DNA of 64,000 bases from Pseudomonas rhizosphaerae (GTDB lineage: Bacteria; Pseudomonadota; Gammaproteobacteria; Pseudomonadales; Pseudomonadaceae), in NCBI RefSeq assembly GCF_000761155.1, contig NZ_CP009533.1, forward strand, positions 930,001 through 994,000. Direction: 5' to 3'. The notes under the pieces are model-generated. The model worked only from the letters and a program-made list of their open reading frames with translations, was not told the DNA's origin and ran no database searches. Below are positions 1-64,000 of the stretch, one piece after another; the first letter of the stretch is position 1, and each line of letters starts with the position of its first letter. Position numbers and translations under genes: made by a program.

Positions 1-40
1 CTATCCGGTGGTACAGGAGTTCGCTCTGGAGATGCGGTGA
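1..40 (+). CDS. 3' end of an unidentified gene (cut by window edge)
   Basis: An open frame from base 2 reads YPVVQEFALEMR and ends with TGA at 38-40. It is followed directly by a REP inverted repeat, which usually lies just after a gene end. The visible piece is too short to name the product. It could be chance, so confidence is low. Confidence 0.35.
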   Translation, partial: YPVVQEFALEMR

Positions 41-53
41 TTGTGCCGACGTC

Positions 54-155
54 TTCGCGGCCGATGACCGCTCCCACAGCAGCCCCCGACTCATCTGTGA
101 AAGTGGTCCCACAGAAAGCGCGGACTTATCTGTGGGAGCGGTCATCGGCCGCGAA
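54..155. repeat. REP pair (inverted repetitive extragenic palindrome)
   Basis: Bases 54-79 and 130-155 are perfect 26-nt reverse complements (TTCGCGGCCGATGACCGCTC plus CCACAG). The core has the 'TTCGCGG...CGCTCCCACAG' signature of Pseudomonas putida REP elements. The pair sits between the end of the left-edge gene and the end of olsA. It may form a long stem in RNA and act as a terminator or mRNA stabiliser. Confidence 0.85.
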
Positions 156-178
156 AAGGGCAACCCGGTACATCTGAC

Positions 179-949
179 TCACGCCGCCCGCCGCATCTCC
201 TCGATCTCACCGAACAACGCAAACCGCACCGCCTCCTGCGCTTCGAAGGCCAGCGCCGCCCGTTCCTTGCCTACGCTGGAAATCGGCGCCAGCACCTGAA
301 TCAGTACCTGCCCGCGCGGCTGGGTAAACAGGCGCAGCAGGTGCGACAGCAGATCGTCGTCACCCACGAACGGCGCGATCGCATCCAGCTCGCCATCGCG
401 CTCGTAACGAATCGCGATCGGCTGCACCGGCACGCCGGCATCGATGGCGCTGGACATCAGGCGGCCATGGAACGTGCGCAGGCTATGGCCATCGGTAGTG
501 GTGCCTTCGGGGAAGATCATCAGGTCGAGATCGTTGCGCAGGTGCTGAGTCATCTGCCGCCGGATCAACTGGCTGTCGCCCGCGCCGCGGCGGATGAACA
601 ACGTGCCGGCTTTCAGCGCCAGCCAGCCGGCCACCGGCCAGGTGCGCACTTCGGCCTTGGACAGGAACGACAGCGGCGCCAACCTGCCGAGCAAGGGAAT
701 GTCGGTCCAGGACACATGATTGCCGACCCACAGCATGGGCGTGCGCGGCAACTCACCCTGCACCGTCACCTCGAAGGGTAGCGCATTGCTCAGCCGTTCC
801 ATGAACCAGCGCGACCAGCGCTGGCGCCGCTCCATGCCATTGGGCACGCGCAGCCGTTCCAGCAGGCTGAACGTTGCGGCCAGCGTCAGGCCCAGGCCGA
901 TCACCCCGAGCAAGCGCAGGATGCGCGCGTACACGCGCCAGCGCGGCAT
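179..949 (-). CDS. olsA: OlsA-type lyso-ornithine lipid O-acyltransferase (PlsC family)
   Basis: This 256-residue protein is a 1-acyl-glycerol-3-phosphate acyltransferase family member. An N-terminal hydrophobic segment (about residues 8-30) is followed by the catalytic NHxxxxD motif (NHVSWTD, His78/Asp83) and the FPEGTTTDG acyl-acceptor motif near 146-154. It starts one base inside the end of the upstream olsB (TGATG overlap), so the two are translationally coupled. In Pseudomonas this pairing makes ornithine lipids: OlsB N-acylates ornithine and OlsA adds the second acyl chain at the inner membrane. PlsC-type phosphatidate synthesis is the alternative, but the pairing favours OlsA. Confidence 0.88.
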   Translation of the reverse strand: MPRWRVYARILRLLGVIGLGLTLAATFSLLERLRVPNGMERRQRWSRWFMERLSNALPFEVTVQGELPRTPMLWVGNHVSWTDIPLLGRLAPLSFLSKAEVRTWPVAGWLALKAGTLFIRRGAGDSQLIRRQMTQHLRNDLDLMIFPEGTTTDGHSLRTFHGRLMSSAIDAGVPVQPIAIRYERDGELDAIAPFVGDDDLLSHLLRLFTQPRGQVLIQVLAPISSVGKERAALAFEAQEAVRFALFGEIEEMRRAA

Positions 950-1704
950 CACACGGCCGCCTTGAAGTGGCGGGCGTAGCGCGGGCAGAGGTCGTCGCGC
1001 TTGAGCAGGATGAACACGTCGGCGACCTGGAAGTCCGGGTCCCAGCACGGCTCGCCGCAGATCTTCGCGCCCAGGCGCATGTAGGCCTTGAGCAGCGGCG
1101 GCAGTTCGGCGATGACGTTGCCGGGGATGTCCAGGCTCGGCAGCGGCATCTTCGGCTCGGCGCGCAGGTGCTCGGTGCACAGGTAGCGCTCGCGCAGCCG
1201 CTGCATGATCGCCTGGGCCTGGATGCCGCCGTCCTGCATCGGAATGCTGGCGCAGCCCATCAGGTAGTCGTAGCCACCTTCGTTGAGCACTTCGGCCAAC
1301 TCGCCCCAGAGCACCGCGATAGTGCCGCCGTTGCGATAGGCGGGTGCGACGCAGGTGCGGCCGATCTCCAGGATCGAGCCTTGCAGGTGCACCAGGCCGT
1401 GCAGGCTGAATTCTTCTTCGCTGTAGAAGCGCCCTAGACGGTTGGCCGCCTGATGGTCGAGCAGGCGCGTGGTCGCCACCAGTCGCCCGGTGGCCAGGTC
1501 GCGCACCCCGATGTGCTGACAGTGGGCGTCGTAGTCGTCGACGTCCAGGCCTTGCTCGGCGCTCTTGAGCTTGGCGTTGAGTTCGGTGCTGAACACCGCA
1601 AAGCGCAGGGCCTGGGCCTCGTGCAGAGCTTGCGGGCCGATGAGTCGTTCGGCAAGCAGACGGCGTTCGGTACGGGTGTCGCCAGAGCGTGCGATCTGAG
1701 TCAT
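949..1704 (-). CDS. olsB: OlsB-type L-ornithine N(alpha)-acyltransferase
   Basis: This 251-residue protein of the GNAT-like OlsB family uses acyl-ACP to form lyso-ornithine lipid. Recognisable blocks include [12 protein letters not shown] near the N terminus, then [15 protein letters not shown] and an MQDGG-type segment in the second half. The ATG at 1704 is preceded by TTTGGAG about 8 bases upstream. The frame stays open further upstream, but without a ribosome site. It is first in a two-gene unit with olsA. The divergent gene on the other side is a serine hydrolase. Ornithine lipids commonly replace phospholipids under phosphate limitation, but I saw no clear Pho box here. Confidence 0.88.
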
Positions 1705-1912
1705 TGCAAGTCTCCAAAAGCCGGCCGATGAGTGCGGCAGGTCGATTTTGCTAGGCATGGCCAGCCTAGGAAGACGCGGTGTCATCACCATGAAGCTTTG
1801 GTGATGCTTGCGTGACAGCCCACGCGCCCGCACGCCGCACAACTCTTGCAGCGAACGGCTGTCATACCCGCACTGCACACTCGCTCCAACCTCGATCACG
1901 AGCCTTTTTCGC

Positions 1913-2992
1913 ATGCTGCGTCTGTTTATCCTGTCGATCTCTGTGCTGTGCTCGTTACCGTTGTGTGCACACACCTGGCCGTCCGAGCAATGGAGCCAGG
2001 CACTGGCACCGGCGTCGCCGGCCGTGGCTGCCTTGGAACGCTACGCGTTCGTGGAACGTGACGACACTGCGCGCCAAGGCGTGCGCACCGACGCGCTGCT
2101 GGTCATTCGCGACGGCGAGATCGTCTACGAGCGCTACGCGGGGCCGGGCGCCGTCGACCGTGTGCATGCCACCTGGTCGATCAGCAAGAGCCTGCTGGCC
2201 ACGGTGCTGGGCGTGGCCTACGGCGAAGGGCGCTTTGCCCTGCAGGATGCCGCCGCCGACTACTTCCAGCCTCTCGACCAGCATCGCGACATACGCGTGC
2301 AGGACCTGTTGCACTGGGCTTCCGGCCTGGATTGGCAGGAAGACTACGAATATGCGCCGCTCAATTCTTCGGTGGTGGCCATGCTCTACACCCGGGGTCA
2401 CCGTGACATGGCCAGTTATGCCGCCAGCCACCGGCGCGCCCATGCTCCCGGTGAACACTTTCGCTACTCCAGCGGCGACAGCAACCTGCTCGCCGCGGCG
2501 CTGCGCAACATGGTGGGCCTGCACGAATACCCGGACTACCCTTGGCAGGCGCTGTTCACCCCCCTGGGTATCGACAATGCCGTGTGGGAAACCGATGCCA
2601 GCGGTACGTTCGTTGCTTCGTCCTACGCTTACCTGACCGCACGCGACCTGGCGCGCGTAGGCCTGCTGATGCAGCGCGACGGCCAGTGGCGTGGCCGCCA
2701 GTTGCTGCCCCAGGCGTGGGTGGCCTTCAATCGCACGCCGTTCGTCCCGAGTCAGGACGTGCCGGGCGAGCCCGCTGCCGGCGGTCATTGGTGGCTCAAC
2801 AGCAATGGCGCCTGGCCCCATGCTCCGCGCAGTACCATGGCGGCCCTGGGGCATTGGGGGCAGGCCCTGTATGTATTGCCCGAGCAGCGCCTGGTGGTGG
2901 TGCGCTATGCCGATGACCGCGATGGCAGCTTCAGCCACGATGCCCTGTTGCAACGGGTGCTTGCCGCCTTCACCGAGGCGGGTGGCCAATGA
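1913..2992 (+). CDS. Periplasmic serine hydrolase, class C beta-lactamase/esterase fold
   Basis: This 359-residue protein has an N-terminal signal peptide ([20 protein letters not shown]). It carries the SxxK nucleophile motif SISK (Ser89/Lys92) and a Tyr motif YSSGDSN, typical of the beta-lactamase-like PF00144 group (EstB, penicillin-binding and amidase relatives). The substrate cannot be named. The ATG at 1913 was chosen because it opens the signal peptide; the 35 codons before it lack this character. Its stop overlaps the next ATG (ATGA), starting a chain of coupled genes that ends in a phospholipase-D enzyme. An envelope role is inferred. Confidence 0.8.
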
Positions 2993-3318
2993 CCGCCGCG
3001 CAGCGCGCCTGGGCGGCGCTGAGCCTGGTGGCGTCGCTGGCCGCGGCCACCTGGCTGTGGAACGAGCGCACGCAGTTGCTGGCGTTTCCCGACATCCTCA
3101 GTGCCTATTCGGCCAAGGAATACTGTTCGTGCCGCTACGTTATGCAAAACAGCGTCGGCTACTGTCAGAGCTACATCAAGCAGTACCTACCGCTGAGCAG
3201 CCTGAGCGAAGATCCAGGGCAACGGCGGGTCCTGGCCAGTGGCCTGGGGCGCAGCAATACGGCGGCCTGGGTCGGGCCACGGCAAGGTTGCCGGTTGATC
3301 CCGGGCAGCGACGGATGA
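2989..3318 (+). CDS. Small single-span membrane or exported protein of unknown function
   Basis: This 109-residue protein has one hydrophobic N-terminal segment (about residues 7-24, Ala/Leu/Val-rich). Its short polar domain has four cysteines (46, 48, 59, 101), consistent with a periplasmic disulfide-bonded domain. It overlaps the serine hydrolase stop by four bases (ATGA), and its own stop overlaps the next short ORF in the same way. I do not recognise the family. Tight coupling to the hydrolase suggests a joint function. Confidence 0.7.
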   Translation: MTAAQRAWAALSLVASLAAATWLWNERTQLLAFPDILSAYSAKEYCSCRYVMQNSVGYCQSYIKQYLPLSSLSEDPGQRRVLASGLGRSNTAAWVGPRQGCRLIPGSDG

Positions 3319-3440
3319 ATCGGCCCGAACCTGGGCAACCGGTGCCTTTCACCGATGTCTTTCTCCCTTTGGTTACAGGACTGCCCATGCATGATTCGAA
3401 CGGCTTGCAAGCGACCCTACCTGTCATGAGGGCGCGCTGA
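3315..3440 (+). CDS. Possible 41-residue coupled small protein
   Basis: ATG at 3315 overlaps the TGA of the 109-residue gene (ATGA). The frame runs 41 codons to a TGA at 3438-3440, one base before the ATG of the cardiolipin synthase (TGATATG). The peptide begins MNRPEPGQPVPFTDVFLPLV and has no clear domain. Coupling on both sides suggests it is translated, if only to carry ribosomes across the gap. An alternative start is the ATG at 3387, with AGGA about six bases upstream. No homology is known to me. Confidence 0.42.
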   Translation: MNRPEPGQPVPFTDVFLPLVTGLPMHDSNGLQATLPVMRAR

Positions 3441-3441
3441 T

Positions 3442-4599
3442 ATGGGCGGGCCGGTGTTTCCATGGCGCAATTCCAGTGAATTCGAACTGCTCGTCGATGG
3501 GCCGCAGTTCTTCCCGCGCATGCTCGAACGCATTGGCCAGGCCGAGCACAGCATCGACGTCGAACTGTATCTGGTGGAAGCCGGTGCCTGTGCCCAGGCC
3601 GTGGTCCAGGCACTGCACGCGGCCGCGGTGCGTGGTGTGCATGTGCGATGCCTGTTCGACCATTACGGCTCGCTGGCTTTCACCGCCGAACTGCGCGCCC
3701 AGCTGACCGATGCCGGTGTGGAGCTGCGCTTCTATAATCCGATCAGCTGGCGGCGCGGCGTGCGCAATCTCTATCGAGACCATCGCAAGCTGCTGCTGGT
3801 GGACCAGCAGTGGGCCATGGTCGGCGGCACCGGTGTGACCGACGAATTCTGGCAACCGGAGCAGAGCGTCAGCGAATGGCACGAAGTGATGGTCGCCATC
3901 ACCGGCACTCTGGTCGCTGACTGGCAGATGCTGTTCGACCGCCAATGGCGCGCCAACCTGCGGCGTACGGCCTGGCGCCCGCCCACTCATTTCGGCCTGG
4001 CGCGGGTGCCGCCCATGCCCGAAGGCGGCCAGGGATTGGGGCGGGTGGCCTATGCCGATGCGCGGCAGCATCGCGACATCCTGCAATCGCTGGTGCGCGC
4101 GCTCAACAGCGGTCAGCGGCGCATCTGGCTGGCGACGCCGTATTTCCTGCCGACCTGGAAGGTGCGCCGCTCGCTGCGCCGCGCCGCCAGTCGCGGTATC
4201 GATGTGCGACTGCTGCTCACCGGCCCGCGCACCGATCACCCATCGGTGCGTTATGCCGGGCACAACTACTACCCCAAGCTGCTCAAGGCCGGGGTCAAGA
4301 TCTACGAATACCAGCCGTGTTTTCTGCACTTGAAGATGGTCTTGATCGATGACTGGGTCAGTGTCGGCTCGTGCAACTTCGACCATTGGAACCTGCGCTT
4401 CAACCTGGAAGCCAACCTCGAGGCGCTGGACCCCAGCCTGACCGAGGCGGTCGAGCGCAGCTTCACCACCGACTTTGCCGCCAGCCACGAGGTCAGCCTG
4501 CGCGACTGGCGTCGTCGACCATTGTGGGGGCGCGTCCAGCAGCGGATCTTCGGCTGGATGGATCGGTTGAGCGTGGCCGTGTTCCGGCGCCGGGGCTGA
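3442..4599 (+). CDS. Phospholipase D-family cardiolipin synthase (ClsB-like)
   Basis: This 385-residue protein has two HxKxxxxD catalytic motifs: HRKLLLVD (His114/Lys116/Asp121) and HLKMVLID (His296/Lys298/Asp303). The first is followed by a GGTG turn and the second by VGSCNFD. It lacks the two N-terminal membrane spans of ClsA, as in ClsB/YbhO-type enzymes. These join phosphatidylglycerol with a second phospholipid or alcohol at the inner membrane. It is last in the serine-hydrolase operon (TGATATG junction). Its proximity to olsBA groups lipid-modifying functions here. Confidence 0.83.
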   Translation: MGGPVFPWRNSSEFELLVDGPQFFPRMLERIGQAEHSIDVELYLVEAGACAQAVVQALHAAAVRGVHVRCLFDHYGSLAFTAELRAQLTDAGVELRFYNPISWRRGVRNLYRDHRKLLLVDQQWAMVGGTGVTDEFWQPEQSVSEWHEVMVAITGTLVADWQMLFDRQWRANLRRTAWRPPTHFGLARVPPMPEGGQGLGRVAYADARQHRDILQSLVRALNSGQRRIWLATPYFLPTWKVRRSLRRAASRGIDVRLLLTGPRTDHPSVRYAGHNYYPKLLKAGVKIYEYQPCFLHLKMVLIDDWVSVGSCNFDHWNLRFNLEANLEALDPSLTEAVERSFTTDFAASHEVSLRDWRRRPLWGRVQQRIFGWMDRLSVAVFRRRG

Positions 4600-4672
4600 G
4601 CCCGCGCGGCAACCGTGGCCGGATGCCGGGCAGGGCTCTACACTGTCGCGCTACTGCGCACAGGACACCTCA

Positions 4673-6112
4673 GTGACTTCCAGCATTTTCTGGTACGACT
4701 ACGAAACCACCGGTATCAACCCGCGCTGCGATCGGCCGCTGCAGGTGGCCGGGATCCGCACCGATGCGGACCTCAACGAGATCGCCGCGCCGGTCAATCT
4801 GTACTGCCAACCCAGCGACGACATTCTCCCGCACCCGGCAGCGTGCATGATCACCGGCATCACCCCGGAACGCCTGGCCGACCGCGGCTTGAGCGAAGCC
4901 GACTTCATGACTCGGGTCCATGCACAACTGGCCATGCCGGGCACCTGCGGCGCCGGCTACAACACCTTGCGCTTCGACGACGAGATGACCCGCTACAGCC
5001 TGTACCGCAATTTCTTCGACCCCTATGGCCGCGAGTGGCAGGGTGGCAACAGCCGCTGGGACCTGATCGATGTGGTGCGCGCCGCCTATGCGTTGCGTCC
5101 GGACGGTATCGAGTGGCCGCAGGTGGGCGGTCGGGCCAGCATGCGCCTGGAGTTGCTCACGGCAGCCAATGGCATCGATCATGGACAGGCCCATGACGCC
5201 CTGTCCGACGTTCGTGCCACCATCGCCCTTGCGCGGCTCATCCGACAGCGCCAACCGAGGCTCTATGACTGGCTGTTCCAACTGCGCAGCAAACAACGGG
5301 TGCAGGAACACATCCAGCTGTTGCAGCCACTGGTACATGTTTCCGGACAATTCGGCGCAGCGCGACGCTATGCCGCAGTAGTAATGCCATTGGCCTGGCA
5401 TCCGAAGAATCGCAATGCATTGATTGTCTATGACCTGGCCCATGACCCGCAGCCGTTGATCGAACAAAGTATCGAAATATTGCAAGAGCGCCTGTACAAG
5501 CGTCGGCAGGACTTGGCGGAAGGCGAAGCACCATTGGCTTTGAAACTTTTGCACATCAATCGATGCCCGGTCATTGCGCCGCTCAGCGTATTGCGCGAAG
5601 AAGATTGGCAGCGTCTGAATCTCGACAAACCGCTCTATCAAGCCCGTGCAATGCGCTTGTGCGACGCTCAGCCGCAATGGCATTACAAGCTGCCGCCTTT
5701 GTATCAAGCGCAAGCGTTTTCCGAGAGCGTCGATCCAGAGCAACAGTTGTACGACAAATTCATTGGCGACCGCGATCGATTACTGTGTGAACGAATTCGT
5801 ACATTGGATCCAGAACAGGTGGCCAGCGCCGAGTGGATGTTCGATGACGAACGATTGCCGGAATTATTGTTTCGTTACAGGGCGCGCAACTTTCCACACA
5901 CCTTGAATCCTCTTGAAACACAGCGCTGGTTGCAATTCTGTCAGCAACGTTTAAGCGACCCGCAATTCGGCGCGCCCATCACCTTGCAAGGTTTCAATGC
6001 CGCGCTGGCCGAGTGCCTGGCCAAGGCCGATCCGGCCCAGACACAGGTGCTGCGTCACTGGCAGGCCTACGCGCAAGACCTGACGGCGCGCTTGGGCATC
6101 GCGTCGAATTGA
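4673..6112 (+). CDS. sbcB: Exodeoxyribonuclease I
   Basis: This 479-residue enzyme has the usual length of the family. It degrades single-stranded DNA 3' to 5' in recombination and mismatch repair. The DEDDh exonuclease motif WYDYETTG (Asp9/Glu11) opens the protein, and an AHDALSDVRAT block supplies a later acidic residue and histidine. The SH3-like and C-terminal DNA-binding parts follow. The start is GTG at 4673 behind an AGGAC ribosome site. The last third uses visibly more AT-rich codons than neighbouring genes. A rho-independent terminator follows at once. Confidence 0.93.
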   Translation: MTSSIFWYDYETTGINPRCDRPLQVAGIRTDADLNEIAAPVNLYCQPSDDILPHPAACMITGITPERLADRGLSEADFMTRVHAQLAMPGTCGAGYNTLRFDDEMTRYSLYRNFFDPYGREWQGGNSRWDLIDVVRAAYALRPDGIEWPQVGGRASMRLELLTAANGIDHGQAHDALSDVRATIALARLIRQRQPRLYDWLFQLRSKQRVQEHIQLLQPLVHVSGQFGAARRYAAVVMPLAWHPKNRNALIVYDLAHDPQPLIEQSIEILQERLYKRRQDLAEGEAPLALKLLHINRCPVIAPLSVLREEDWQRLNLDKPLYQARAMRLCDAQPQWHYKLPPLYQAQAFSESVDPEQQLYDKFIGDRDRLLCERIRTLDPEQVASAEWMFDDERLPELLFRYRARNFPHTLNPLETQRWLQFCQQRLSDPQFGAPITLQGFNAALAECLAKADPAQTQVLRHWQAYAQDLTARLGIASN

Positions 6113-6132
6113 GCCGCCGATTCAGCCATAAA

Positions 6133-6163
6133 AAAACGCCGGTCGCAGGACTGGCGTTCTTTT
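6133..6163. terminator. Bidirectional rho-independent terminator between sbcB and turA
   Basis: The stem AACGCC/GGCGTT (6135-6140 and 6153-6158) is flanked by AAAAAA on the left and TTCTTTTAT on the right. It can therefore end both convergent transcripts. Confidence 0.8.
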
Positions 6164-6208
6164 ATCGGGCGTTGTGATTCACACGCGGTGATTCACAAGT
6201 TGTAACGA

Positions 6209-6589
6209 TCAGCCCAGGAAAGTGGCCCAGGTCTCGACCACATCGCCGCCCCACTTGGCTTTCCATTCTTTCAGGGTCTTGTGGTTGCCACCTTTGGTTT
6301 CGATGACTTCGCCGTTGTGCGGGTTCTTGTATTGTTTGACCTTGCGCGCGCGCTTGGTGCCGGCAACTTTGCCAGTGGCAGGGCGCGGTGCCTTGTTCAA
6401 CTTGGCTTCCGGATCCAGCAGCGCAATGATGTCGCGCAGCGATTTCTGGTATTCGCCCATCAGGGTGCGCAGTTTGCCTTCGAATTCCAGTTCGGTTTGC
6501 AATTTGTCGTCTTGCGACAGGTTTTTCAAGCGAGCTTGCAGCTCTTTGATGGCTTCTTCTGTAGCGCGATATTCGTTGATCAGGGACAT
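6209..6589 (-). CDS. turA: MvaT/TurA-type H-NS family xenogeneic silencer
   Basis: This 126-residue protein begins MSLINEYRATEEAIKELQ, the hallmark N-terminal coiled-coil oligomerisation segment of Pseudomonas MvaT/MvaU proteins. A basic linker (KRARKVKQYKNP) follows, then the C-terminal AT-DNA-binding domain (GNHKTLKEWKAKWG). It silences AT-rich and horizontally acquired DNA and bridges chromosomal loci. The ATG at 6589 was chosen because GAGGT lies seven bases upstream and the family begins with this methionine; two other ATGs lie just before it. The match to P. putida TurA over TurB is from memory. Confidence 0.88.
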   Translation of the reverse strand: MSLINEYRATEEAIKELQARLKNLSQDDKLQTELEFEGKLRTLMGEYQKSLRDIIALLDPEAKLNKAPRPATGKVAGTKRARKVKQYKNPHNGEVIETKGGNHKTLKEWKAKWGGDVVETWATFLG

Positions 6590-6902
6590 GGTCATACCTC
6601 GGCAATGCAAGTGTCAGTGGAAACAGTGTCGCGATAATAAGCATCCGCCGAGGCCAAGTAAACATTTAACGCAAACACGGCGCTGAGTCCGACAGTTTAT
6701 TCAACGCCTGGGTGAACGGTTCTTCATGTGTTCATCGTCCCTATCTATTTAATACCCGTGAACTCATTCACCGTGTGCCCGCCGGCTCGAGGGGCGAGAC
6801 AGGGGCGTGTGCATCGGCCAGCGAAGGCTGCAATCAATACTGCAGATTTGCCCGTCAGCCGCTAGAATGGCGCCCTTTGCGAAGTTTCTGGAGTTTGAAT
6901 AC
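6590..6902. other. Intergenic region between turA and purU
   Basis: About 310 bases that must hold the divergent turA and purU promoters. The stretch just upstream of turA is locally AT-rich, which would fit autoregulation by an H-NS-type protein. No clear operator, terminator or small gene was found. Confidence 0.5.
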
Positions 6903-7754
6903 ATGCGCACTTTTCGGCTGGTGACCGCTTGCCCGGACCGCGTTGGCATCGTTGCCAAAGTCAGCCATTTCCTGGCGTCCCACAATGGCTGGATCAGCGA
7001 ATCGAACCACCACTCCGATGACCAGAACGGTTGGTTCTTCATGCGCCACGAAATTCGTGCCGACACCCTGCCGTTCGACATCGATGCCTTCCGCGAGGCC
7101 TTCACGCCCATCGCCGAAGAGTTCGCCATGGAATGGCGGGTCACCGACACCGCGCAGAAGAAGCGCGTGGTGCTCATGGCCAGCCGCGAATCCCATTGCC
7201 TGGCCGACCTGCTGCACCGCTGGCACAGCAACGAGCTGGACTGCGACATCGCCTGCGTGGTGTCCAACCACGATGACCTGCGCAGCATGGTCGAATGGCA
7301 TGGCATTCCCTACTACCACGTGCCGGTCGACCCTGCGGACAAGCTGCCGGCGTTCGCCGAAGTCTCGCGTCTGGTCGATCAACACCAGGCCGACGTCGTG
7401 GTACTGGCGCGCTACATGCAGATCCTGCCGCCCCAGTTGTGCCAGGCCTATGCCGGCAAGATCATCAACATCCACCACAGCTTCCTGCCGTCCTTCGTCG
7501 GCGCCAAGCCTTACCACCAGGCCTCGTTGCGCGGCGTGAAGCTGATCGGCGCCACCTGCCACTACGTGACGGAAGAGCTCGACGCCGGCCCGATCATCGA
7601 GCAGGACGTGGTGCGCGTCAGCCACAGCGACAGCATCGACGACATGGTGCGCTTCGGCCGTGACGTCGAGAAGATGGTCCTCGCCCGTGGCCTGCGCTAT
7701 CACCTGGAAGACCGAGTGATGGTGCATGGCAACAAGACCGTCGTGTTCAGCTAA
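6903..7754 (+). CDS. purU: Formyltetrahydrofolate deformylase
   Basis: This 283-residue protein has an N-terminal ACT domain (MRTFRLVTACPDRVGIVAKV) and a formyltransferase-fold catalytic domain with IINIHHSFLPSFVGAKPYHQ. The latter carries the family Asn and His residues, and the active-site Asp follows in the EELDAGPIIEQ region. It hydrolyses 10-formyl-THF to formate and THF, balancing one-carbon units and supplying formate for purine synthesis. The start at 6903 matches the family N terminus and has GGAG upstream. Pseudomonas carry several purU paralogues; this one is next to turA, as in P. putida. Confidence 0.9.
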   Translation: MRTFRLVTACPDRVGIVAKVSHFLASHNGWISESNHHSDDQNGWFFMRHEIRADTLPFDIDAFREAFTPIAEEFAMEWRVTDTAQKKRVVLMASRESHCLADLLHRWHSNELDCDIACVVSNHDDLRSMVEWHGIPYYHVPVDPADKLPAFAEVSRLVDQHQADVVVLARYMQILPPQLCQAYAGKIINIHHSFLPSFVGAKPYHQASLRGVKLIGATCHYVTEELDAGPIIEQDVVRVSHSDSIDDMVRFGRDVEKMVLARGLRYHLEDRVMVHGNKTVVFS

Positions 7755-7967
7755 GCATGAGCGAGCCCGGCGACAAGGCCAGTGCCCAGCCGCTGCCGGT
7801 ACTCGGTGCCGGCTGCGCGAGCCGCTATGATCCCGAGGCGCTGAGCGAAGAGCACGGCACCGATTTTCCGGGCGCCGAGGCGTTGTGGGCGCAGCAGCTG
7901 TGTGAACAACAGGTGTGTGAACAGCAGCAGGGCGAGCCTGTGAGCGACGCCGACACGCCTGCCGTGG

Positions 7968-8963
7968 TCAAGCCTGACGACCCCGCAGCAGCTTGTTGAG
8001 CAAGGGCTTGCCCAGCAGCGCAACGAACACCGGGCCACCGGCGATCAGGTAGAAATAGTAGGTGACCAGCCGCCAGATCAGGATGGCGGCGGCAGCAGTC
8101 GACTTGCCTACCATGGGCGCCAGCAAGGCGGCCGACGCCAGCTCGGCCGCGCCTGCACCCCCGGGCAGCAGGCTGAACTGGCCCGCGCTCAGGGCCAGCA
8201 TCTGGATCAGGAAACTCCACGCCCAGTCCACCTCGCTGCCCAGCCCTTGCAAAGTGAAATACAGCACACTGTAGCGCAGCGTCCAGTGCACGCAGGTCAG
8301 GGCGAACACCTGGGCAAGCACGCGGCGGGGCAGGCGGAAATTGTCGGCGAAGGCGTCCAGGAAGTGCAGCAGCTTGCGTGCCAGGCGCCGCCGCGTGGCC
8401 GGTTTGATGCGCAGCAGTTGCAGGAACCGGCCGTTGAGCTTGATCACCGGGCGGTGATAGCGCGCCAGGATCGCACAGGCAATCAAAGCCCCGGCCATCA
8501 GGATGCCGCTGGCCAGCAGCATGCTTTCCAGTGCCTGGCTGAGGTTGTGAAACAGCGCGTAGACCAGAATGCACAGCAGGGCGAAAAAGAAGAACATCAA
8601 GTCGTTGAGTTGATCCATGGCGAACACCGCACTGGTCTTGGCCGCGCCGATGCCCTGGCGACCCAGCAGCGCCAGCAGTGTCAGCGGTGCACCGCTGCCG
8701 CCCGGGGTGGCGCAATAGGCGAACTCGGCGGCCATGACCACCGCAACGGTCTTCACCCGACCGATGCGCGCCGCCTGCTCGGCCAGCAGCAGGCGCAGGC
8801 GCATGGCGTTCACCACCCAGCCGACGCAGATCATGCCGAACATGCCCAGCAACAAGAGCAACGAGAAGCCGCGCAAGCGCTGGAGCATTTCGGTGCCGCC
8901 CATGATCACTGGAATCAATACGGCCACGGCGATGATCAGGACCAGCCACACCATTCGGCTCAT
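7968..8963 (-). CDS. YbhN/UPF0104 flippase-like multi-span membrane protein
   Basis: This 331-residue protein is almost wholly hydrophobic, with about eight predicted spans. It resembles the lysylphosphatidylglycerol-synthase N-terminal/flippase domain family (TIGR00374/PF03706). Landmarks are an early AEQAARIGRVKTVAVVMAAEFAYCATPGGSGAP block and a late LLPGGAGAAELA block. Both Pro-Gly-Gly loops are family hallmarks. It lacks the C-terminal aminoacyltransferase domain of MprF, so a role in envelope lipid or glycolipid transfer is the most one can say. It is monocistronic and convergent with purU. Confidence 0.75.
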   Translation of the reverse strand: MSRMVWLVLIIAVAVLIPVIMGGTEMLQRLRGFSLLLLLGMFGMICVGWVVNAMRLRLLLAEQAARIGRVKTVAVVMAAEFAYCATPGGSGAPLTLLALLGRQGIGAAKTSAVFAMDQLNDLMFFFFALLCILVYALFHNLSQALESMLLASGILMAGALIACAILARYHRPVIKLNGRFLQLLRIKPATRRRLARKLLHFLDAFADNFRLPRRVLAQVFALTCVHWTLRYSVLYFTLQGLGSEVDWAWSFLIQMLALSAGQFSLLPGGAGAAELASAALLAPMVGKSTAAAAILIWRLVTYYFYLIAGGPVFVALLGKPLLNKLLRGRQA

Positions 8964-9245
8964 GGTCGGTGTTTCGTCGCAAGGTTGCAGGGGAGCGAAA
9001 GGGCAGTGTGCTGCATAGGAAAGTCCGTGTGGGCCGGCGCCAGGCCGTCGTGGGCGAGATGATAGCCGCGTCGGGGGGATTCGTCAGCGACTTGGCGTTG
9101 TGGGGCAGTTGATCTTGTATCGATTGTGCTGGCCTCTTCGCGGGCAGAGGGGCCCTCACTGATTCACCAAAGAGTTTTTTCTGCACGCCGACTTGTTTGG
9201 CATTACGCTGGGTCATGCTTCATTGAATAACAGCAGAGGTGCAAG
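8964..9245. other. Intergenic region with a solitary half REP
   Basis: Bases 9130-9154 carry a single half REP-like unit (GGCCTCTTCGCGGGCAGAGG plus GGCCC) identical in its core to the REP copy after pcaF, but without its inverted partner. The rest holds only the divergent promoters of the YbhN-like gene and the YjgR ATPase, which I could not define. Confidence 0.5.
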
Positions 9246-10718
9246 ATGACGGATGCCAGACACGTGTTGTTCGGTGCCGATTCCAACGGTGAGCCCGTAG
9301 GCCTGGACCTGCGCCTGGCTAACCGCCATGGCTTGATCGCCGGCGCTACCGGCACCGGCAAGACAGTGACCCTGCAACGCCTGGCAGAGGCGTTCAGCGA
9401 GGCCGGGGTGGCGGTCTTCGCTGCCGACATCAAGGGCGACCTGTGCGGCCTGGGCGCCAGTGGCAATCCGCAGGGCAAGATCGCCGAGCGGATCGCCCAG
9501 ATGCCGTGGCTGGGTTATCAGCCCCAGGCCTGCCCGGTCACGCTGTGGGACATTCAGGGGCAGTCCGGTCATCCACTGCGCACCACCCTCAGCGAGATGG
9601 GACCACTGCTGCTGGGCAGCCTGCTGGAGCTGACCGACAGCCAGCAGTCCGCGCTGTACGCAGCGTTCAAGGTGGCCGATCGCGAAGGCCTGCTGCTGCT
9701 CGATCTGAAGGACCTCAAGGCCTTGCTCAACCACCTTCGGGACAACCCCGAGCTATTGGGCGACGACAGCGCGCTGATGACCACCGGCTCGAGCCAGGCA
9801 CTGCTCCGCCGCCTCGCCAGCCTGGAGCAGCAGGGCGCCGAGGCGCTGTTCGGCGAGCCTGCGTTGCGCCTGGAAGATATTCTGCACCCGGACGCCGATG
9901 GCCGTGGTCGCATCCATTTGCTCGACGCCCGCCGCCTGGTGCACGAGGCGCCAAAAGTCTATGCCACGTTCCTGCTGTGGCTACTGGCCGAACTGTTCGA
10001 ACAACTGCCCGAGCGCGGCGACGCCGACCAGCCGCTGCTGGCGCTGTTTTTCGACGAGGCGCACCTGTTGTTCAACGGTACGCCCAAGGCCTTGCAGGAT
10101 CGCCTCGAACAAGTGGTACGCCTGATCCGTTCCAAGGGCGTGGGCGTGTACTTCGTCACCCAATCGCCCAGCGATCTGCCCGATGCGGTACTGGCGCAGT
10201 TGGGCCTGCGCATCCAGCACGGCCTGCGTGCGTTCACCGCCCGTGAGCAGAAAGCCCTGAAGGCGGTCGCCGAGGGTTTTCGGCCAAACCCCGAGTTCGA
10301 CACCCTGGCGGTACTGACCGAACTGGGCACCGGCGAGGCCCTGGTCGGGACGCTGCAGGAAAAAGGCACGCCAGCGATGGTCCGGCGAGTTGCTATCGCG
10401 CCTCCCCAGTCGCGTATCGGCCCGCTGACGGATGCCGAGCGCGCCGCTACAGTGCGCAGTTCCTCACTGGCCGGCCGCTACGACAAGCCGGTCGACCGCG
10501 AATCCGCCTATGAAATGCTGACCGCGCGCAAACTGCCGCCCACAGCAGATCCTGTACAGCCATCCGAGCCGAGCCTGGCCGACAAGGCCGGCGAGTTTCT
10601 CAGTGGGGCAGCAGGGCAGGCGTTGAAGTCGGCGATGCGCCAGGCTGCCAACCAGTTCGGTCGCCAGTTGGTGCGTGGTTTGATGGGCTCTCTGCTGGGC
10701 GGTAGCAAACGCAAGTAG
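9246..10718 (+). CDS. YjgR-type HerA/DUF853 ATPase
   Basis: This 490-residue P-loop ATPase has Walker A GATGTGKT at residues 33-40 and Walker B LALFFDEAH near 270. VVRLIRSKGVGVYFVTQSP follows, typical of the HerA/FtsK-like DUF853 group (E. coli YjgR). The tail is Gln/Gly/Arg-rich and positively charged (QLVRGLMGSLLGGSKRK). The function of the family is not established. Its DNA-pumping relatives suggest nucleic-acid translocation. It is a single gene, ended by a strong terminator. The ATG at 9246 has AGAGGTGCAAG upstream. Confidence 0.82.
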   Translation: MTDARHVLFGADSNGEPVGLDLRLANRHGLIAGATGTGKTVTLQRLAEAFSEAGVAVFAADIKGDLCGLGASGNPQGKIAERIAQMPWLGYQPQACPVTLWDIQGQSGHPLRTTLSEMGPLLLGSLLELTDSQQSALYAAFKVADREGLLLLDLKDLKALLNHLRDNPELLGDDSALMTTGSSQALLRRLASLEQQGAEALFGEPALRLEDILHPDADGRGRIHLLDARRLVHEAPKVYATFLLWLLAELFEQLPERGDADQPLLALFFDEAHLLFNGTPKALQDRLEQVVRLIRSKGVGVYFVTQSPSDLPDAVLAQLGLRIQHGLRAFTAREQKALKAVAEGFRPNPEFDTLAVLTELGTGEALVGTLQEKGTPAMVRRVAIAPPQSRIGPLTDAERAATVRSSSLAGRYDKPVDRESAYEMLTARKLPPTADPVQPSEPSLADKAGEFLSGAAGQALKSAMRQAANQFGRQLVRGLMGSLLGGSKRK

Positions 10719-10732
10719 GTTTTCCTCACCCA

Positions 10733-10762
10733 TAAAAAAGGCGCCCGCAGGCGCCTTTTTCG
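10733..10762. terminator. Bidirectional rho-independent terminator
   Basis: AAAAAA, then GGCGCC-CGCA-GGCGCC, then TTTTT (stem 10740-10755). It lies between the convergent yjgR-like gene and the Pit transporter. Confidence 0.9.
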
Positions 10763-10779
10763 TGGGTGTCGCCCGGTAC

Positions 10780-12252
10780 TCAGCCCACCAGTTGGCTGGC
10801 CAACCAGAACAGACCGGCCGCCAGACCCATCGACGCCGGCAGGGTCAGCACCCAGGCCAGCATGATGGTACGAACCGTGCCACCTTGCAGGCCGCTCTTG
10901 TTGGCCACCATGGTCCCGGCCACGCCCGAGGACAGGATATGGGTGGTCGACACGGGCAGGCTGAAGACGTTGGCCGCACCGATCGCACAGGCGGTGACGA
11001 TTTGCGCCGACATGCCTTGGGCATAGGTCATGCCCTGCTTGCCGATTTTTTCGCCGATGGTCAGGACCACGCGCTTCCAGCCGACCATGGTGCCGATGCC
11101 CAGGGCCAGGGCCACGGCCAGGATCACCCAGAACGGCGAATATTCGGTGGTGGCGGTGAGGTCCTTGCGCAGTTTCTCGAGGTCGGATTTCTCGCGCGGT
11201 TCCAGGGCCGGCAGCTTGCCGACCTTCTTCGCCGTGTCATCCAGGCAGAGCAGGTAGCGACGCACTTCGATACGGCGTTCGGCCGGCAGCGAGTGGTAGT
11301 CGGATACGCCTTCCAGGGTGCTCAACAGCGCTGCGATGGTCGGTTCGGTCTGCTGTGGATTGCAGCTGAACTTCTCCGGCAGATCGCCTTGCTGAGCCTT
11401 GCCCAACGCCAGGAATTCACCCAGGGTAGCCTGGTTGCGCTGGTAGAACTGGCTCAGGTGCTGGGTCGCGTCGCGGGTGCGTTCGATCTGGTAGGTGGTG
11501 GCGTTCAGGTCCAGCACGAACTGCTGCGGGACGATGCCGATCAACACCAGCATGATCAGGCCGATACCCTTCTGGCCATCGTTGGAACCGTGTACGAAGC
11601 TGACGGCCATGGCCGACAACACCAGCACCAGGCGATTCCAGAAAGGCGGGTGTTTCTTGTCGTCCAGCTTGCGGCGCTGCTCGGGCGTCTTGTGCATCTT
11701 GGACGCTGGACGCCACCACTTCAGACCGATCAGCACCAGGGCCGCCGCGACGAAGCCGGCAATGGGCGAGAACACCAGCGAGGCGCCGATATCGATCGCT
11801 TTCTGCCAGTTGACGCCGTCGCCCAGGGGAATGTCGTTGATCAGGGCATTGGCCAGGCCCACACCCAGGATCGAGCCGATCAGGGTATGCGAGCTGGACG
11901 CCGGAATGCCGAAGTACCAGGTGCCCAGGTTCCAGGTAATGGCCGCGGCCAGCAGCGAGAACACCATGGCCAGGCCGTGTCCGGTGTTGACGTTGATCAG
12001 CAACTCGACCGGCAGTAGGTGGACGATCGCATAGGCCACGCCGACGCCGCCCAGCAACACGCCGAGGAAGTTGAAGATACCGGACAGGAACACCGCCAGA
12101 TGCGGCGGCATGGCCTTGGTATAGATGACTGTGGCCACCGCGTTGGCGGTGTCATGAAAGCCGTTGATGAATTCGAAGGTGAGGACGAACGCCAGCGCTA
12201 AGAACAGGCTGATCAACACCCACGCATCCAGTGCGCTGAATAATTCGATCAT
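10780..12252 (-). CDS. PiT-family low-affinity inorganic phosphate transporter
   Basis: This 490-residue integral membrane protein belongs to PF01384. The duplicated signature appears as FINGFHDTANAVATVIYTKAM near the N terminus and as SFVHGSNDGQKGIG plus ANVFSLPVSTTH later. A hydrophilic loop of about 130 residues divides the two repeats, as in PitA. It imports metal-phosphate with protons. The ATG at 12252 opens the family N terminus (MIELFSALDAW); the longer frame adds 44 residues without family character. It is monocistronic. Confidence 0.88.
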   Translation of the reverse strand: MIELFSALDAWVLISLFLALAFVLTFEFINGFHDTANAVATVIYTKAMPPHLAVFLSGIFNFLGVLLGGVGVAYAIVHLLPVELLINVNTGHGLAMVFSLLAAAITWNLGTWYFGIPASSSHTLIGSILGVGLANALINDIPLGDGVNWQKAIDIGASLVFSPIAGFVAAALVLIGLKWWRPASKMHKTPEQRRKLDDKKHPPFWNRLVLVLSAMAVSFVHGSNDGQKGIGLIMLVLIGIVPQQFVLDLNATTYQIERTRDATQHLSQFYQRNQATLGEFLALGKAQQGDLPEKFSCNPQQTEPTIAALLSTLEGVSDYHSLPAERRIEVRRYLLCLDDTAKKVGKLPALEPREKSDLEKLRKDLTATTEYSPFWVILAVALALGIGTMVGWKRVVLTIGEKIGKQGMTYAQGMSAQIVTACAIGAANVFSLPVSTTHILSSGVAGTMVANKSGLQGGTVRTIMLAWVLTLPASMGLAAGLFWLASQLVG

Positions 12253-12548
12253 GAAGGTTTTGTGACCGGGCCATTGAGGGGGCGCGATTATGCCAGAAAT
12301 CGACACGATACGACTCCCCAGGTGCTGACCGGTGGGTCCGCTTTTTAACCTGGTGACACACAGCGACACATGATCGGGTGACAACGGCCGGCGCCTGAGC
12401 CCCGATAATTCGGGCTATCAATCGGCAGTCATCCTTTGGGAGCCTGGGCGAATCATTCAAACGGTTGTATGAAATCTGTCGCCCGATGACGCAATTCTGA
12501 AGGCAATTGACGTGGCCTGACGCGCCGAAATCACAGTGCGGCGGCGGG
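12253..12548. other. Intergenic region upstream of the Pit gene
   Basis: About 300 bases. Around 12352-12390 there is a cluster of GTGACA/CGACA repeats (GGTGACAC, CGACACATG, GGTGACAAC), but no pair with Pho-box spacing. No small gene with a ribosome site was found. Confidence 0.4.
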
Positions 12549-12755
12549 TCAGGCGTTCTGCTGTTGCAGATCCTTCTCGATCTTCTGGATCTCTTCCTGA
12601 AAGGCCTGGTCGAGAATGCTGGCGCGTTTGCGCCATGGCTTGCGTTCGGGTTCTGGCTGAGCGGCGTAGGTGGTGATCTCGCCGCCGTAGACTTCCTTGT
12701 AACGTTGTTCCTGGCGCTCCAGTTGCGCGCGCAGTTCTTCTTTCGTCACATTCAT
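12549..12755 (-). CDS. Conserved small coiled-coil protein, unknown function
   Basis: This 68-residue, highly charged protein begins [20 protein letters not shown] and ends [11 protein letters not shown]. Two Glu/Lys/Gln-rich helices flank a Pro/Trp segment ([11 protein letters not shown]). No transmembrane span. The ATG at 12755 is preferred: the upstream extension is Arg-rich and lacks pattern. I recall similar small hypothetical proteins in Pseudomonas but no function. Confidence 0.6.
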
Positions 12756-12873
12756 TACTCTGGTAATTGGAGAGGTTGCAATCAACTGATGACGCTGGAG
12801 CAGCGCGTGGCAGTCGAGGACCGCACTATAGCGGGTCTGAAGCCGACGGGGCACAGGGGCCGATCATCTGGTT

Positions 12874-12894
12874 TGTATCGTGATGCACGATACA
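12874..12894. promoter_or_regulatory. Perfect inverted repeat TGTATCGTG-N3-CACGATACA
   Basis: Nine-base arms around ATG, in the interval between the divergent 68-residue gene (start 12755) and pcaR (start 13045). The size and symmetry suit a dimeric regulator operator. It is unlike the PcaR boxes lying 80-140 bases further right. The regulator is unknown. Confidence 0.5.
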
Positions 12895-12977
12895 CGGTGA
12901 GAAAGCATAAACAGGGATAAGTTTCAGGGCTCGGGGCTACACGCCGAGTGCCGTGAAACCGACAAAGATCATCGATT

Positions 12978-13010
12978 TGCGATTATCGCCCACTGGTTCG
13001 ATAATCGCCC
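12978..13010. promoter_or_regulatory. Tandem PcaR-like boxes upstream of pcaR
   Basis: GTTCGATAATCGCCC (12996-13010), and TGCGATTATCGCC (12978-12990) in inverted orientation, resemble the PcaR site known from P. putida (GTTCGATAATCGCAC type). They lie 35-67 bases before the pcaR start, consistent with autorepression. Confidence 0.7.
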
Positions 13011-13044
13011 TCGGTCGGTTTCGAAGAATCCAGAGGGCAGCACG

Positions 13045-13959
13045 ATGAGCGAATACACTCCACCGGCAGGCTCGCCAGCGGCAAGTTCTGCACAGCCAGG
13101 CTCTCATCAGCCAGGCTCGAAAACGCCGCAGCGCGCTACGTTCAGCTCCCTGGCGCCCCCCATCGTCGCCTCGCCTGCCAAGCGCATCCAGGCCTTCACC
13201 GGCGATCCCGATTTCATGACCTCGCTGGCCCGCGGGCTGGCGGTGGTGCAGGCGTTCCAGGAGCGCAAGCGGCACCTGACCATCGCACAGATCAGCCACC
13301 GTACGGAAATTCCGCGGGCTGCCGTGCGGCGCTGCCTGCATACCCTCATCAAACTGGGCTATGCCACGACCGATGGCCGCACCTATTCGTTGCTGCCCAA
13401 GGTCCTGACCCTGGGCCACGCTTACCTGTCCTCGACGCCGCTGGCCGTGTCGGCGCAGCCGTACCTGGACCGCATGAGCGAGCAATTGCACGAAGCCTGC
13501 AACATGGCCACGCTGGAAGGCGACGACATCCTCTACATTGCGCGCTCGGCCACGACCCAGCGACTGATTTCGGTGGACCTGTCGGTAGGCGGGCGGCTGC
13601 CGGCGTATTGCACGTCCATGGGCCGGATATTACTGGCCGCGCTCGATGACGCCTCGCTGCATGAGTACCTGCAACACACCGACCTTGCGCCCAAGACCAG
13701 CCGGACCCTGACCAGCAAAGTCACGTTGCTGGAGTGCCTGGAACGTGTGCGGGAGCAGGGCTGGTGCATCGTCGATCAGGAGTTGGAACAAGGTCTGCGC
13801 TCCATCGCCGTGCCGGTGTACGACGCCTCAGGGCAGGTACTGGCTGCGCTCAATGTCAGCACCCATGCCGGGCGCGTCACCCGAGCGGAACTGGAGCAAC
13901 GCTTCCTGCCGATTATGCTCGCCGCGAGCCGCGACCTGAGCGCCCAGCTGTTTGCCTGA
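13045..13959 (+). CDS. pcaR: PcaR, IclR-family regulator of the beta-ketoadipate pathway
   Basis: This 304-residue IclR-family protein has an N-terminal winged HTH (LARGLAVVQAFQERKRHLTI, then HRTEIPRAAVRRCLHTL). The effector-binding domain contains TLEGDDILYIARSAT and GWCIVDQELEQGLRSIAVPV. In P. putida PcaR binds beta-ketoadipate, activates pcaIJ and the other pca operons, and represses itself. The first 45 residues are Ser/Pro-rich and longer than I recall for KT2440. AGAGGG lies seven bases before ATG 13045. It sits at the head of the pca cluster with PcaR-like boxes upstream. Confidence 0.93.
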   Translation: MSEYTPPAGSPAASSAQPGSHQPGSKTPQRATFSSLAPPIVASPAKRIQAFTGDPDFMTSLARGLAVVQAFQERKRHLTIAQISHRTEIPRAAVRRCLHTLIKLGYATTDGRTYSLLPKVLTLGHAYLSSTPLAVSAQPYLDRMSEQLHEACNMATLEGDDILYIARSATTQRLISVDLSVGGRLPAYCTSMGRILLAALDDASLHEYLQHTDLAPKTSRTLTSKVTLLECLERVREQGWCIVDQELEQGLRSIAVPVYDASGQVLAALNVSTHAGRVTRAELEQRFLPIMLAASRDLSAQLFA

Positions 13960-13987
13960 ATCGCCAGGGCAGGGCGCAAGCGTTGCA

Positions 13988-14006
13988 GTGTGCGGTGACC
14001 GCACAC
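13988..14006. repeat. Perfect inverted repeat downstream of pcaR
   Basis: GTGTGCGG-TGA-CCGCACAC, eight-base arms, 28 bases after the pcaR stop. There is no T-run, so it could be a weak terminator for pcaR or an operator for the pcaK promoter just downstream. Confidence 0.5.
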
Positions 14007-14022
14007 ATCCGCAGGCGCCTGA

Positions 14023-14052
14023 TTGACCGAGCCGGGGCCCGCTGACTAATGT
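14023..14052 (+). promoter_or_regulatory. Candidate sigma-70 promoter for pcaK
   Basis: TTGACC and TAATGT are separated by 18 bases, close to the -35/-10 consensus. The site is followed by a hairpin (CGACCGC-TCCC-GCGGTCG, 14062-14079) and a 20-codon ORF. Confidence 0.5.
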
Positions 14053-14105
14053 CCATCGCATCGACCGCTCCCGCGGTCGCCAATAAAAACAGCGAGGATC
14101 ACCTC

Positions 14106-14168
14106 ATGCGCATCGCTATCTGCTACCCCGTTCCCGCCCGTCCGATGCGCTCGCCCCAACGTCACTAG
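14106..14168 (+). CDS. Possible 20-residue leader peptide upstream of pcaK
   Basis: ATG at 14106 has GAGG eight bases upstream. It encodes MRIAICYPVPARPMRSPQRH followed by TAG. It lies between the candidate promoter with its hairpin and the pcaK start 84 bases downstream. No homology is known. It may be a translated leader or a chance ORF. Confidence 0.35.
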   Translation: MRIAICYPVPARPMRSPQRH

Positions 14169-14252
14169 ACACCCGATCGCTCATGCATGCCGCCACAAGG
14201 CTTGCGTCGGCGTGCCCGTCTTTTTCGGACAACCACAATGACAAGAACAACA

Positions 14253-15599
14253 ATGAACAGACCTGCCAACGCTGCAGGGGTGTGCCTGGATGTGCAGACC
14301 CTGATCAATGACCGACCGCTGTCGCGCTACCAATGGCGCGTGGTCATCCTGTGTTTCCTGATCGTCTTTCTGGATGGGCTGGACACTGCCGCCATGGGCT
14401 TCATCGCACCTGCGCTGTCGCAGGAGTGGGGCATCGACCGCGCCAGCCTCGGACCGGTGATGAGCGCCGCATTGATCGGCATGGTGTTCGGCGCCCTGGG
14501 CTCCGGGCCGTTGGCGGATCGATTCGGACGCAAGCTGGTGCTGGTCGGCGCCGTGCTGGTGTTCGGCGGGTTCAGCCTGGCGTCGGCCTACAGCGGCAAC
14601 GTCGATCAGCTGTTGATCCTGCGCTTTCTCACCGGGCTGGGACTGGGCGCCGGCATGCCCAACGCCACTACGCTGTTGTCCGAATACACCCCGGAGCGCT
14701 TTCGTTCGCTGCTGGTGACCAGCATGTTCTGCGGGTTCAACCTCGGCATGGCCGGCGGCGGGTTCATGTCCGCCAAGCTGATTCCCGCCTTCGGTTGGCA
14801 CAGTCTGCTGTTGCTCGGTGGCGTGCTGCCGTTGCTGCTGGCGGTGGTGTTGATGATCTGGCTGCCCGAGTCGGCGCGCTATCTGGTGGTGCGCAACAAG
14901 GCCGTGGAAAAAATACGTCGCACGCTTGCGCCGATCGACCCGGAGCAAGTGGCGCGGGCCGAGCGTTTCAGCGTGCCTGAACAGCGAACCGTCAAGGCAA
15001 GCAACGTGCTGGCGGTGATCTTTTCGGGCACTTACCGCGCGGGCACGCTGCTGCTGTGGCTGACCTATTTCATGGGCCTGGTAATCGTCTACCTGTTGAC
15101 CAGCTGGCTGCCGACCTTGATGCGCGATAGCGGCGCCAGCCTTGAGCAGGCTGCGTTCATCGGCGCACTGTTCCAGTTCGGCGGTGTGCTGAGTGCCGTG
15201 GGCGTGGGCTGGGCCATGGACCGGTTCAACCCGCACAAGGTCATTGCCACGTTCTACCTGCTCGCTGGGGTGTTCGCCTACGCGGTCGGGCAAAGCCTGG
15301 GCAACATCACGCTGCTGGCGACGCTGGTGCTGATCGCTGGCATGTGCGTCAACGGCGCGCAGTCGGCCATGCCGTCGCTAGCCGCGCGCTTCTACCCCAC
15401 GCAAGGGCGTGCCACCGGTGTGTCCTGGATGCTGGGCATCGGTCGGTTCGGCGCGATCTTGGGCGCCTGGATGGGCGCGACCTTGCTCGGCCTGGGCTGG
15501 AATTTCGAACAGGTGCTGACCGCGCTGGTGGTTCCTGCCGTTCTGGCGACCGTGGCGTTGTTGATCAAGAGTCGCGTCAGCCACGCCGACGCGACCTGA
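14253..15599 (+). CDS. pcaK: 4-hydroxybenzoate/protocatechuate MFS transporter and chemoreceptor PcaK
   Basis: This 448-residue, 12-span aromatic acid:H+ symporter has the same length as known PcaK. The N-terminal loop and first span contain the DGxDTA signature (FLDGLDTAAMGFIAPALSQEW). The GxLADRFGRK loop 2-3 motif is present (GPLADRFGRKLVLVG), then GAGMPNATTLLSEY. Family knowledge: PcaK imports 4-hydroxybenzoate and protocatechuate. The ATG at 14253 is chosen to match the PcaK length; another ATG at 14238 is in frame. Neither has a strong ribosome site, which is unusual for this cluster. Confidence 0.93.
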   Translation: MNRPANAAGVCLDVQTLINDRPLSRYQWRVVILCFLIVFLDGLDTAAMGFIAPALSQEWGIDRASLGPVMSAALIGMVFGALGSGPLADRFGRKLVLVGAVLVFGGFSLASAYSGNVDQLLILRFLTGLGLGAGMPNATTLLSEYTPERFRSLLVTSMFCGFNLGMAGGGFMSAKLIPAFGWHSLLLLGGVLPLLLAVVLMIWLPESARYLVVRNKAVEKIRRTLAPIDPEQVARAERFSVPEQRTVKASNVLAVIFSGTYRAGTLLLWLTYFMGLVIVYLLTSWLPTLMRDSGASLEQAAFIGALFQFGGVLSAVGVGWAMDRFNPHKVIATFYLLAGVFAYAVGQSLGNITLLATLVLIAGMCVNGAQSAMPSLAARFYPTQGRATGVSWMLGIGRFGAILGAWMGATLLGLGWNFEQVLTALVVPAVLATVALLIKSRVSHADAT

Positions 15600-15615
15600 A
15601 GCACGCCGCTGTATC

Positions 15616-15648
15616 GTTCGATTATCGAACGGATAGTCGATAATCGGA
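15616..15648. promoter_or_regulatory. PcaR operator upstream of pcaI
   Basis: GTTCGATTATCGAAC (15616-15630) is a perfect 15-base palindrome of the PcaR-box type. It is followed by a second partial copy (TCGATAATCGGA, about 15637-15648) 18-20 bases on. They lie 85-117 bases upstream of the pcaI ATG, where PcaR is known to bind and activate with beta-ketoadipate. Confidence 0.8.
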
Positions 15649-15732
15649 TTGTTCGCAAGGGGCTGGCGCCCTAACCTGTACGCCAGCTTCATTCAAACAA
15701 GATGGCTCACAGTTTCGAGGAGTCCTGCCCAC

Positions 15733-16593
15733 ATGGCTGCAATCCTGTCGCTCACCGATGCGGTGAAGCAATTCGTCAACGATGGTGACACCGTCGCGCT
15801 CGAAGGCTTCACCCACCTGATTCCAACCGCTGCCGGCCACGAGATCATTCGGCAGGGCAAGAAAGACCTGACCCTGGTCCGCATGACCCCCGACCTGATC
15901 TACGATCAGTTGATCGGCGCCGGTTGCGCTCGCAAATTGATCTTCTCGTGGGGTGGCAACCCCGGTGTCGGTTCGCTGCACCGATTGCGCGATGCGGTCG
16001 AGAAACAGTGGCCGCAGCCGCTGGAGATCGAAGAACACAGTCATGCCGACTTGGCCAATGCCTACGTTGCCGGTGCCTCCGGCCTGCCGTTCGCGGTGCT
16101 CCGGGCTTACGCCGGTTCCGACCTGCCCAAGGTCAACCCGCTGATCAAGACGGTCACCTGCCCCTTCACCGGCGAAGTGCTCGCGGCCGTGCCTTCGGTA
16201 CGCCCCGACGTCACGGTGATTCACGCGCAGAAAGCCGACCGCAAGGGCAACGTGCTGTTGTGGGGCATCCTTGGCGTGCAGAAGGAAGCGGCCCTGGCCG
16301 CCAAGCGCTGCATCGTCACGGTCGAGGAAATCGTCGATGACCTCAACGCGCCGATGAACAGCTGCGTGTTGCCGACCTGGGCGTTGGCCGCCGTGTGCCA
16401 CGTGCCCGGTGGTGCGCATCCTTCCTATGCGCACGGCTACACCGAACGCGACAACGTGTTCTACCAGGCCTGGGACCCGATCGCCCGCGACCGGGCGACC
16501 TTCACCGCCTGGATCGACACGTACATCCGCGGTACCCAGGACTTCAGCGAATACCAGGCGAAACTGGCCAGCGCAGCGCAGGTGACCCCATGA
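15733..16593 (+). CDS. pcaI: 3-oxoadipate CoA-transferase subunit A (PcaI/CatI type)
   Basis: This 286-residue CoA-transferase alpha subunit starts MAAILSLTDAVKQFVNDGDT and has the GFTHLIPTAAGHE block of family I CoA-transferases. With PcaJ it moves CoA from succinyl-CoA to beta-ketoadipate. At 286 residues it is longer than the PcaI I recall from P. putida KT2440 (231). It resembles the CatI-type subunits of P. knackmussii B13 and P. aeruginosa. The gene follows a PcaR operator and overlaps pcaJ by four bases (ATGA). GAGGAG lies about 10 bases before the ATG. Confidence 0.9.
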   Translation: MAAILSLTDAVKQFVNDGDTVALEGFTHLIPTAAGHEIIRQGKKDLTLVRMTPDLIYDQLIGAGCARKLIFSWGGNPGVGSLHRLRDAVEKQWPQPLEIEEHSHADLANAYVAGASGLPFAVLRAYAGSDLPKVNPLIKTVTCPFTGEVLAAVPSVRPDVTVIHAQKADRKGNVLLWGILGVQKEAALAAKRCIVTVEEIVDDLNAPMNSCVLPTWALAAVCHVPGGAHPSYAHGYTERDNVFYQAWDPIARDRATFTAWIDTYIRGTQDFSEYQAKLASAAQVTP

Positions 16594-17369
16594 CTTACTC
16601 CACCAACGAGATGATGACCGTCGCCGCCGCCCGACGCCTGCGCAACGGCGCAGTGTGCTTCGTCGGCATCGGCCTGCCGTCCAAAGCCGCCAACCTGGCC
16701 CGTCTGACGTCCTCACCCGATGTGGTGCTGATCTATGAGTCCGGCCCCATCGGCGCCAAGCCCAGCGTGTTGCCGCTGTCCATCGGTGACGGCGAACTGG
16801 CGGAAACCGCGGACACCGTGGTGCCCACCGGGGAAATCTTTCGCTACTGGCTGCAAGGTGGACGCATCGACGTCGGCTTTCTCGGCGCCGCCCAGGTCGA
16901 CCGTTTCGGCAACATCAACACCACCGTGGTGGGCGACTACCACCAGCCCAAGGTGCGCCTGCCCGGCGCCGGTGGCGCGCCGGAAATTGCCGGTTCGGCC
17001 AAGAGCGTGTTGATCATTCTCAAGCAGTCGCACCGCAGCTTCGTCGAGAAGCTCGACTTCGTCACCTCGGTGGGCCATGGCGAGGGGGGCGATTCGCGCA
17101 AGCGCCTGGGCCTTCCAGGACAGGGGCCGGTAGGGATCATCACCGACCTGTGCATCATGGAGCCCGAAGCCGGCTCCAACGAATTCGTGGTGACGTCCAT
17201 CCACCCCGGCGTGACTCGCGAGCAAATCACCGCCGCCACTGGCTGGCAGGTGCGCTTCGCGGACGATGTGCAGACCACGGCCGAACCGGACACCACCGAA
17301 CTTGAAGCGCTGCGCGCCCTGGAAGCGCGCACCGCAGCCGCCCACGGCCAGGCGCCGGGAGAAGCATGA
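16590..17369 (+). CDS. pcaJ: 3-oxoadipate CoA-transferase subunit B (PcaJ/CatJ type)
   Basis: This 259-residue beta subunit contains a SENG-like catalytic Glu block, here VVLIYESGPIGAKP (Glu near residue 51). FVGIGLPSKAANLA precedes it. It is longer than short-type PcaJ (about 213), matching the long-type pcaI. Its ATG overlaps the pcaI stop and its stop overlaps the pcaF start, so I-J-F are translationally coupled. Confidence 0.9.
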   Translation: MTYSTNEMMTVAAARRLRNGAVCFVGIGLPSKAANLARLTSSPDVVLIYESGPIGAKPSVLPLSIGDGELAETADTVVPTGEIFRYWLQGGRIDVGFLGAAQVDRFGNINTTVVGDYHQPKVRLPGAGGAPEIAGSAKSVLIILKQSHRSFVEKLDFVTSVGHGEGGDSRKRLGLPGQGPVGIITDLCIMEPEAGSNEFVVTSIHPGVTREQITAATGWQVRFADDVQTTAEPDTTELEALRALEARTAAAHGQAPGEA

Positions 17370-18571
17370 TGCGTGACGTCTTCATTTGCGATGCAGTGCG
17401 CACCCCCATCGGCCGCTTTGGCGGCAGCCTGGCTCACGTGCGCGCCGACGACCTGGCAGCAGTGCCGATCAAGGCGCTGCTCGAACGCAACCCGCAGGTG
17501 GATTGGGCGCAGCTGGACGAGGTGTTCATGGGCTGCGCAAACCAGGCCGGCGAAGACAACCGCAACGTCGCACGCATGGCGCTGCTGCTGGCCGGTCTGC
17601 CCGAGGGCGTCCCCGGTGTGACCCTCAACCGTCTGTGCGCTTCGGGCATGGATGCGGTGGGCACCGCGTTTCGCGCCATCGCCAGTGGCGAGATGGAGCT
17701 GGCGATCGCCGGTGGCGTCGAATCGATGTCGCGTGCGCCCTTTGTCATGGGCAAGGCCGATGCCGGTTTTTCCCGCAACATGAAACTGGAGGACACCACC
17801 ATCGGTTGGCGTTTCATCAACCCCCTGATGAAGGCCCAGTACGGCGTCGATGCAATGCCGCAGACGGCGGATAACGTGGCTGATGATTGCCAGGTGTCCC
17901 GTGAAGACCAGGACGCCTTCGCCGTGCGCAGCCAGCAGCGCACCGCTGCCGCACAGGCTGCGGGTTTCTTCGCCGAAGAAATCGTGCCGGTACGTATTCC
18001 GGGCAAGAAGGGCGAAACCGTGGTCGAGCAGGACGAACATCCGCGCGCCGATACCACCCTGGAAACCCTGGCCAGGCTCAAGCCGGTCAACGGCGCCGAC
18101 AAGACGGTGACTGCGGGCAATGCCTCGGGGGTCAACGACGGCGCCGCCGCGATGATCCTCGCCAGCGCCGAGGCGGTGGAAAAATATGGCCTCAAGGCCC
18201 GTGGCCGCGTGCTGGGCATGGCCAGCGCCGGGGTAGCGCCGCGGGTCATGGGCGTGGGGCCGGTGCCGGCCGTGCGCAAACTGCTCGAACGCTTGAACCT
18301 GGCGGTCGAGGACTTCGACGTGATCGAGCTCAACGAGGCATTTGCCAGCCAGGGTTTGGCAGTGCTGCGCGACCTGGGGCTGGCGGACAACGCGGCCCAG
18401 GTCAATCCGAACGGCGGGGCGATTGCCTTGGGTCATCCGTTGGGGATGAGCGGGGCGCGGCTGGTGCTGACGGCGTTGCATCAGTTGGAGAAGAGCGGCG
18501 GCAAGCGGGGGTTGGCGACGATGTGCGTGGGGGTAGGGCAGGGGTTGGCGTTGGCGGTCGAGCGGGTTTGA
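17366..18571 (+). CDS. pcaF: Beta-ketoadipyl-CoA thiolase
   Basis: This 401-residue thiolase ends the pathway by cleaving beta-ketoadipyl-CoA to succinyl-CoA and acetyl-CoA. The nucleophile Cys91 lies in NRLCASGMDA. NEAFASQ and GHPLGMSGARL supply the active-site His, and the C-terminal CVGVGQG carries the second Cys, as usual for PcaF. The start lies in an ATGATG overlap with the pcaJ stop; ATG 17366 or 17369 are both possible. In KT2440 I recall pcaF directly after pcaK, so here pcaIJ is interposed. A REP pair follows. Confidence 0.94.
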   Translation: MMRDVFICDAVRTPIGRFGGSLAHVRADDLAAVPIKALLERNPQVDWAQLDEVFMGCANQAGEDNRNVARMALLLAGLPEGVPGVTLNRLCASGMDAVGTAFRAIASGEMELAIAGGVESMSRAPFVMGKADAGFSRNMKLEDTTIGWRFINPLMKAQYGVDAMPQTADNVADDCQVSREDQDAFAVRSQQRTAAAQAAGFFAEEIVPVRIPGKKGETVVEQDEHPRADTTLETLARLKPVNGADKTVTAGNASGVNDGAAAMILASAEAVEKYGLKARGRVLGMASAGVAPRVMGVGPVPAVRKLLERLNLAVEDFDVIELNEAFASQGLAVLRDLGLADNAAQVNPNGGAIALGHPLGMSGARLVLTALHQLEKSGGKRGLATMCVGVGQGLALAVERV

Positions 18572-18582
18572 GAGGCTTCACT

Positions 18583-18682
18583 GGCCTCTTCGCGGGCAGA
18601 GGGCTCGCCGCCCGCCCCGCTCCCACAAGAATGTGGAGTCACTTGGAGACTTTGTGGGAGCGGGCTCTGCCCGCGAAGAGGC
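18583..18682. repeat. REP pair between pcaF and pcaT
   Basis: GGCCTCTTCGCGGGCAGAGG...CGCTCCCACA (18583-18627) and its inverted partner TGTGGGAGCGGGCTCTGCCC...GAAGAGGCC (18653-18682) form a P. putida-type BIME. It separates the pcaIJF and pcaTBDC transcripts and may attenuate read-through. Confidence 0.88.
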
Positions 18683-18781
18683 CCTCAAGCTAACCTCGAC
18701 CTCCCAGACAGCCAATCACCTTGTGCCTGAGGTTGTAACAGGTTATGTCTAGCCTTTACCGACCTCAATGAGAACTAAAAC

Positions 18782-20071
18782 ATGACAACAGTTCATTACA
18801 CCGGTGAGGAGCGCAAGAAGCGCATTTTCGCAATCGTCGGCGCGTCATCGGGCAATCTGGTGGAGTGGTTCGACTTCTACGTCTACGCCTTCTGTGCCAT
18901 CTATTTCGCCCCCGCATTCTTTCCCTCCGACGACCCCACCGTGCAGTTGGTCAACACCGCCGGGGTGTTCGCGGCGGGCTTCCTGATGCGTCCCATCGGT
19001 GGCTGGCTGTTCGGCCGGGTGGCCGACAAGCATGGCCGCAAGAACTCGATGATGATCTCGGTGCTGATGATGTGCGCCGGCTCGCTGGTGATCGCCTGCC
19101 TGCCGACCTACGCCACCATCGGCGTCTGGGCGCCGATCATCCTGCTGCTGGCCCGTCTGTTCCAGGGCCTTTCGGTGGGCGGTGAATACGGCACCACGGC
19201 GACTTACATGTCGGAAGTCGCATTGCGCGGCCAGCGTGGTTTCTTCGCGTCATTCCAGTACGTGACCCTGATCGGCGGGCAACTGCTGGCGGTGCTCACC
19301 GTGGTCATTCTCCAGCAGTTCCTGGACGAGCAGGAGCTGCGCGCATGGGGCTGGCGTATCCCGTTCTTCGTCGGTGCCGTGGCGGCGATCATCTCGCTGT
19401 TGCTGCGTCGCACCCTGGAAGAAACCAGCACCGCCGAGACCCGCAACGACAAGGACGCCGGCAGCATTGCCGGACTGTTCAAGAATCACAGCGCGGCGTT
19501 CATCACCGTGTTGGGCTACACCGCGGGTGGCTCGCTGATTTTCTACACCTTCACCACCTACATGCAGAAGTACCTGGTCAACACGGCCGGCCTGCACGCC
19601 AAGACCGCCAGCCTGATCATGACCGGCGCGCTGTTCCTGTACATGTGCATGCAGCCGCTGTTCGGCATGCTCGCCGACCGCATCGGCCGACGCACCTCCA
19701 TGCTCTGGTTCGCCGGGCTCGGCACCTTGTGCACACTGCCGATCCTCATGGTATTGAAGACCGTCACCAGCCCGTTCCTGGCTTTCGTGCTGATCACCCT
19801 GGCCCTGGCCATCGTCAGCTTCTATACCTCGATCAGTGGTCTGGTCAAAGCCGAGATGTTCCCGCCCCAGGTGCGCGCGCTGGGCGTTGGCCTGGCCTAC
19901 GCGGTGGCCAACGCCTTGTTCGGTGGATCGGCGGAGTTCGTCGCCCTGAACCTGAAGAACATGGGCAACGAAAACGCGTTCTACTGGTACGTGACGGTCA
20001 TGATGGCAATTGCTTTCCTGTTCAGCCTGCGCCTGCCCAAGCAGCCCAAGTACCTGCATTCCGACCACTGA
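18782..20071 (+). CDS. pcaT: PcaT, beta-ketoadipate/dicarboxylate MFS permease
   Basis: This 429-residue MFS protein of the metabolite:H+ symporter (KgtP-like) family has the signature [19 protein letters not shown] near the N terminus. Then come [18 protein letters not shown] and [17 protein letters not shown]. PcaT is known in P. putida to import beta-ketoadipate. It heads pcaT-B-D-C behind the REP pair, in a 210-base gap that must hold the promoter. A close relative with the same motifs is the dicarboxylate permease at 36.3-37.6 kb. Confidence 0.92.
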
Positions 20072-20116
20072 GCCCAGGGGCGCGTCGATAGTGGCGCGCC
20101 CTTGCAAAGGAGTCCC

Positions 20117-21481
20117 ATGAGCCAACCACCGAACAACCAGTTGTTCGATGTCTACTTCACTGCTCCCGCCATGCGCCAGATCTTCTGCGACCATGGACGG
20201 GTGCAGGGCATGCTCGATTTCGAAGCCGCATTGGCCCGGGCCCAGGCTCGCGTCGACGTGATACCTGGTGCGGCAGTCGCCCCTATCGAAGCCGCTTGCA
20301 AAGCCGAGCTGTACGATTTTCATGCCCTTGCGCAGGCCATTGCCAGCGCTGGCAATTCGGCCATCCCCTTGGTCAAGATGCTCGGCAAGGCCATCGCCAC
20401 GACCGACGCCGATGCCGAGCGCTATGTGCATCTGGGCGCAACCAGCCAGGACGTCATGGACACCGGGCTGGTCCTGCAATTGCTGGCGGCGCTCGATCTG
20501 ATCGAAGCCGACCTGCAGCGTCTGGGCGAAGCCCTGAGCCAGCAGGCCCGTCGCCATGCAACCACGGTGATGCCCGGGCGTACCTGGCTGCAACACGCCA
20601 CGCCCGTCACCCTGGGCATGAAGATCGCTGGCTGGCTCGGCGCCCTGACCCGCAGCCGGCAACGCCTGCGCGAGCTCAGGCCACGGCTGGCCTGCCTGCA
20701 GTTCGGCGGTGCTTCGGGCACTTTGGCTGCTCTCGGCGAACAGGCAATGCCGGTGGCCCGGGCGCTGGCCCAGGAACTGCACCTGAACCTGCCCGACCAG
20801 CCCTGGCATACCCAGCGCGACCGGCTGGTGGAACTGGCCTCGGTGCTTGGCCTGGTGGCCGGCAGCTTGGGCAAGCTGGGCCGCGACGTCAGCCTGTTGA
20901 TGCAGACCGAAGCGGCGGAAGTGTTCGAGCCGTCCGCGCCGGGCAAGGGCGGTTCGTCGACCATGCCGCACAAGCGCAATCCGGTCGGTGCGGCAGTGCT
21001 CATCGGCGCTGCCACCCGAGTGCCGGGGCTTGTGGCGACGCTGTTCAGCGCCATGCCCCAGGAACATGAGCGCAGCCTGGGGCTGTGGCATGCCGAATGG
21101 GAAACCCTCCCAGAGATCTGCTGCCTGGTCTCCGGTGCGCTGCAACAGGCCCTGGCCATTGCCGAAGGACTGCAGGTCGACCCTGAGCGCATGCGGGTGA
21201 ACCTGGACCTGACCCAGGGCCTGGTGCTGGCCGAAGCCGTCAGCATCGTGCTGGCCCAGCGGATCGGTCGCGACCGCGCGCATCACCTGTTGGAGCAATG
21301 CTGCAAGCAGGCCGTCGCCCAGGGCAGGCACCTGCGCGCGGTGCTCGGCGACGAGCCGCAGGTGACCGAGCAACTGGATGCCGATGAACTCGACCGTCTG
21401 TTGGACCCTTCGCACTACCTGGGCCAGGCCCAGGTGTGGGTCGAGCGGGCCGTGGCCGAACATGACCTTTTGAATGCGTAA
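20117..21481 (+). CDS. pcaB: 3-carboxy-cis,cis-muconate cycloisomerase
   Basis: This 454-residue member of the fumarase/aspartase superfamily lactonises 3-carboxymuconate to gamma-carboxymuconolactone. The signature GKGGSSTMPHKRNPVG is complete. The HLGATSQDVMDTG and GRTWLQHATPVT blocks are in order. AAAGGAG lies about six bases before ATG 20117. The product of PcaB goes to PcaC and then PcaD, both immediately downstream. Confidence 0.94.
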   Translation: MSQPPNNQLFDVYFTAPAMRQIFCDHGRVQGMLDFEAALARAQARVDVIPGAAVAPIEAACKAELYDFHALAQAIASAGNSAIPLVKMLGKAIATTDADAERYVHLGATSQDVMDTGLVLQLLAALDLIEADLQRLGEALSQQARRHATTVMPGRTWLQHATPVTLGMKIAGWLGALTRSRQRLRELRPRLACLQFGGASGTLAALGEQAMPVARALAQELHLNLPDQPWHTQRDRLVELASVLGLVAGSLGKLGRDVSLLMQTEAAEVFEPSAPGKGGSSTMPHKRNPVGAAVLIGAATRVPGLVATLFSAMPQEHERSLGLWHAEWETLPEICCLVSGALQQALAIAEGLQVDPERMRVNLDLTQGLVLAEAVSIVLAQRIGRDRAHHLLEQCCKQAVAQGRHLRAVLGDEPQVTEQLDADELDRLLDPSHYLGQAQVWVERAVAEHDLLNA

Positions 21482-21491
21482 GGAGATCAGC

Positions 21492-22280
21492 GTGGCACAG
21501 GTGAAACTCGCCGATGGCGAACTCGACTACCGTCTGCAAGGCCCGGAGGACAAGCCGGTACTGGTGCTGTCCAACTCATTGGGCACCGACCGACACATGT
21601 GGGACGGCCAGATGGCCGCCTTCACCGAACATTTCCAGGTGCTGCGCTACGACACCCGTGGTCATGGCCAGTCGCTGGTCACTCCAGGGACGTACACCAT
21701 CGAGCAGTTGGGCGGCGACGTCCTGGCGTTGCTCGATGCCCTGAACCTGGACAAGGTGCATTTCTGCGGCCTGTCCATGGGCGGGCTGATCGGCCAATGG
21801 CTGGGCATCAATGCCGGCGAGCGCCTGCACAAGCTGGTGATCTGCAACACGGCGGCGAAAATCGGTACCCAGGACGTGTGGAATCCACGGATCGAAATGG
21901 TCCTTGGCCAAGGTGCGGCGGCCATGCAGTCGCTGCGCGATGCGTCCATCGCACGTTGGTTCACCCCGGCATTCGCCGAGGCCAATCCGCAGGAAACCAA
22001 ACGCATCACCGACATGCTCGCCGCCACCTCGCCCCAGGGCTACGCTGCCAATTGCGCTGCCGTGCGCGATGCCGATTTTCGTGAGCAGTTGGCTGCCATC
22101 CAGGTGCCGCTGCTGGTGATCGCAGGCACCGAGGACGCCGTCACCACGCCGGCCGACGGGCAGTTCATCGTCGAGCAGGTGAAGGGCGCAGAGTACGCCG
22201 AGTTTACTGCTGCACACCTGTCCAACGTCGAAATCGGTGCGCCGTTCAGCGACCGAGTCGTCGAATTTCTGTTGCGCTGA
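21492..22280 (+). CDS. pcaD: 3-oxoadipate enol-lactone hydrolase
   Basis: This 262-residue alpha/beta hydrolase has the nucleophile elbow GLSMGG, the acid in GTEDAVT and the His in AAHLSNVE. It hydrolyses beta-ketoadipate enol-lactone to beta-ketoadipate. The start is GTG at 21492 with AAGGAG six bases upstream. Ten bases separate it from pcaB. It is not fused to pcaC (no PcaL). Confidence 0.93.
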   Translation: MAQVKLADGELDYRLQGPEDKPVLVLSNSLGTDRHMWDGQMAAFTEHFQVLRYDTRGHGQSLVTPGTYTIEQLGGDVLALLDALNLDKVHFCGLSMGGLIGQWLGINAGERLHKLVICNTAAKIGTQDVWNPRIEMVLGQGAAAMQSLRDASIARWFTPAFAEANPQETKRITDMLAATSPQGYAANCAAVRDADFREQLAAIQVPLLVIAGTEDAVTTPADGQFIVEQVKGAEYAEFTAAHLSNVEIGAPFSDRVVEFLLR

Positions 22281-22292
22281 AGGAGCCCGTTC

Positions 22293-22685
22293 GTGGACGA
22301 GAAAGAACGCTACAACGAAGGACTGAAAGTCCGGCGTGCCGTGTTGGGCGAGGCCCACGTGGAACGCAGCCTGAACAACCTGACCGAGTTCAACAGCGAG
22401 TTCCAGGAGATGATCACCCGCCATGCGTGGGGCGATATCTGGACCCGTCCGGGGCTGCCGCGGCACACGCGCAGCTTGATCACCATTGCCATGCTGATCG
22501 GCATGAACCGCAACGAAGAACTCAAGCTGCACCTGCGCGCGGCCGCCAGCAATGGCGTAACTCGCGAAGAGATCAAGGAAGTCCTGATGCAGAGTGCTAT
22601 CTACTGCGGCATTCCGGCGGCCAATGCGACGTTTCACCTGGCCGAATCGGTCTGGGATGAGCTGGGCGTCGAATCACGCCAGTGA
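22293..22685 (+). CDS. pcaC: 4-carboxymuconolactone decarboxylase
   Basis: This 130-residue protein has the typical length. It starts with GTG at 22293 behind AAGGAG. The TRPGLPRHTRSLITIAMLIG and NGVTREEIKEVLMQSAIYCG blocks mark the CMD/AhpD-like fold. It forms beta-ketoadipate enol-lactone. It is the last gene of the pca operon, with a GC-rich hairpin after it. Confidence 0.93.
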   Translation: MDEKERYNEGLKVRRAVLGEAHVERSLNNLTEFNSEFQEMITRHAWGDIWTRPGLPRHTRSLITIAMLIGMNRNEELKLHLRAAASNGVTREEIKEVLMQSAIYCGIPAANATFHLAESVWDELGVESRQ

Positions 22686-22696
22686 GAAGGGCGAGC

Positions 22697-22731
22697 GGGG
22701 CGGTGGCGCGCTGAACATGCGCCACCGCCCC
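22697..22731. terminator. Strong GC hairpin between pcaC and the porin gene
   Basis: GGGGCGGTGGCGC and GCGCCACCGCCCC form a 13-base perfect stem with a nine-base loop between the convergent genes. There is no T-run, so termination efficiency is uncertain. Confidence 0.65.
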
Positions 22732-22736
22732 GGCGG

Positions 22737-24002
22737 TTACAGAATGCTCAGCGGGTAGCTGACGATCACGCGGTTTTCGTCGAACTCACTGGTGCTGTAG
22801 TCGCGACGCATGGTCGAGTTGCGCCAGCGCATGTTCAGGCTCTTGAAGGTGCCCGACTGCACGGTGTAGGCCAGCTCGGTTTCGCGTCCCCACTCCTTGC
22901 CGTCGGTGACCGTGGCGGTGTGCACGTTGTCGCCGCTGATGTAGCGGTTCATCAGGGTCAGCCCCGGTACGCCCACTCCGGCGAAGTTGAAGTCGTGGCG
23001 CAACTGCCAGGATTTTTCCTTGGCGTTCTCGTAGCTGGAGTTGTAGCTGTCGTTGGCCAGGGTGCCGCCACTGGTGCCGTTGACGCGCATCCAGCCATTG
23101 TCGCCGGTAACTTTCTGCAAGCCGACGTAGAAGGTGTTGCTGCCGTACTTGGCAGACAACAGCGCCGACCAGGTCTTGTTGTCCAAGTCGCCCGCCCGTG
23201 CGCTGCCGTCTTCCTTGCCATGGAAGAAGCCCAGGTTGGCGCCCAGGGTCCAGTCGCCCAACGGCTGGCTGTGCAGGATCTGCAGGTACTGCTGCTGGTA
23301 GATGTCCTTGAGCTCGGCATTCCACAGGCCGACCAGGGTGTTCTTGTTGTTGAAGGTGTACTCGCCACCGACGAAATTGAAGCGGTCGGAAGTGATCCCG
23401 GCGCGACCCTGCAGGAACATGTCTTCCATGCTGGCATCGTTGCGCGGGCTGTTCTTGCGGAACTGGCCGCCGTACAGGGTCAGGCCATCGATCTCCTGGG
23501 AGGTGACTTGCCCGCCCTGGAAGGTCTGCGGCAGCGAGCGCCCGTCATCCGAACGCAGGATCGGCAGTACCGGCATCCATTCACCGACCTTGAGCACGGT
23601 CTTGGAGATCTTGGCCTTGGCGGCCACACCTAGACGGCCGAAATCATCGGCCGGGTCGTTGCCGGCGTGCACAGGCAACAACTGCGTGCCATAGGTACCA
23701 CGGCCGCCATCGAGCTTGACCGAGTACATGCCCAGCACGTCCACGCCAAAGCCCACCATGCCCTGGGTGTAGCCGGACTTGGCGTCGAGGATGAAGCTCT
23801 GGGTCCATTCCTCGGACTTGCTCTGCGGGAAAGCCGGATTGGTGTGATTGCGATTGAAGTAGAAGTTGCGCAGGTTCAGACCCACCTTGGCGTCTTCCAG
23901 AAAGCCGGATTCGGCTGCAAAGGAGGGCAGGGCGGCCGTGGCGACGGTCAGTGCAATCAGGTTGGGCAACAGACGAGGTGAACGACGGGAATGCTGGCGC
24001 AT
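22737..24002 (-). CDS. OprD/OpdK-family aromatic acid porin
   Basis: This 421-residue outer-membrane protein has a signal peptide ending about ALPSFAA-ES. It shows the OprD layout: SGFLEDAKVGLNLRNFYFNR after cleavage, alternating beta-strand pattern, and a final aliphatic residue run (VSYPLSIL). It belongs to the OccK/BenF-like branch. Placement next to pcaC argues for uptake of 4-hydroxybenzoate, protocatechuate or benzoate. AGG lies about eight bases before the ATG at 24002. Confidence 0.85.
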   Translation of the reverse strand: MRQHSRRSPRLLPNLIALTVATAALPSFAAESGFLEDAKVGLNLRNFYFNRNHTNPAFPQSKSEEWTQSFILDAKSGYTQGMVGFGVDVLGMYSVKLDGGRGTYGTQLLPVHAGNDPADDFGRLGVAAKAKISKTVLKVGEWMPVLPILRSDDGRSLPQTFQGGQVTSQEIDGLTLYGGQFRKNSPRNDASMEDMFLQGRAGITSDRFNFVGGEYTFNNKNTLVGLWNAELKDIYQQQYLQILHSQPLGDWTLGANLGFFHGKEDGSARAGDLDNKTWSALLSAKYGSNTFYVGLQKVTGDNGWMRVNGTSGGTLANDSYNSSYENAKEKSWQLRHDFNFAGVGVPGLTLMNRYISGDNVHTATVTDGKEWGRETELAYTVQSGTFKSLNMRWRNSTMRRDYSTSEFDENRVIVSYPLSIL

Positions 24003-24284
24003 GGGGTGAACCTATTGTTATTGATTTTATGATTGACGCACGCTGGTACGGGCTATCGAACATCGTGTTACGTGTTGCGCGGATGGTGCTTTGGGGGTGA
24101 GCCCGATTCAACCAGTCGCGCGACATTACGTGCGATAACCGAACACTAACTAACTGGTTAATCACAAGTCAGTTATCTGGTCATCAGACCACTATTGCTC
24201 AAGATTGAACTTTCGGCCAGTCCCGTGTGACATTTTCTTCAGATCTTTCCCGCCTGCTTCGCTTTCACTTGAGCCCGAGCATGA
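24003..24284. promoter_or_regulatory. Porin promoter region with an inverted repeat
   Basis: This AT-rich stretch contains TGGTC-ATCA-GACCA (24178-24191) and tandem CTAAC/AACTGGTTA motifs (about 24145-24160). These are plausible operator parts, but no regulator can be assigned. No PcaR-type box was seen. Confidence 0.4.
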
Positions 24285-24312
24285 AAAAAACCACCGCAAG
24301 CGGTGGTTTTTT
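24285..24312. terminator. Rho-independent terminator after ttgC
   Basis: AAAAAACCACCG-CAAG-CGGTGGTTTTTT, a perfect stem with U-runs possible on both strands. It lies just beyond the ttgC stop on the minus strand. Confidence 0.9.
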
Positions 24313-24327
24313 GTACAGCGTCAGGCG

Positions 24328-25782
24328 TCAGCCCTTGGGTGCCTGCTTGGGTTGGGCAAGCTGGGCTTGGCCCGTGCGCTCGTACCAGCCGCCACCCAGG
24401 GCCTTGTACAGATTGACCTCGCTGGTGAGCTGCGACAGCCGGTCGGTGATCAGCGACTGCTGGGCACTGAACAGCGAGCGCTGGGCGTCGAGGAAGGTCA
24501 GGTTGCTGTCGATACCGATACGGTAGCGACGCTCGGCCAAGCGGTAGTAGTCCTGGTTGGCCTGCACCGAATCACGCTGGGCCTGCAACTGCTCGTTGTA
24601 GGTCTTGCGTGCGGCAAGGCCGTCGGACACTTCCTGGAAGGCCGTCTGAATGACCCGCTCGTAGTTGGCCACGTTGATGTCTTTCTGGATCTTCGAGTAG
24701 TCCAGGCTGGCACGCAGCGCGCCAGCGTTGAAAATCGGCAGACTGATGCTCGGCGAGAACAACCAGCTGCCGGAACCGGCGTCGAACAAGCCGGAGAGCT
24801 GGCGGCTGGAGGTGCCCGCATTGGCGGTCAGGCTGATGCTGGGGAAGAACGCTGCCCGTGCTGCGCCGATGTTGGCGTTGGCGGCCAGCAAGGCGTGCTC
24901 GGCTTCGAGGATGTCCGGGCGCCGGGTCAGCAACTGCGACGGCATGCCGGCCGGCACTTCGCTGAGCAGGTCGGCATCCAGCCCACGGGCTTCGGGCAGG
25001 TCGGTCGGAATGCGCGTGCCCAGCAGCAGGGTCAGGCTGTTGCGGTCCTGTGCCACCTGGCGCTTGTAGCGGGCCAGGCTGACACGGGCGGTTTCCACCG
25101 CCGTGCGCGCCTGGCTCAGGTCCAGGGCCGAGGACACACCCACTTCGGTGCTGCGGCTGGTCAGCTTGAGGCTCTGCTCGAAGGCACCCAGGGTTTCCTG
25201 AGTCAGCTTCAACAGCGCCTGGTCGGCCTGCCAGGTCAGGTAGGCATTGGCCACGTTGGCCACCAGGCTGATCTGCGTCGAGCGCCGCGCTTCTTCGCTG
25301 GACAGGTAGGTCTGCAACGCCTGTTCGTTGAGGCTGCGGATGCGGCCCCACAAGTCCAGTTCGTAGGCGCTGACCCCCAGGGTCACGCCGTACTGGCTGG
25401 AAATGCCCGACTCGCCGAGCTGCGACAAGTCGGCCGGCGTGCGCTGGCGGGTACCGGTGCCGTCGGCATTGATGGCCGGAAACAGGTCAGCGCGCTGAAT
25501 GCGGTACTGCGCACGATAGGCTTCGATGTTCAGCGCCGCGACGCGCAGGTCGCGGTTGTTCTGCAGCGCCACCTGCACCAGGCGCTCGAGCGCCGGGTCG
25601 GTGAAGAACTGCCGCCAGCCTTGCTCCGCCGCAGCCACTTCGGCCGCATCGGCGGGCGCGTAGGCCTCGCCTTGCGGGAACTGCTCGGCCACTGGCAGGG
25701 CAGGCTGCTTGTACTCGGGGATCATCGAGCAGCCGCCGAGCACGAAGGCGGCGACAGCGATGGATATCAGTGACTTGCTCAT
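24328..25782 (-). CDS. ttgC: TtgC, outer-membrane channel lipoprotein of RND pump
   Basis: This 484-residue protein is the length of P. putida TtgC. It is an OprM/TolC-type outer-membrane factor with a lipobox LGGC (Cys18). Two repeats rich in long helices follow, with markers [14 protein letters not shown] and [13 protein letters not shown]. It overlaps ttgB by four bases (ATGA). With TtgA and TtgB it exports solvents, antibiotics and flavonoids. Confidence 0.93.
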
Positions 25783-28700
25783 TGGCCAGCCTCATCGTGT
25801 GTAATGGCTTTGTCGTTGCCCTTCGCGTTGTCCTTCTCGTGTTCCTTGTCGTACTTGCTCTTGAACAGCGACGACACGGCCACGTAGAACATCGGCACCC
25901 AGAAAATGGCCAGGACGGTAGCGGTAATCATACCGCCAATCACCCCGGTACCGATCGCATGCTGGCTGCCCGACCCGGCGCCGCTGGAGATGGCCAGCGG
26001 CACAACGCCGAGGATGAACGCCAGGGACGTCATGATGATCGGCCGCAGACGCATGCGGCACGCTTCGGCGGCTGCCTCGACCAGGCTCTTGCCCTGTTCG
26101 TGCAGTTCCTTGGCGAACTCGACGATCAGGATGGCGTTCTTGGCCGCCAAGCCCACCGTCACCAACAAGCCTACCTGGAAGAACACATCGTTGGACAAGC
26201 CGCGCATGCTGGTGGCGATCAACGCACCGATCACACCCAACGGCACGACCAGCAGCACCGCGATCGGGATCGACCAGCTTTCATACAGCGCCGCCAGACA
26301 GAGGAATACGAACAACAGCGAGATCGCGTAGAGCGCAGGGGCCTGGGAGCCGGACAGACGTTCTTCGTACGACAGACCAGTGAACGAGTAGCCGATGCCG
26401 TCAGGCAGCTTCTTGGCCAGTGCCTCGACCTCGGCCATGGCATCACCCGAGCTGTAGCCCGGCGCCGGCGTACCGAGGATCTCCATCGCGGCCACACCGT
26501 TGTAGCGCGACAGCTTGGGCGAACCGTAGATCCACTCGCCGGTGGCGATGGCCGACAACGGCACCATGGTCCCCGAGTCGTTGCGCACGTACCACTTGTT
26601 CAAGTCTTCTGGGGTCATGCGCGCAGCGGCTTCGCCTTGCACATAGACCTTCTTCACTCGACCACGGTCGATGAAGTCGTTGACATAGCTACCGCCCAGG
26701 GCGATGGACAGGGTCTGGTTGATGGTCGACAAGGTGATGCCCAGGGCACTGGCCTTCTCGTCATCCACGGTGAGCTGGTACTGCGGCTCATCGTTCAGGC
26801 CGTTGGGACGCACGCCTGCCAGGATCTTGCTTTGTGCGGCCATGCCGAGGAACTGGTTGCGCGCCTCGAGCAGTTTTTCGTGGCCGACACCGCCCTGGTC
26901 CTGCAGGTAGACGTCGAAGCCCGAGGCGTTACCCAGTTCCAGTACCGAAGGCGGGACCACCGCGAACACCATGGCGTCGCGGAAGCTGGCGAAATGCTTC
27001 TGCGCGCGCTCGGCGATCTTGAACACGGTCGTTTCCGCGCCGCGCTCATCCCAGGGCTTGAGCATGACGAACGCCAAGCCCGAACTCTGGCCGCGACCGG
27101 CGAAGTTGAAGCCGTTGACGCTGAACACCGACTTCACGCCGGCACCTTCGCCGTTCTCTTCGTCCAGCAGGAAGGTGCGCATGTCGTCGATGACCTTCTG
27201 CGTGCGCTCGGCCGAAGAACCTGCCGGCGTCTGCACCTGGGCGAAGATGACGCCCTGGTCTTCTTCAGGCAGGAACGCCGAAGGAATGCGGGTGAACAGG
27301 AAGACCATGCCGGCGAAAATGACCAGATAGACGATAAAAGCTGGCAGCTTGTGGGTGACCATGCGTTTGACGCCGTTCTCGTACTTCACCACGCTGCGGT
27401 CGAACGTTCTGTTGAACCAGCCGAAGAAACCACGCTTGGGCTGGCCGTGCTTTTCCGGATCGATCGGCTTGAGCATGGTGGCGCACAGCGCCGGGGTGAA
27501 GATCAGCGCAACCAATACCGACAGGCCCATGGCCGAGACGATGGTGATCGAGAACTGCTTGTAGATCACGCCCGTGGAGCCGCCGAAGAACGCCATCGGC
27601 AGCAGCACCGCCGACAGCACCATGGCGATACCAACCAAGGCCCCCTGGATCTGGTCCATGGACTTCTTGGTCGCTTCCTTGGGTGACAGGTGTTCTTCTT
27701 CCATGACCCGTTCGACGTTCTCCACCACCACGATCGCATCGTCCACCAACAGCCCGATCGCCAGGATCATGCCGAACATGGTCAGGGTATTGATGGTGAA
27801 GCCGAACGCGGCGAGGATGCCGAAAGTACCGAGCAATACCACCGGCACCGTCATCGTGGTGATGATGGTTGCGCGCAGGTTCTGCAGGAACAGGTACATC
27901 ACCAGGAACACCAGCACGATCGCTTCGATCAGCGTGTGTACCACGCCGGAAATCGACTCGGTCACGGTTGGCGTGGTGTCGTACGGGTAGACCACCTTCA
28001 TGCCTGGCGGAAAGAACGGCTCCAGGTTGGCCACGGTCTCACGGATCGCCTTGGCGGTGTCCAGTGCGTTGGCGCCGGAGGCCAGCTTGATCGCCATGCC
28101 CGAGGCCGGCTTGCCGTTGAACTGCGCGTCGATGCTGTAGCTCTGCCCGCCCAGGCCAATGCGTGCGACGTCCTTGAGGCGTACCTGCGCACCGTCGTTG
28201 TCGACCTTGAGGAAGATATTGCCGAACTGCTCGGCCGTCTGCAGGCGGGTCTTGCCAATGATGGTGGCGTTGAGCTGGGTACCGGGCACCGCTGGCAGGC
28301 CGCCGAGCTGGCCGGTGGCGATCTGCACGTTCTGCGCGCTGATTGCGGCGCTGATTTCGACCGGTGTCAGCTGAAATTTATTGAGCTTGGCCGGATCAAG
28401 CCAGATGCGCATGGCGTACTGCGAGCCGAACACCTGAAAGTCACCCACACCCGAGGTCCGCGAGATCGGGTCCTGGATGTTGGAAACGATGTAGTTGGAC
28501 AAGTCTTCACGGGTGAGTGTGTCGTCCTCGGCCACCAGGCCGATCACCAGCAGGAAGTTCTTCACCGACTTGGTCACGCGCAAACCCTGTTGCTGCACTT
28601 CCTGCGGCAACAGTGGGGTGGCCAGGTTGAGCTTGTTCTGCACCTGGACCTGGGCGATGTCCGGGTTGGTACCCTGGTTGAACGTCACGCTGATGGTCAT

Positions 28701-28961
28701 GCTGCCGTCGGAGTTGCTCTCCGAGGACACATAACGCAGGTTGTCGATACCGTTGAGCTGTTGCTCGATGATCTGTACCACGGTGTCCTGCACGGTCTGT
28801 GCGGAAGCACCTGGGTAGGTGACCTGGATGTCGATGGCGGTCGGCGCGATGGCCGGGTACTGGTTGATGGGCAGCTTGAGAATGGCCAGCCCACCCACCA
28901 GCATGATCACCAGGGCGAGTACCCAGGCGAAAATGGGGCGGTCAATAAAGAATCTAGACAT
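25779..28961 (-). CDS. ttgB: TtgB, RND-family inner-membrane drug/proton antiporter
   Basis: This 1060-residue HAE1 transporter has the duplicated 12-span layout. It begins [20 protein letters not shown]. The first half has [17 protein letters not shown] with the proton-relay Asp pair, and the second half has [16 protein letters not shown]. It is the central pump of the tripartite TtgABC system (AcrB/MexB orthologue group), about ten residues longer than I recall for KT2440. Three bases separate it from ttgA. Confidence 0.95.
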
Positions 28962-28964
28962 CGA

Positions 28965-30113
28965 TCACTTACCTTTGCCGTTGGCGTCAGGGGCGGACTG
29001 GGCAGGTGTCAGGTTGCCGGCATCCTTGACGGTCACGTCGGCACCCGGCTTGACGTACTGCAGGCCTTCGGTAATCAGGCGATCACCGGCGTTCAGGCCC
29101 TTCTCGATGACCCAGTAGGCGCCGTCGGTGCGGGTGGTGACCAGCTCACGCTGCTCGACCTTGTTGTCCTTGTTCACGATCAAGGCGGTTGGGGTGCCCT
29201 TGAGGTCGCGTGTCACGCCCTGTTGTGGCGCCAGGATGGCCTCGCTGCGTACACCGGCCTGAAGCTTGGCATGCACGAACATGCCGGGCAGCAGCACGTG
29301 CTCGGGGTTGGGGAACACCGCGCGCAGGGTCACCGAACCGGTGGCCTGGTCGACCGACACTTCGGAGAACTCGAGCTTGCCGGCCTGGGCGTACTCGCTG
29401 CCGTCTTCCAGGGTCAGCTTGACCGAGGCGGCGTTGTCGCCAGCTTTCTGCAGCTTGCCGCTGTCCAGGTCGCGACGCAGCCTGAGCATTTCGGCGGAGG
29501 ACTGGGTCACGTCGACATAGATCGGGTCCAGCTGCTGGATGGTGGCCATGGCGTTGGTCTGGCCATTGGTCACCAGTGCGCCTTCGGTCACGTCGGAACG
29601 GCCGATGCGGCCCGAGATCGGCGCCAGCACCTTGGTGTAGCGCAGGTCGATCTGGGCGCTCTTGACCGAGGCTTCAGCCTGCAGTTGCTGTGAACGGGCG
29701 TTGTCGTATTCCTGACGGCTGACGGCTTGCTCGTCGATCAACTGCTTGTAGCGTCCAGCCAGCGACTTGGCCGATTCCAGGGTTGCCTGGGAGCTGCCCA
29801 GATTTGCCTCGTACACCGACGGGTCGATCTGGTAGAGCTGCTGGCCTGCCTTGACCTCGGTGCCTTCCTTGAACAGGCGCTTGAGGATGATCCCGTTGAC
29901 CTGCGGCCGGACTTCGGCCACGCGGTATGCGGTGGTCCGACCCGGCAGTTCGCTGGTCAGGGTGTAGGGTTGGGCTTTCAAGGTAACCACGCCGACCTGA
30001 GGAGCCTGCTGAGCCTGTTGCGGGGCTGCTTCTTCCTTCTTGTCACAGCCGCTGAGCAAGGTTGCCAGGGCGACGGCGGATACCAGAGCGGTAACAACTG
30101 GCTTGAATTGCAT
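28965..30113 (-). CDS. ttgA: TtgA, periplasmic adaptor lipoprotein of RND pump
   Basis: This 382-residue membrane-fusion protein has a lipobox LLSGC (Cys23). A lipoyl half-motif (RVAEVRPQVNGIILKRLFKEG), a coiled-coil hairpin and a beta-barrel region (ILAPQQGVTRDLKG) follow. It bridges TtgB and TtgC. It is first in the ttgABC operon, read away from ttgR. The shared 258-base intergenic region carries the TtgR operator. Confidence 0.94.
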   Translation of the reverse strand: MQFKPVVTALVSAVALATLLSGCDKKEEAAPQQAQQAPQVGVVTLKAQPYTLTSELPGRTTAYRVAEVRPQVNGIILKRLFKEGTEVKAGQQLYQIDPSVYEANLGSSQATLESAKSLAGRYKQLIDEQAVSRQEYDNARSQQLQAEASVKSAQIDLRYTKVLAPISGRIGRSDVTEGALVTNGQTNAMATIQQLDPIYVDVTQSSAEMLRLRRDLDSGKLQKAGDNAASVKLTLEDGSEYAQAGKLEFSEVSVDQATGSVTLRAVFPNPEHVLLPGMFVHAKLQAGVRSEAILAPQQGVTRDLKGTPTALIVNKDNKVEQRELVTTRTDGAYWVIEKGLNAGDRLITEGLQYVKPGADVTVKDAGNLTPAQSAPDANGKGK

Positions 30114-30201
30114 GAGGATCCTCGGGTCATGAGCGCAGGGGAGGGCTCAGGAATAGTGGAAAGGTAAAAAAATGTTACGACTAGATTAATAGCTGACTAA
30201 C

Positions 30202-30233
30202 GAATATACTTACATTCATGGTTGTTTGTAAAC
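30202..30233. promoter_or_regulatory. TtgR operator overlapping the ttgA/ttgR promoters
   Basis: The segment starting GAATATACTTACATTCATGG and ending GTTGTTTGTAAACA matches the known TtgR pseudo-palindrome of P. putida, recognisable by its TTACAAACAACCATGAATGT core on the minus strand. It lies in the ttgA-ttgR gap, where TtgR represses both units and leaves on binding flavonoids or antibiotics. Confidence 0.85.
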
Positions 30234-30371
30234 ACTTTGATGGCCTGATGCCCGCGACGACGTGGCGCACCCATCGACACTCGGGACCGACCCCACATAC
30301 ACGGGATTCCCGGCCAGAGCCCGCGCTGCGCATTGCATCGCGCGGGCATTTAAGATTGAGGTTCTACTGCC

Positions 30372-31004
30372 ATGGTTCGCCGTACCAAAGAGGAAGCCCA
30401 GGAAACCCGACACCAGATTCTCGAGGCGGCCGAGCAGGCCTTCTATGAGCGCGGCGTCGCGCGCACGACCCTGGCCGATATCGCGACCCTGGCAGGGGTG
30501 ACGCGTGGCGCTATCTATTGGCACTTCAGCAACAAGGCCGACCTGGTCCAGGCCATGCTCGACAGCCTGCACGAACCGCTCGAAGAGCTGGCCCAGGCCA
30601 GTGAAAGCGAGGACGAGCCCGACCCTCTGGGCTGCATGCGCAAGCTGTTGATCCGCCTGTTCCAGCAGATCGCCATAGATCCCAAGACCCGCCGGCTCAA
30701 CGAAATTCTGCATCATAAGTGCGAGTTCACCGATGAAATGTGTGACATGCGCCGGCAACGCCAGTCGGTCAGCCTCGACTGCAACGTGCGTATCGAGCGT
30801 TCCCTGAGAAATGCGGTGAACCGTGAGCAGCTGCCGCCCGACCTGGACACGGTCAGGGCCGCGATCGCCCTGCACGCGTATATAGATGGCATGATCGGCC
30901 AATGGTTGCTCGTGCCCGACAGTTTCGATCTCTACCAGGAAGCGGAGCGTTGGGTGGACGTGAGCCTGCAGACGCTGAGCCTGACCCACGCCCTGCGCAA
31001 ATAA
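30372..31004 (+). CDS. ttgR: TtgR, TetR-family repressor of ttgABC
   Basis: This 210-residue protein equals TtgR in length. It begins [20 protein letters not shown], with the Tet[25 protein letters not shown] at about residues 32-52. The C-terminal ligand domain keeps [20 protein letters not shown] sequence (here [16 protein letters not shown]). It is divergent from ttgA. The C-terminal half differs noticeably from KT2440 TtgR as I remember it, so ligand range may differ. Confidence 0.93.
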
Positions 31005-31141
31005 AGTTCTGAATCAAGTTGTAACAGCGCCCCCGCTCGCGCCATCATCGACTGCACACCCGCCCGCCCGTCGTCTGAATGCCTGAGTGCGGCGGGCAAG
31101 TCTGGTCGGTACCCTTTCATCATCCTGTTGCGAGCGTGTGA

Positions 31142-32038
31142 ATGAGCGTACAAAACCCGTTGCTTACTGGGGTCAACCAGCCGCTGCGCGGTATCGCGCT
31201 GATCTGCCTGGCGACGTTGCTGTTCGCCAGCCATGACGCCTTGTCCAAGTACCTCTCCGGGTTTTTCCCCATCGTCGTGGTGGTGTGGGCGCGCTATGTG
31301 GTGCACACCCTGCTGATGCTGGTCATCTTCGTGCCGCAGACCGGGCTGTCCACGGTCATCCGCACCAAGCGGCCGGGATTGCAGCTGTTGCGCGCGCTGT
31401 GCCTGATCGCCACCAGCCTGTTCTTCACCACCAGCCTGCGCTACATACCGCTGGCCGAGGCCACCGCGGTGAATTTCCTGGCCCCCTTGCTGGTGACGGC
31501 GCTGTCGGTGCCACTGCTCAAGGAAGTCGTCACCCGCGCGCAGTGGGCGGCGGTGATCACGGGCTTCATCGGTGTACTTATCGTCATCCGGCCCGGCGGC
31601 GCCTTGTTCACACCGGCAATCATCCTGCCGCTGATTTCCGCTTTCTTCTTCGGTCTGTACCAGTTGCTCACGCGCAAGCTCAGCGGCATCGACAGCCCGA
31701 CCACCAGCAATTTTCTCGCCGGGATCTTCAATACGCTGATCATGAGCGCCGCGTTGCCGTTCTTCTGGCAGGCACCGGGCTGGATCGATGCCTTGTTCAT
31801 GGTGGGCCTGGGCACCTGCGGCATGCTCGGGCATCTGCTGCTGACTCAAGCCTTTCGCCATGCCGCGCCGGCGTTGTTGGCGCCGTTCAGCTACGGGCAG
31901 ATCCTGTTTGCCGGGATGTACGGCTATCTGATTTTCGACCACACCCCGGATATCTTCGGGGTGGTGGGCATCAGCGTGATCTGCCTCAGCGGCCTGGCCG
32001 TCGCCTGGGCCCAGCGCAAGAAGCGACCGGCTGCCTGA
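31142..32038 (+). CDS. EamA/DMT-superfamily transporter
   Basis: This 298-residue protein has ten predicted spans and two EamA repeats. It begins with a short polar N terminus, then GIALICLATLLFASHDALSKYL. Conserved LRYIPLAEATAVNFLAPLLV lies in the first repeat and GHLLLTQAFRHAAPALLAPF in the second. The substrate is unknown; relatives export amino acids or metabolites. It ends 15 bases from the convergent DHA2 gene. Confidence 0.8.
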   Translation: MSVQNPLLTGVNQPLRGIALICLATLLFASHDALSKYLSGFFPIVVVVWARYVVHTLLMLVIFVPQTGLSTVIRTKRPGLQLLRALCLIATSLFFTTSLRYIPLAEATAVNFLAPLLVTALSVPLLKEVVTRAQWAAVITGFIGVLIVIRPGGALFTPAIILPLISAFFFGLYQLLTRKLSGIDSPTTSNFLAGIFNTLIMSAALPFFWQAPGWIDALFMVGLGTCGMLGHLLLTQAFRHAAPALLAPFSYGQILFAGMYGYLIFDHTPDIFGVVGISVICLSGLAVAWAQRKKRPAA

Positions 32039-32053
32039 ACGGGCCCCTTCAGC

Positions 32054-33562
32054 TTACTTCTCCCCATGCCCGCGGCCACGCAGTTCCAGGTTGGGCAATG
32101 CCAGTGCCACGGCCAGACCCAGCAAGGAAATCCCGGCACTGGCCCACAGCAAATGCTGGAAGGTCTGCGCCAGCTCCACGCGCAAGGCGTCGCGGGCCGG
32201 GCCTGACGCGGCATTGAGCCCGGTCAGCAGGACATTGTCGCCCATCGCCTCGAGTCCGTGACCGCTCAGGGCACCGTCCGCCAACTGCACGCCGTGCAAC
32301 ATGGCCAGCAGCAAAGCCGACAGGCAGGCCACCCCGACCGCGCCACCCAGCGAGCGAAACAAAGCCAGGGTGCTTGTCGCCACGCCGATGTCCTTGGCCT
32401 GCACCGAGTTCTGTGCACCCACCAACGAGGTGGGAAATTGCAGGCCGCAGGCAAAGCCGGTCAACAACATGAAGGCCACACTGAGCAGGAAGTTGTCCGG
32501 TGGACTGAACGACATGCCCAGAATGCCCAGCGGAGCAAGCAGCGCGCCCGTCAGGATGATCGGTTTGTAACGTCCGGTCTGGGACGTGCGACGTCCGCCT
32601 AGGAACGCGCCGATCGGCAGGCCCAGCGCCAGCGGCAGCAAATACAAGGCCGCCTGGTCCGCACCGGCACCGGTCACGGTCTGAAAACGCAGGGGCATCA
32701 TCACGCTCAGACCGATGGCCTGGAAGCTGGTGAAAAACACCGAACACCAACACAGCACCGCCGCTGGAATGGCGAACAGGTGCAGCGGCAGCAGTGGTTC
32801 GCGAAAGCGTCGTTCATGCCAGACGAACCCCATCAGGGCCACCACGGCCACCACCAGCAGCCCCCAGACTTGCGTGTCGTCCAAACCATGCCCCTGGCCG
32901 ACGCGGGTAATGCTCATGAGCAAGGTGCTCAACCCGATGATCATCAACACCGTGCCCAGGTAATCGATGACCGGCGTGCGCTGCGGAATCGGCAGGCCCG
33001 CCAGCTTGCGGTTGGCGTACCAGCAGGCGAACACGCCCAGTGGCAGATTGATGAAAAACACCCAGCGCCAAGACAGGTACTGAGTCATATAGCCGCCCAA
33101 TACCGGCCCGAGCACACTTGCTGCAGCGTACATGCTGCTGAAATAACCCTGGTAACGACCGCGTTCGCGCGGGGGCACGACATCACCGATGATCGCCTGG
33201 CTGACCGACACCATGCCGCCGGCGCCCACACCTTGCAGCAGACGCGCCAGCACCAGCTGTTCCATACTTTGCGCCATGCCGCAGAACAGCGACGCTACGG
33301 TGAACAGTGCGGTGCCGATGAGAATCATGCGTCGACGTCCGTACAGATCGCCCAGTTTGCCGTAGATCGGCGTGGCCACGGTCATGGCCACCATGTACCC
33401 GGAAATCACCCAGGCCAGGCGGTCGACATCGTTGAACTGCGCGGAGATGGCCGGCATCGAGACTGCAACGATGGTCTGGTCCAAAGCCCCGAGGAAAATG
33501 GCCAGCATCAAGGCCACCAGAATGCTCTTGATGGCGGGTGGGGAGTGGCTGAGATCGGTCAC
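32054..33562 (-). CDS. DHA2-family (14-span) MFS drug efflux transporter
   Basis: This 502-residue protein is of EmrB/QacA type. It has motif D1 at the first span (LGALDQTIVAVSMPAI) and motif A GKLGDLYGRRRMILIG. Motif C is seen as GLGPVLGG-like YAAASVLGPVLGGYMTQ, and WRWVFFINLPLG in the fifth to sixth spans is diagnostic. It exports drugs or toxic compounds by proton antiport. A perfect palindrome lies 64 bases upstream, and an AraC regulator gene is upstream on the same strand. Confidence 0.85.
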   Translation of the reverse strand: MTDLSHSPPAIKSILVALMLAIFLGALDQTIVAVSMPAISAQFNDVDRLAWVISGYMVAMTVATPIYGKLGDLYGRRRMILIGTALFTVASLFCGMAQSMEQLVLARLLQGVGAGGMVSVSQAIIGDVVPPRERGRYQGYFSSMYAAASVLGPVLGGYMTQYLSWRWVFFINLPLGVFACWYANRKLAGLPIPQRTPVIDYLGTVLMIIGLSTLLMSITRVGQGHGLDDTQVWGLLVVAVVALMGFVWHERRFREPLLPLHLFAIPAAVLCWCSVFFTSFQAIGLSVMMPLRFQTVTGAGADQAALYLLPLALGLPIGAFLGGRRTSQTGRYKPIILTGALLAPLGILGMSFSPPDNFLLSVAFMLLTGFACGLQFPTSLVGAQNSVQAKDIGVATSTLALFRSLGGAVGVACLSALLLAMLHGVQLADGALSGHGLEAMGDNVLLTGLNAASGPARDALRVELAQTFQHLLWASAGISLLGLAVALALPNLELRGRGHGEK

Positions 33563-33625
33563 AGGTAGGCCTGCATTGAAACGCCCTGGCAGGATGGCCG
33601 CGGGCCGCTGTTTTCGAGTGTACTT

Positions 33626-33639
33626 GATAGCTAGCTATC
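33626..33639. promoter_or_regulatory. Perfect palindrome GATAGCTAGCTATC
   Basis: A 14-base perfect palindrome in the 123-base gap upstream of the DHA2 transporter, where the promoter should be. It is a candidate repressor operator. The adjacent AraC protein usually binds direct repeats, so another regulator may be involved. Confidence 0.5.
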
Positions 33640-33685
33640 GGTTCTATCGGTGACCGGGTGTTTTTACAGGTCTGCCTGTGCGGCT

Positions 33686-34621
33686 CTACAGACTGATACG
33701 CAGCCGTGCCAGATCTCGCACCGGTGGCGCGCCGAAATGGCGGCTGTATTCGCGGCTGAACTGCGACGGGCTTTCGTAGCCCACCCGATACCCAGCCGCC
33801 GAGGCGTCCAGGTCTTCGCTGAGCATCAATCGACGCGCTTCCTGCAAGCGCAGCTGCTTCTGATACTGCAACGGGCTCATGGACGTCACCGCCTTGAAGC
33901 GGTGGTGCAGGGTGGACACGCTCAAATTGACTTCACGAGCCAGGTCTTCGATACGCAGGCTGCGATGAAAATGCCGATTGATCCAGGCGATGGCCTGGCT
34001 GACCCGGTGGGTCTGGCTGTGCGCCACGGCGATTTCGTACAGACGGTGGCCCTGTTGCCCACCCAACAAGCGGTAGAGGATTTCCCGCCGCACCAGCGGC
34101 GCCAGCACGGCGATGTCTTTCGGTGTTTCCAGCAGTCGCACCAGACGCAGCACGGCATCCAGAAGCGCCGTGTCCATCCGCTCCACATACAAGCCGCGTT
34201 GGGTCGAGCGCGTGGGCACGCCCAGCGGTCCCGCACCGGCGATCACCGCGTTGATGTCCTCGGGGTCGATGTCCAGCCGCAACGACAGGCTGGGGTCGTG
34301 CACGGTGGCGTCTAGAATACGTCCCGAGACCGGCATGGCCACTGACACCACCAAAAAATTCAGCGGATCGTACACATAGCGTTCATCGCCCAGGCGCACT
34401 TCCTTGCTGCCATTGGCCAGGATGCACAGCGCGGGTTGGACCAGGGCTGGAAACGACTGCACGCACTCTTCATAGCGCACCAGATGCAGGCCGGCGATCG
34501 CGGTGCAATGGCTGCCTGGCGTCTGGGCGCCTCGGGCGATGCGCTCGGCGAGTTCGCGACGACTGTTTTCCAGAGCAGGTTCCAGGACGGACTCCCGGGG
34601 AGGGTTCATGCAGAGGTTCAT
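33686..34621 (-). CDS. AraC-family regulator with cupin-like N-terminal domain
   Basis: This 311-residue protein has an AraC_N (PF06719) ligand domain, with HLVRYEECVQSFPALVQPAL early. The C-terminal double HTH has LRIEDLAREVNLSVSTLHHRF and a second helix set ASAAGYRVGYESPSQFSREY. The ATG at 34621 is preferred because GGAG lies five bases upstream; an in-frame ATG at 34609 is also possible. It is upstream of the DHA2 transporter on the same strand and may control it. Confidence 0.82.
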   Translation of the reverse strand: MNLCMNPPRESVLEPALENSRRELAERIARGAQTPGSHCTAIAGLHLVRYEECVQSFPALVQPALCILANGSKEVRLGDERYVYDPLNFLVVSVAMPVSGRILDATVHDPSLSLRLDIDPEDINAVIAGAGPLGVPTRSTQRGLYVERMDTALLDAVLRLVRLLETPKDIAVLAPLVRREILYRLLGGQQGHRLYEIAVAHSQTHRVSQAIAWINRHFHRSLRIEDLAREVNLSVSTLHHRFKAVTSMSPLQYQKQLRLQEARRLMLSEDLDASAAGYRVGYESPSQFSREYSRHFGAPPVRDLARLRISL

Positions 34622-34935
34622 GCAGGCTCCGTGATCGGTACGGCACATGAGCGTGAGGATAATCCGTGCTTAATACTCAAGGTAGACGATAGCTGCGGGA
34701 TGTTTGCCCAATCCTGCGAAATTACTACAGAGCGCTTGAACGAAGCGTTGCCCGGAGCCAGTGAATGCATCCGAACATCGCCTGAACAAGCGCAGCGCAA
34801 TTGATCGAAACTGCAATGCTGCAGGATCGGGCAAGACCTTCGCAGGAAACGGCTAACCCTCGCTATCGACGGTTGCGTAACGTTGTCGCTGTACCTTTGT
34901 TCACCGTAGAGCCGTTCATTCAGGGAGAGTCGAGC
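34622..34935. other. Intergenic region between AraC gene and ABM-domain gene
   Basis: About 310 bases. The right part carries GGTTGCGTAACGTTGTCG and a GTACCTTTGTTC stretch that may be promoter, followed by AGGGAGAG for the next gene. No ORF with a good ribosome site was found apart from in-frame extension of the next gene, which lacks conservation cues. Confidence 0.4.
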
Positions 34936-35274
34936 ATGAACTCATTTTCTACCGTCAGTCTGGCTACTGTCAGTCACTGTGCCTTGATCACGGCCCGCCA
35001 GGGTCATTCTGAGCAGGTTGGGCTCGGCCTCTCGGCACTGGTGCGACCCGCGCTGGCCATGGCCGGCTGTCTGCACTTTGCGGTCCAGCGCAGCCATGGC
35101 GATGAGCGCCTTTGGCAGGTGGCTGGGGTATGGCGCGATCAAACCGCCATGACCGCCTGGCTCAATTCACCGGGGATGCAGGTGTTTTCCGATCTGGTCC
35201 AGGGCCTGCTGGTCACCAGTCTCGACCTGCACACCTTCGGAGACGCCGCGATCGAACATGCCAGTGCCGCCTGA
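34936..35274 (+). CDS. ABM-like dimeric alpha/beta-barrel protein
   Basis: This 112-residue protein appears to be an antibiotic-biosynthesis-monooxygenase-type stress-responsive barrel: LITARQGHSEQVGLGLSALV (first strand and helix), then LHFAVQRSHGDERLWQVAGVW and FSDLVQGLL. Catalytic residues are not defined in this group. AGGGAGAG sits eight bases before ATG 34936, favouring this start over the open frame further upstream. Confidence 0.6.
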   Translation: MNSFSTVSLATVSHCALITARQGHSEQVGLGLSALVRPALAMAGCLHFAVQRSHGDERLWQVAGVWRDQTAMTAWLNSPGMQVFSDLVQGLLVTSLDLHTFGDAAIEHASAA

Positions 35275-35316
35275 GCGGCGTACAATCGCGGCTTTTCCAT
35301 CGGCCCGAGGTACGTC

Positions 35317-35553
35317 ATGGCACGCAAGGTATTCGAACATCACGAAGCGGTTTCGGCGGTAGTGCCGGATGCAGGCCGTTACCGTGCAGCCATTGCCATC
35401 AAGGCACTGCAGGGCGGCGTCCCGCAGTTTCACAAGGTGCTCGACGGCCAATCGTTCGGCACTGCGCATGAGGCCGATGTCGCCGCCGCCGACGTGCTGC
35501 CGACATTGAACGATGTCGACGAAGACGGCCAACCGGTATTCGCGCCTACTTGA
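35317..35553 (+). CDS. Conserved hypothetical 78-residue protein
   Basis: A soluble small protein beginning MARKVFEHHEAVSAVVPDAG, with an FHKVLDGQSFGTAHEADVAA middle. No membrane span, and I do not know the domain. Its last eight bases overlap the end of the convergent flavin-reductase gene. Coding-like composition and a compact position after the ABM-domain gene support it being real. Confidence 0.6.
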   Translation: MARKVFEHHEAVSAVVPDAGRYRAAIAIKALQGGVPQFHKVLDGQSFGTAHEADVAAADVLPTLNDVDEDGQPVFAPT

Positions 35554-36172
35554 CCTGTGGTCGGTACATCTTGAACAGCGCCTGCGGGCCAATTTCGAAA
35601 TAATCCGCCGGGCCACCACCGCGCAAAATCGGGCCGGCAGCTGCGGTGTCGTAGATGCCGTCCTTGAGCAATGACTTGGCGATATGCACCGCCACCACCT
35701 CACCCAGAATCAGCCAGGTAGGCACTTGCTGCTGGTCGGCGCCTTTGAGCTGAATGATCTGAGTCACCTTGCATTCGAATGACACCGGCGCTTCGAGCAC
35801 CCGCGGCACGCTGACGATCGTCGAAGGCGCGTGGCTCAAGCCGCTCAGTTCGAACTCATCGACTTCAGGGCCCACGGCGGCGCAGCTCTGGTTCATCTGC
35901 TCGGCCAAGGCACGGGTGGACAGATTCCAGACGAATTCGCCGGTCTGTTCGATGTTGTTCAGGCTGTCCTTGCGCCCCACGCTGGCGAAACCGATGATCG
36001 GCGGCGTGTAGTTGAAGGCGTTGAAGAAACTGTAGGGCGCCAGGTTCAGGCGACCTTCGCGGTCATGGGAAGAGATCCAGCCGATCGGCCGCGGACCGAC
36101 GATGGCGTTGAACGGGTCGTGGGGCAAACCATGGCCCTTGGCGGGCTCATAGTAGTAGGTGTCATCCGACAT
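35546..36172 (-). CDS. Flavin reductase-like (FMN-binding split barrel) protein
   Basis: This 208-residue protein of PF01613 has the diagnostic FNAIVGPRPIGWISSHD followed by NLAPYSFFNAFNYTPPIIGF and a later QTGEFVWN block. Members bind FMN and reduce flavin or act as oxidoreductase partners. The partner oxygenase is not visible here. ATG 36172 was chosen with GAGG upstream; a TTG three codons earlier is too close to it. Confidence 0.8.
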   Translation of the reverse strand: MSDDTYYYEPAKGHGLPHDPFNAIVGPRPIGWISSHDREGRLNLAPYSFFNAFNYTPPIIGFASVGRKDSLNNIEQTGEFVWNLSTRALAEQMNQSCAAVGPEVDEFELSGLSHAPSTIVSVPRVLEAPVSFECKVTQIIQLKGADQQQVPTWLILGEVVAVHIAKSLLKDGIYDTAAAGPILRGGGPADYFEIGPQALFKMYRPQVK

Positions 36173-36234
36173 CGGGGGCAATCCTCAGCGTTCAAGTGCC
36201 CCCAGTGTGCGTCGGCGTAGGCTAGCAGTGCAAC

Positions 36235-36259
36235 TGCCCCCGCCATTGCGGCGGGGGCA
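36235..36259. terminator. GC-rich hairpin after the dicarboxylate permease gene
   Basis: TGCCCCCGCC and GGCGGGGGCA form a ten-base perfect stem with a five-base loop, ten bases beyond the permease stop. There is no U-run, so it is only a candidate terminator. Confidence 0.55.
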
Positions 36260-36268
36260 TGCCTGGCT

Positions 36269-37588
36269 TTAGTCCGTTTCGATGCGCGAATGCTTCTGGG
36301 TGTCCTTCATGAACACGTACACCAGCAGCGAGCAGGCGATGCAGGCGGTCACGTACCAGTAGTAGCCGGTTTCCATGCCGATCTGCTTGAACCACAGCGC
36401 GATCAGTTCGGCAGTGCCGCCGAAGATCGACACGGTCAGCGCGTAGGGCAGGCCGACGCCCAGGGCGCGGATTTCGGTAGGGAACAGTTCGGCTTTGACC
36501 ACGGCGTTGATCGAGGTATAGCCGCTGACGATGATCAGTGCCGCCATGATCAGGAAGAACGCGCCCCACCAGGTCTGGATGGTGTGCAGCGTGGTCAGGA
36601 TGGGCACGGTGCACACGGTGCCGAGTACGCCGAACGCGATCAGGATCGGGCGGCGGCCGATCTTGTCGGAGAGGGCGCCGATCACCGGTTGCAGACACAT
36701 GAACAGGAACAGCGTAGCGGCCGAGATGGCCGTGGAGTCTGCCTTACTGAAGCCCACCGTGTTGACCAAGTATTTCTGCATGTACGTGGTGTAGGTGTAG
36801 AAGGCCAGGGTCCCGCCCATGGTCAGGCCGACCACGGTCAGCAGTTCCTTGGGATGGCGCAACAGGGTGCGCATCGTGCTTTCCTTGGTTTCCTTCTTCT
36901 GCGTGAAGGAATCGGTCTCTTCCATGCCGCGACGCAGCCACAACGCAACCACTGCGCACAGCGCACCGATCACGAAGGGTACGCGCCAGCCCCAGCTCAG
37001 CAGTTGCTCTTCGGTGAGGGTCTGTTGCAGCACGATCAGCACCGCCAGCGCGATCAACTGACCGGAGATCAGCGTGACGTACTGAAAGCTTGAGAAGAAG
37101 CCGCGACGTTCCTTGGTTGCCATTTCGCTGAGATAGGTAGCGGACGTTCCGTACTCACCACCGACCGAGAGGCCTTGCATCAGCCGCGCCAGCACCAGCA
37201 GCACCGGCGCCCAGATCCCGATGGTCTCGTAGCCCGGGGTCAGGGCAATCACCAGCGAGCCGAAGCACATCAGCAGTACCGAGGCCATCAACGCTGCCTT
37301 GCGGCCCTTGCGATCGGCATAGATACCCATCAGCCAGCCGCCGATGGGGCGCATCAGGAAGCCGACGGCGAAGATTGCGGCAGTGTTGAGCAGTTGGGCG
37401 TTGAGGCTGTCCTTGGGGAAGAACACCTGGGCGAAGTACAGGGAGAATGCGGCGTAGACGTACCAGTCGTACCACTCGACCATGTTGCCGACCGAGCCGC
37501 TGAAGATCGACTTGACGCGGCTGGCGGTGGTGCGGGGCGGGGCAGATGCGGCGGATGCCCCGGCGGGCAGGGTGTTGGAGTTATCCAT
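36269..37588 (-). CDS. KgtP-like MFS dicarboxylate/alpha-ketoglutarate permease
   Basis: This 439-residue metabolite:H+ symporter has FSGSVGNMVEWYDWYVYAAF, then RPIGGWLMGIYADRKGRK and [17 protein letters not shown]. It is a clear paralogue of PcaT in this window. Substrate is probably a C4/C5 dicarboxylate, because a sigma-54 promoter lies 57 bases upstream and the DctD-type sigma-54 activator is the next gene. AAGGA lies seven bases before the ATG. Confidence 0.87.
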   Translation of the reverse strand: MDNSNTLPAGASAASAPPRTTASRVKSIFSGSVGNMVEWYDWYVYAAFSLYFAQVFFPKDSLNAQLLNTAAIFAVGFLMRPIGGWLMGIYADRKGRKAALMASVLLMCFGSLVIALTPGYETIGIWAPVLLVLARLMQGLSVGGEYGTSATYLSEMATKERRGFFSSFQYVTLISGQLIALAVLIVLQQTLTEEQLLSWGWRVPFVIGALCAVVALWLRRGMEETDSFTQKKETKESTMRTLLRHPKELLTVVGLTMGGTLAFYTYTTYMQKYLVNTVGFSKADSTAISAATLFLFMCLQPVIGALSDKIGRRPILIAFGVLGTVCTVPILTTLHTIQTWWGAFFLIMAALIIVSGYTSINAVVKAELFPTEIRALGVGLPYALTVSIFGGTAELIALWFKQIGMETGYYWYVTACIACSLLVYVFMKDTQKHSRIETD

Positions 37589-37644
37589 GGTGGATCCTTC
37601 TCATTATTGTTGGTAGCGCGCAGGTTCGCGCTTGCCAGGGCAGT

Positions 37645-37660
37645 AGCAGGAGCCGTGCCA
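37645..37660 (-). promoter_or_regulatory. Sigma-54 promoter of the dicarboxylate permease
   Basis: On the minus strand the sequence TGGCACGGCTCCTGCT fits the -24/-12 consensus (TGGCAC-N5-TTGCA type), with GG and GC exactly ten bases apart. It lies 57 bases upstream of the permease ATG. RpoN-dependent transcription needs an activator; the adjacent DctD is the obvious one. Confidence 0.85.
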
Positions 37661-37668
37661 GGGTGCGA

Positions 37669-37690
37669 AACCCCCGTTTTTTAGGGGGTT
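37669..37690. terminator. Hairpin between dctD and the permease promoter
   Basis: AACCCCC and GGGGGTT arms (37669-37675, 37684-37690) enclose an eight-base loop. On the minus strand the stem is followed by TTTC. It could end dctD transcription just before the sigma-54 promoter. Confidence 0.5.
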
Positions 37691-37700
37691 GCACGCCTCG

Positions 37701-37750
37701 ATGAGCGGATTCTTGCCGATGCGCAGGGCGGCAATGAGCGGATTCTTGCC
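37701..37750 (-). promoter_or_regulatory. Direct repeats upstream of the sigma-54 promoter (candidate DctD enhancer)
   Basis: ATGAGCGGATTCTTGCC occurs twice (37701-37717 and 37734-37750), 33 bases apart, or about three helical turns. They lie about 40-90 bases upstream of the -24 element, where sigma-54 activators bind. The second copy touches the dctD stop codon. Confidence 0.6.
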
Positions 37751-39078
37751 TAGTCGCGGAAGTCTTCACGGGCCAGGCCATGGCGCTGCATCTTCTCGTT
37801 CAAGGTGCGCCTGGGCAGTTGCAGTTCCTCCATCACCGCCTTGATGTCGCCGCGATGACGGGCGAGCGCTGCACGCAGGCATTGCGCCTCGAACGCCTCC
37901 TGTTGTGCCGCCAGCGAAAGCCCGCCTCCGGACGTCTCGAGGGCAGGCGCGGCCAGGCCCAGTACATGGCGTTCGGCCGCATTGGCCAGCTCGCGAACGT
38001 TGCCCGGCCAGTCGTGGCTGAGCAACTGGGCCAATTGCGTCGAATTGACCACCGGTGCCTGGCGACCGAGGCGTTTCGCGGTGGCCGCGGTGAAGTGATC
38101 GAACAGGCGCACGATGTCTTCGCGCCGCTCGCGCAGCGGGGGCAAACGCAGTTCGGCGACATTCAATCGATAGGCCAGGTCTTCGCGAAACAGCCCGGCC
38201 CGGGCCTGTTCCAGCAAGTCCGGCTTGCTGGCCGCGACCAGGCGCAGGTCGACCGCAATGCTCTGGTTGGAGCCCAGGCGTTCGAGCTTCTGCTCCTGCA
38301 GCACACGCAGCAGCTTGGCCTGCTGGGCCATGGGCAGGCTTTCGATCTCGTCGAGAAACAGGGTCCCGCCGTGGGCGTATTCCAGCTTGCCGATGCGTTT
38401 GCCTTGGGCGCCGGTGAAGGCACCGCTTTCATGGCCGAACAGTTCGGCCTCGAACAATGCCTCGGGAATCGCGGCGCAGTTGAGCGCCACGAACGGCTTG
38501 CCTGCACGCGGGCCAAAATCGTGCAGGCAGCGCGCGACCAATTCCTTGCCACTGCCGGTCTCACCCCGAATCACCACGTTGACCGGCAGTGGCGCCAGGT
38601 CCAGCACCTGGCGGCGCAGCTGAGCAATGGCCGGGGCGGCGCCGAGCAGGGTCGCCTGCAATTGCTCGCTGAAATCGGCGCGGCTGTGCAGGCGGCGGTT
38701 CTCCAGGACCAGGCGACGCTTGTCCTGGGCACGCCGCAGGCTGCTCAGCAGGCTTTCCGGGCTGAACGGTTTCTCAAGAAAGTCGTAGGCGCCATCGCGC
38801 ATGGCCTGTACCGCCATCGGCACGTCGCCGTGGCCGGTCAGGAGGATCACCGGCAATTCGGGGTCGCGTGCCTGTACCTGCGCCAGCAGGCCAAGCCCGC
38901 CCATGCCCGGCATGCGTACATCGCTGAGGATGACCCCGGCGAAATCCGCCGGCAACTGGGCCAGGCAGTCTTCAGCCTGGCCGAAGCGTTGCACCGAAAA
39001 GCCACTGAGGCCCAACCATTGTTCGACGGCGTCGCGAATGCTCGCTTCGTCGTCGATGACCATCACTTGATTGCTCAT
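37750..39078 (-). CDS. dctD: DctD-like sigma-54-dependent response regulator
   Basis: This 442-residue NtrC-family activator has a receiver domain with phospho-acceptor Asp in GVILSDVRMPGMGG (about residue 52) and Lys in FLEKPFS. The AAA+ domain has Walker A GETGSGKE, the sigma-54-contacting GAFTGA loop and Walker B GGTLFLDEIE. The C-terminal Fis-type HTH is DIKAVMEELQLPRRTLNEKM. It overlaps dctB by four bases (ATGA). Dicarboxylate sensing is inferred from similarity and from the permease downstream. Confidence 0.9.
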   Translation of the reverse strand: MSNQVMVIDDEASIRDAVEQWLGLSGFSVQRFGQAEDCLAQLPADFAGVILSDVRMPGMGGLGLLAQVQARDPELPVILLTGHGDVPMAVQAMRDGAYDFLEKPFSPESLLSSLRRAQDKRRLVLENRRLHSRADFSEQLQATLLGAAPAIAQLRRQVLDLAPLPVNVVIRGETGSGKELVARCLHDFGPRAGKPFVALNCAAIPEALFEAELFGHESGAFTGAQGKRIGKLEYAHGGTLFLDEIESLPMAQQAKLLRVLQEQKLERLGSNQSIAVDLRLVAASKPDLLEQARAGLFREDLAYRLNVAELRLPPLRERREDIVRLFDHFTAATAKRLGRQAPVVNSTQLAQLLSHDWPGNVRELANAAERHVLGLAAPALETSGGGLSLAAQQEAFEAQCLRAALARHRGDIKAVMEELQLPRRTLNEKMQRHGLAREDFRD

Positions 39079-40829
39079 GCAGGCTCCGTATCGAGGGGCA
39101 GGGCGAGGGTGAAGCGAGCACCGTGTGCCAGATTCTCCACGCTCAACTGGCCGCCGTGTTCGTGGGCGATCGCCAGGGAAACCGCCAGCCCCAGGCCAAG
39201 CCCCTCGCCGATCGGCTTGGTGGTGAAGAACGGATCGAACAGGTGGTCGATGTGCTCGCTGGCGATGCCGCCGCCACTGTCGGCGATGCTCAGTTGCCAT
39301 TGCTCGCCCTGCAGGTGCAAGGCGATGTGCATCTGCTTGGTGGGCGCACTGGCCATGGCGTCCAGCGCGTTGCGCACCAAGTTGATCAGCACCTGTTCGA
39401 GACGAATGGCGTCACCTCGCACGTACGCAGGCTGCGTTACCTGCAAGTGCAGGTGTACCCCGGCGGTGCGCAGCGGCGTTTCCAGCAGCTGCAAGGCCTG
39501 CTCGAGCACCCGCGCCAGGTCGAGGCGTTCGCGTACCCCGGCCGGACTCTTGCGTGCGAAGGTTTTCAAATGGGCAGTCAGCGCCGCCATGCGCGTCAGC
39601 ATCTGCTCCAGCGGCCCCAGGGCCTGGCGCGCTGCATCGATGCGATCCTGATCGAGCAACAGACGCAGGCTCGCCAGCTGCATGCGCTGCGCCGTCAGCG
39701 GTTGGCTGATCTCGTGGGCCAGCGCTGCCGACATCTGGCCCAGGGCGGCCAGTTTCGCGGCCTGGACCAGACCCTCCTGGGCATCGCGCAGCTCGCGCGT
39801 GCGCGCCCGCACCAATGATTCGAGCTGCTCGCGGCCGCGCTGGCGCAGGGCGGCCAGGCGTCGGCGCTGGTTCAGCCAGAGGCCGCCGAAGACCAGGCTC
39901 AGCCACACCCCGGCTGCCGCCAACGCGGCATTGCGGCTGTCCTCGGTGCCTACCACGGGCGGCTTGAGCAGGTGCAGGGTCCAGCCTTCGCTGGCCATCG
40001 GCAGCGACGCCCACAGATACTCGGCCGTGCCCTGCGGGCCGTTGACGCGCACTTGCCTGGCCGCACCCCCAAGGTTGCCCAGCACCTGGTGATCCAGCGG
40101 TTCCAGGGTTTGATCGTGGTACTGGCGCGTGCGCTGCAGTTCTTCGCGGTCGGCGTCGTCGAGGACGTTCAGTGTGCGATAACGCCAGCCTGGCCGGTTG
40201 GCGATGAACACCACCCCACGCGCATCGCTGACCAGCAAGGTGTCAGGGCCCTGCGCCCATTCCTGCTCCAGCTCGGGCAGCTCCAGCTTGACCACCATGG
40301 CACCGAGAAAGCCTTCTCGGCCATCCTTGATCGCGCTGGACAGGAAGTAGCCGGGGATGCCACTGGTCACGCCCACGGCGTAGAAACGCCCACTGCCCTG
40401 GCTGACCGACTGGCTGAAGTAGGGGCGAAAGGCGTAGTTGTGACCCACATAGCTGGTGGGCAGGCGCCAGTTGCTGGCTGCCACCGCCAGGCCTGTATGG
40501 TCGAGCAGTTCCAGGGTCGACGACCGCGCCGCCGCATTGATGCGTTCCAGCTTGCGGTTCAGCTCGTCCTGGGTGGCCGCGTCGATCGGGCCCTGCAACG
40601 CCCGTTGCAACTGCGGATCGAGCGCCAGCACGGCGGGCAGGGTGCGATAGCGCTCGATCAGGGTGTGCAGGCCGTTGGCATACAGCGCCAACTGGCCATT
40701 GCTGCGCGCGGCCTCTTCATTTTGCGCCAGCCACTGGGCATGACGGCCGGCCCAGACGGCGGACAGCAGCGCGCCGGCCACGACGACCAGCACGATGACG
40801 GTCAGGCGCAGGCTGCGGGCGATGACCAC
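39075..40829 (-). CDS. dctB: DctB-like sensor histidine kinase
   Basis: This 584-residue protein has two membrane spans (about residues 8-26 and 300-320) flanking a double-PDC/Cache periplasmic sensor with GHNYAFRPYFSQSVSQG, typical of DctB. A coiled coil follows, then the H box ALAHEISQPLTAQ, an N box LVRNALDAM and GLGLGLAVSLAIAHEHGG. It phosphorylates DctD. The start is GTG at 40829, with no strong ribosome site. It lies only 23 bases after bglX on the same strand. Confidence 0.9.
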   Translation of the reverse strand: MVIARSLRLTVIVLVVVAGALLSAVWAGRHAQWLAQNEEAARSNGQLALYANGLHTLIERYRTLPAVLALDPQLQRALQGPIDAATQDELNRKLERINAAARSSTLELLDHTGLAVAASNWRLPTSYVGHNYAFRPYFSQSVSQGSGRFYAVGVTSGIPGYFLSSAIKDGREGFLGAMVVKLELPELEQEWAQGPDTLLVSDARGVVFIANRPGWRYRTLNVLDDADREELQRTRQYHDQTLEPLDHQVLGNLGGAARQVRVNGPQGTAEYLWASLPMASEGWTLHLLKPPVVGTEDSRNAALAAAGVWLSLVFGGLWLNQRRRLAALRQRGREQLESLVRARTRELRDAQEGLVQAAKLAALGQMSAALAHEISQPLTAQRMQLASLRLLLDQDRIDAARQALGPLEQMLTRMAALTAHLKTFARKSPAGVRERLDLARVLEQALQLLETPLRTAGVHLHLQVTQPAYVRGDAIRLEQVLINLVRNALDAMASAPTKQMHIALHLQGEQWQLSIADSGGGIASEHIDHLFDPFFTTKPIGEGLGLGLAVSLAIAHEHGGQLSVENLAHGARFTLALPLDTEPA

Positions 40830-40852
40830 GGGCGCTGTCGGGCCGAAGCCGC

Positions 40853-43144
40853 CTACAACAACTCGAAGTTCGCCTCTTTCACATCTTCGGAATCCAGCCC
40901 GATCATCACCGTGAACTGCCCGGCTTCAGCGGCCCGAACCAGCTGCTGGTTATAGAACTTCAGATCATCCTCGACGATGTCGAACGTCAGCGTCTGGCTT
41001 TCGCCCGGCTTGAGCATCAGCTTGCGGAAATGCTTGAGTTCCTTGACCGGCCTGGCCATGGAGGCAGCCACATCACGCACGTACAGTTGCACCACGGTTT
41101 CGCCCGCTACCTTGCCGACGTTACGCACATTGATGCTGGCCGTGACCTTGCCGTCGCGACTCATGCGCTTGCTCGAAAGACTGACGTCCGACAGGCTGAA
41201 ATCGGTGTAGCTCAGGCCATACCCGAACGGGTACAACGGACCTTGCTCACTGTCGAAGTACTGCGAACTGTAGTTGCCCGGATGCCCTGGCGTGAACGGC
41301 CGACCGATGCTCAAGTGGCTGTAATACAGCGGCACCTGGCCCACCGAACGCGGAAAGGTGATCGGCAGCTTGCCCGAGGGGTTGTAGTCGCCGAACAGTA
41401 CGTCGGCGATGGCGTTGCCGCCCTCGGTGCCGCTGTACCAGGTTTCCAGCACGGCATCGGCCTGGCGCTGCTGATCGCCGATGGCCAGCGGACGGCCGCT
41501 CATCAATACCAGCACCAACGGCTTGCCGGTGGCACGCAGGGCGGTGATCAAGGCCTGCTGGGTGCGCGGCAGGTCGAGGGCAACGCGGCTGGCCGATTCG
41601 TGGGTCATGGCACGCCACTCGCCGACCGCAGCGACGATCACGTCGGCATCGCGCGCGGCGGCCAGCGCTTCGTCGATCATGGCCTGACCGGAACGCGGGT
41701 CGATGGCGCGCTTCACGGTCTCGGGGTTGAAGTAGGAAATGAAGTCCAGGGTGGCGCGGTCATCGGTGAGGTTCGCACCCTTGGCGTACGTGACCTTGGC
41801 CGGATCGGCCACGGCATTGCGCAGCCCGTTGAGCAAGGTCACCGATTGCGCGGCAACGCCGGCGGCCGACCAGCTGCCGAGCATGTCGTCCGGCGAGTCG
41901 GCCAACGGGCCCACCAGCGCGATGCGGGCGTCCTTTTTCAGCGGCAGCGTCTGCTTCTGGTTCTTCAGCAGCACCAGGGTCTTGCGCGCCACCTCGCGCG
42001 CCTCGGTGCGATGCAGGCGGCTTTCCGCGTTGACGTCGGCCGGGTCGTCCTGGGCCTTGCCGATGCGCAGGTACGGGTTGGCGAACAAGCCCATGTCGTA
42101 CTTGGCGCCCAGCACTTCACGCACGGCATTGTCGATATCGGACTGGCTGATCTGGCCACTCTTGATCAAGCCTGGAAGCTGCGCGCCGTAGGCCTCGTCG
42201 TTCATGCTCATGTCGACGCCGGCCTTGATCGCCAGCTTCGCTGCCTCGCTATCGTCCTTGGCCACGCCGTGGCGGATCAGCTCGTGGATGGCGCCGTGGT
42301 CACTGATGGTGACGCCCTTGAAGCCCCACTGCTTGCGTAGCACATCGTGCATCAGCCAGGTGTTGGAAGTGGCAGGCACGCCGTTGATCGAATTCAATGC
42401 GACCATCATGCCCCCCGCACCGGCATCGACGGCGGCGCGATAGGGCGGCAGGTAGTCCTGGAACATGCGCTGTACGCTCATGTCCACGGCGTTGTAGTCA
42501 CGCCCACCTTCGATGGCACCGTACATCGCGAAATGCTTGGCACTGGCCAGCATGCGGTCCGGATTGGCCGAGCTGGGGCCCTGTATGTTTTCGATCATCA
42601 CCCGGGCGATCTTCGACACCAGGTAGGTGTCTTCGCCAAAGCCTTCGCTGGTCCGGCCCCAACGCGGATCGCGGGAAATGTCGACCATCGGCGCGAAGGT
42701 CATGTCGATCCCGTCGGCCGTGGCCTCGGCGGTCGAGGTCCGGGCGCTCAGCGCGATGGCGTCCATGTCCCAGCTGGCGGCCAGGCCCAGGCTGATCGGG
42801 AACTGCGTGCGGTGACCGTGGATCACGTCGTAGGCGAAGAACATCGGAATCTTCAGGCGGCTGCGCTGTGCAGCATCCTGCATGGGCCGGTTTTCCGCGC
42901 GAGTGATCGAGTTGAACGTACCCCCGATGCGCCCGGCAGCGATCTCGGCCTCGATGCGCTGGCGGGTCATTTCCCCACCGATGGCGATCAGCCGCAACTG
43001 GCCGATCTTCTCGTCCAGGGTCATGCGTGCGAGCAGGTCGGCAACGAATGCCTCCTTGCTCTGCGGACCTTGCGATGGGCTATCGGCATACACAGGTTGA
43101 AACGCCAGGCCGACGACGACACCCAGCAGACACAGCTTGTTCAT
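40853..43144 (-). CDS. bglX: Periplasmic beta-glucosidase BglX (GH3)
   Basis: This 763-residue glycoside hydrolase family 3 enzyme, E. coli BglX being 765, has a signal peptide ending PVYA-DS. The catalytic Asp lies in GFKGVTISDHGAIHEL. SAKHFAMYGAIEGGRDYN supplies the KH(F) substrate motif, and a C-terminal fibronectin III domain begins near KRMSRDGKVTASINVRN. It removes beta-glucosyl ends from oligosaccharides. ATG 43144 is the signal-peptide start; the nine-codon extension is charged. Transcription may run on into dctBD. Confidence 0.92.
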   Translation of the reverse strand: MNKLCLLGVVVGLAFQPVYADSPSQGPQSKEAFVADLLARMTLDEKIGQLRLIAIGGEMTRQRIEAEIAAGRIGGTFNSITRAENRPMQDAAQRSRLKIPMFFAYDVIHGHRTQFPISLGLAASWDMDAIALSARTSTAEATADGIDMTFAPMVDISRDPRWGRTSEGFGEDTYLVSKIARVMIENIQGPSSANPDRMLASAKHFAMYGAIEGGRDYNAVDMSVQRMFQDYLPPYRAAVDAGAGGMMVALNSINGVPATSNTWLMHDVLRKQWGFKGVTISDHGAIHELIRHGVAKDDSEAAKLAIKAGVDMSMNDEAYGAQLPGLIKSGQISQSDIDNAVREVLGAKYDMGLFANPYLRIGKAQDDPADVNAESRLHRTEAREVARKTLVLLKNQKQTLPLKKDARIALVGPLADSPDDMLGSWSAAGVAAQSVTLLNGLRNAVADPAKVTYAKGANLTDDRATLDFISYFNPETVKRAIDPRSGQAMIDEALAAARDADVIVAAVGEWRAMTHESASRVALDLPRTQQALITALRATGKPLVLVLMSGRPLAIGDQQRQADAVLETWYSGTEGGNAIADVLFGDYNPSGKLPITFPRSVGQVPLYYSHLSIGRPFTPGHPGNYSSQYFDSEQGPLYPFGYGLSYTDFSLSDVSLSSKRMSRDGKVTASINVRNVGKVAGETVVQLYVRDVAASMARPVKELKHFRKLMLKPGESQTLTFDIVEDDLKFYNQQLVRAAEAGQFTVMIGLDSEDVKEANFELL

Positions 43145-43367
43145 GGAGTTCTTCTCTTTGGCCTGCCGCAAAAAGCGCCGCAGCCGGTGACGGTGACAGT
43201 GTTTTTATAGTTCGTGGGAGGTGTTTTAACGTATCGGCGCCCTGCAATCCAGTCGGGTGCCGGGATTGATACAAATGCATCCGCGCCGGGGGCTTCGAAT
43301 CAAATCCCCCAAGTGGACGTACACTCACTAAAATGCCCGCCTGAACACACCCGAGATCCGTTTCGCC

Positions 43368-44564
43368 ATGCCCGTCACCGACCCCCGCGCCGAATTCCTT
43401 GCTTCGCTCGACACCAGCCTGTCGCAGAACGCTTTCATCAAGCTGGTGCTGGCTCGCCACGTCGGCCAGGAGCCGGAGCTGCAACGGCTGATCGTCAAGC
43501 TGGCGACCATCAAGGGCGAACCGTGCCTGTCGTTCGTGTACCGCTACAAGACCCGCGACATCACCAAGAACTTCAGCCTGGTCGACGGTCAGCAGTTCAT
43601 TGCCGAAGCCTTGCCCGACACCTTCAAGAACGCCCATCTGCTGACCCTGACCGACGAGCTGCAGCTCGAATTCAGCAAGAAGAACAAGGCCAGCCTGCAT
43701 CGCAACAAGCAGCAGCAGGAGCGCGCCGCGCCGGAGCTGGGCCACGATCGGGAAAAGAAGCGTTTTCTCGAGCTGAACCGACCGTTTCTGCAGGACCTGG
43801 GCGTGACCGACCAGCAGGGCCAGTTGATCCCGTCGATGTCGCGCAAGTGGAAACAGATCAACAAGTTCATCGAGGTGTTCTCCCACGCCTTCGCCTCGTC
43901 GAGGCTGGCCGGGGCCGATGCGCCTGTGCGGGTCGCCGATTTTGGCTCGGGCAAGGGTTACCTGACGTTCGCCATCCATGACTACCTGGCCAATTCCTTG
44001 CAGCGGCAGGCACAGGTCACCGGTGTGGAACTGCGCCCGGACATGGTCGAGTTGTGCAACGCCGCAGCCGCTTCGCTGGAGCATCCGGGGCTGGTGTTCG
44101 AGTGCGGCGACGTACGCTCGGTGGTGCCCAGCGAAATCGATGTGATGATCGCCCTGCATGCCTGCGACGTCGCCACCGACTATGCCATCCATACCGGTAT
44201 CCGTTGCGGTGCGGCGATCATCATGTGCTCGCCATGCTGCCACAAGGAAATCCGCCTGCAGATCCAGAGCCCGGGTCTGCTCAAACCCATGCTGCAATAC
44301 GGCCTGCACCTGGGCCAGCAGGCCGAGATGGTCACCGACAGCCTGCGCGCCCTGCTGCTGGACGCCTGCGGTTATGAAACCAAGGTGTTCGAGTTCATTT
44401 CCCTGGAACACACCAACAAGAACAAGATGATTCTGGCGGTCAGACGTGACACGTCCGGCCCGAGCGGCGAGGCGCTGGCCAGGATCGAAGAGCTGAAGGC
44501 GTTCTACGGCATTCGCGAACAGCGCCTGCAGACCCTGCTGCAGGAAGACGGCCTGCTGGGATAG
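43368..44564 (+). CDS. SAM-dependent methyltransferase (Methyltransf_32-like)
   Basis: This 398-residue protein has a distinct N-terminal half (VYRYKTRDITKNFSLVDG) and a Rossmann methyltransferase domain with motif I VADFGSGKGYLTFA and the later ALHACDVATDYAI and CSPCCHKEI. The last block, with two cysteines and a His, suits the PF13679 type. That family includes putative RNA methyltransferases. The target is unknown. It is monocistronic. Confidence 0.78.
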   Translation: MPVTDPRAEFLASLDTSLSQNAFIKLVLARHVGQEPELQRLIVKLATIKGEPCLSFVYRYKTRDITKNFSLVDGQQFIAEALPDTFKNAHLLTLTDELQLEFSKKNKASLHRNKQQQERAAPELGHDREKKRFLELNRPFLQDLGVTDQQGQLIPSMSRKWKQINKFIEVFSHAFASSRLAGADAPVRVADFGSGKGYLTFAIHDYLANSLQRQAQVTGVELRPDMVELCNAAAASLEHPGLVFECGDVRSVVPSEIDVMIALHACDVATDYAIHTGIRCGAAIIMCSPCCHKEIRLQIQSPGLLKPMLQYGLHLGQQAEMVTDSLRALLLDACGYETKVFEFISLEHTNKNKMILAVRRDTSGPSGEALARIEELKAFYGIREQRLQTLLQEDGLLG

Positions 44565-44659
44565 CCGCTGTCAGGCGTCGGCACTACAAGTCGCCGTCGT
44601 TGTGACCCGCTCCAGCCGAGCGCCACCATGGGCGCTCAAGTCAAGGGTTGGAGTTTGCA

Positions 44660-44872
44660 GTGACGCTCGACATCAAGCTGACGCCGCGCGAGCAGGAAGT
44701 GCTCGTGTGGAGTGGCAGGGGCAAGTCCTCATGGGAAATCTCGCGCATATTGGCCTGCTCCGAAGCCACCGTGAATTTCCATTTCGCCAACATCCGCCGC
44801 AAGTTCGCCGTGGGCTCGCGCAGCGTGGCGGTCCTTTTGGCACTGGAAAAAGGCCTGATCACGTTGTGCTGA
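44660..44872 (+). CDS. Minimal LuxR/GerE-type HTH regulator (70 residues)
   Basis: The whole protein is one GerE HTH domain: LTPREQEVLVWSGRGKSSWE, the recognition helix SEATVNFHFANIRRKF and a LEKGLITL end. It has no receiver or autoinducer domain. The GTG start at 44660 has GGAG six bases upstream; a TTG at 44648 is a poorer alternative. It may be a true stand-alone regulator (like other short LuxR-type solos) or a truncated remnant. It is convergent with the SIR2-like gene, 22 bases away. Confidence 0.7.
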   Translation: MTLDIKLTPREQEVLVWSGRGKSSWEISRILACSEATVNFHFANIRRKFAVGSRSVAVLLALEKGLITLC

Positions 44873-44894
44873 CAGCGCTGCCGGTTTCCAGCTT

Positions 44895-45914
44895 TCAGCG
44901 ACGTTTCTTCACCACCGCAGGCACCGCCACATTCAGTTGCGCACTGCCCAGGCCATGGCTGGTCGCGTCGAAAAAGTGCAGGGTTTTGCCGCTGCCGGCA
45001 AACAGTGCTTCGAAGCGTTGTTTCTGGGTGATGATCCAGGCATCGCTCAGCGGAAAGATCGAAATGTACAGGGTCTGCGCAGGCGCCGAACACAACGCCT
45101 GGAGAATGTGCGCATCGTCGCCGTCCAGGTTGTGGCCGAAGATGCACAGCGTGCCGTCCTGCCGGCTCAACTCGCCATGGCACCAGCTCAGATAATCCGA
45201 ATCGCGGATGGTGCGCAGTTTCTGCGCGCTGCTGCCTTCGTTGACCAGCAGCGGCACATCCCCAGGCGTGTTGATCGCAAACCCATCGAGCAAGGCTTCG
45301 CCTTCTGCAGTGCGTTGCCGGGTGGTGCCGTCGCTGTTCTTGATCAGGTGCAACCCGCCGTGCAGGTACAGCATGCGGCAGCCTTCAGCCCCGGTGCGAC
45401 GGATATCGAAGCCGGTGTCCACGTCCATCAGCTCGGCGAAGCCATGCGGGTCATGCTGGACGGCCCATGGGCAGAGCAGGTCGTAGTTGCTGCTGTACAC
45501 CGTGTCGAAGGCGCGCAGTTCGCGGTTCAGGACGGCCAGGCGCGCTCCATCCAGTAGACGAAAGGGAATGTGCACGCTGCGCACCGCATGGATCAACGCT
45601 TCCTTGATCGCATAGTAGCGGTTGAGCGGTGCAGTCGAACTGATCGCCAGGGCGGCGTTGACCCGTACGGTGCTGTTGAGCAGCGCGAGCACCTGCTCGA
45701 AACTGTGGGTCTGCAGCGACTTGAACAAGGCCAGGTCGGTGAGGCTCAAGGGTTTGTTGCGCACCTTTTGCGCGCGTTCGAACAGGGACGCGTAGGCGAA
45801 GCTGCGCCAGACTGCGCGGCTGGCGCCGTTGCCCAGCAGCAGGCTTTGCGCGCGCTGTCGGGTGTGCAGGGTCTGCCAGTCGTCGAGCTGGGCGTCGAAG
45901 GTGTCATGTGCCAT
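44895..45914 (-). CDS. SIR2-like / DUF4917 domain protein
   Basis: This 339-residue protein has a SIR2-superfamily pattern: LLLGNGASRAVW near the N terminus (nucleotide-binding loop), TVYSSNYDLL (equivalent to TTNYD), LYLHGGLHL (the catalytic-His LHG block) and CIFGHNLDGDDAHIL. This matches DUF4917 in my recollection. Related domains in anti-phage systems hydrolyse NAD+. No partner effector or sensor gene is visible; the neighbours are a LuxR-type HTH and GlpQ. No enzymatic activity can be assigned from sequence alone. Confidence 0.65.
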   Translation of the reverse strand: MAHDTFDAQLDDWQTLHTRQRAQSLLLGNGASRAVWRSFAYASLFERAQKVRNKPLSLTDLALFKSLQTHSFEQVLALLNSTVRVNAALAISSTAPLNRYYAIKEALIHAVRSVHIPFRLLDGARLAVLNRELRAFDTVYSSNYDLLCPWAVQHDPHGFAELMDVDTGFDIRRTGAEGCRMLYLHGGLHLIKNSDGTTRQRTAEGEALLDGFAINTPGDVPLLVNEGSSAQKLRTIRDSDYLSWCHGELSRQDGTLCIFGHNLDGDDAHILQALCSAPAQTLYISIFPLSDAWIITQKQRFEALFAGSGKTLHFFDATSHGLGSAQLNVAVPAVVKKRR

Positions 45915-46054
45915 GGTGATGATTCGTTCTACTCGTGTCTGGAACAAGGGCGCGACTCTAGCACGCCATCTCCTGTCATCCGACGCCGTCTATGCTAGGT
46001 CGGTTCATCGGCATTGCGCCGCGCCGTTTTCGATCATCTCTGAAAGGACTAAGC

Positions 46055-47125
46055 ATGTTGGCACACCTGTACAAGACCCTTTGCCTGACCGCCGCCCTGG
46101 GCGCCGCCGCCTCGGCCCATGGGCAAACCCCCGAGCAGTTGGCCCACGCCGCCAACATTCCCCACCCTGCAGTGATTGCCCACCGCGGTGCTTCGTACGA
46201 TGCGCCGGAGTCGACGCTGCCGGCTTACCTGCTGGCCCGGGACCTGGGCGCCGACTACCTGGAGCTCGATGTACAGCGCACGCGCGACGGGCAATTGATC
46301 GCACTGCACGACGACACCCTGCTGCGCACCACCGACATCGCCAGCAAGTTTCCCGAGCGCAAGGACAAGCCCGTCAGCGACTTCACCCTGGCCGAGCTGA
46401 AAACCCTCGACGCCGGCAGCTGGTTCAATGCCGCGCATCCGCAGCGTGCCTGTGACAGCTACAAAGGTCTGAAGATTCTGACGCTGGACGAAGTGCTCGA
46501 CGTGGCCCAAGGCGGCGCCCATAAGCCTGGGGTGTACATCGAAACCAAGGTGCCGCAGCAGTTTCCCGGCATCGAGCATGATCTCAAGGCCAAGCTCGCG
46601 CAGCGCGGCTGGCTAGACGGCCAGCATCGTGTGGTTTTGCAGACGTTCGAGAAAGGCAGCCTGGAATTGTTGGCCAAGGAAATGCCCCAGGTGCCCAAGG
46701 TGTTGTTGCTGTGGGTCGGCGAGGGCAGCATCGAGCCCAAATCCACGGTGGCATTCGCTGCGTCCGGCATGAAGGACAAGGCCGCCTACTATGCCCAGCA
46801 ACAGCCCCGTGATCGGGCCGAATTCGAGCGCTGGTTAGACATCGCCAAGGCCAACGGTGCAGTGGGCACCGGTCCGTCGGCAGCGTTGACCGAAGGCGGC
46901 GAGCAGAGCTACATGGACCTGGTGCAGCCCTGGATGAACAAGCTGACCCACGACAAAGGCCTGCTGGTCCACGTGTATACCGTTGACGAGGCCGTCGATT
47001 TCAAAAAGGTCAGCGAGGCAGGTGTGGACGGTATCTTTACCAATCGCACCAGTGAATTGCTGAAGTTCTACGACCGTGCTTCGACCGAATCCGTCAGCCA
47101 GATTCTTCAGCGAAACGGTTACTGA
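46055..47125 (+). CDS. glpQ: Periplasmic glycerophosphodiester phosphodiesterase GlpQ
   Basis: This 356-residue GDPD enzyme has a signal peptide (cleavage about SAHGQ). The catalytic block is VIAHRGASYDAPESTLPAYL, followed by GADYLELDVQRTRDG, which carries the metal-binding acids, and LIALHDDTLLRTT. It hydrolyses glycerophosphodiesters from phospholipid turnover to glycerol-3-phosphate. GAAAGGACTAAGC precedes ATG 46055. Confidence 0.9.
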   Translation: MLAHLYKTLCLTAALGAAASAHGQTPEQLAHAANIPHPAVIAHRGASYDAPESTLPAYLLARDLGADYLELDVQRTRDGQLIALHDDTLLRTTDIASKFPERKDKPVSDFTLAELKTLDAGSWFNAAHPQRACDSYKGLKILTLDEVLDVAQGGAHKPGVYIETKVPQQFPGIEHDLKAKLAQRGWLDGQHRVVLQTFEKGSLELLAKEMPQVPKVLLLWVGEGSIEPKSTVAFAASGMKDKAAYYAQQQPRDRAEFERWLDIAKANGAVGTGPSAALTEGGEQSYMDLVQPWMNKLTHDKGLLVHVYTVDEAVDFKKVSEAGVDGIFTNRTSELLKFYDRASTESVSQILQRNGY

Positions 47126-47141
47126 AGGGCAGACATGACAA

Positions 47142-47182
47142 CGGCGCAGATCGCCTGTCACTGAAGACCGAAATCTGCGCCG
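47142..47182. terminator. Hairpin between glpQ and the Gly/Ser-rich protein
   Basis: CGGCGCAGAT and ATCTGCGCCG form a ten-base stem with a 21-base loop between the two convergent genes. It lacks a U-run. Confidence 0.5.
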
Positions 47183-47202
47183 CTGTGACGGCTGCGGTGC
47201 GC

Positions 47203-47517
47203 TTATTTACCGGCGCCGCTGCCATTGCCACCGCTGTTGCCCGAACTGCCGTCGCCTTTGGTCGCGCCCATTGGCGTTGGACCGCCATCGGTAGTGCCGG
47301 CATCGGCGCCCTGGCTCATGGACCCGGACTTGCCATCGATCCCGGTGGCATTGCCGTTATCCGGGGACTTGTCGGTGCCTGGAATGACCTGCTTGCCCGA
47401 TGGCGCTTCCGGGGTGGCGGTGGGGTTGCTGTCGTTGGACGCCGCCATCGCCGCGAAGGACGAGGCCGACAGAAGACCGGCCAGAGCCAGCGAGGCGAGC
47501 TTTTTGCTAATCATCAT
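47203..47517 (-). CDS. Exported Gly/Ser/Asp-rich small protein
   Basis: This 104-residue protein has a signal peptide MMISKKLASLALAGLLSASS...AMAA-SNDS. A low-complexity mature part (GNATGIDGKSGSMSQGADAG and GDGSSGNSGGNGSGAGK) follows. It is probably disordered in the periplasm. Function unknown. GGAG lies seven bases before the ATG at 47517. Confidence 0.7.
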   Translation of the reverse strand: MMISKKLASLALAGLLSASSFAAMAASNDSNPTATPEAPSGKQVIPGTDKSPDNGNATGIDGKSGSMSQGADAGTTDGGPTPMGATKGDGSSGNSGGNGSGAGK

Positions 47518-47617
47518 GGTGCATCTCCGCAGTGAGTGGGGGGTACAAGCATTGGGCCACCCCCCGGTGCTCAACGTGCCCTCGGGGCGACGAGCGGCAT
47601 GTTGCCCATGGACTGAC

Positions 47618-48199
47618 TCAGCGGTACAAACGATGAAACCCCGGTGGATGGCTTCGGGCGGTATCGATGGAAATGGGCTGGCCGCGCTTCAGCCAGGCGT
47701 CCACGGTCTGGCCGAAGCTGTGTTCGGTGCAGTCGCGCAGTAACATCAGCGGAATCTGGAGATGGCGCGCCACCGCCCGCGCGCTGTCCCGTTCCTGTTG
47801 CTGGAACACCTCCACTTCGGTCGCCGACGCATGACTGGCCGGCAGGCGCTGGAGCACCGTCCACGGCTCGCTCTCCAGCAACACGATTGCACCCAGGGAA
47901 AGCCGCTCGAAGGCGGCCAGATCAATGCCCAGCGCGCGAGGGCGCTTGCCCATCAACACAACGTTGCCTTCCAGCAACATCGACTTGCCGGTGGCGGCGA
48001 TGCTGGTCAGGGCCAGTTCGAGAGCCTGGCGATTCCGGTCGCGGTTGGTCGCATAGCGATCATCGCTCCATTTCACACTGGCCAGCACCTGCCGCACCAA
48101 CCCCGTCGCACTGCTGTGCAACACGCCTCGCCGATGGGCGTAGTGCTCGCAATGCCAAGTCTTCCCTACGCCATGAATACCCGCTACCAGGATGATCAT
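47618..48199 (-). CDS. P-loop nucleotide kinase-like ATP-binding protein
   Basis: This 193-residue protein begins MIILVAGIHGVGKTWHCEHY, with a Walker A loop GIHGVGKT. Then SSATGLVRQVLASVKW and LLEGNVVLMGKR follow, and a late RDCTEHSFGQTVDAWL. It resembles small AAA_18/shikimate-kinase-like P-loop proteins. The substrate is unknown. A separate in-frame ATG two codons from a weak AGGG site sets the start at 48199. It stands alone between the Gly/Ser-rich protein and an empty 300-base gap. Confidence 0.65.
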   Translation of the reverse strand: MIILVAGIHGVGKTWHCEHYAHRRGVLHSSATGLVRQVLASVKWSDDRYATNRDRNRQALELALTSIAATGKSMLLEGNVVLMGKRPRALGIDLAAFERLSLGAIVLLESEPWTVLQRLPASHASATEVEVFQQQERDSARAVARHLQIPLMLLRDCTEHSFGQTVDAWLKRGQPISIDTARSHPPGFHRLYR

Positions 48200-48527
48200 G
48201 ATGGATGTCCCTATCAAGTGAGAGGTTATTACTAGACTGGACGGACTGCGGAAGCGTCAACCGAAGTGTCAGAAATTTCTGATTGATGCTGGAGATATTT
48301 CTTCTGGGATTGGCGTAACTTGCTGTTTGCGGGGGGAAAGCAAGGAGGCAAAAGCGCGGGGGCGAGGGCGTAGAGAACGCTGATCTGTACTGGTCGGTAC
48401 GGGCTATCTGTAGCTTGTTAACGCCTGATAAATGAGAAATGGCTTATAAAAGCGTTATGCCCTGGTACTCCTGTGATTGAAGGTGTACGCCGCCGCATCC
48501 ACTGCGGCCGACGTACACCTTCTCCAA
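48200..48527. other. Intergenic region with a hairpin beyond the NCS1 permease
   Basis: Bases 48480-48521 form an inverted repeat, AAGGTGTACG and CGTACACCTT with inner CCGCCGCA/TGCGGCCG arms. It is likely a terminator-like structure for the minus-strand permease gene. The remaining bases (48240-48420) show only an AT-rich, purine-rich stretch and no gene. Confidence 0.5.
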
Positions 48528-49967
48528 TCAGACCCCTGCCAGGCTCAACGAACGCACGTCTCGCCGCGCCAGCAGCCAATAGAAACCGCCACCCAGGAAG
48601 CAACCGGTGAACCAGGCGAAGTTGGCGATCGGCTTGAACCAAGGCACGAAGGTCACGACCACCCCGATCAGCGTCGCCGCCAGCAGCGCCTTGATTGCCA
48701 CCGGGTTGAAGCCGTTGCTGTACCAGTAGCGCCCGCTCGGTGAGTCATCGAACAGCGCCGCCACGTCGATCCGCTGCTGCTTGATGCAGTAGTAGTCCAC
48801 CAGCAGGATCCCGAACAGTGGGCCGATGAAAGTCGCCAGCACGTCGAGGGTGTAGTGGATCACTTCGGGGTTGTTGAACAGGTTCCAGGGGGTGATGAAG
48901 ATCGACGCCACCGCGGCAATCATCCCGCCCGCACGCCAGCTGATCTTGCTCGGCGCGCAGTTGGCGAAGTCGAAGGCCGGCGAGACGAAGTTGGCGACGA
49001 TATTGATGCCGATCGTTGCCGTGACGAACGCGAATGCGCCCAATAGCACCGCAACGTCGTTGTCGATGCGCGCTACCGTCGCGATGGGGTCGTGAAGCAT
49101 TTCGCCGAACACGGGCAAGGTGCCCGATACGATCACCACAGTGACCAGCGAAAACGCCAGGAAATTGACCGGCAAGCCCCAGAAGTTGCCGCGCCGCACA
49201 TCCGCCATGGTCCGGCAATAACGGCTGAAATCGCCAAAGTTCAGGGTCGGACCGGAGAAGTACGACACCACCAGGGCGGTCGCCATCACCACCTGGCCAA
49301 AGGCTTCCCAGCCGCTCAGGGATTTTTCCGCAAGGGTAAAGCTGATGTTGCTCCAGCCCGCTTTCCAGACGATCCAACCGGCGAGAATGAACATCGCTGC
49401 GTAGACCACCGGCCCGGCCCAGTCGATGAAGCGCCGGATCGAGTCCATGCCGGTCCAGAACACCGCTGCCTGCACCGCCCACAAGAACAGGAAGCCCATC
49501 CAGCCCAGGTACGACAAGCCCGCAAACTGCACCTGTGCGTAGCTTTCCATGCCAGGGAAGAAGCGCAACACCACGATGATCAGCGCGCTGGAGGCCAGGT
49601 ACGTCTGCACGCCGTACCAGGCGACCGCGATCAGGCCGCGGATCACCGCCGGAATGTTCGCGCCGAACACGCCGAAGGCCAGTCGGCAGATGACCGGGTA
49701 CGGTACAGCGGCCTGCTGGCTGGGCTTGGCGACCAGATTGGCGATCACCTGAATGATCCCGATGCCCACCAGCAGCGCGATCAGCACCTGCCAACTGGCC
49801 AGGCCCAGGGCGAACAGGCTGGCAGCGAACACATAGCCGCCGACGCTGTGCACATCGCTCATCCAGAAGGCGAAGATGTTGTACCAGTTCCACTTCTGCG
49901 CCACCGGGCCCAGGTCTTCGTTGTACAAGCGAGGGCTGTAGCCCTTGGGAAGGTCGGGATTGTTCAC
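48528..49967 (-). CDS. NCS1-family nucleobase/hydantoin:cation symporter
   Basis: This 479-residue, twelve-span protein of PF02133 has SPRLYNEDLGPVAQKWNWYN and FWMSDVHSVGGYVFAASLF at the N terminus, as in Mhp1-like carriers. WNLFNNPEVIHYTLDVLATFIGP lies late. A racemase and GntR regulator diverge from it, so hydantoin, allantoin or a related ureide is a good guess. The start is set at GTG 49967 with GGAG seven bases upstream. An in-frame ATG at 50006 would add 13 residues but has no ribosome site. Confidence 0.82.
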   Translation of the reverse strand: MNNPDLPKGYSPRLYNEDLGPVAQKWNWYNIFAFWMSDVHSVGGYVFAASLFALGLASWQVLIALLVGIGIIQVIANLVAKPSQQAAVPYPVICRLAFGVFGANIPAVIRGLIAVAWYGVQTYLASSALIIVVLRFFPGMESYAQVQFAGLSYLGWMGFLFLWAVQAAVFWTGMDSIRRFIDWAGPVVYAAMFILAGWIVWKAGWSNISFTLAEKSLSGWEAFGQVVMATALVVSYFSGPTLNFGDFSRYCRTMADVRRGNFWGLPVNFLAFSLVTVVIVSGTLPVFGEMLHDPIATVARIDNDVAVLLGAFAFVTATIGINIVANFVSPAFDFANCAPSKISWRAGGMIAAVASIFITPWNLFNNPEVIHYTLDVLATFIGPLFGILLVDYYCIKQQRIDVAALFDDSPSGRYWYSNGFNPVAIKALLAATLIGVVVTFVPWFKPIANFAWFTGCFLGGGFYWLLARRDVRSLSLAGV

Positions 49968-50022
49968 GCACACGCTCCAGGGTCGTGGCCGTTCCGGGCA
50001 TTGCATACGGAGATCGGCAGGG

Positions 50023-50033
50023 TTGTATACGAT
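50023..50033. promoter_or_regulatory. Operator-like site TTGTATACGAT in permease promoter
   Basis: The 11-mer with a GTATAC centre is of the type bound by GntR/FCD regulators. The same 11-mer is at 50234-50244 upstream of the regulator gene itself. It lies 56 bases upstream of the permease start. Confidence 0.65.
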
Positions 50034-50233
50034 CTGCCGAGCAGGATGCGTGCCAGAGAGTATCGAGGCCTTAGGCAACGGGGTGTGTAGCCATAATCTG
50101 GCCGGTGCAAGACTGTCCGCAAGACTATGTGAGCGCCTCTTTTAGCGCATCTAAACGCTGCCGAGACCCGTGTTGGTGCAGCGGCAATGCTTCCCATACG
50201 TTGCAAGACGAGCGTTGGCCAAGGCCGGCCTCT

Positions 50234-50244
50234 TTGTATACGAT
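50234..50244. promoter_or_regulatory. Operator-like site TTGTATACGAT in GntR promoter
   Basis: Second copy of the 11-mer, 31 bases upstream of the GntR start codon, suggesting autoregulation. Confidence 0.65.
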
Positions 50245-50274
50245 TGTCCCCGTGTGATCCCAGGAACCGATTCC

Positions 50275-50988
50275 GTGAACTCTCGTCTTTTTCTTGCCAA
50301 CAGCGTTGATGGTGCGACTGCGACCAGCCGCGACGAGCACATTTATCAGGAGATTCTCGACGCTATCGTCGAGCGTCGCTTGCAGCCCGGCGTGCGCCTT
50401 CCTGAAGATGCCTTGGCCGAGGTGTTCAACGTCAGCCGCACGGGCATTCGCAAGGCCTTGCAGCGGTTGGCGCTGGAACGGCTGGTCACCTTGCGTGCGA
50501 ACCGCGGCGCGGAAGTGGCGCACCCCAGTGCCAAGGAGGCCCAGGACGTGTTCGCCGCTCGGCAACTGATCGAGCCTGCGCTGATGCCGACCGTGGTCGC
50601 CCATGCCACGGCCGAGCATTTCAAGCAACTGCGCGAGCTGGCCGAACAGGAGCAGCAGGCGCAACGCCAAGGCAGGCACAGCCATGCCATTCAGCTGTCG
50701 GCGCGCTTTCACGTGCAGCTCTCGGTGGCCGCCGACAACCAGGTGCTCAGTGAGCAGATCGCCCAGTTGACTACCCGCTCTTCATTGATCATCGCGGTGT
50801 ACGGCTCGCGCCACAGCGTCGGCTGCGATTGCGGCGAGCATGGCGAGTTGATCGAACTGCTGGAACGCGGGGAGGGCGCCCAGGCGTCGAACTGGATGGC
50901 CCGGCATCTGGCGAGCATTCGCGCCAGCCTTCAGCTGGACGCCAAGCCCATGGCCGAACCCGACTTCAAATCTATCTTCAAGCGCTAA
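50275..50988 (+). CDS. GntR/FCD-family transcriptional regulator
   Basis: This 237-residue protein has an N-terminal winged HTH ([20 protein letters not shown], then [20 protein letters not shown]). The all-helical FCD domain has conserved Asp/His positions ([25 protein letters not shown]). FCD domains bind metal and small carboxylates or ureides. It is the first gene of a pair with the racemase, 19 bases apart, and divergent from the permease. The start is GTG 50275 with AGGA upstream. Confidence 0.85.
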
Positions 50989-51007
50989 TGCAGCCGTCGA
51001 GTCCCGT

Positions 51008-51742
51008 ATGAAAGTTCAGGTCATCAACCCCAACACCAGCCAGTCCATGACCGCCAGCATCGGCCGCGCAGCGCGTGCCGCCGCCGGCCCCGACACGCAG
51101 GTCATCGCCTGTTGCCCAGACGATGGCCCGGAATCTATCGAAGGCCACTTCGATGAAGCCATCGCCGCCGTGGGTGTGCTGGAAGAAGTGCGCAAGGGCG
51201 TAGCCGCCGGTTACGACGCGCACATCATCGCCTGCTTCGGCGACCCCGGCCTGCTGGCCGCCCGCGAGCTGGCACGCGGCCCGGTGATCGGCATCGCCGA
51301 AGCCGCCTTCCATGTCGCCAGCCTGCTGTGCACCCGCTTCGCCGTGGTCACCACGCTCACCCGCACACGCATCATCGCCGAGCACCTGCTGCGCAACTAC
51401 GGCATGGCCGAGCATTGCACCTCGGTACGCTGCGTCGACATCGCCGTGCTGGAACTTGAAACCCTGGGCGACGATGCATTGGTCGAGCGCATTGCCGAAC
51501 AGGCCCTGCAAGCCCGTGACCACGAAGGCGCCGGCGCCATCGTGCTGGGATGCGGCGGTATGGCGGACCTGCCAGCGCGGGTCAGCGAACGCGTCGGCCT
51601 GCCCGTGATCGATGGCGTGGCCGCAGCGGTGAAGCTGGCGCAAGTGTTGGTGGAAATGGGATTGGGGACGAGCAAGCACGGGGATCTGGCGTATCCGCTG
51701 GCGAAGCGGTTCAGTGGACGGTTTGGGCATTTTGGGGGGTGA
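51008..51742 (+). CDS. Asp/Glu/hydantoin racemase family protein
   Basis: This 244-residue protein has the two catalytic cysteines of the family: Cys76 in IIACFGDPG and Cys182 in IVLGCGGMAD. The N-terminal PNTSQSMT is characteristic of hydantoin/allantoin racemases. It interconverts enantiomers of 5-substituted hydantoins or allantoin. No hydantoinase, carbamoylase or allantoinase is visible in the window, so the degradation genes must lie elsewhere. Confidence 0.83.
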   Translation: MKVQVINPNTSQSMTASIGRAARAAAGPDTQVIACCPDDGPESIEGHFDEAIAAVGVLEEVRKGVAAGYDAHIIACFGDPGLLAARELARGPVIGIAEAAFHVASLLCTRFAVVTTLTRTRIIAEHLLRNYGMAEHCTSVRCVDIAVLELETLGDDALVERIAEQALQARDHEGAGAIVLGCGGMADLPARVSERVGLPVIDGVAAAVKLAQVLVEMGLGTSKHGDLAYPLAKRFSGRFGHFGG

Positions 51743-51799
51743 GGCGGTTTGCCCGAAGCGGAATCAGTGAGAACACGCACACAGAAGATTCGCGTCTAG

Positions 51800-52765
51800 T
51801 CACGCTTCAGTTGCCACTGCAACGTGCAACATCTTCTCAAGTGCTGTTCTCACGTCGTTTTTGCTTTGCTCGGTCACGGCCCCCGGGTACTGATCGAACA
51901 TATGAGGCACGCCTGGGTAGACGTGCATCTCCACCGGAACGCCGGATCGTGACAATTTCACACCGAATTCCACGTTTTCTTCCAAAAACAGATCCAGCGC
52001 GCCAACACCGATGAAGCTCGGTGGAAGGCCCTCGAGATGGGGCGCGAGCGAAGGAGACAATAAATACGCTCGTTCATCATTGGCCTCGTATCCCCCTTGC
52101 ATGCACTGCCAACAGAAATGGTTCGCCGCTCGCGACCAACTCAGCCTGCCTGTCGTCAGGTTATTCATGGTCGATGAGGCAGATCCCGTTCGATGATCGA
52201 GCATGGGGTAAATCATCACCAGACCTGCAGCCTTGCGTTGCTCCCTGTCTCTTGCCAACAGCGCCAGAGCGGCAGCGAGCCCGCCCCCGGCGCTGTGGCC
52301 CATGATGACTATTCTATGTTCGTCTATGCCTTGGGAAGCCGAGTTGAGACGCATCCAGGTCAGTGCCCTGTAGCAATCCTCGAGGGGCGCCGGGAAAGGA
52401 TGTTCCGGCGCCAGGCGATAGTCGACTGCAACCACGACGACCTTTAGATCGTCGGCAAGGCCGGCCAGATAGCCGTCCGCCATCTCCGGACAACCCAGAA
52501 CGAAGCCACCCCCGTGGATATACAGAATCGCCGGCAATGGTGGGTTTTGGGTCGGTCTGGATCTTGGTCGATGAATGCACAAGCGCACCGGTGGACAGGC
52601 ACCATCACCCTCGGTCCATTGTTGCTGGCCGTGAGTCGTGTCGGCTGAGGGATAGTCGTTGTGGATGTGATCCCGGATGCTTGCAAGGGTTTCTCGAGTC
52701 CACAGCCTGGTGGGCTCGGTCAGGAACAATTCATAGGACGGATCAAGGAGCCTATCGGTGTACAT
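51800..52765 (-). CDS. HSL-family alpha/beta hydrolase (esterase)
   Basis: This 321-residue enzyme has the oxyanion motif HGGG at residues 84-87 (YIHGGGFVLG). The nucleophile is Ser158 in GHSAGGG. The acid is probably Asp in GVGALDLFLEEN and the His is in GVPHMFDQYPG. VVAVDYRLAPEHPFPAPLEDCYRAL is typical of the hormone-sensitive-lipase group. AAGGAACAGCCTG precedes ATG 52765. It is the last gene of the SDR-MFS-transketolase operon; it may open an ester or lactone before or after import. Confidence 0.85.
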   Translation of the reverse strand: MYTDRLLDPSYELFLTEPTRLWTRETLASIRDHIHNDYPSADTTHGQQQWTEGDGACPPVRLCIHRPRSRPTQNPPLPAILYIHGGGFVLGCPEMADGYLAGLADDLKVVVVAVDYRLAPEHPFPAPLEDCYRALTWMRLNSASQGIDEHRIVIMGHSAGGGLAAALALLARDREQRKAAGLVMIYPMLDHRTGSASSTMNNLTTGRLSWSRAANHFCWQCMQGGYEANDERAYLLSPSLAPHLEGLPPSFIGVGALDLFLEENVEFGVKLSRSGVPVEMHVYPGVPHMFDQYPGAVTEQSKNDVRTALEKMLHVAVATEA

Positions 52766-52814
52766 CAGGCTGTTCCTTCTCGGCATCGGGGGCACGCAGC
52801 CCCCGGGGAACGAT

Positions 52815-53837
52815 TCAAAGCCAGCCCTTGATCTGGGCGCATACGGCCTGGGTTGAAATGCCGTAACGATCGTGCAGCGTAGGCAGAGCACCAGCGTCGA
52901 GAAAGGCGTCGGGCAATGCAATTTGCCGGAATGCAGGCGTGACACCGTTTCGCAGCAGCACAGTCGCCACTGCTTCACCCAGACCACCAATGATCGAATG
53001 GTTCTCTGCCGCCACGACCAGCCTGCCTGGCTTTCGAGCTTCCGCCAGAATGGTTTGCTCGTCCAGTGGCTTGATGGTGGGCACGTGAAGTACAGCCACA
53101 TCGATGCCATCGGCTTGAAGTGCCTTGGCGGCCTCCAAGGCCCGCATGGTCATCAAGCCGGTCGAGATGATCAGCACGTCATTGCCTGTGCGCAGGGTCT
53201 TGGCTTTTCCAATCTCGAAGGTGTAGCCATATTCGTCCAGTACCAGCGGAACGTTGCCGCGCAGCAGACGCATGTACACCGGCCCGTTGTGAGCGGCGAT
53301 GGCGGGAACGGCCTGCTCGATTTCGAGCGCATCGCAGGGGTCGACAATCATCAGATTCGGCATCGCGCGGAAGATGGCCAAATCATCGGTGGCTTGGTGG
53401 CTGGGCCCATAGCCGGTCGTCAACCCCGGCAACCCGCAGACGATCTTTACGTTGAGATTTTCTTCGGCGATGGCCATGCAGATGAAATCATAGGCACGGC
53501 GCGAGGCGAACACTGCATAGGTAGTGGCAAAGGGAACGAAGCCTTCGCGGGCCATGCCTGCAGCGGCACTCATCAGCAGCTGTTCAGCCATGCCCATCTG
53601 GTAGAACCGGTCGGGATGCGCCTGGGCGAAGATATGCAGATCGGTGTATTTGGCCAGGTCGGCGGAAAGTCCGACGATATCCTGCCGCTCTGCAGCCAGG
53701 GCCGCCAGTGCATGGCCAAAAGGCGCCGATCGGGTTGCCTGGCCTTCAGAAGCAATCGACGCAATCATTGCAGAGGTCGTGAGTTTCTTCTTGGCGGCCG
53801 CTGGAGCCTGGGCTGCGTCGTTCTTCAAGTCGTTCAT
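52815..53837 (-). CDS. Split transketolase, C-terminal (pyrimidine-binding) subunit
   Basis: This 340-residue protein is the second half of a transketolase. The pyrimidine-binding domain holds FYQMGMAEQLLMSAAAGMA (with the cofactor-activating Glu), then GLTTGYGPSHQATDDLAIFR and the transketolase C domain GNDVLIISTGLMTMRAL. Its ATG overlaps the stop of the N-terminal subunit (ATGA). A 40-residue Ala/Lys-rich N-terminal tail precedes the domain. Together the two move a C2 ketol unit using thiamine diphosphate. The acceptor and donor cannot be read from sequence. Confidence 0.88.
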   Translation of the reverse strand: MNDLKNDAAQAPAAAKKKLTTSAMIASIASEGQATRSAPFGHALAALAAERQDIVGLSADLAKYTDLHIFAQAHPDRFYQMGMAEQLLMSAAAGMAREGFVPFATTYAVFASRRAYDFICMAIAEENLNVKIVCGLPGLTTGYGPSHQATDDLAIFRAMPNLMIVDPCDALEIEQAVPAIAAHNGPVYMRLLRGNVPLVLDEYGYTFEIGKAKTLRTGNDVLIISTGLMTMRALEAAKALQADGIDVAVLHVPTIKPLDEQTILAEARKPGRLVVAAENHSIIGGLGEAVATVLLRNGVTPAFRQIALPDAFLDAGALPTLHDRYGISTQAVCAQIKGWL

Positions 53838-54682
53838 ACGGTGTCCCCTTCTTCGAGGTGGTTCAAGGCCAGGTTCCACTCATGCTCGTCCACGCGAATG
53901 AAATGGGCCTTCTCCCGGGTTTCAAGAAACGGCACGCCTCTGCCCATTTTGGTATCGCAGATGATCACTCGCGGCTGCGTTCCGCCATGACTGCGCGCGG
54001 CATCGAAAGCCTCGACCAGCGCGTCCAGATCATTGCCATCCACGCGCTGCGTGAACCAGCCAAACGCCTGCCAACGGTCAACGATGGGTTCGAAGGCCAG
54101 CACCTCGCTGGAGCGGCCATCCGCTTGTTGATTGTTGACGTCCACGATGGCGATCAGATTGTCGAGCTTCCAGTGAGAAGCAGACATCACCGCTTCCCAG
54201 GTCGACCCTTCGTTCAACTCACCGTCGGACAGCAGATTGTAGACGAACGAGTCGGAACCTTTGCGCTTGAGCCCCAGGCACGCACCAACAGCAATGCCCA
54301 GGCCCTGGCCCAGCGAGCCGCCGGTGATTTCCATCCCCGGGGTGTAGGTTGCCATCCCGGACATCGGCAGGCGGCTGTCATCGGAACCGTAAGTTTCGAG
54401 CTCGTCCAGCGGGACGATTTCCGCTTCGATCAGTGCCGCATACAGCGCAATGGCGTAGTGGCCAATGGAGAGATAGAAGCGGTCACGCTGTTCCCATTCG
54501 GGGTCATGGGGCTTGTAATTCAGCGCGTGAAAGTAGGCCACAGCGAGCAAGTCAGCAGCTCCCAGCGCCTGACCGACGTAGCCTTGGCCTTGAACCTGGC
54601 CCATGCGCAGCGCATGACGGCGAATATTGAGGGCACGTTGTGCCAGTGATGTTTCTGAAACAGCGGGCGAAATAGCAGTCAT
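53834..54682 (-). CDS. Split transketolase, N-terminal (TPP diphosphate-binding) subunit
   Basis: This 282-residue protein contains the ThDP motif LLSDGELNEGSTWEA ending in VDVNNQQADG (GDG-X-NN type, with Ser in place of the first Gly). An early block has RDRFYLSIGHYAIALYAAL with the catalytic His, and GSLGQGLGIAVGACLGLKRK. It needs the adjacent C-terminal subunit. Split transketolases are usual for archaea and for accessory sugar pathways rather than the housekeeping TktA. The gap to the MFS gene is 18 bases. Confidence 0.88.
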   Translation of the reverse strand: MTAISPAVSETSLAQRALNIRRHALRMGQVQGQGYVGQALGAADLLAVAYFHALNYKPHDPEWEQRDRFYLSIGHYAIALYAALIEAEIVPLDELETYGSDDSRLPMSGMATYTPGMEITGGSLGQGLGIAVGACLGLKRKGSDSFVYNLLSDGELNEGSTWEAVMSASHWKLDNLIAIVDVNNQQADGRSSEVLAFEPIVDRWQAFGWFTQRVDGNDLDALVEAFDAARSHGGTQPRVIICDTKMGRGVPFLETREKAHFIRVDEHEWNLALNHLEEGDTV

Positions 54683-54700
54683 TCCAAGTACTCCGTGGAC

Positions 54701-56002
54701 TCAACGATTGACCGAAGCGGCGGGGATTCGCAGTACCAGGCAGGCACCGATGCACAGCACGCCGGTGATGAGGTACATCCCTATCGCGCTCGATCCGGTC
54801 GTAGTGGTAATCCAGCCAATCAAGTAGGGCGAGCAGAAGCCGGCGAGGTTGGCGAAGCTGTTGATGCCGGCGATCCCCGCAGCGGCTGAGACCCCGCCCA
54901 GCAGTGTGGTCGGTAGCATCCAGAACAAGGAAGAGGCAGACAGAACGCCTGCAGCCGCCAGGCAGAGGCTCAGGACAGAGAAGACCAGGTTGGCGCCGAA
55001 GATGGCTGCCAACGTAAGACCCAAGGCCCCGGCGATCATGGGTGCAATCAGGTGCCACCGACGTTCGCGGTGCTTGTCGCCACTTCGGCCCATCAGCAAC
55101 ATGGCCACGATGGCGCACATGTAAGGCAGGCTGGTGACCAGGCCAATGTGTAGCGGGTCGGAAACCCCGGCGTTGCGAATCAAGGTCGGTAGCCAGAAGG
55201 TGATCGCGTATTGACCCATCACGACACAGAAGTAGATGCAGGCGAGCATCCACAGGCGACGATCGCGCAGGAAGTCGCGGACCGAACCGTGAGTGACCTT
55301 ACGGCTGTTGTCTTCCGCCAATTCCTTGGTCACCAGCTCCTTTTCTTCATCGGTAAGCCAGGTGGCCTGGTGTACACCATCCTTCAGATACGCCAGTACG
55401 AAGAAGCCAACGATCACCGTAGGTATCGCTTCAATGACGAACATCCACTGCCAGCCGGCCCATCCGTGAAAGCCTGCGAATTTGGCCATGATCAAGCCGG
55501 AAAGGGGTCCGCCGATCATTCCGGAAAGTGGAATCGCGATGAACCAGAGCACGGTCATCTTGGCTCGGCGATACGAGGGGAACCAGTAGGTCAGGTAGAG
55601 CAGCAACCCCGGCGCCAGGCCGGCTTCGGCGATGCCCAGCAGGAAGCGCAGCACATAGAACTGCCAGGCCGTTTCGACGAAGGCGAACAGGGCGGAGATA
55701 ATGCCCCACGAGATCATGATGCGGGCGATCCATCGACGCGCCCCCACTTTGTGAAGAATCAGATTGCTGGGCACTTCGCAGAGAAAATAGCCAAGAAAGA
55801 ACATGCCGGCACCGAGGCCGTACACAGTTTCACTCAGTGACAAGTCACTCATCATTTGCAGTTTGGCGAAGCCCACATTGACGCGATCCAGATAGGCACA
55901 CAGATAACAGAGCATCAAGAAAGGCATCAGCCGCCAGGCAGTTTTGCGATAAGCATTCGAGCGCACGGTCGAAACCGCTTCGAGCGTCATGGAAGTCATC
56001 AT
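54701..56002 (-). CDS. ACS-family MFS transporter (sugar acid/dicarboxylate type)
   Basis: This 433-residue, 12-span protein of the anion:cation symporter family has the signature MLCYLCAYLDRVNVGFAKLQ in the first span and GYFLCEVPSNLILHKVGARR. Then FLLGIAEAGLAPGLLLYLTY is typical of tartrate, galactonate and phthalate permeases. It most likely imports an organic anion. ATG 56002 and 55999 are both possible; GGA lies five bases before the first. It is second in the SDR-led operon. Confidence 0.85.
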   Translation of the reverse strand: MMTSMTLEAVSTVRSNAYRKTAWRLMPFLMLCYLCAYLDRVNVGFAKLQMMSDLSLSETVYGLGAGMFFLGYFLCEVPSNLILHKVGARRWIARIMISWGIISALFAFVETAWQFYVLRFLLGIAEAGLAPGLLLYLTYWFPSYRRAKMTVLWFIAIPLSGMIGGPLSGLIMAKFAGFHGWAGWQWMFVIEAIPTVIVGFFVLAYLKDGVHQATWLTDEEKELVTKELAEDNSRKVTHGSVRDFLRDRRLWMLACIYFCVVMGQYAITFWLPTLIRNAGVSDPLHIGLVTSLPYMCAIVAMLLMGRSGDKHRERRWHLIAPMIAGALGLTLAAIFGANLVFSVLSLCLAAAGVLSASSLFWMLPTTLLGGVSAAAGIAGINSFANLAGFCSPYLIGWITTTTGSSAIGMYLITGVLCIGACLVLRIPAASVNR

Positions 56003-56102
56003 GATTGTCCGATCTCTTGTTTTTATAGACGGCCAGGCGCTGTGGCCTGGCATGCCATCGATCTAGAACACCACGGGTCACTGGCGACCCGGTTACCGGC
56101 CC

Positions 56103-56852
56103 TCAGTGGATCAGCATGCCGCCATTGACATCCAGCGTGATGCCAGTGAGGTATGAAGACAGATCGCTGGCCAGAAACAGCGCAGCGTTGGCGACATCCT
56201 GAGCCGCGCCCAGGCGACCCAGCGGAATGCCGTCGATGATCGCGTGGCGACGCTCGTCTTGCATCAAGCCTCCCGTGATATCGGTATGAATCAGGCCGGG
56301 AGCGATGGAGTTGACACGGATATTGTCCGGACCGAATTCCCTGGCCATCGCTTTGCCAAGGCCCAATACGCCCGCCTTGGCGGCGCTGTAGTGCGGGCCA
56401 CCGAATATGCCGCCGCCACGTTGAGCCGATACTGAAGACATGCACACGATGCTGCCGGAAGCTTGGCTCTTCATGACCGGAATGACGGCTTGGGACATGA
56501 GCAAAGTGCCACGCAGGCTGACATCCAGCACCTTGTCGTAGTCCGAAGGGCGGATATCGAGGGTCTTGATCGGCTGGGTAATGCCTGCGTTGTTGACCAG
56601 AATGTCTATTCGCCCGAACTGCGCGATGACCTTGTCCACGGCCTGCTTGACCTGGTGTTCATCCGCGACGTTGGCGGCCAGACCCAGATGGCCTTCACCC
56701 AACGCCGAAGCGGCGTCGCGCGCGGCGGATTCATCGAGATCCACAATGACGACATGGGCACCCTGCTGGGCGAACGTGATGGCCGTGGCCCGGCCAATTC
56801 CGCGCTCAGATGCAGCACCCGTGATGATTGCGACTTTGCCTTGAAGAAGCAT
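56103..56852 (-). CDS. Classical short-chain dehydrogenase/reductase
   Basis: This 249-residue NAD(P)-dependent SDR has the nucleotide motif TGAASERGIGRA (residues 11-22), NNAG (87-90), and catalytic Ser140, Tyr155 and Lys159 (YSAAK). Asp38/Asp40 after the second strand suggest NAD preference. It probably oxidises a hydroxyl of the imported compound. The family cannot be narrowed further. It is the first gene of the operon. AGGA lies eight bases upstream of ATG 56852; the frame stays open further upstream without conserved sequence. Confidence 0.88.
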   Translation of the reverse strand: MLLQGKVAIITGAASERGIGRATAITFAQQGAHVVIVDLDESAARDAASALGEGHLGLAANVADEHQVKQAVDKVIAQFGRIDILVNNAGITQPIKTLDIRPSDYDKVLDVSLRGTLLMSQAVIPVMKSQASGSIVCMSSVSAQRGGGIFGGPHYSAAKAGVLGLGKAMAREFGPDNIRVNSIAPGLIHTDITGGLMQDERRHAIIDGIPLGRLGAAQDVANAALFLASDLSSYLTGITLDVNGGMLIH

Positions 56853-56881
56853 GGGGGAGTTCCTGTGATTGTTTTTATGAT

Positions 56882-56897
56882 TCGATTCGGGAATCGA
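56882..56897. promoter_or_regulatory. Palindrome TCGATTC-GG-GAATCGA in the divergent promoter
   Basis: Perfect seven-base arms with a two-base centre. It lies 30 bases upstream of the SDR ATG and 146 bases from the LysR ATG. The location suits an operator of the divergently read LysR protein or another repressor. Confidence 0.55.
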
Positions 56898-57042
56898 TGA
56901 CTCAGGGTGTTCCGCCAACGCATTGGCAGCAATATGGCAAACCTCACTGCTGGCTGAGAAAAATTCACCTCTCGTCAGCAGGCCCGCGGAATGCTTGAAT
57001 GAGACTCGCCCATAACATCTCAACAATAAGAGCCGAGTACTT

Positions 57043-57960
57043 ATGCGCCTCCACGACAGTGCGCCCCGGGACCTGCCACCGCTGAGGGCCATTCAAGCCT
57101 TCGAGCAAACGGCCCGCTTTGGCAATCTCGCCAGAGCCGCCGAAGTATTGAATCTGACACCCTCAGCCGTGAGCCATCAGTTGGCGAATCTGGAAGCGAT
57201 GATTGGCCGCCAGCTGTTCGTGCGCGCAGCCCGTGGCGTCACCCTCACCCCGGTGGGCGAGCAGTACCTGAAGGATATTTCCGGCTTGTTGCACAGCCTT
57301 GAAGTGGCAACCGAAAGAGCCGCCAGTGACGTGAGTCTCGACTGCCTGCGACTGCACTCGTCGCCAAGCTTCGGCCTGCTTTGGCTGATGCCGCGCCTGG
57401 AAGCATTCCGCGTGAGTCATCCCGATATCCAGATCAACCTGTCGTGTTCCTACGAGTCACTACACTTTAGCCGGGACAAGATCGACGTCGACATACGCCA
57501 TGGCCTGCCCAACTGGCCCAGCTACGAAGTGCGAACGGTGCGCAACGAAGCCTTTGCGGTGCTGGCCTCCCCGCAGTTATTGGCAAAACGTCCAGTCGCC
57601 AGCGCCAGTGACTTGTTGAACAAGGAACTGATCCTTTCCGAAGCGACGCTGCTCCAATGGCCTGAATGGTTCGCCCAGCACGGCCTCGCCCGCCCCGAAC
57701 ATCCCTATGCGTTGAGCTTCGATCGCTCCTACATGACATTGGAAGCTGCCAGCCACGGCCTTGGGTTCGCACTGGAAAGCACGCTGCTGGCACAGAAATA
57801 CCTGGCATCGGGCGCACTCGTGGAAGTGGCTCCTGAAGCGCTCAGCGCTGCGGTTGCTGCTCACCACTTGGTGTTTCCCAAAGCCCACTCGTCCTTTCCC
57901 AGGGTCAGACGGTTTCTGACGTGGATGGAGGGGGAGATGGGGCATCGGTTTGTATTTTGA
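57043..57960 (+). CDS. LysR-family regulator (GcvA-like)
   Basis: This 305-residue protein has an N-terminal winged HTH (LPPLRAIQAFEQTARFGNLA, then NLTPSAVSHQLANLE) and a periplasmic-binding-like effector domain with RLHSSPSFGLLWLMPRLEAF. It resembles the GcvA/AmpR-like branch. It is divergent from the SDR-MFS-transketolase-esterase operon and is its probable activator or repressor. A convergent terminator separates it from leuS. Confidence 0.87.
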   Translation: MRLHDSAPRDLPPLRAIQAFEQTARFGNLARAAEVLNLTPSAVSHQLANLEAMIGRQLFVRAARGVTLTPVGEQYLKDISGLLHSLEVATERAASDVSLDCLRLHSSPSFGLLWLMPRLEAFRVSHPDIQINLSCSYESLHFSRDKIDVDIRHGLPNWPSYEVRTVRNEAFAVLASPQLLAKRPVASASDLLNKELILSEATLLQWPEWFAQHGLARPEHPYALSFDRSYMTLEAASHGLGFALESTLLAQKYLASGALVEVAPEALSAAVAAHHLVFPKAHSSFPRVRRFLTWMEGEMGHRFVF

Positions 57961-58131
57961 GACTTTGTTTGTGAGTGGCCCATTTTGCTTGGGCTCATCT
58001 TCTTGGCTTGGAGATACATTTTTAATTCCCGACTCACCCACGTGTGAGCGAGGGTCGAAGCGCTGACCGGCTCGACCGGCGCAGAGCAGTTCCACAGATC
58101 TGCTTTGCTACCCGACTTAGGGCTGAACGAT

Positions 58132-58163
58132 AAAACCGGCATTCCGCGAGAAATGCCGGTTTT
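58132..58163. terminator. Bidirectional rho-independent terminator between lysR and leuS
   Basis: AAAACCGGCATT and AATGCCGGTTTT arms with an eight-base loop. Both strands end in T-rich runs. It separates the convergent transcripts. Confidence 0.88.
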
Positions 58164-58190
58164 CTTGTTTCCAGCGGATCAGCTAAATAG

Positions 58191-60785
58191 TCAGACGATG
58201 AAGTTCACCAACCGGTTAGGTACTACGATCATCCTTCCAGCCCCTTCCAGATGTTTGCTTAACACCGCATGGGACAGCGCCTGGCCGCGTATCGTGTCAT
58301 GGTCGGCGTCGGCCTGGACCAGAATTTCCCCACGCAGCTTGCCATTGACCTGCACCATCATCTTCACTTCGTCCCGCTTCAGGGCGTCGCTATCCGGGGT
58401 CGGCCATGCACTGTCGTAGATTGCGCCGGCGAACCCCAATGCCTCCCAGAGCACCTGGGAGACGTGCGGCGTGACAGGGTGCAGAACCTGCAAGAGAATG
58501 GACATGCTTTCCCGACACGTTTGACGACCGGCATTGCGAGCCCCCTCCAGCACCTTGAGCATCTTCATCGCACCCGAGACTACGGTGTTGTACTGCAGCC
58601 GCTCATAATCGTTATTGATTTGCTGCAGCAAGCTATGGGTCATAAAGCGCACGCGCCTGGCTTCTGCGGCATCTACCGCTTGGTCGTCACCTTTGCCCCA
58701 GTGTGCCTGGTCGTCGACGGCAAAACTCCAGAGGCGACGCAGAAACCGATAAGCCCCTTCAACACCGCTATCGCTCCAGATCGTGCTCTGATCAGGAGGG
58801 CCGGCGAAGATTGTGAATAATCGAGCAGTGTCCGCACCAAACTTGTTGATGATGTCTTTGGGCTCGACCACGTTGTTCTTCGATTTGGACATCTTCTCCA
58901 CGCCACCCAAGGTGACGGGCAAGCCGTCTTCAAGCGCTGTCGCACTAATCGGGCGGCTTTTTTCGTCGTAGTGAACCGATACTTCCGAGGGGTAGAACCA
59001 TCGTCGGCTACCGTCCTCGGCTTTGCGGTAGTAACTTTCCCGCAACAGCATGCCTTGGGTGAACAGATTCTTGAACGGTTCACTGAAGTCCACCAATCCC
59101 TCGTCGCGCATTGCTCTACTCCAGAACCTGGCGTAGAGCAAATGCAACACGGCATGTTCAATGCCGCCAATGTATTGGTCGACGGGCATCCAGTATCGAT
59201 TGCCGGGCCCTACCATCGAGGTGTGGCAGTCGGGATCGCAGTAGCGCATGAAATACCAGCTTGAATCAACGAAGGTATCCATGGTGTCCGTTTCCCGAAG
59301 CGCGGGTGCGGCACAACGAGGACAAGCGGCGTGGCGAAACGCTTCATGCTGCAGCAACGGATTGCCACTTCCGTCGGGAATGCAATCGGTCGGCAATACC
59401 ACCGGCAGATCCGCGTAAGGTACCGGTACATCGCCACAGTGTTCACAATGAATAATCGGGATCGGGGTTCCCCAATAACGCTGCCGGGAGATTCCCCAGT
59501 CACGCAGGCGCCACGTGGTGGCTTGCTCGCCGCACCCGCGTTCGGCCAGGGCATCAACGATTGCCTGGGACGCTTGCTCCACCGCGAGACCGTCGTAGGC
59601 TCCCGAATTGATCAGGTGACCTTCCCGGCTGCTGTAGCGATCCGACCAGACGGCAGGGTCATAGGGCAACCCCTCAAACGCGATGACAGGCTGCACAGGC
59701 AACCCGTACTGACGGGCAAAATCGAAGTCGCGCTCGTCATGGGCCGGAACCCCCATCAAAGCGCCTTCCCCATATTCGCTAACTACATAGTTGGTAATCC
59801 ACACGGCGATCGGTTCGCCGGTCAACGGATGCTCAACGTGCAATCCACTCGGGATACCGAGCTTCGCTTGCGCGCCGGCGGCCGGGCTGCCCTGCACCGC
59901 CTGTCGATACTCCTGCACCTGCGGTTCAAGCCCAGGATCTAGCTCTATGGCACGCCTGGTCAGCGGATGTTCGAGGGAAACGGCGCAAAACGTCACCCCC
60001 ATCAGCGTATCGACGCGGGTGGTGAACACCCATAGCTTACCCTCGTCGATCAACTGCCCGCTCGCGTCTTCGATAGTATGGACAAACGCCAGGCGGACCC
60101 CGCTAGCCTTGCCAATCCAGTTGCGCTGCATGCTACGGACCATGTCCGGCCAACCCTCCAGGGTATCGATGGCCGACAGCAGCTCCTCGCCATACTGGGT
60201 GATACGCAGGTAGTAACCGGGAATCTCGCGCTTCTCGACGAGCGCCCCGGATCGCCAGCCGCGACCATCTACCACTTGCTCATTGGCCAATACGGTTTGA
60301 TCAACGGGATCCCAGTTGACGATCTGAGTTTTTTTGTAGGCCACGCCTTTTTCCAGCAACTTCAAGAAAAACCACTGGTTCCACTTGTAGTACTTGGGAT
60401 CGCACGTGGCAATTTCCCGTGACCAGTCAAATGCCAGCCCGAGCGGCTGCATCTGCGACTTCATGTCAGCAATGTTCATCCGCGTCCACTGTGCGGGAGA
60501 CACGCCCGACTGCATTGCAGCGTTTTCTGCTGGCAAACCGAACGCATCCCAACCCATCGGCATCAGGACGTTGTAGCCCTTCATCCGTAAGTGGCGGGCC
60601 AACATGTCATTGATCGTGTAGTTGCGCACATGCCCCATGTGTAACTTCCCAGAAGGATAGGGCAGCATGGAACAGGCATAGAACTTTGGTCGGCTTTCGT
60701 CTTCGACAGCCTTGAATACATTGTCGCGAAGCCATCTGGCCTGCGCCGTACTTTCAACCCATGCTGGATCATACTGCGACCGCAT
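58191..60785 (-). CDS. leuS: Second leucyl-tRNA synthetase, betaproteobacterial type
   Basis: This 864-residue class I synthetase charges tRNA-Leu. The HIGH motif is HMGH (residues 49-52) and the KMSKS motif is intact (EKMSKSKNN, near 630). The CP1 editing domain keeps its Thr-rich loop as TTRVDT (255-260), where most bacterial enzymes have TTRPDT, and the catalytic Asp block GVPAHDERDFDFA. Many blocks (CSMLPYPSGKLHMGHVRNYT, WNQWFFLKLLEKGVAYKKTQ) look like Burkholderiales LeuRS, not like the Pseudomonas housekeeping enzyme in the lptE-holA region. AGAGGA lies six bases before the ATG. It stands alone beside accessory genes. Confidence 0.93.
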   Translation of the reverse strand: MRSQYDPAWVESTAQARWLRDNVFKAVEDESRPKFYACSMLPYPSGKLHMGHVRNYTINDMLARHLRMKGYNVLMPMGWDAFGLPAENAAMQSGVSPAQWTRMNIADMKSQMQPLGLAFDWSREIATCDPKYYKWNQWFFLKLLEKGVAYKKTQIVNWDPVDQTVLANEQVVDGRGWRSGALVEKREIPGYYLRITQYGEELLSAIDTLEGWPDMVRSMQRNWIGKASGVRLAFVHTIEDASGQLIDEGKLWVFTTRVDTLMGVTFCAVSLEHPLTRRAIELDPGLEPQVQEYRQAVQGSPAAGAQAKLGIPSGLHVEHPLTGEPIAVWITNYVVSEYGEGALMGVPAHDERDFDFARQYGLPVQPVIAFEGLPYDPAVWSDRYSSREGHLINSGAYDGLAVEQASQAIVDALAERGCGEQATTWRLRDWGISRQRYWGTPIPIIHCEHCGDVPVPYADLPVVLPTDCIPDGSGNPLLQHEAFRHAACPRCAAPALRETDTMDTFVDSSWYFMRYCDPDCHTSMVGPGNRYWMPVDQYIGGIEHAVLHLLYARFWSRAMRDEGLVDFSEPFKNLFTQGMLLRESYYRKAEDGSRRWFYPSEVSVHYDEKSRPISATALEDGLPVTLGGVEKMSKSKNNVVEPKDIINKFGADTARLFTIFAGPPDQSTIWSDSGVEGAYRFLRRLWSFAVDDQAHWGKGDDQAVDAAEARRVRFMTHSLLQQINNDYERLQYNTVVSGAMKMLKVLEGARNAGRQTCRESMSILLQVLHPVTPHVSQVLWEALGFAGAIYDSAWPTPDSDALKRDEVKMMVQVNGKLRGEILVQADADHDTIRGQALSHAVLSKHLEGAGRMIVVPNRLVNFIV

Positions 60786-60829
60786 AAAATTTCCTCTTTT
60801 ATGAAGGATCCAGCCTCCGATAACAGCCC

Positions 60830-61110
60830 CTAACCAATAGGATAGTCCTGGGAGTGCCCTTTTTTTGGCACCAGGAATATCCGTGGGTAGGTGATCACCG
60901 GCATCCCGCCCTGCTCGTGACCAATCAACTTGATAGTAACGATCCCTTGGCCAGGCCGCGAGCGCGACTCACGTTTGGAAACAACCTCGCTCTCGGCGTA
61001 AAGTGGATGCCGACATAGATAGGGTTCGACAGACTTATTTCATCCCACCCTAGATTGGCAATCGCCCGCGCACTCATGGTTGCTACCGTCATGCACTCAT
61101 GCGTCCTTAG
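60830..61110 (-). pseudogene. Frameshifted remnant of a MaoC-like dehydratase/hydratase gene
   Basis: On the minus strand one frame from ATG 61077 reads MSARAIANLGWDEISLSNP. After a shift near 61003-61020 another frame continues LYAESEVVSKRESRSRPGQG, then IVTIKLIGHEQGGMPVITYP and a TAG at 60830-60832. Joined, these fit the hot-dog fold pattern of MaoC-type enoyl/itaconyl-CoA hydratases (ANLGWDE..., LYAESEV.SKRESRSRPGQGIV). The 5' half is missing. The piece lies between leuS and tRNA-Gly, so it is probably debris from an older insertion or deletion. Confidence 0.6.
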
Positions 61111-61400
61111 AAGACTGTTCTTTGCACGGGGGAGAGCGAATACCTGCCGGTCTGTAGCTTCCGTTGAGTCTGGTTGGTGGCGGCTGCGTGAAAGGGGTCA
61201 GGTGGAAATTATTGCGCGCACGGCTTCGTGGGAGGGTATGGGGCTGCGGGCGGAGAATTCGGTTTCGTTCATAAAAAAATTTCCAGTCTGGCGGGGTGTG
61301 CCGTTGCTGCCGTGTGTGCCAGGAGGGAATAAGCGATAGTTGAGCGTGCGGAGATTTAGTGCGGAAGTTTTGATTAAAATCAGTTTTTCTTTGGGAAAAC
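61111..61400. other. Non-coding stretch next to the tRNA-Gly 3' end
   Basis: Roughly 290 bases with mixed composition. The parts around 61270-61290 (AAAAAAATTT) and 61366-61397 (GATTAAAATCAGTTTTTCTT) are AT-rich. I found no gene, integrase fragment or repeat of the tRNA end here. Confidence 0.45.
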
Positions 61401-61474
61401 TGGAGCGGGTAGAGGGAATCGAACCCTCAACTAAAGCTTGGGAAGCTTTCGTTTTGCCACTAAACTATACCCGC
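61401..61474 (-). tRNA. tRNA-Gly, anticodon CCC
   Basis: On the minus strand a 74-nt cloverleaf reads GCGGGTATAGTTTAGTGGCA at the 5' end. Anticodon arm AAAGC-TTCCCAA-GCTTT gives anticodon CCC. The T arm is GAGGG-TTCGATT-CCCTC and the acceptor closes with ACCCGC-T-CCA, so the CCA is encoded. Its 3' end faces leuS. tRNA-Gly genes are common insertion points for Pseudomonas islands. Confidence 0.93.
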
Positions 61475-61639
61475 ATGACGCGTTGTTTCCGTGCCGCCGG
61501 CCGTTCATTGCGAACTCGATTGCCAGCTTGGCCACCTCGGTGCGATGCGTCTTTCGACACCTGCTCCGGGCGGCTGACTTTGTACCAGAAGCGCCCTGCA
61601 ATTTGAAGCGCTAATTTTCGTTTCTGTCCTCGATTCCAC

Positions 61640-62332
61640 TCAAACCATACCGATTTCCTCTGCGCTCAGGCTGCGGTATTGGCCGGGTTGCAGGCTTTCG
61701 TCCAGCACCAGCTCGCCCATGCGTTCGCGGTGCAGTCTGACCACCTTGTTCTGGAAGTGCCCGAACATCCGCTTCACCTGGTGGTAACGCCCTTCGACGA
61801 TGCTCAGGCGCGCCTGGCGCGGGCCGAGGATGTCGAGGTGGGCGGGCAGGGTGGTGAGGTCTTCGAAGGCGAAGTAGATGCCTTGCGCGAAGGTCTCGAC
61901 GTAATGGGGTTCGATGACCTGCTCGGTTTCAACCCGGTAGACCTTGGGCAATTTGGTGGTTGGTTGAGTGAGGCGGCGTGACCATTGCCCGTCGTTGGTG
62001 AGGATCATCAGCCCGGTGGTGTTGAAGTCCAGTCGACCGGCCATGTGCAGCTGATCTTTGTCCGGCACTTCGATCAGGTCGAGGACGGTGCGGTGCTGCG
62101 GGTCCTGGGTGGCGCTGACGCAGCCGGGTGGTTTGTGCAGCATCAGGTAGCGGGCGGGATGGCCAGCCTGCAGCAATTCCTCGTCGAGGCGGACTTCGCT
62201 GAATTCGGTGACGGCGTGCAGCGGGTCGCGTACCACGCGACCGTCGACCTGGATGCGCCCTGCGATCAGGGCAAGGCGCACCTGTTTTCGGTTGAAACGT
62301 TCGAGATTGGAAAGAAATCGGTCCAGGCGCAT
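61640..62332 (-). CDS. RsuA-family 16S/23S rRNA pseudouridine synthase
   Basis: This 230-residue enzyme has an N-terminal S4 RNA-binding domain (MRLDRFLSNLERFNRKQVRL). The catalytic Asp lies in HMAGRLDFNTTGLMI. LLTNDG-like ILTNDGQWSRRLTQP and EGRYHQVKRMFG complete the fold. RsuA makes pseudouridine 516 in 16S rRNA; RluE/RluB relatives act on 23S. The ATG at 62332 begins the S4 domain. The upstream CWC gene ends eight bases before it. Confidence 0.85.
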   Translation of the reverse strand: MRLDRFLSNLERFNRKQVRLALIAGRIQVDGRVVRDPLHAVTEFSEVRLDEELLQAGHPARYLMLHKPPGCVSATQDPQHRTVLDLIEVPDKDQLHMAGRLDFNTTGLMILTNDGQWSRRLTQPTTKLPKVYRVETEQVIEPHYVETFAQGIYFAFEDLTTLPAHLDILGPRQARLSIVEGRYHQVKRMFGHFQNKVVRLHRERMGELVLDESLQPGQYRSLSAEEIGMV

Positions 62333-62339
62333 GGCGGCG

Positions 62340-62564
62340 TTACGCCCTCGATGCGGACAGTTGCTCACTCACTTGAGCGCAGCGGGGGCACAGGCAGGCG
62401 GCGTTGCGCAGGTGCTCGGGCAAGGCCTGCAGCACAGCGGGGTCGATGCTCACCGAATAGCACCAGCAGGGCTGGGCGGCGGTCTTTGCATCGGCCAGGG
62501 TGCAGTCGTTGCGGCTTCCGCAGGCTGGGCAGAGGTGGCTGGCGAGTGAAGCGGGGGTGGTCAT
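62340..62564 (-). CDS. Cysteine-rich CWC small protein
   Basis: This 74-residue protein has two zinc-ligand-like clusters, CPACGSRNDC and CLCPRC, with a central CWC (QPCWCYSV). This is the PF14375 'cysteine-rich CWC' pattern. Function unknown; zinc binding is inferred. It begins at ATG 62564 and runs eight bases before rsuA in the same direction. Confidence 0.8.
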   Translation of the reverse strand: MTTPASLASHLCPACGSRNDCTLADAKTAAQPCWCYSVSIDPAVLQALPEHLRNAACLCPRCAQVSEQLSASRA

Positions 62565-62780
62565 GGGAAATCCATGTAAAGGTGGATGGCCGTATTCTAC
62601 GGCAGGCTGCAGTACGGCGGTGGATGATGTCGGCGGCACCCTTGAATGACGCTTTGTATCAATTTATTGCCGGGTGAAATGCAGTATCTTTCCCGCTGTC
62701 TGAGTTATGCCCAGAACCATCGTTCTGAGTACCGACCAGTCGTGCTGGTTCGATCCCTCTCGCGGTCCAGGAGGCCGCTT

Positions 62781-63170
62781 ATGTCCCTTAGAGCTCTTTT
62801 GATCGTGGTATTGGCCTTGTCGACAAGTGCCTGTGTGCCCTATGGAGGGGGAGGTTACTACCGCACCCAAGTCTATTCCGTGGACAGCTCGCCACGAGGG
62901 GGCTACTACCCTTACAGCCAGCCCTACAGCAGCGGTTACTACGTTACGCCTGCGCCGCGGTACTACGAAGGACCGCGTTACTTCTCGGCACCACGTTATT
63001 ACGCGGTGCCCCAGCCGCGTTACTACGGCCCACCACCGCCGCATTTCCGGCCGGGGCGCGGTCCCGATCCGCGTTGGCGCGATGGGCCCGAACGCCACTA
63101 CGGTCAGGGCTGGAACCGGGGCCGTGGCTCCGACCATGGCCCGGGCCGAGGCCGTGGCGGTCGGCACTAG
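62781..63170 (+). CDS. Tyr/Pro/Gly/Arg-rich lipoprotein
   Basis: This 129-residue protein begins MSLRALLIVVLALSTSACVP, with lipobox STSAC (Cys18). The mature region is low-complexity with many RYY/YYG repeats (PRYYEGPRYF, APRYYAVPQPRYYG), then an Arg/Gly-rich tail. It is probably surface- or outer-membrane-attached and disordered. GGAGG about seven bases upstream sets the ATG at 62781; the longer frame lacks signal character. Confidence 0.75.
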   Translation: MSLRALLIVVLALSTSACVPYGGGGYYRTQVYSVDSSPRGGYYPYSQPYSSGYYVTPAPRYYEGPRYFSAPRYYAVPQPRYYGPPPPHFRPGRGPDPRWRDGPERHYGQGWNRGRGSDHGPGRGRGGRH

Positions 63171-63175
63171 CCTGC

Positions 63176-63203
63176 AACGGCGCCCTCAGGGGCGCCGTTT
63201 TTC
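63176..63203 (+). terminator. Rho-independent terminator after the Tyr-rich lipoprotein
   Basis: AACGGCGCCC-TCAG-GGGCGCCGTT, ten-base perfect stem with TTTTT next to it. Confidence 0.92.
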
Positions 63204-63224
63204 GTTCTCCCAGTCAAACCGGGT

Positions 63225-64000
63225 TCAGTAGTCACACAGGTCCGCGAGCGGGTGACGTCCCTCCCACGCCTTGCCGAAATGCGCCTCTACCACTGCTTGC
63301 GGTACATGGTCGACGTCGGGCCAGTGCCAATGCGGCTGGTTGTCCTTGTCGATCAGGCGCGCACGCACGCCTTCGCTGAATTCAGGGTGGCGGCAGCAGT
63401 TCAGGCTCATGCTGTATTCCATCTGGAACACCTGGGCCAGCGACAAGTGCCGGGCGCGGGCCAGTTGTGCCCAGATCAAATGGGCGGTCAACGGGCAACC
63501 CTTGGCCAGATTGCCGGCGGCCTTGGCCAGCAAGAGGTCGTCGTGGCGCTGCCATTGCACCAGCGCGTGCCAGGCAGCGGGTGCGTCGCTGACATCCAGT
63601 TGCGCGTCGATGGCCGTGCGGCGGGGTAGCCATTGCGCGGCGGGCACCGTGTCGCGGGCATCGTGCTCAAGGGCCTTGAGCAGGCTGTTCAACTGCATCG
63701 GTGTCTGTTCCTGCCAATTGAGTTGCAGCAGGCCGTCTAGCAAGTCTTCGTATTGATCATCGCGCAGGCAGCGGTCGGCCAGGTCCAGATCCAGGGCATC
63801 GCGCGCGTTGATCTGCGCGCCGGTCAGGCCGAGGAACAAGCCGAGCTTGCCGGGCATGCGCGACAGGAAGCCGCTGGCGCCAACGTCCGGATACAGGCCG
63901 ATGGTGATCTCGGGCATGGCCAGGCGGCTGCTGGGTGTGACGATGCGGATGCTCGAGGCCTGCAGCAGGCCCATGCCGCCGCCCAGTACGTAGCCATGGC
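63225..64000 (-). CDS. 3-hydroxyisobutyryl-CoA hydrolase family protein (5' end beyond window)
   Basis: The visible 258 residues are the C-terminal part of a crotonase-fold protein: HGYVLGGGMGLLQASSIRIV forms the second oxyanion strand, then MPEITIGLYPDVGASGFLSR has the characteristic Glu/Asp pair. The long C-terminal ECH_2 extension ends with EFSEGVRARLIDKDNQPHW. Such enzymes act in valine breakdown. The start lies outside the window. Confidence 0.85.
   Translation of the reverse strand, partial: HGYVLGGGMGLLQASSIRIVTPSSRLAMPEITIGLYPDVGASGFLSRMPGKLGLFLGLTGAQINARDALDLDLADRCLRDDQYEDLLDGLLQLNWQEQTPMQLNSLLKALEHDARDTVPAAQWLPRRTAIDAQLDVSDAPAAWHALVQWQRHDDLLLAKAAGNLAKGCPLTAHLIWAQLARARHLSLAQVFQMEYSMSLNCCRHPEFSEGVRARLIDKDNQPHWHWPDVDHVPQAVVEAHFGKAWEGRHPLADLCDY

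What the first reader, a model, noticed from the sequence alone, without database searches (positions are those of the whole stretch)
51800..57960. Operon of split transketolase, SDR, MFS permease and esterase with divergent LysR: possible undescribed catabolic pathway
Five genes read together (SDR, ACS-family MFS, transketolase N and C subunits, HSL-type hydrolase), with an ATGA overlap between the transketolase halves, and are divergent from a LysR regulator. Seen: all motifs are intact. Known: split transketolases occur in accessory sugar pathways such as apiose or sulfoquinovose use, but those come with kinases or isomerases that are absent here. Inference: an imported organic anion or ester is hydrolysed and oxidised, then a C2 unit moves to a central-metabolism aldehyde, possibly with no phosphorylated intermediate. 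I know of no described pathway with this exact set.
Basis: partly seen in the sequence, partly recalled or inferred. Interest (0 to 1): 0.72.

Follow-up and report, generated by a model that had tools for sequence, protein, structure and literature searches.

The report
Split-transketolase sugar-acid catabolism operon
A small set of neighbouring genes, shared by many plant- and soil-associated bacteria, probably takes up an unidentified small hydroxy-acid, oxidises it, and uses an unusual two-piece transketolase to pass two of its carbons into ordinary metabolism; no description of this pathway was found here.

Summary
A LysR gene is divergent from SDR, MFS, transketolase-N, transketolase-C and HSL-type esterase genes, with an ATGA overlap between the transketolase halves. 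The conserved unit is four genes plus LysR: of 80 named loci, SDR is in 79, a LysR gene in 75, MFS in 67, the esterase in 13. It reaches Pseudomonas, Acinetobacter, Azotobacter, Pantoea, Burkholderiaceae and several alphaproteobacterial groups. Elsewhere TRAP transporters stand in for the MFS and, in five of 126 loci, a threonate-dehydrogenase-like enzyme for the SDR. In all 144 cassette transketolases checked (131 distinct) His26 is Tyr, His100 is Ser, and His461 and Asp469 are lost; Glu411 and His473 stay. Six other split transketolases keep His26 and His100. Best explanation: an imported polyhydroxy acid, most likely a tetronate, is oxidised at C3; the modified transketolase moves C3-C4 to a central sugar phosphate and releases a 2-oxo acid. 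Chemistry and substrate are inferred. Capped literature searches found no description. Conserved, patchy, testable; the esterase is accessory.

The parts
57043..57960 (+). LysR-type regulator, divergent (GcvA-like subfamily)
   Evidence: Pfam HTH_1 and LysR_substrate; NF008352 GcvA 249.5 bits, under the 288 cut-off; some LysR gene within 5 kb in 75 of 80 named loci
56955..56967 (.). candidate LysR box TGAGAAAAATTCA (T-N11-A, imperfect dyad) upstream of SDR
   Evidence: conserved TGAA-N5-TTCA dyad in an alignment of 30 LysR-SDR intergenic regions, window included
56103..56852 (-). SDR dehydrogenase (FabG-like), proposed to oxidise the C3 hydroxyl of the imported acid
   Evidence: Pfam adh_short_C2 240.9 bits; 80% identical to solved chain 7krk, which is 94% identical to the Acinetobacter baumannii cassette SDR in L056
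54701..56002 (-). MFS permease, nearest the D-galactonate-transporter subfamily; start uncertain (56002 or 56053)
   Evidence: Pfam MFS_1; TIGR00893 342 bits, under its 395 cut-off; start region read
53834..54682 (-). transketolase N subunit (ThDP domain), with H26->Y and H100->S relative to canonical transketolase
   Evidence: Pfam Transketolase_N 141.8 bits; alignment with the host's two full-length transketolases and the cassette copies
52815..53837 (-). transketolase C subunit (Pyr and C domains); H461->L, D469 lost beside a Tyr, E411 and H473 kept
   Evidence: Pfam Transket_pyr and Transketolase_C; closest solved chain 6yaj, the split transketolase of Carboxydothermus
53834..53837 (-). 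ATGA stop-start overlap of the two transketolase subunits
   Evidence: sequence; same in-frame overlap in 98 of 126 loci
51800..52765 (-). HSL-type alpha/beta hydrolase (esterase or lactonase), accessory
   Evidence: Pfam Abhydrolase_3 202.5 bits; HGGG and GHSAG motifs; a homologue within 5 kb in 13 of 80 named loci, 12 of them directly downstream

Best explanation
The cassette is a horizontally spread catabolic operon for a small anionic polyhydroxy acid, most likely a four-carbon tetronate such as L-threonate or D-erythronate. (1) The MFS permease, or a TRAP system elsewhere, imports the acid; in some Pseudomonas the esterase may first free it from an ester or lactone. (2) The SDR oxidises the C3 hydroxyl to give a 3-oxo-4-hydroxy acid. 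In some lineages a threonate-dehydrogenase-like beta-hydroxyacid dehydrogenase (bHAD) takes its place. (3) The two-subunit transketolase cleaves C2-C3, releases the C1-C2 part as a 2-oxo acid (glyoxylate for a tetronate), and transfers the C3-C4 unit to a central aldose phosphate such as glyceraldehyde 3-phosphate, giving xylulose 5-phosphate. No dedicated kinase is needed. (4) LysR controls the operon. Shown: gene content, conservation, partner substitution and active-site changes. Inferred: the reactions, their direction, the substrate, the regulation and the role of the esterase.
For: Conservation: of 80 named loci that hold TK-N, 80 hold TK-C, 79 SDR, 75 a LysR gene and 67 MFS. In 126 loci (125 distinct), within 7.5 kb: SDR 119, LysR 114, MFS 75, TRAP DctP 38. 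Both transporter classes suit organic anions (recalled). Dehydrogenase substitution: on the transketolase strand 116 of 126 loci have an SDR, 5 have only a bHAD (order TKN-TKC-bHAD-MFS), 5 have neither. Two of those five bHADs were scanned, from L108 and L115; their best model is L-threonate dehydrogenase NF043037, 204 and 208 bits, under the 350 cut-off. Twelve more loci carry a related bHAD; the three scanned score 284-316 bits. Logic: FabG-like SDRs and bHADs usually act on the beta hydroxyl (recalled). A beta-keto group next to a terminal CH2OH, the ketol a transketolase needs, arises only if the main chain has four carbons. Active site: all 144 cassette transketolases checked, 131 of them distinct, have Y for H26 and S for H100, no H461 and no D469, but keep E411 and H473. 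All six other split transketolases compared keep H26 and H100. These residues contact donor and acceptor hydroxyls or phosphate in canonical enzymes (recalled), so a non-canonical donor is expected. D-2-hydroxyacid-dehydrogenase-like genes lie near 4 of 126 loci; only the Skermanella one was scanned and it matches 2-hydroxyacid dehydrogenase and glyoxylate reductase models below their cut-offs, the other three are named from 33-38% identity to it. [quoted passage not shown]
Against: No substrate, expression or enzyme data were available. The scanned bHADs lie below the threonate-dehydrogenase cut-off, and LtnD itself gives the 2-oxo acid (PMC12540250, passages). A sugar-type ABC transporter and a fuconolactonase-like amidohydrolase follow the TRAP genes in rhizobial loci, and isomerase- and DHA-kinase-like genes sit near five copies; both suggest a sugar, lactone or tetritol in some lineages. 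Genomes of the family that carry the cassette more often also carry the DUF1537 sugar-acid kinase (11 of 17 against 17 of 181), so it is no simple replacement of that route; kinship confounds this. Loss of H461 and D469 is not special: a transketolase from a growth-tested apiose cluster lacks both too, which favours a branched donor as much as a straight one. Loss of H100, which binds the donor C1 hydroxyl (recalled), could mean a donor without that hydroxyl. Sixteen of 126 loci show neither an MFS nor a DctP on the transketolase strand.
Confidence: 0.38

Rival explanations
1. The substrate is a branched acid or ketose, for example 2-C-methyl-tetronate or an apionate-derived 3-oxo-isoapionate. 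Transketolase cleavage would release pyruvate or hydroxypyruvate instead of glyoxylate.
For: AptAB of the apiose cluster of E. coli SE15, a cluster type shown to support growth on apiose (PMC13001218, passages), also lacks H461 and D469; its donor is branched (recalled). That cluster also holds two SDR genes beside the split transketolase. A TRAP binding protein from a Burkholderiaceae cassette locus is 59-60% identical to 4OAN, whose ligand density I recall as modelled as acetolactate; the titles seen are cut before the ligand. A gene annotated OiaX, of apionate catabolism, lies about 7.5 kb from one cassette.
Against: AptAB keeps H26 and H100 and is only 34-35% identical. The genome holding a 100% match to 4OAN lacks the cassette transketolase and the gene's neighbours differ. 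OiaX was noticed in one locus only.
Confidence: 0.2
2. The substrate is a longer aldonate (C5 or C6). The SDR makes a 4-keto pentonate or 5-keto gluconate-type ketol, and the transketolase removes the terminal C2 unit, leaving tartronate semialdehyde or tartrate semialdehyde.
For: The MFS is nearest the D-galactonate transporter subfamily (342 bits, cut-off 395). The SDR matches a gluconate 5-dehydrogenase model (184.5 bits, cut-off 279) among many SDR models. [quoted passage not shown] An L-idonate 5-dehydrogenase gene lies upstream in one rhizobial locus.
Against: No aldehyde dehydrogenase for the released semialdehyde is in the window operon. Replacement of the SDR by a beta-hydroxyacid dehydrogenase does not fit oxidation at C4 or C5.
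Confidence: 0.17
3. The substrate is a tetritol or tetrulose. The SDR makes erythrulose from threitol, and the transketolase splits it into glycolaldehyde and a C2 unit.
For: DHA-kinase-like and isomerase-like genes near the same five of 126 loci; a D-threitol dehydrogenase is annotated about 6 kb beyond the cassette in one Shinella plasmid.
Against: The transporters are mostly of anion classes (recalled), and these neighbours were not found near the other 121 loci.
Confidence: 0.1
4. The transketolase works in the bond-forming direction, or with a donor lacking the C1 hydroxyl (DXS- or acetolactate-synthase-like), so the operon is not a simple catabolic route.
For: H100, which binds the donor C1 hydroxyl (recalled), is replaced in all copies checked. 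TK-C scores better with the DXS model than with the bacterial transketolase model TIGR00232 (195 against 79 bits).
Against: TK-C scores best with another transketolase model (254 bits). Dedicated importers and a dehydrogenase argue for catabolism.
Confidence: 0.1

Closest known systems
Split-chain transketolase of Carboxydothermus hydrogenoformans (PDB 6yaj/6yak)
   Same: two separate subunits, closest solved relatives by sequence (203 bits for N, 235 for C)
   Different: 6yaj keeps the H461 and D469 positions in the printed alignment; its gene neighbourhood was not examined
Apulose-4-phosphate transketolase AptAB (D-apiose catabolism; E. coli SE15 ECSF_RS02710/02715)
   Same: two-subunit transketolase in a catabolic cluster; H461 and D469 are also absent; the E. 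coli cluster also has SDR genes
   Different: keeps H26 and H100, 34-35% identical; its cluster has an FGGY kinase and a sugar ABC transporter, neither in the window operon
LtnD-OtnI-OtnK-OtnC threonate/erythronate pathway
   Same: proposed substrate class; threonate-DH-like enzymes substitute for or join the SDR in relatives
   Different: that pathway phosphorylates and decarboxylates to DHAP (PMC12540250, passages); no SBD_N (PF07005) kinase was found in the window's genome
SDR chain 7KRK/7KRM, deposited as 3-oxoacyl-ACP reductase
   Same: 80% identical to the window SDR and 94% to the A. baumannii cassette SDR in L056
   Different: deposited under a fatty-acid name; no paper naming the entries was found in the library
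Symbiotic-plasmid genes of Sinorhizobium fredii NGR234 (pNGR234a)
   Same: same LysR, SDR, TK-N, TK-C core
   Different: TRAP plus sugar-type ABC transporter and an amidohydrolase instead of MFS and esterase; no pathway is named in the record

Membership tests
Transketolase-type ThDP enzyme | Transketolase_N, Transket_pyr and Transketolase_C domains, here on two chains | tested here: met
   Pfam above cut-offs
Transketolase-type ThDP enzyme | catalytic glutamate E411 and H473 | tested here: met
   117 of 117 and 27 of 27 further loci
Canonical transketolase | substrate-site residues H26, H100, H461 and D469 | tested here: not met
   H26 is Y and H100 is S in 144 of 144; H461 is L in 143 and M in 1; no Asp at 469 in any, a gap or Tyr depending on the alignment; residue numbers and roles recalled
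Apulose-4-phosphate transketolase (AptAB) | AptAB-like active site | tested here: not met
   E. coli SE15 AptAB keeps H26 and H100, unlike the cassette; the loss of H461 and D469 is shared; one growth-supported cluster type only
Apulose-4-phosphate transketolase (AptAB) | cluster with a sugar kinase | tested here: not met
   kinase in the E. coli cluster; none among the window operon genes
OtnK-type tetronate pathway | DUF1537 / SBD_N kinase PF07005 | tested here: not met
   no match in the window's whole genome; the control search rang in 3 of 14 genomes
OtnK-type tetronate pathway | L-threonate dehydrogenase NF043037 in relatives | tested here: inconclusive
   204-316 bits in the five proteins scanned, cut-off 350
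D-galactonate transporter subfamily of MFS | TIGR00893 above its cut-off | tested here: inconclusive
   342 bits, cut-off 395
Sulfoquinovose transketolase pathway | 6-deoxy-6-sulfofructose transketolase activity | not tested
   papers seen in the search listing only

The most novel reading that the evidence does not exclude
A widespread, undescribed kinase-free route in which one dehydrogenase and a two-subunit transketolase with a rebuilt active site (H26Y, H100S, no H461, no D469) convert tetronates, the acids released when plants break down ascorbate, directly into a 2-oxo acid and a pentose phosphate. It would be a new transketolase specificity, with acid ketols as donors, and a carbon-conserving alternative to the decarboxylating OtnK/OtnC route.
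Probability: 0.25. Interest if true: 0.75.

Novelty: new variant of a known kind. Interest (0 to 1): 0.58.

Why it matters
A minimal dehydrogenase plus transketolase cassette recurs on chromosomes and plasmids across Gamma-, Beta- and Alphaproteobacteria, many of them plant-associated, with interchangeable transporters and dehydrogenases. If the mechanism holds, a common plant metabolite enters central metabolism without a dedicated kinase or loss of CO2. It would also define a transketolase subfamily by a clear residue signature, with possible biocatalytic value, sharpen plain 'transketolase' and 'FabG' annotations, and give a solved structure (7KRK) a metabolic context.

Tried and rejected
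Classical threonate kinase route in this genome: no PF07005. Replacement of the kinase by the cassette: not supported, as the two co-occur (11 of 17 against 17 of 181), kinship uncorrected. Promoter and terminator scan: one promoter-like site against 2.1 expected, 12 terminator-like against 4.0, not used.

Literature: 10 searches; searches returned nothing; lists were capped (25 of 695, 10 of 1,793, 15 of 74). By title and abstract start none of the listed papers is about this set. Passages were read in PMC7970118, PMC12540250, PMC3758355 and PMC13001218; PMC3758355 only lists single genes in expression tables. Two papers sought by DOI, on solute-binding-protein screens and on apiose, are not held.

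Limits. One search returned the best 80 of 567 loci, so named loci lean to close relatives. The 126 loci were chosen for the transketolase. Among the 144 transketolases checked several loci came twice, through a named and an unnamed route (131 distinct). One of the 28 late loci, L171 (44% identical), gave no joint TK-N/TK-C hit and was left out of the residue check. In one search the two loci L002 and L003, the host's full-length transketolases, were left out of the count and used as reference. Of the other split transketolases fetched, L125 was left out because its C part is annotated in two pieces. My ORF caller missed some genes, so counts come from tblastn. A structure model from one sequence was useless (pLDDT 37.8); the 35-row alignment gave 78.8. 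The tree was a quick one with long outgroup branches. On it the MFS/TRAP label needs 4 changes over 41 labelled rows and the SDR/bHAD label 1 over 48; I set the labels by hand and left other rows out.
Full report
What is in the sequence. The window lies at 930001-994000 of a 4.685 Mb single-contig genome. The nearest TK-N protein with a source name in the list is 98% identical and from Pseudomonas coleopterorum. Going left from the divergent LysR gene (57043-57960, plus strand), the minus strand carries SDR, MFS, TK-N, TK-C and an HSL-type esterase ending at 51800. TK-N ends in ATGA, whose ATG starts TK-C. The same in-frame overlap is found in 98 of 126 loci with both genes. The LysR-SDR interval holds a T-N11-A dyad conserved in an alignment of 30 sequences, the window and 29 Pseudomonas loci. 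This supports, but does not prove, one LysR-controlled transcript.

How widely it is kept. At E <= 1e-60 TK-N matched 17 of 198 genomes of the family, 2 of 229 of the class and 25 of 398 of the phylum, each count including the window's own genome, and 190 of 72,556 plasmid records. It is an accessory, patchy trait. Of 80 named genome loci (the best 80 of 567), 80 hold TK-C, 79 SDR, 75 a LysR gene, 67 MFS and 13 an esterase homologue within 5 kb. The esterase lies directly downstream in 12 loci, all among the 29 Pseudomonas loci L022-L050, at 51-65% identity; the transketolase halves in those 12 loci are 85-95% identical. The esterase is thus a lineage-specific addition.

What swaps. On the transketolase strand 75 have an MFS, 35 a DctP and 16 neither. 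TRAP genes beside the cassette are annotated on Sinorhizobium, Rhizobium, Agrobacterium, Azospirillum, Skermanella, Bradyrhizobium, Shinella and Sulfitobacter plasmids. In five loci, two of them on Klebsiella aerogenes and Pantoea piersonii plasmids, the order is TKN-TKC-bHAD-MFS with no SDR found. The two bHADs of that type that were scanned score best with L-threonate dehydrogenase (204 and 208 bits, cut-off 350); three bHADs from loci that also have an SDR score 284-316. Rhizobial loci add a sugar-type ABC transporter and an amidohydrolase whose only listed NCBIfam match is L-fucono-1,5-lactonase (108.7 bits, cut-off 400). Two Bradyrhizobium plasmid loci carry a gene annotated SMP-30/gluconolactonase nearby, with no NCBIfam match at E <= 1e-15. 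Together with the Pseudomonas esterase these are three unrelated hydrolases that could open an ester or lactone. I read this as a hint, not proof, that the acid also arrives in closed form.

The transketolase is unusual. I aligned the host's two full-length transketolases with 117 cassette copies and later with 27 more; 131 of the 144 are distinct. Every copy has Tyr for His26 and Ser for His100. His461 is Leu in 143 and Met in 1. Asp469 is missing in all: the loop is one residue shorter and a Tyr stands there or next to it, depending on the alignment. Glu411 and His473 are kept in all. Residue numbers are those of the E. coli enzyme, from memory. Six other split transketolases were compared: E. 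coli SE15 AptAB from an apiose cluster, and those of Apilactobacillus (annotated AptAB), Streptomyces, Methylovirgula, Phaeobacter and Agrobacterium. All six keep His26 and His100; His461 is kept in 3 and Asp469 in 1. So only the first two changes mark this clade; the other two are shared with AptAB of E. coli. In canonical enzymes His100 contacts the donor C1 hydroxyl, His26 and Asp469 the neighbouring hydroxyls, and His461 the phosphate; the His26-to-Tyr change is known to reverse stereoselectivity in the E. coli enzyme. All of this is recalled. A donor unlike a ketose phosphate is therefore likely.

Most likely working. Both transporter classes suit an organic anion (recalled). The SDR is FabG-like: its closest solved relative, 7KRK, is 80% identical, deposited as a 3-oxoacyl-ACP reductase, and 94% identical to the A. 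baumannii cassette SDR. FabG-like SDRs and the substituting bHADs generally work on a beta hydroxyl (recalled). A beta-keto group beside a terminal CH2OH exists only in a four-carbon main chain, plain or branched at C2. This leads to tetronates. Oxidation at C3 gives 3-oxo-tetronate, also an intermediate of the known four-step threonate pathway (PMC12540250, abstract and passages). Transketolase cleavage of C2-C3 would give glyoxylate and a C2 unit for glyceraldehyde 3-phosphate. That explains why no kinase is needed, and it fits the D-2-hydroxyacid-dehydrogenase-like genes seen near 4 of 126 loci. Transketolase attack on a keto acid has been proposed before, for 5-keto-gluconate (PMC7970118, passages). 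No reaction, direction or substrate has been shown here.

Evidence that cuts the other way. The 4OAN lead looked strong at first: a cassette DctP is 59-60% identical to it. I recall its ligand as acetolactate; the titles printed are cut before the ligand. The window's genome has no PF07005 kinase, yet in the family cassette genomes carry that kinase more often than others, 11 of 17 against 17 of 181 (not corrected for kinship). DHA-kinase- and isomerase-like neighbours in five loci, and an annotated D-threitol dehydrogenase near one Shinella copy, leave a tetrulose route open in some lineages. That E. coli AptAB shares the loss of His461 and Asp469 and sits with two SDR genes keeps a branched substrate in play.

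Place among known things. It is a member of the transketolase family by domains and catalytic residues, and it probably works like other catabolic split transketolases. It is not a canonical transketolase by the residues tested, and it differs from AptAB at His26 and His100 and in lacking the kinase of that cluster. Ten capped literature searches listed no paper on this set by title or abstract start; subscription papers are mostly not held, so 'undescribed' is limited to that library. I rate it a new variant of a known kind: a well-conserved, probably undescribed pathway with a distinctive enzyme, whose substrate can be found with straightforward experiments.

Noticed in passing
window 56103-56852; PDB 7KRK/7KRM: The solved chain deposited as 3-oxoacyl-ACP reductase is 94% identical to the Acinetobacter baumannii cassette SDR (L056) and 80% to the window SDR, so its fatty-acid name may be wrong.
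   Followed up: partly
L102 1152-3495 and 8185-10850; L116 8191-10823 and 16979-18676: The cassette lies within about 5 kb of nodS and nodU on symbiotic plasmid pNGR234a, and about 6 kb from nodU in Bradyrhizobium sp. 62B.
   Followed up: no
window 48528-51742: Next to the operon: an NCS1 permease of allantoin/nucleobase type, a GntR/FCD regulator and an Asp/Glu/hydantoin racemase, which look like a separate hydantoin or allantoin locus.
   Followed up: no
L066, L082, L087, L094, L098, L100, L101, L104, L150, L165: A full-length transketolase gene stands near the split cassette in 10 of 126 loci, in nine of them on the same strand; why two transketolases are needed is unexplained.
   Followed up: no
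G263 (L015 and L176): One genome of the same family carries two different cassettes, an SDR/MFS type and a bHAD/MFS type.
   Followed up: no
L121 1343-8672; L122 1-5724: Other split transketolases sit in likely biosynthetic settings: beside lysX and lysW genes in Streptomyces, and beside rfbFGH CDP-sugar genes in Methylovirgula.
   Followed up: no
L207 5834-10536: The gene for the 4OAN binding protein is followed by a DctQM-type permease and what looks by eye like an acyl-CoA ligase, suggesting that this TRAP feeds a CoA-dependent route.
   Followed up: partly
L218 17042-27989: The apiose cluster of E. coli SE15 pairs a split transketolase with two SDR genes, a parallel to the SDR plus split transketolase of the window.
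   Followed up: partly
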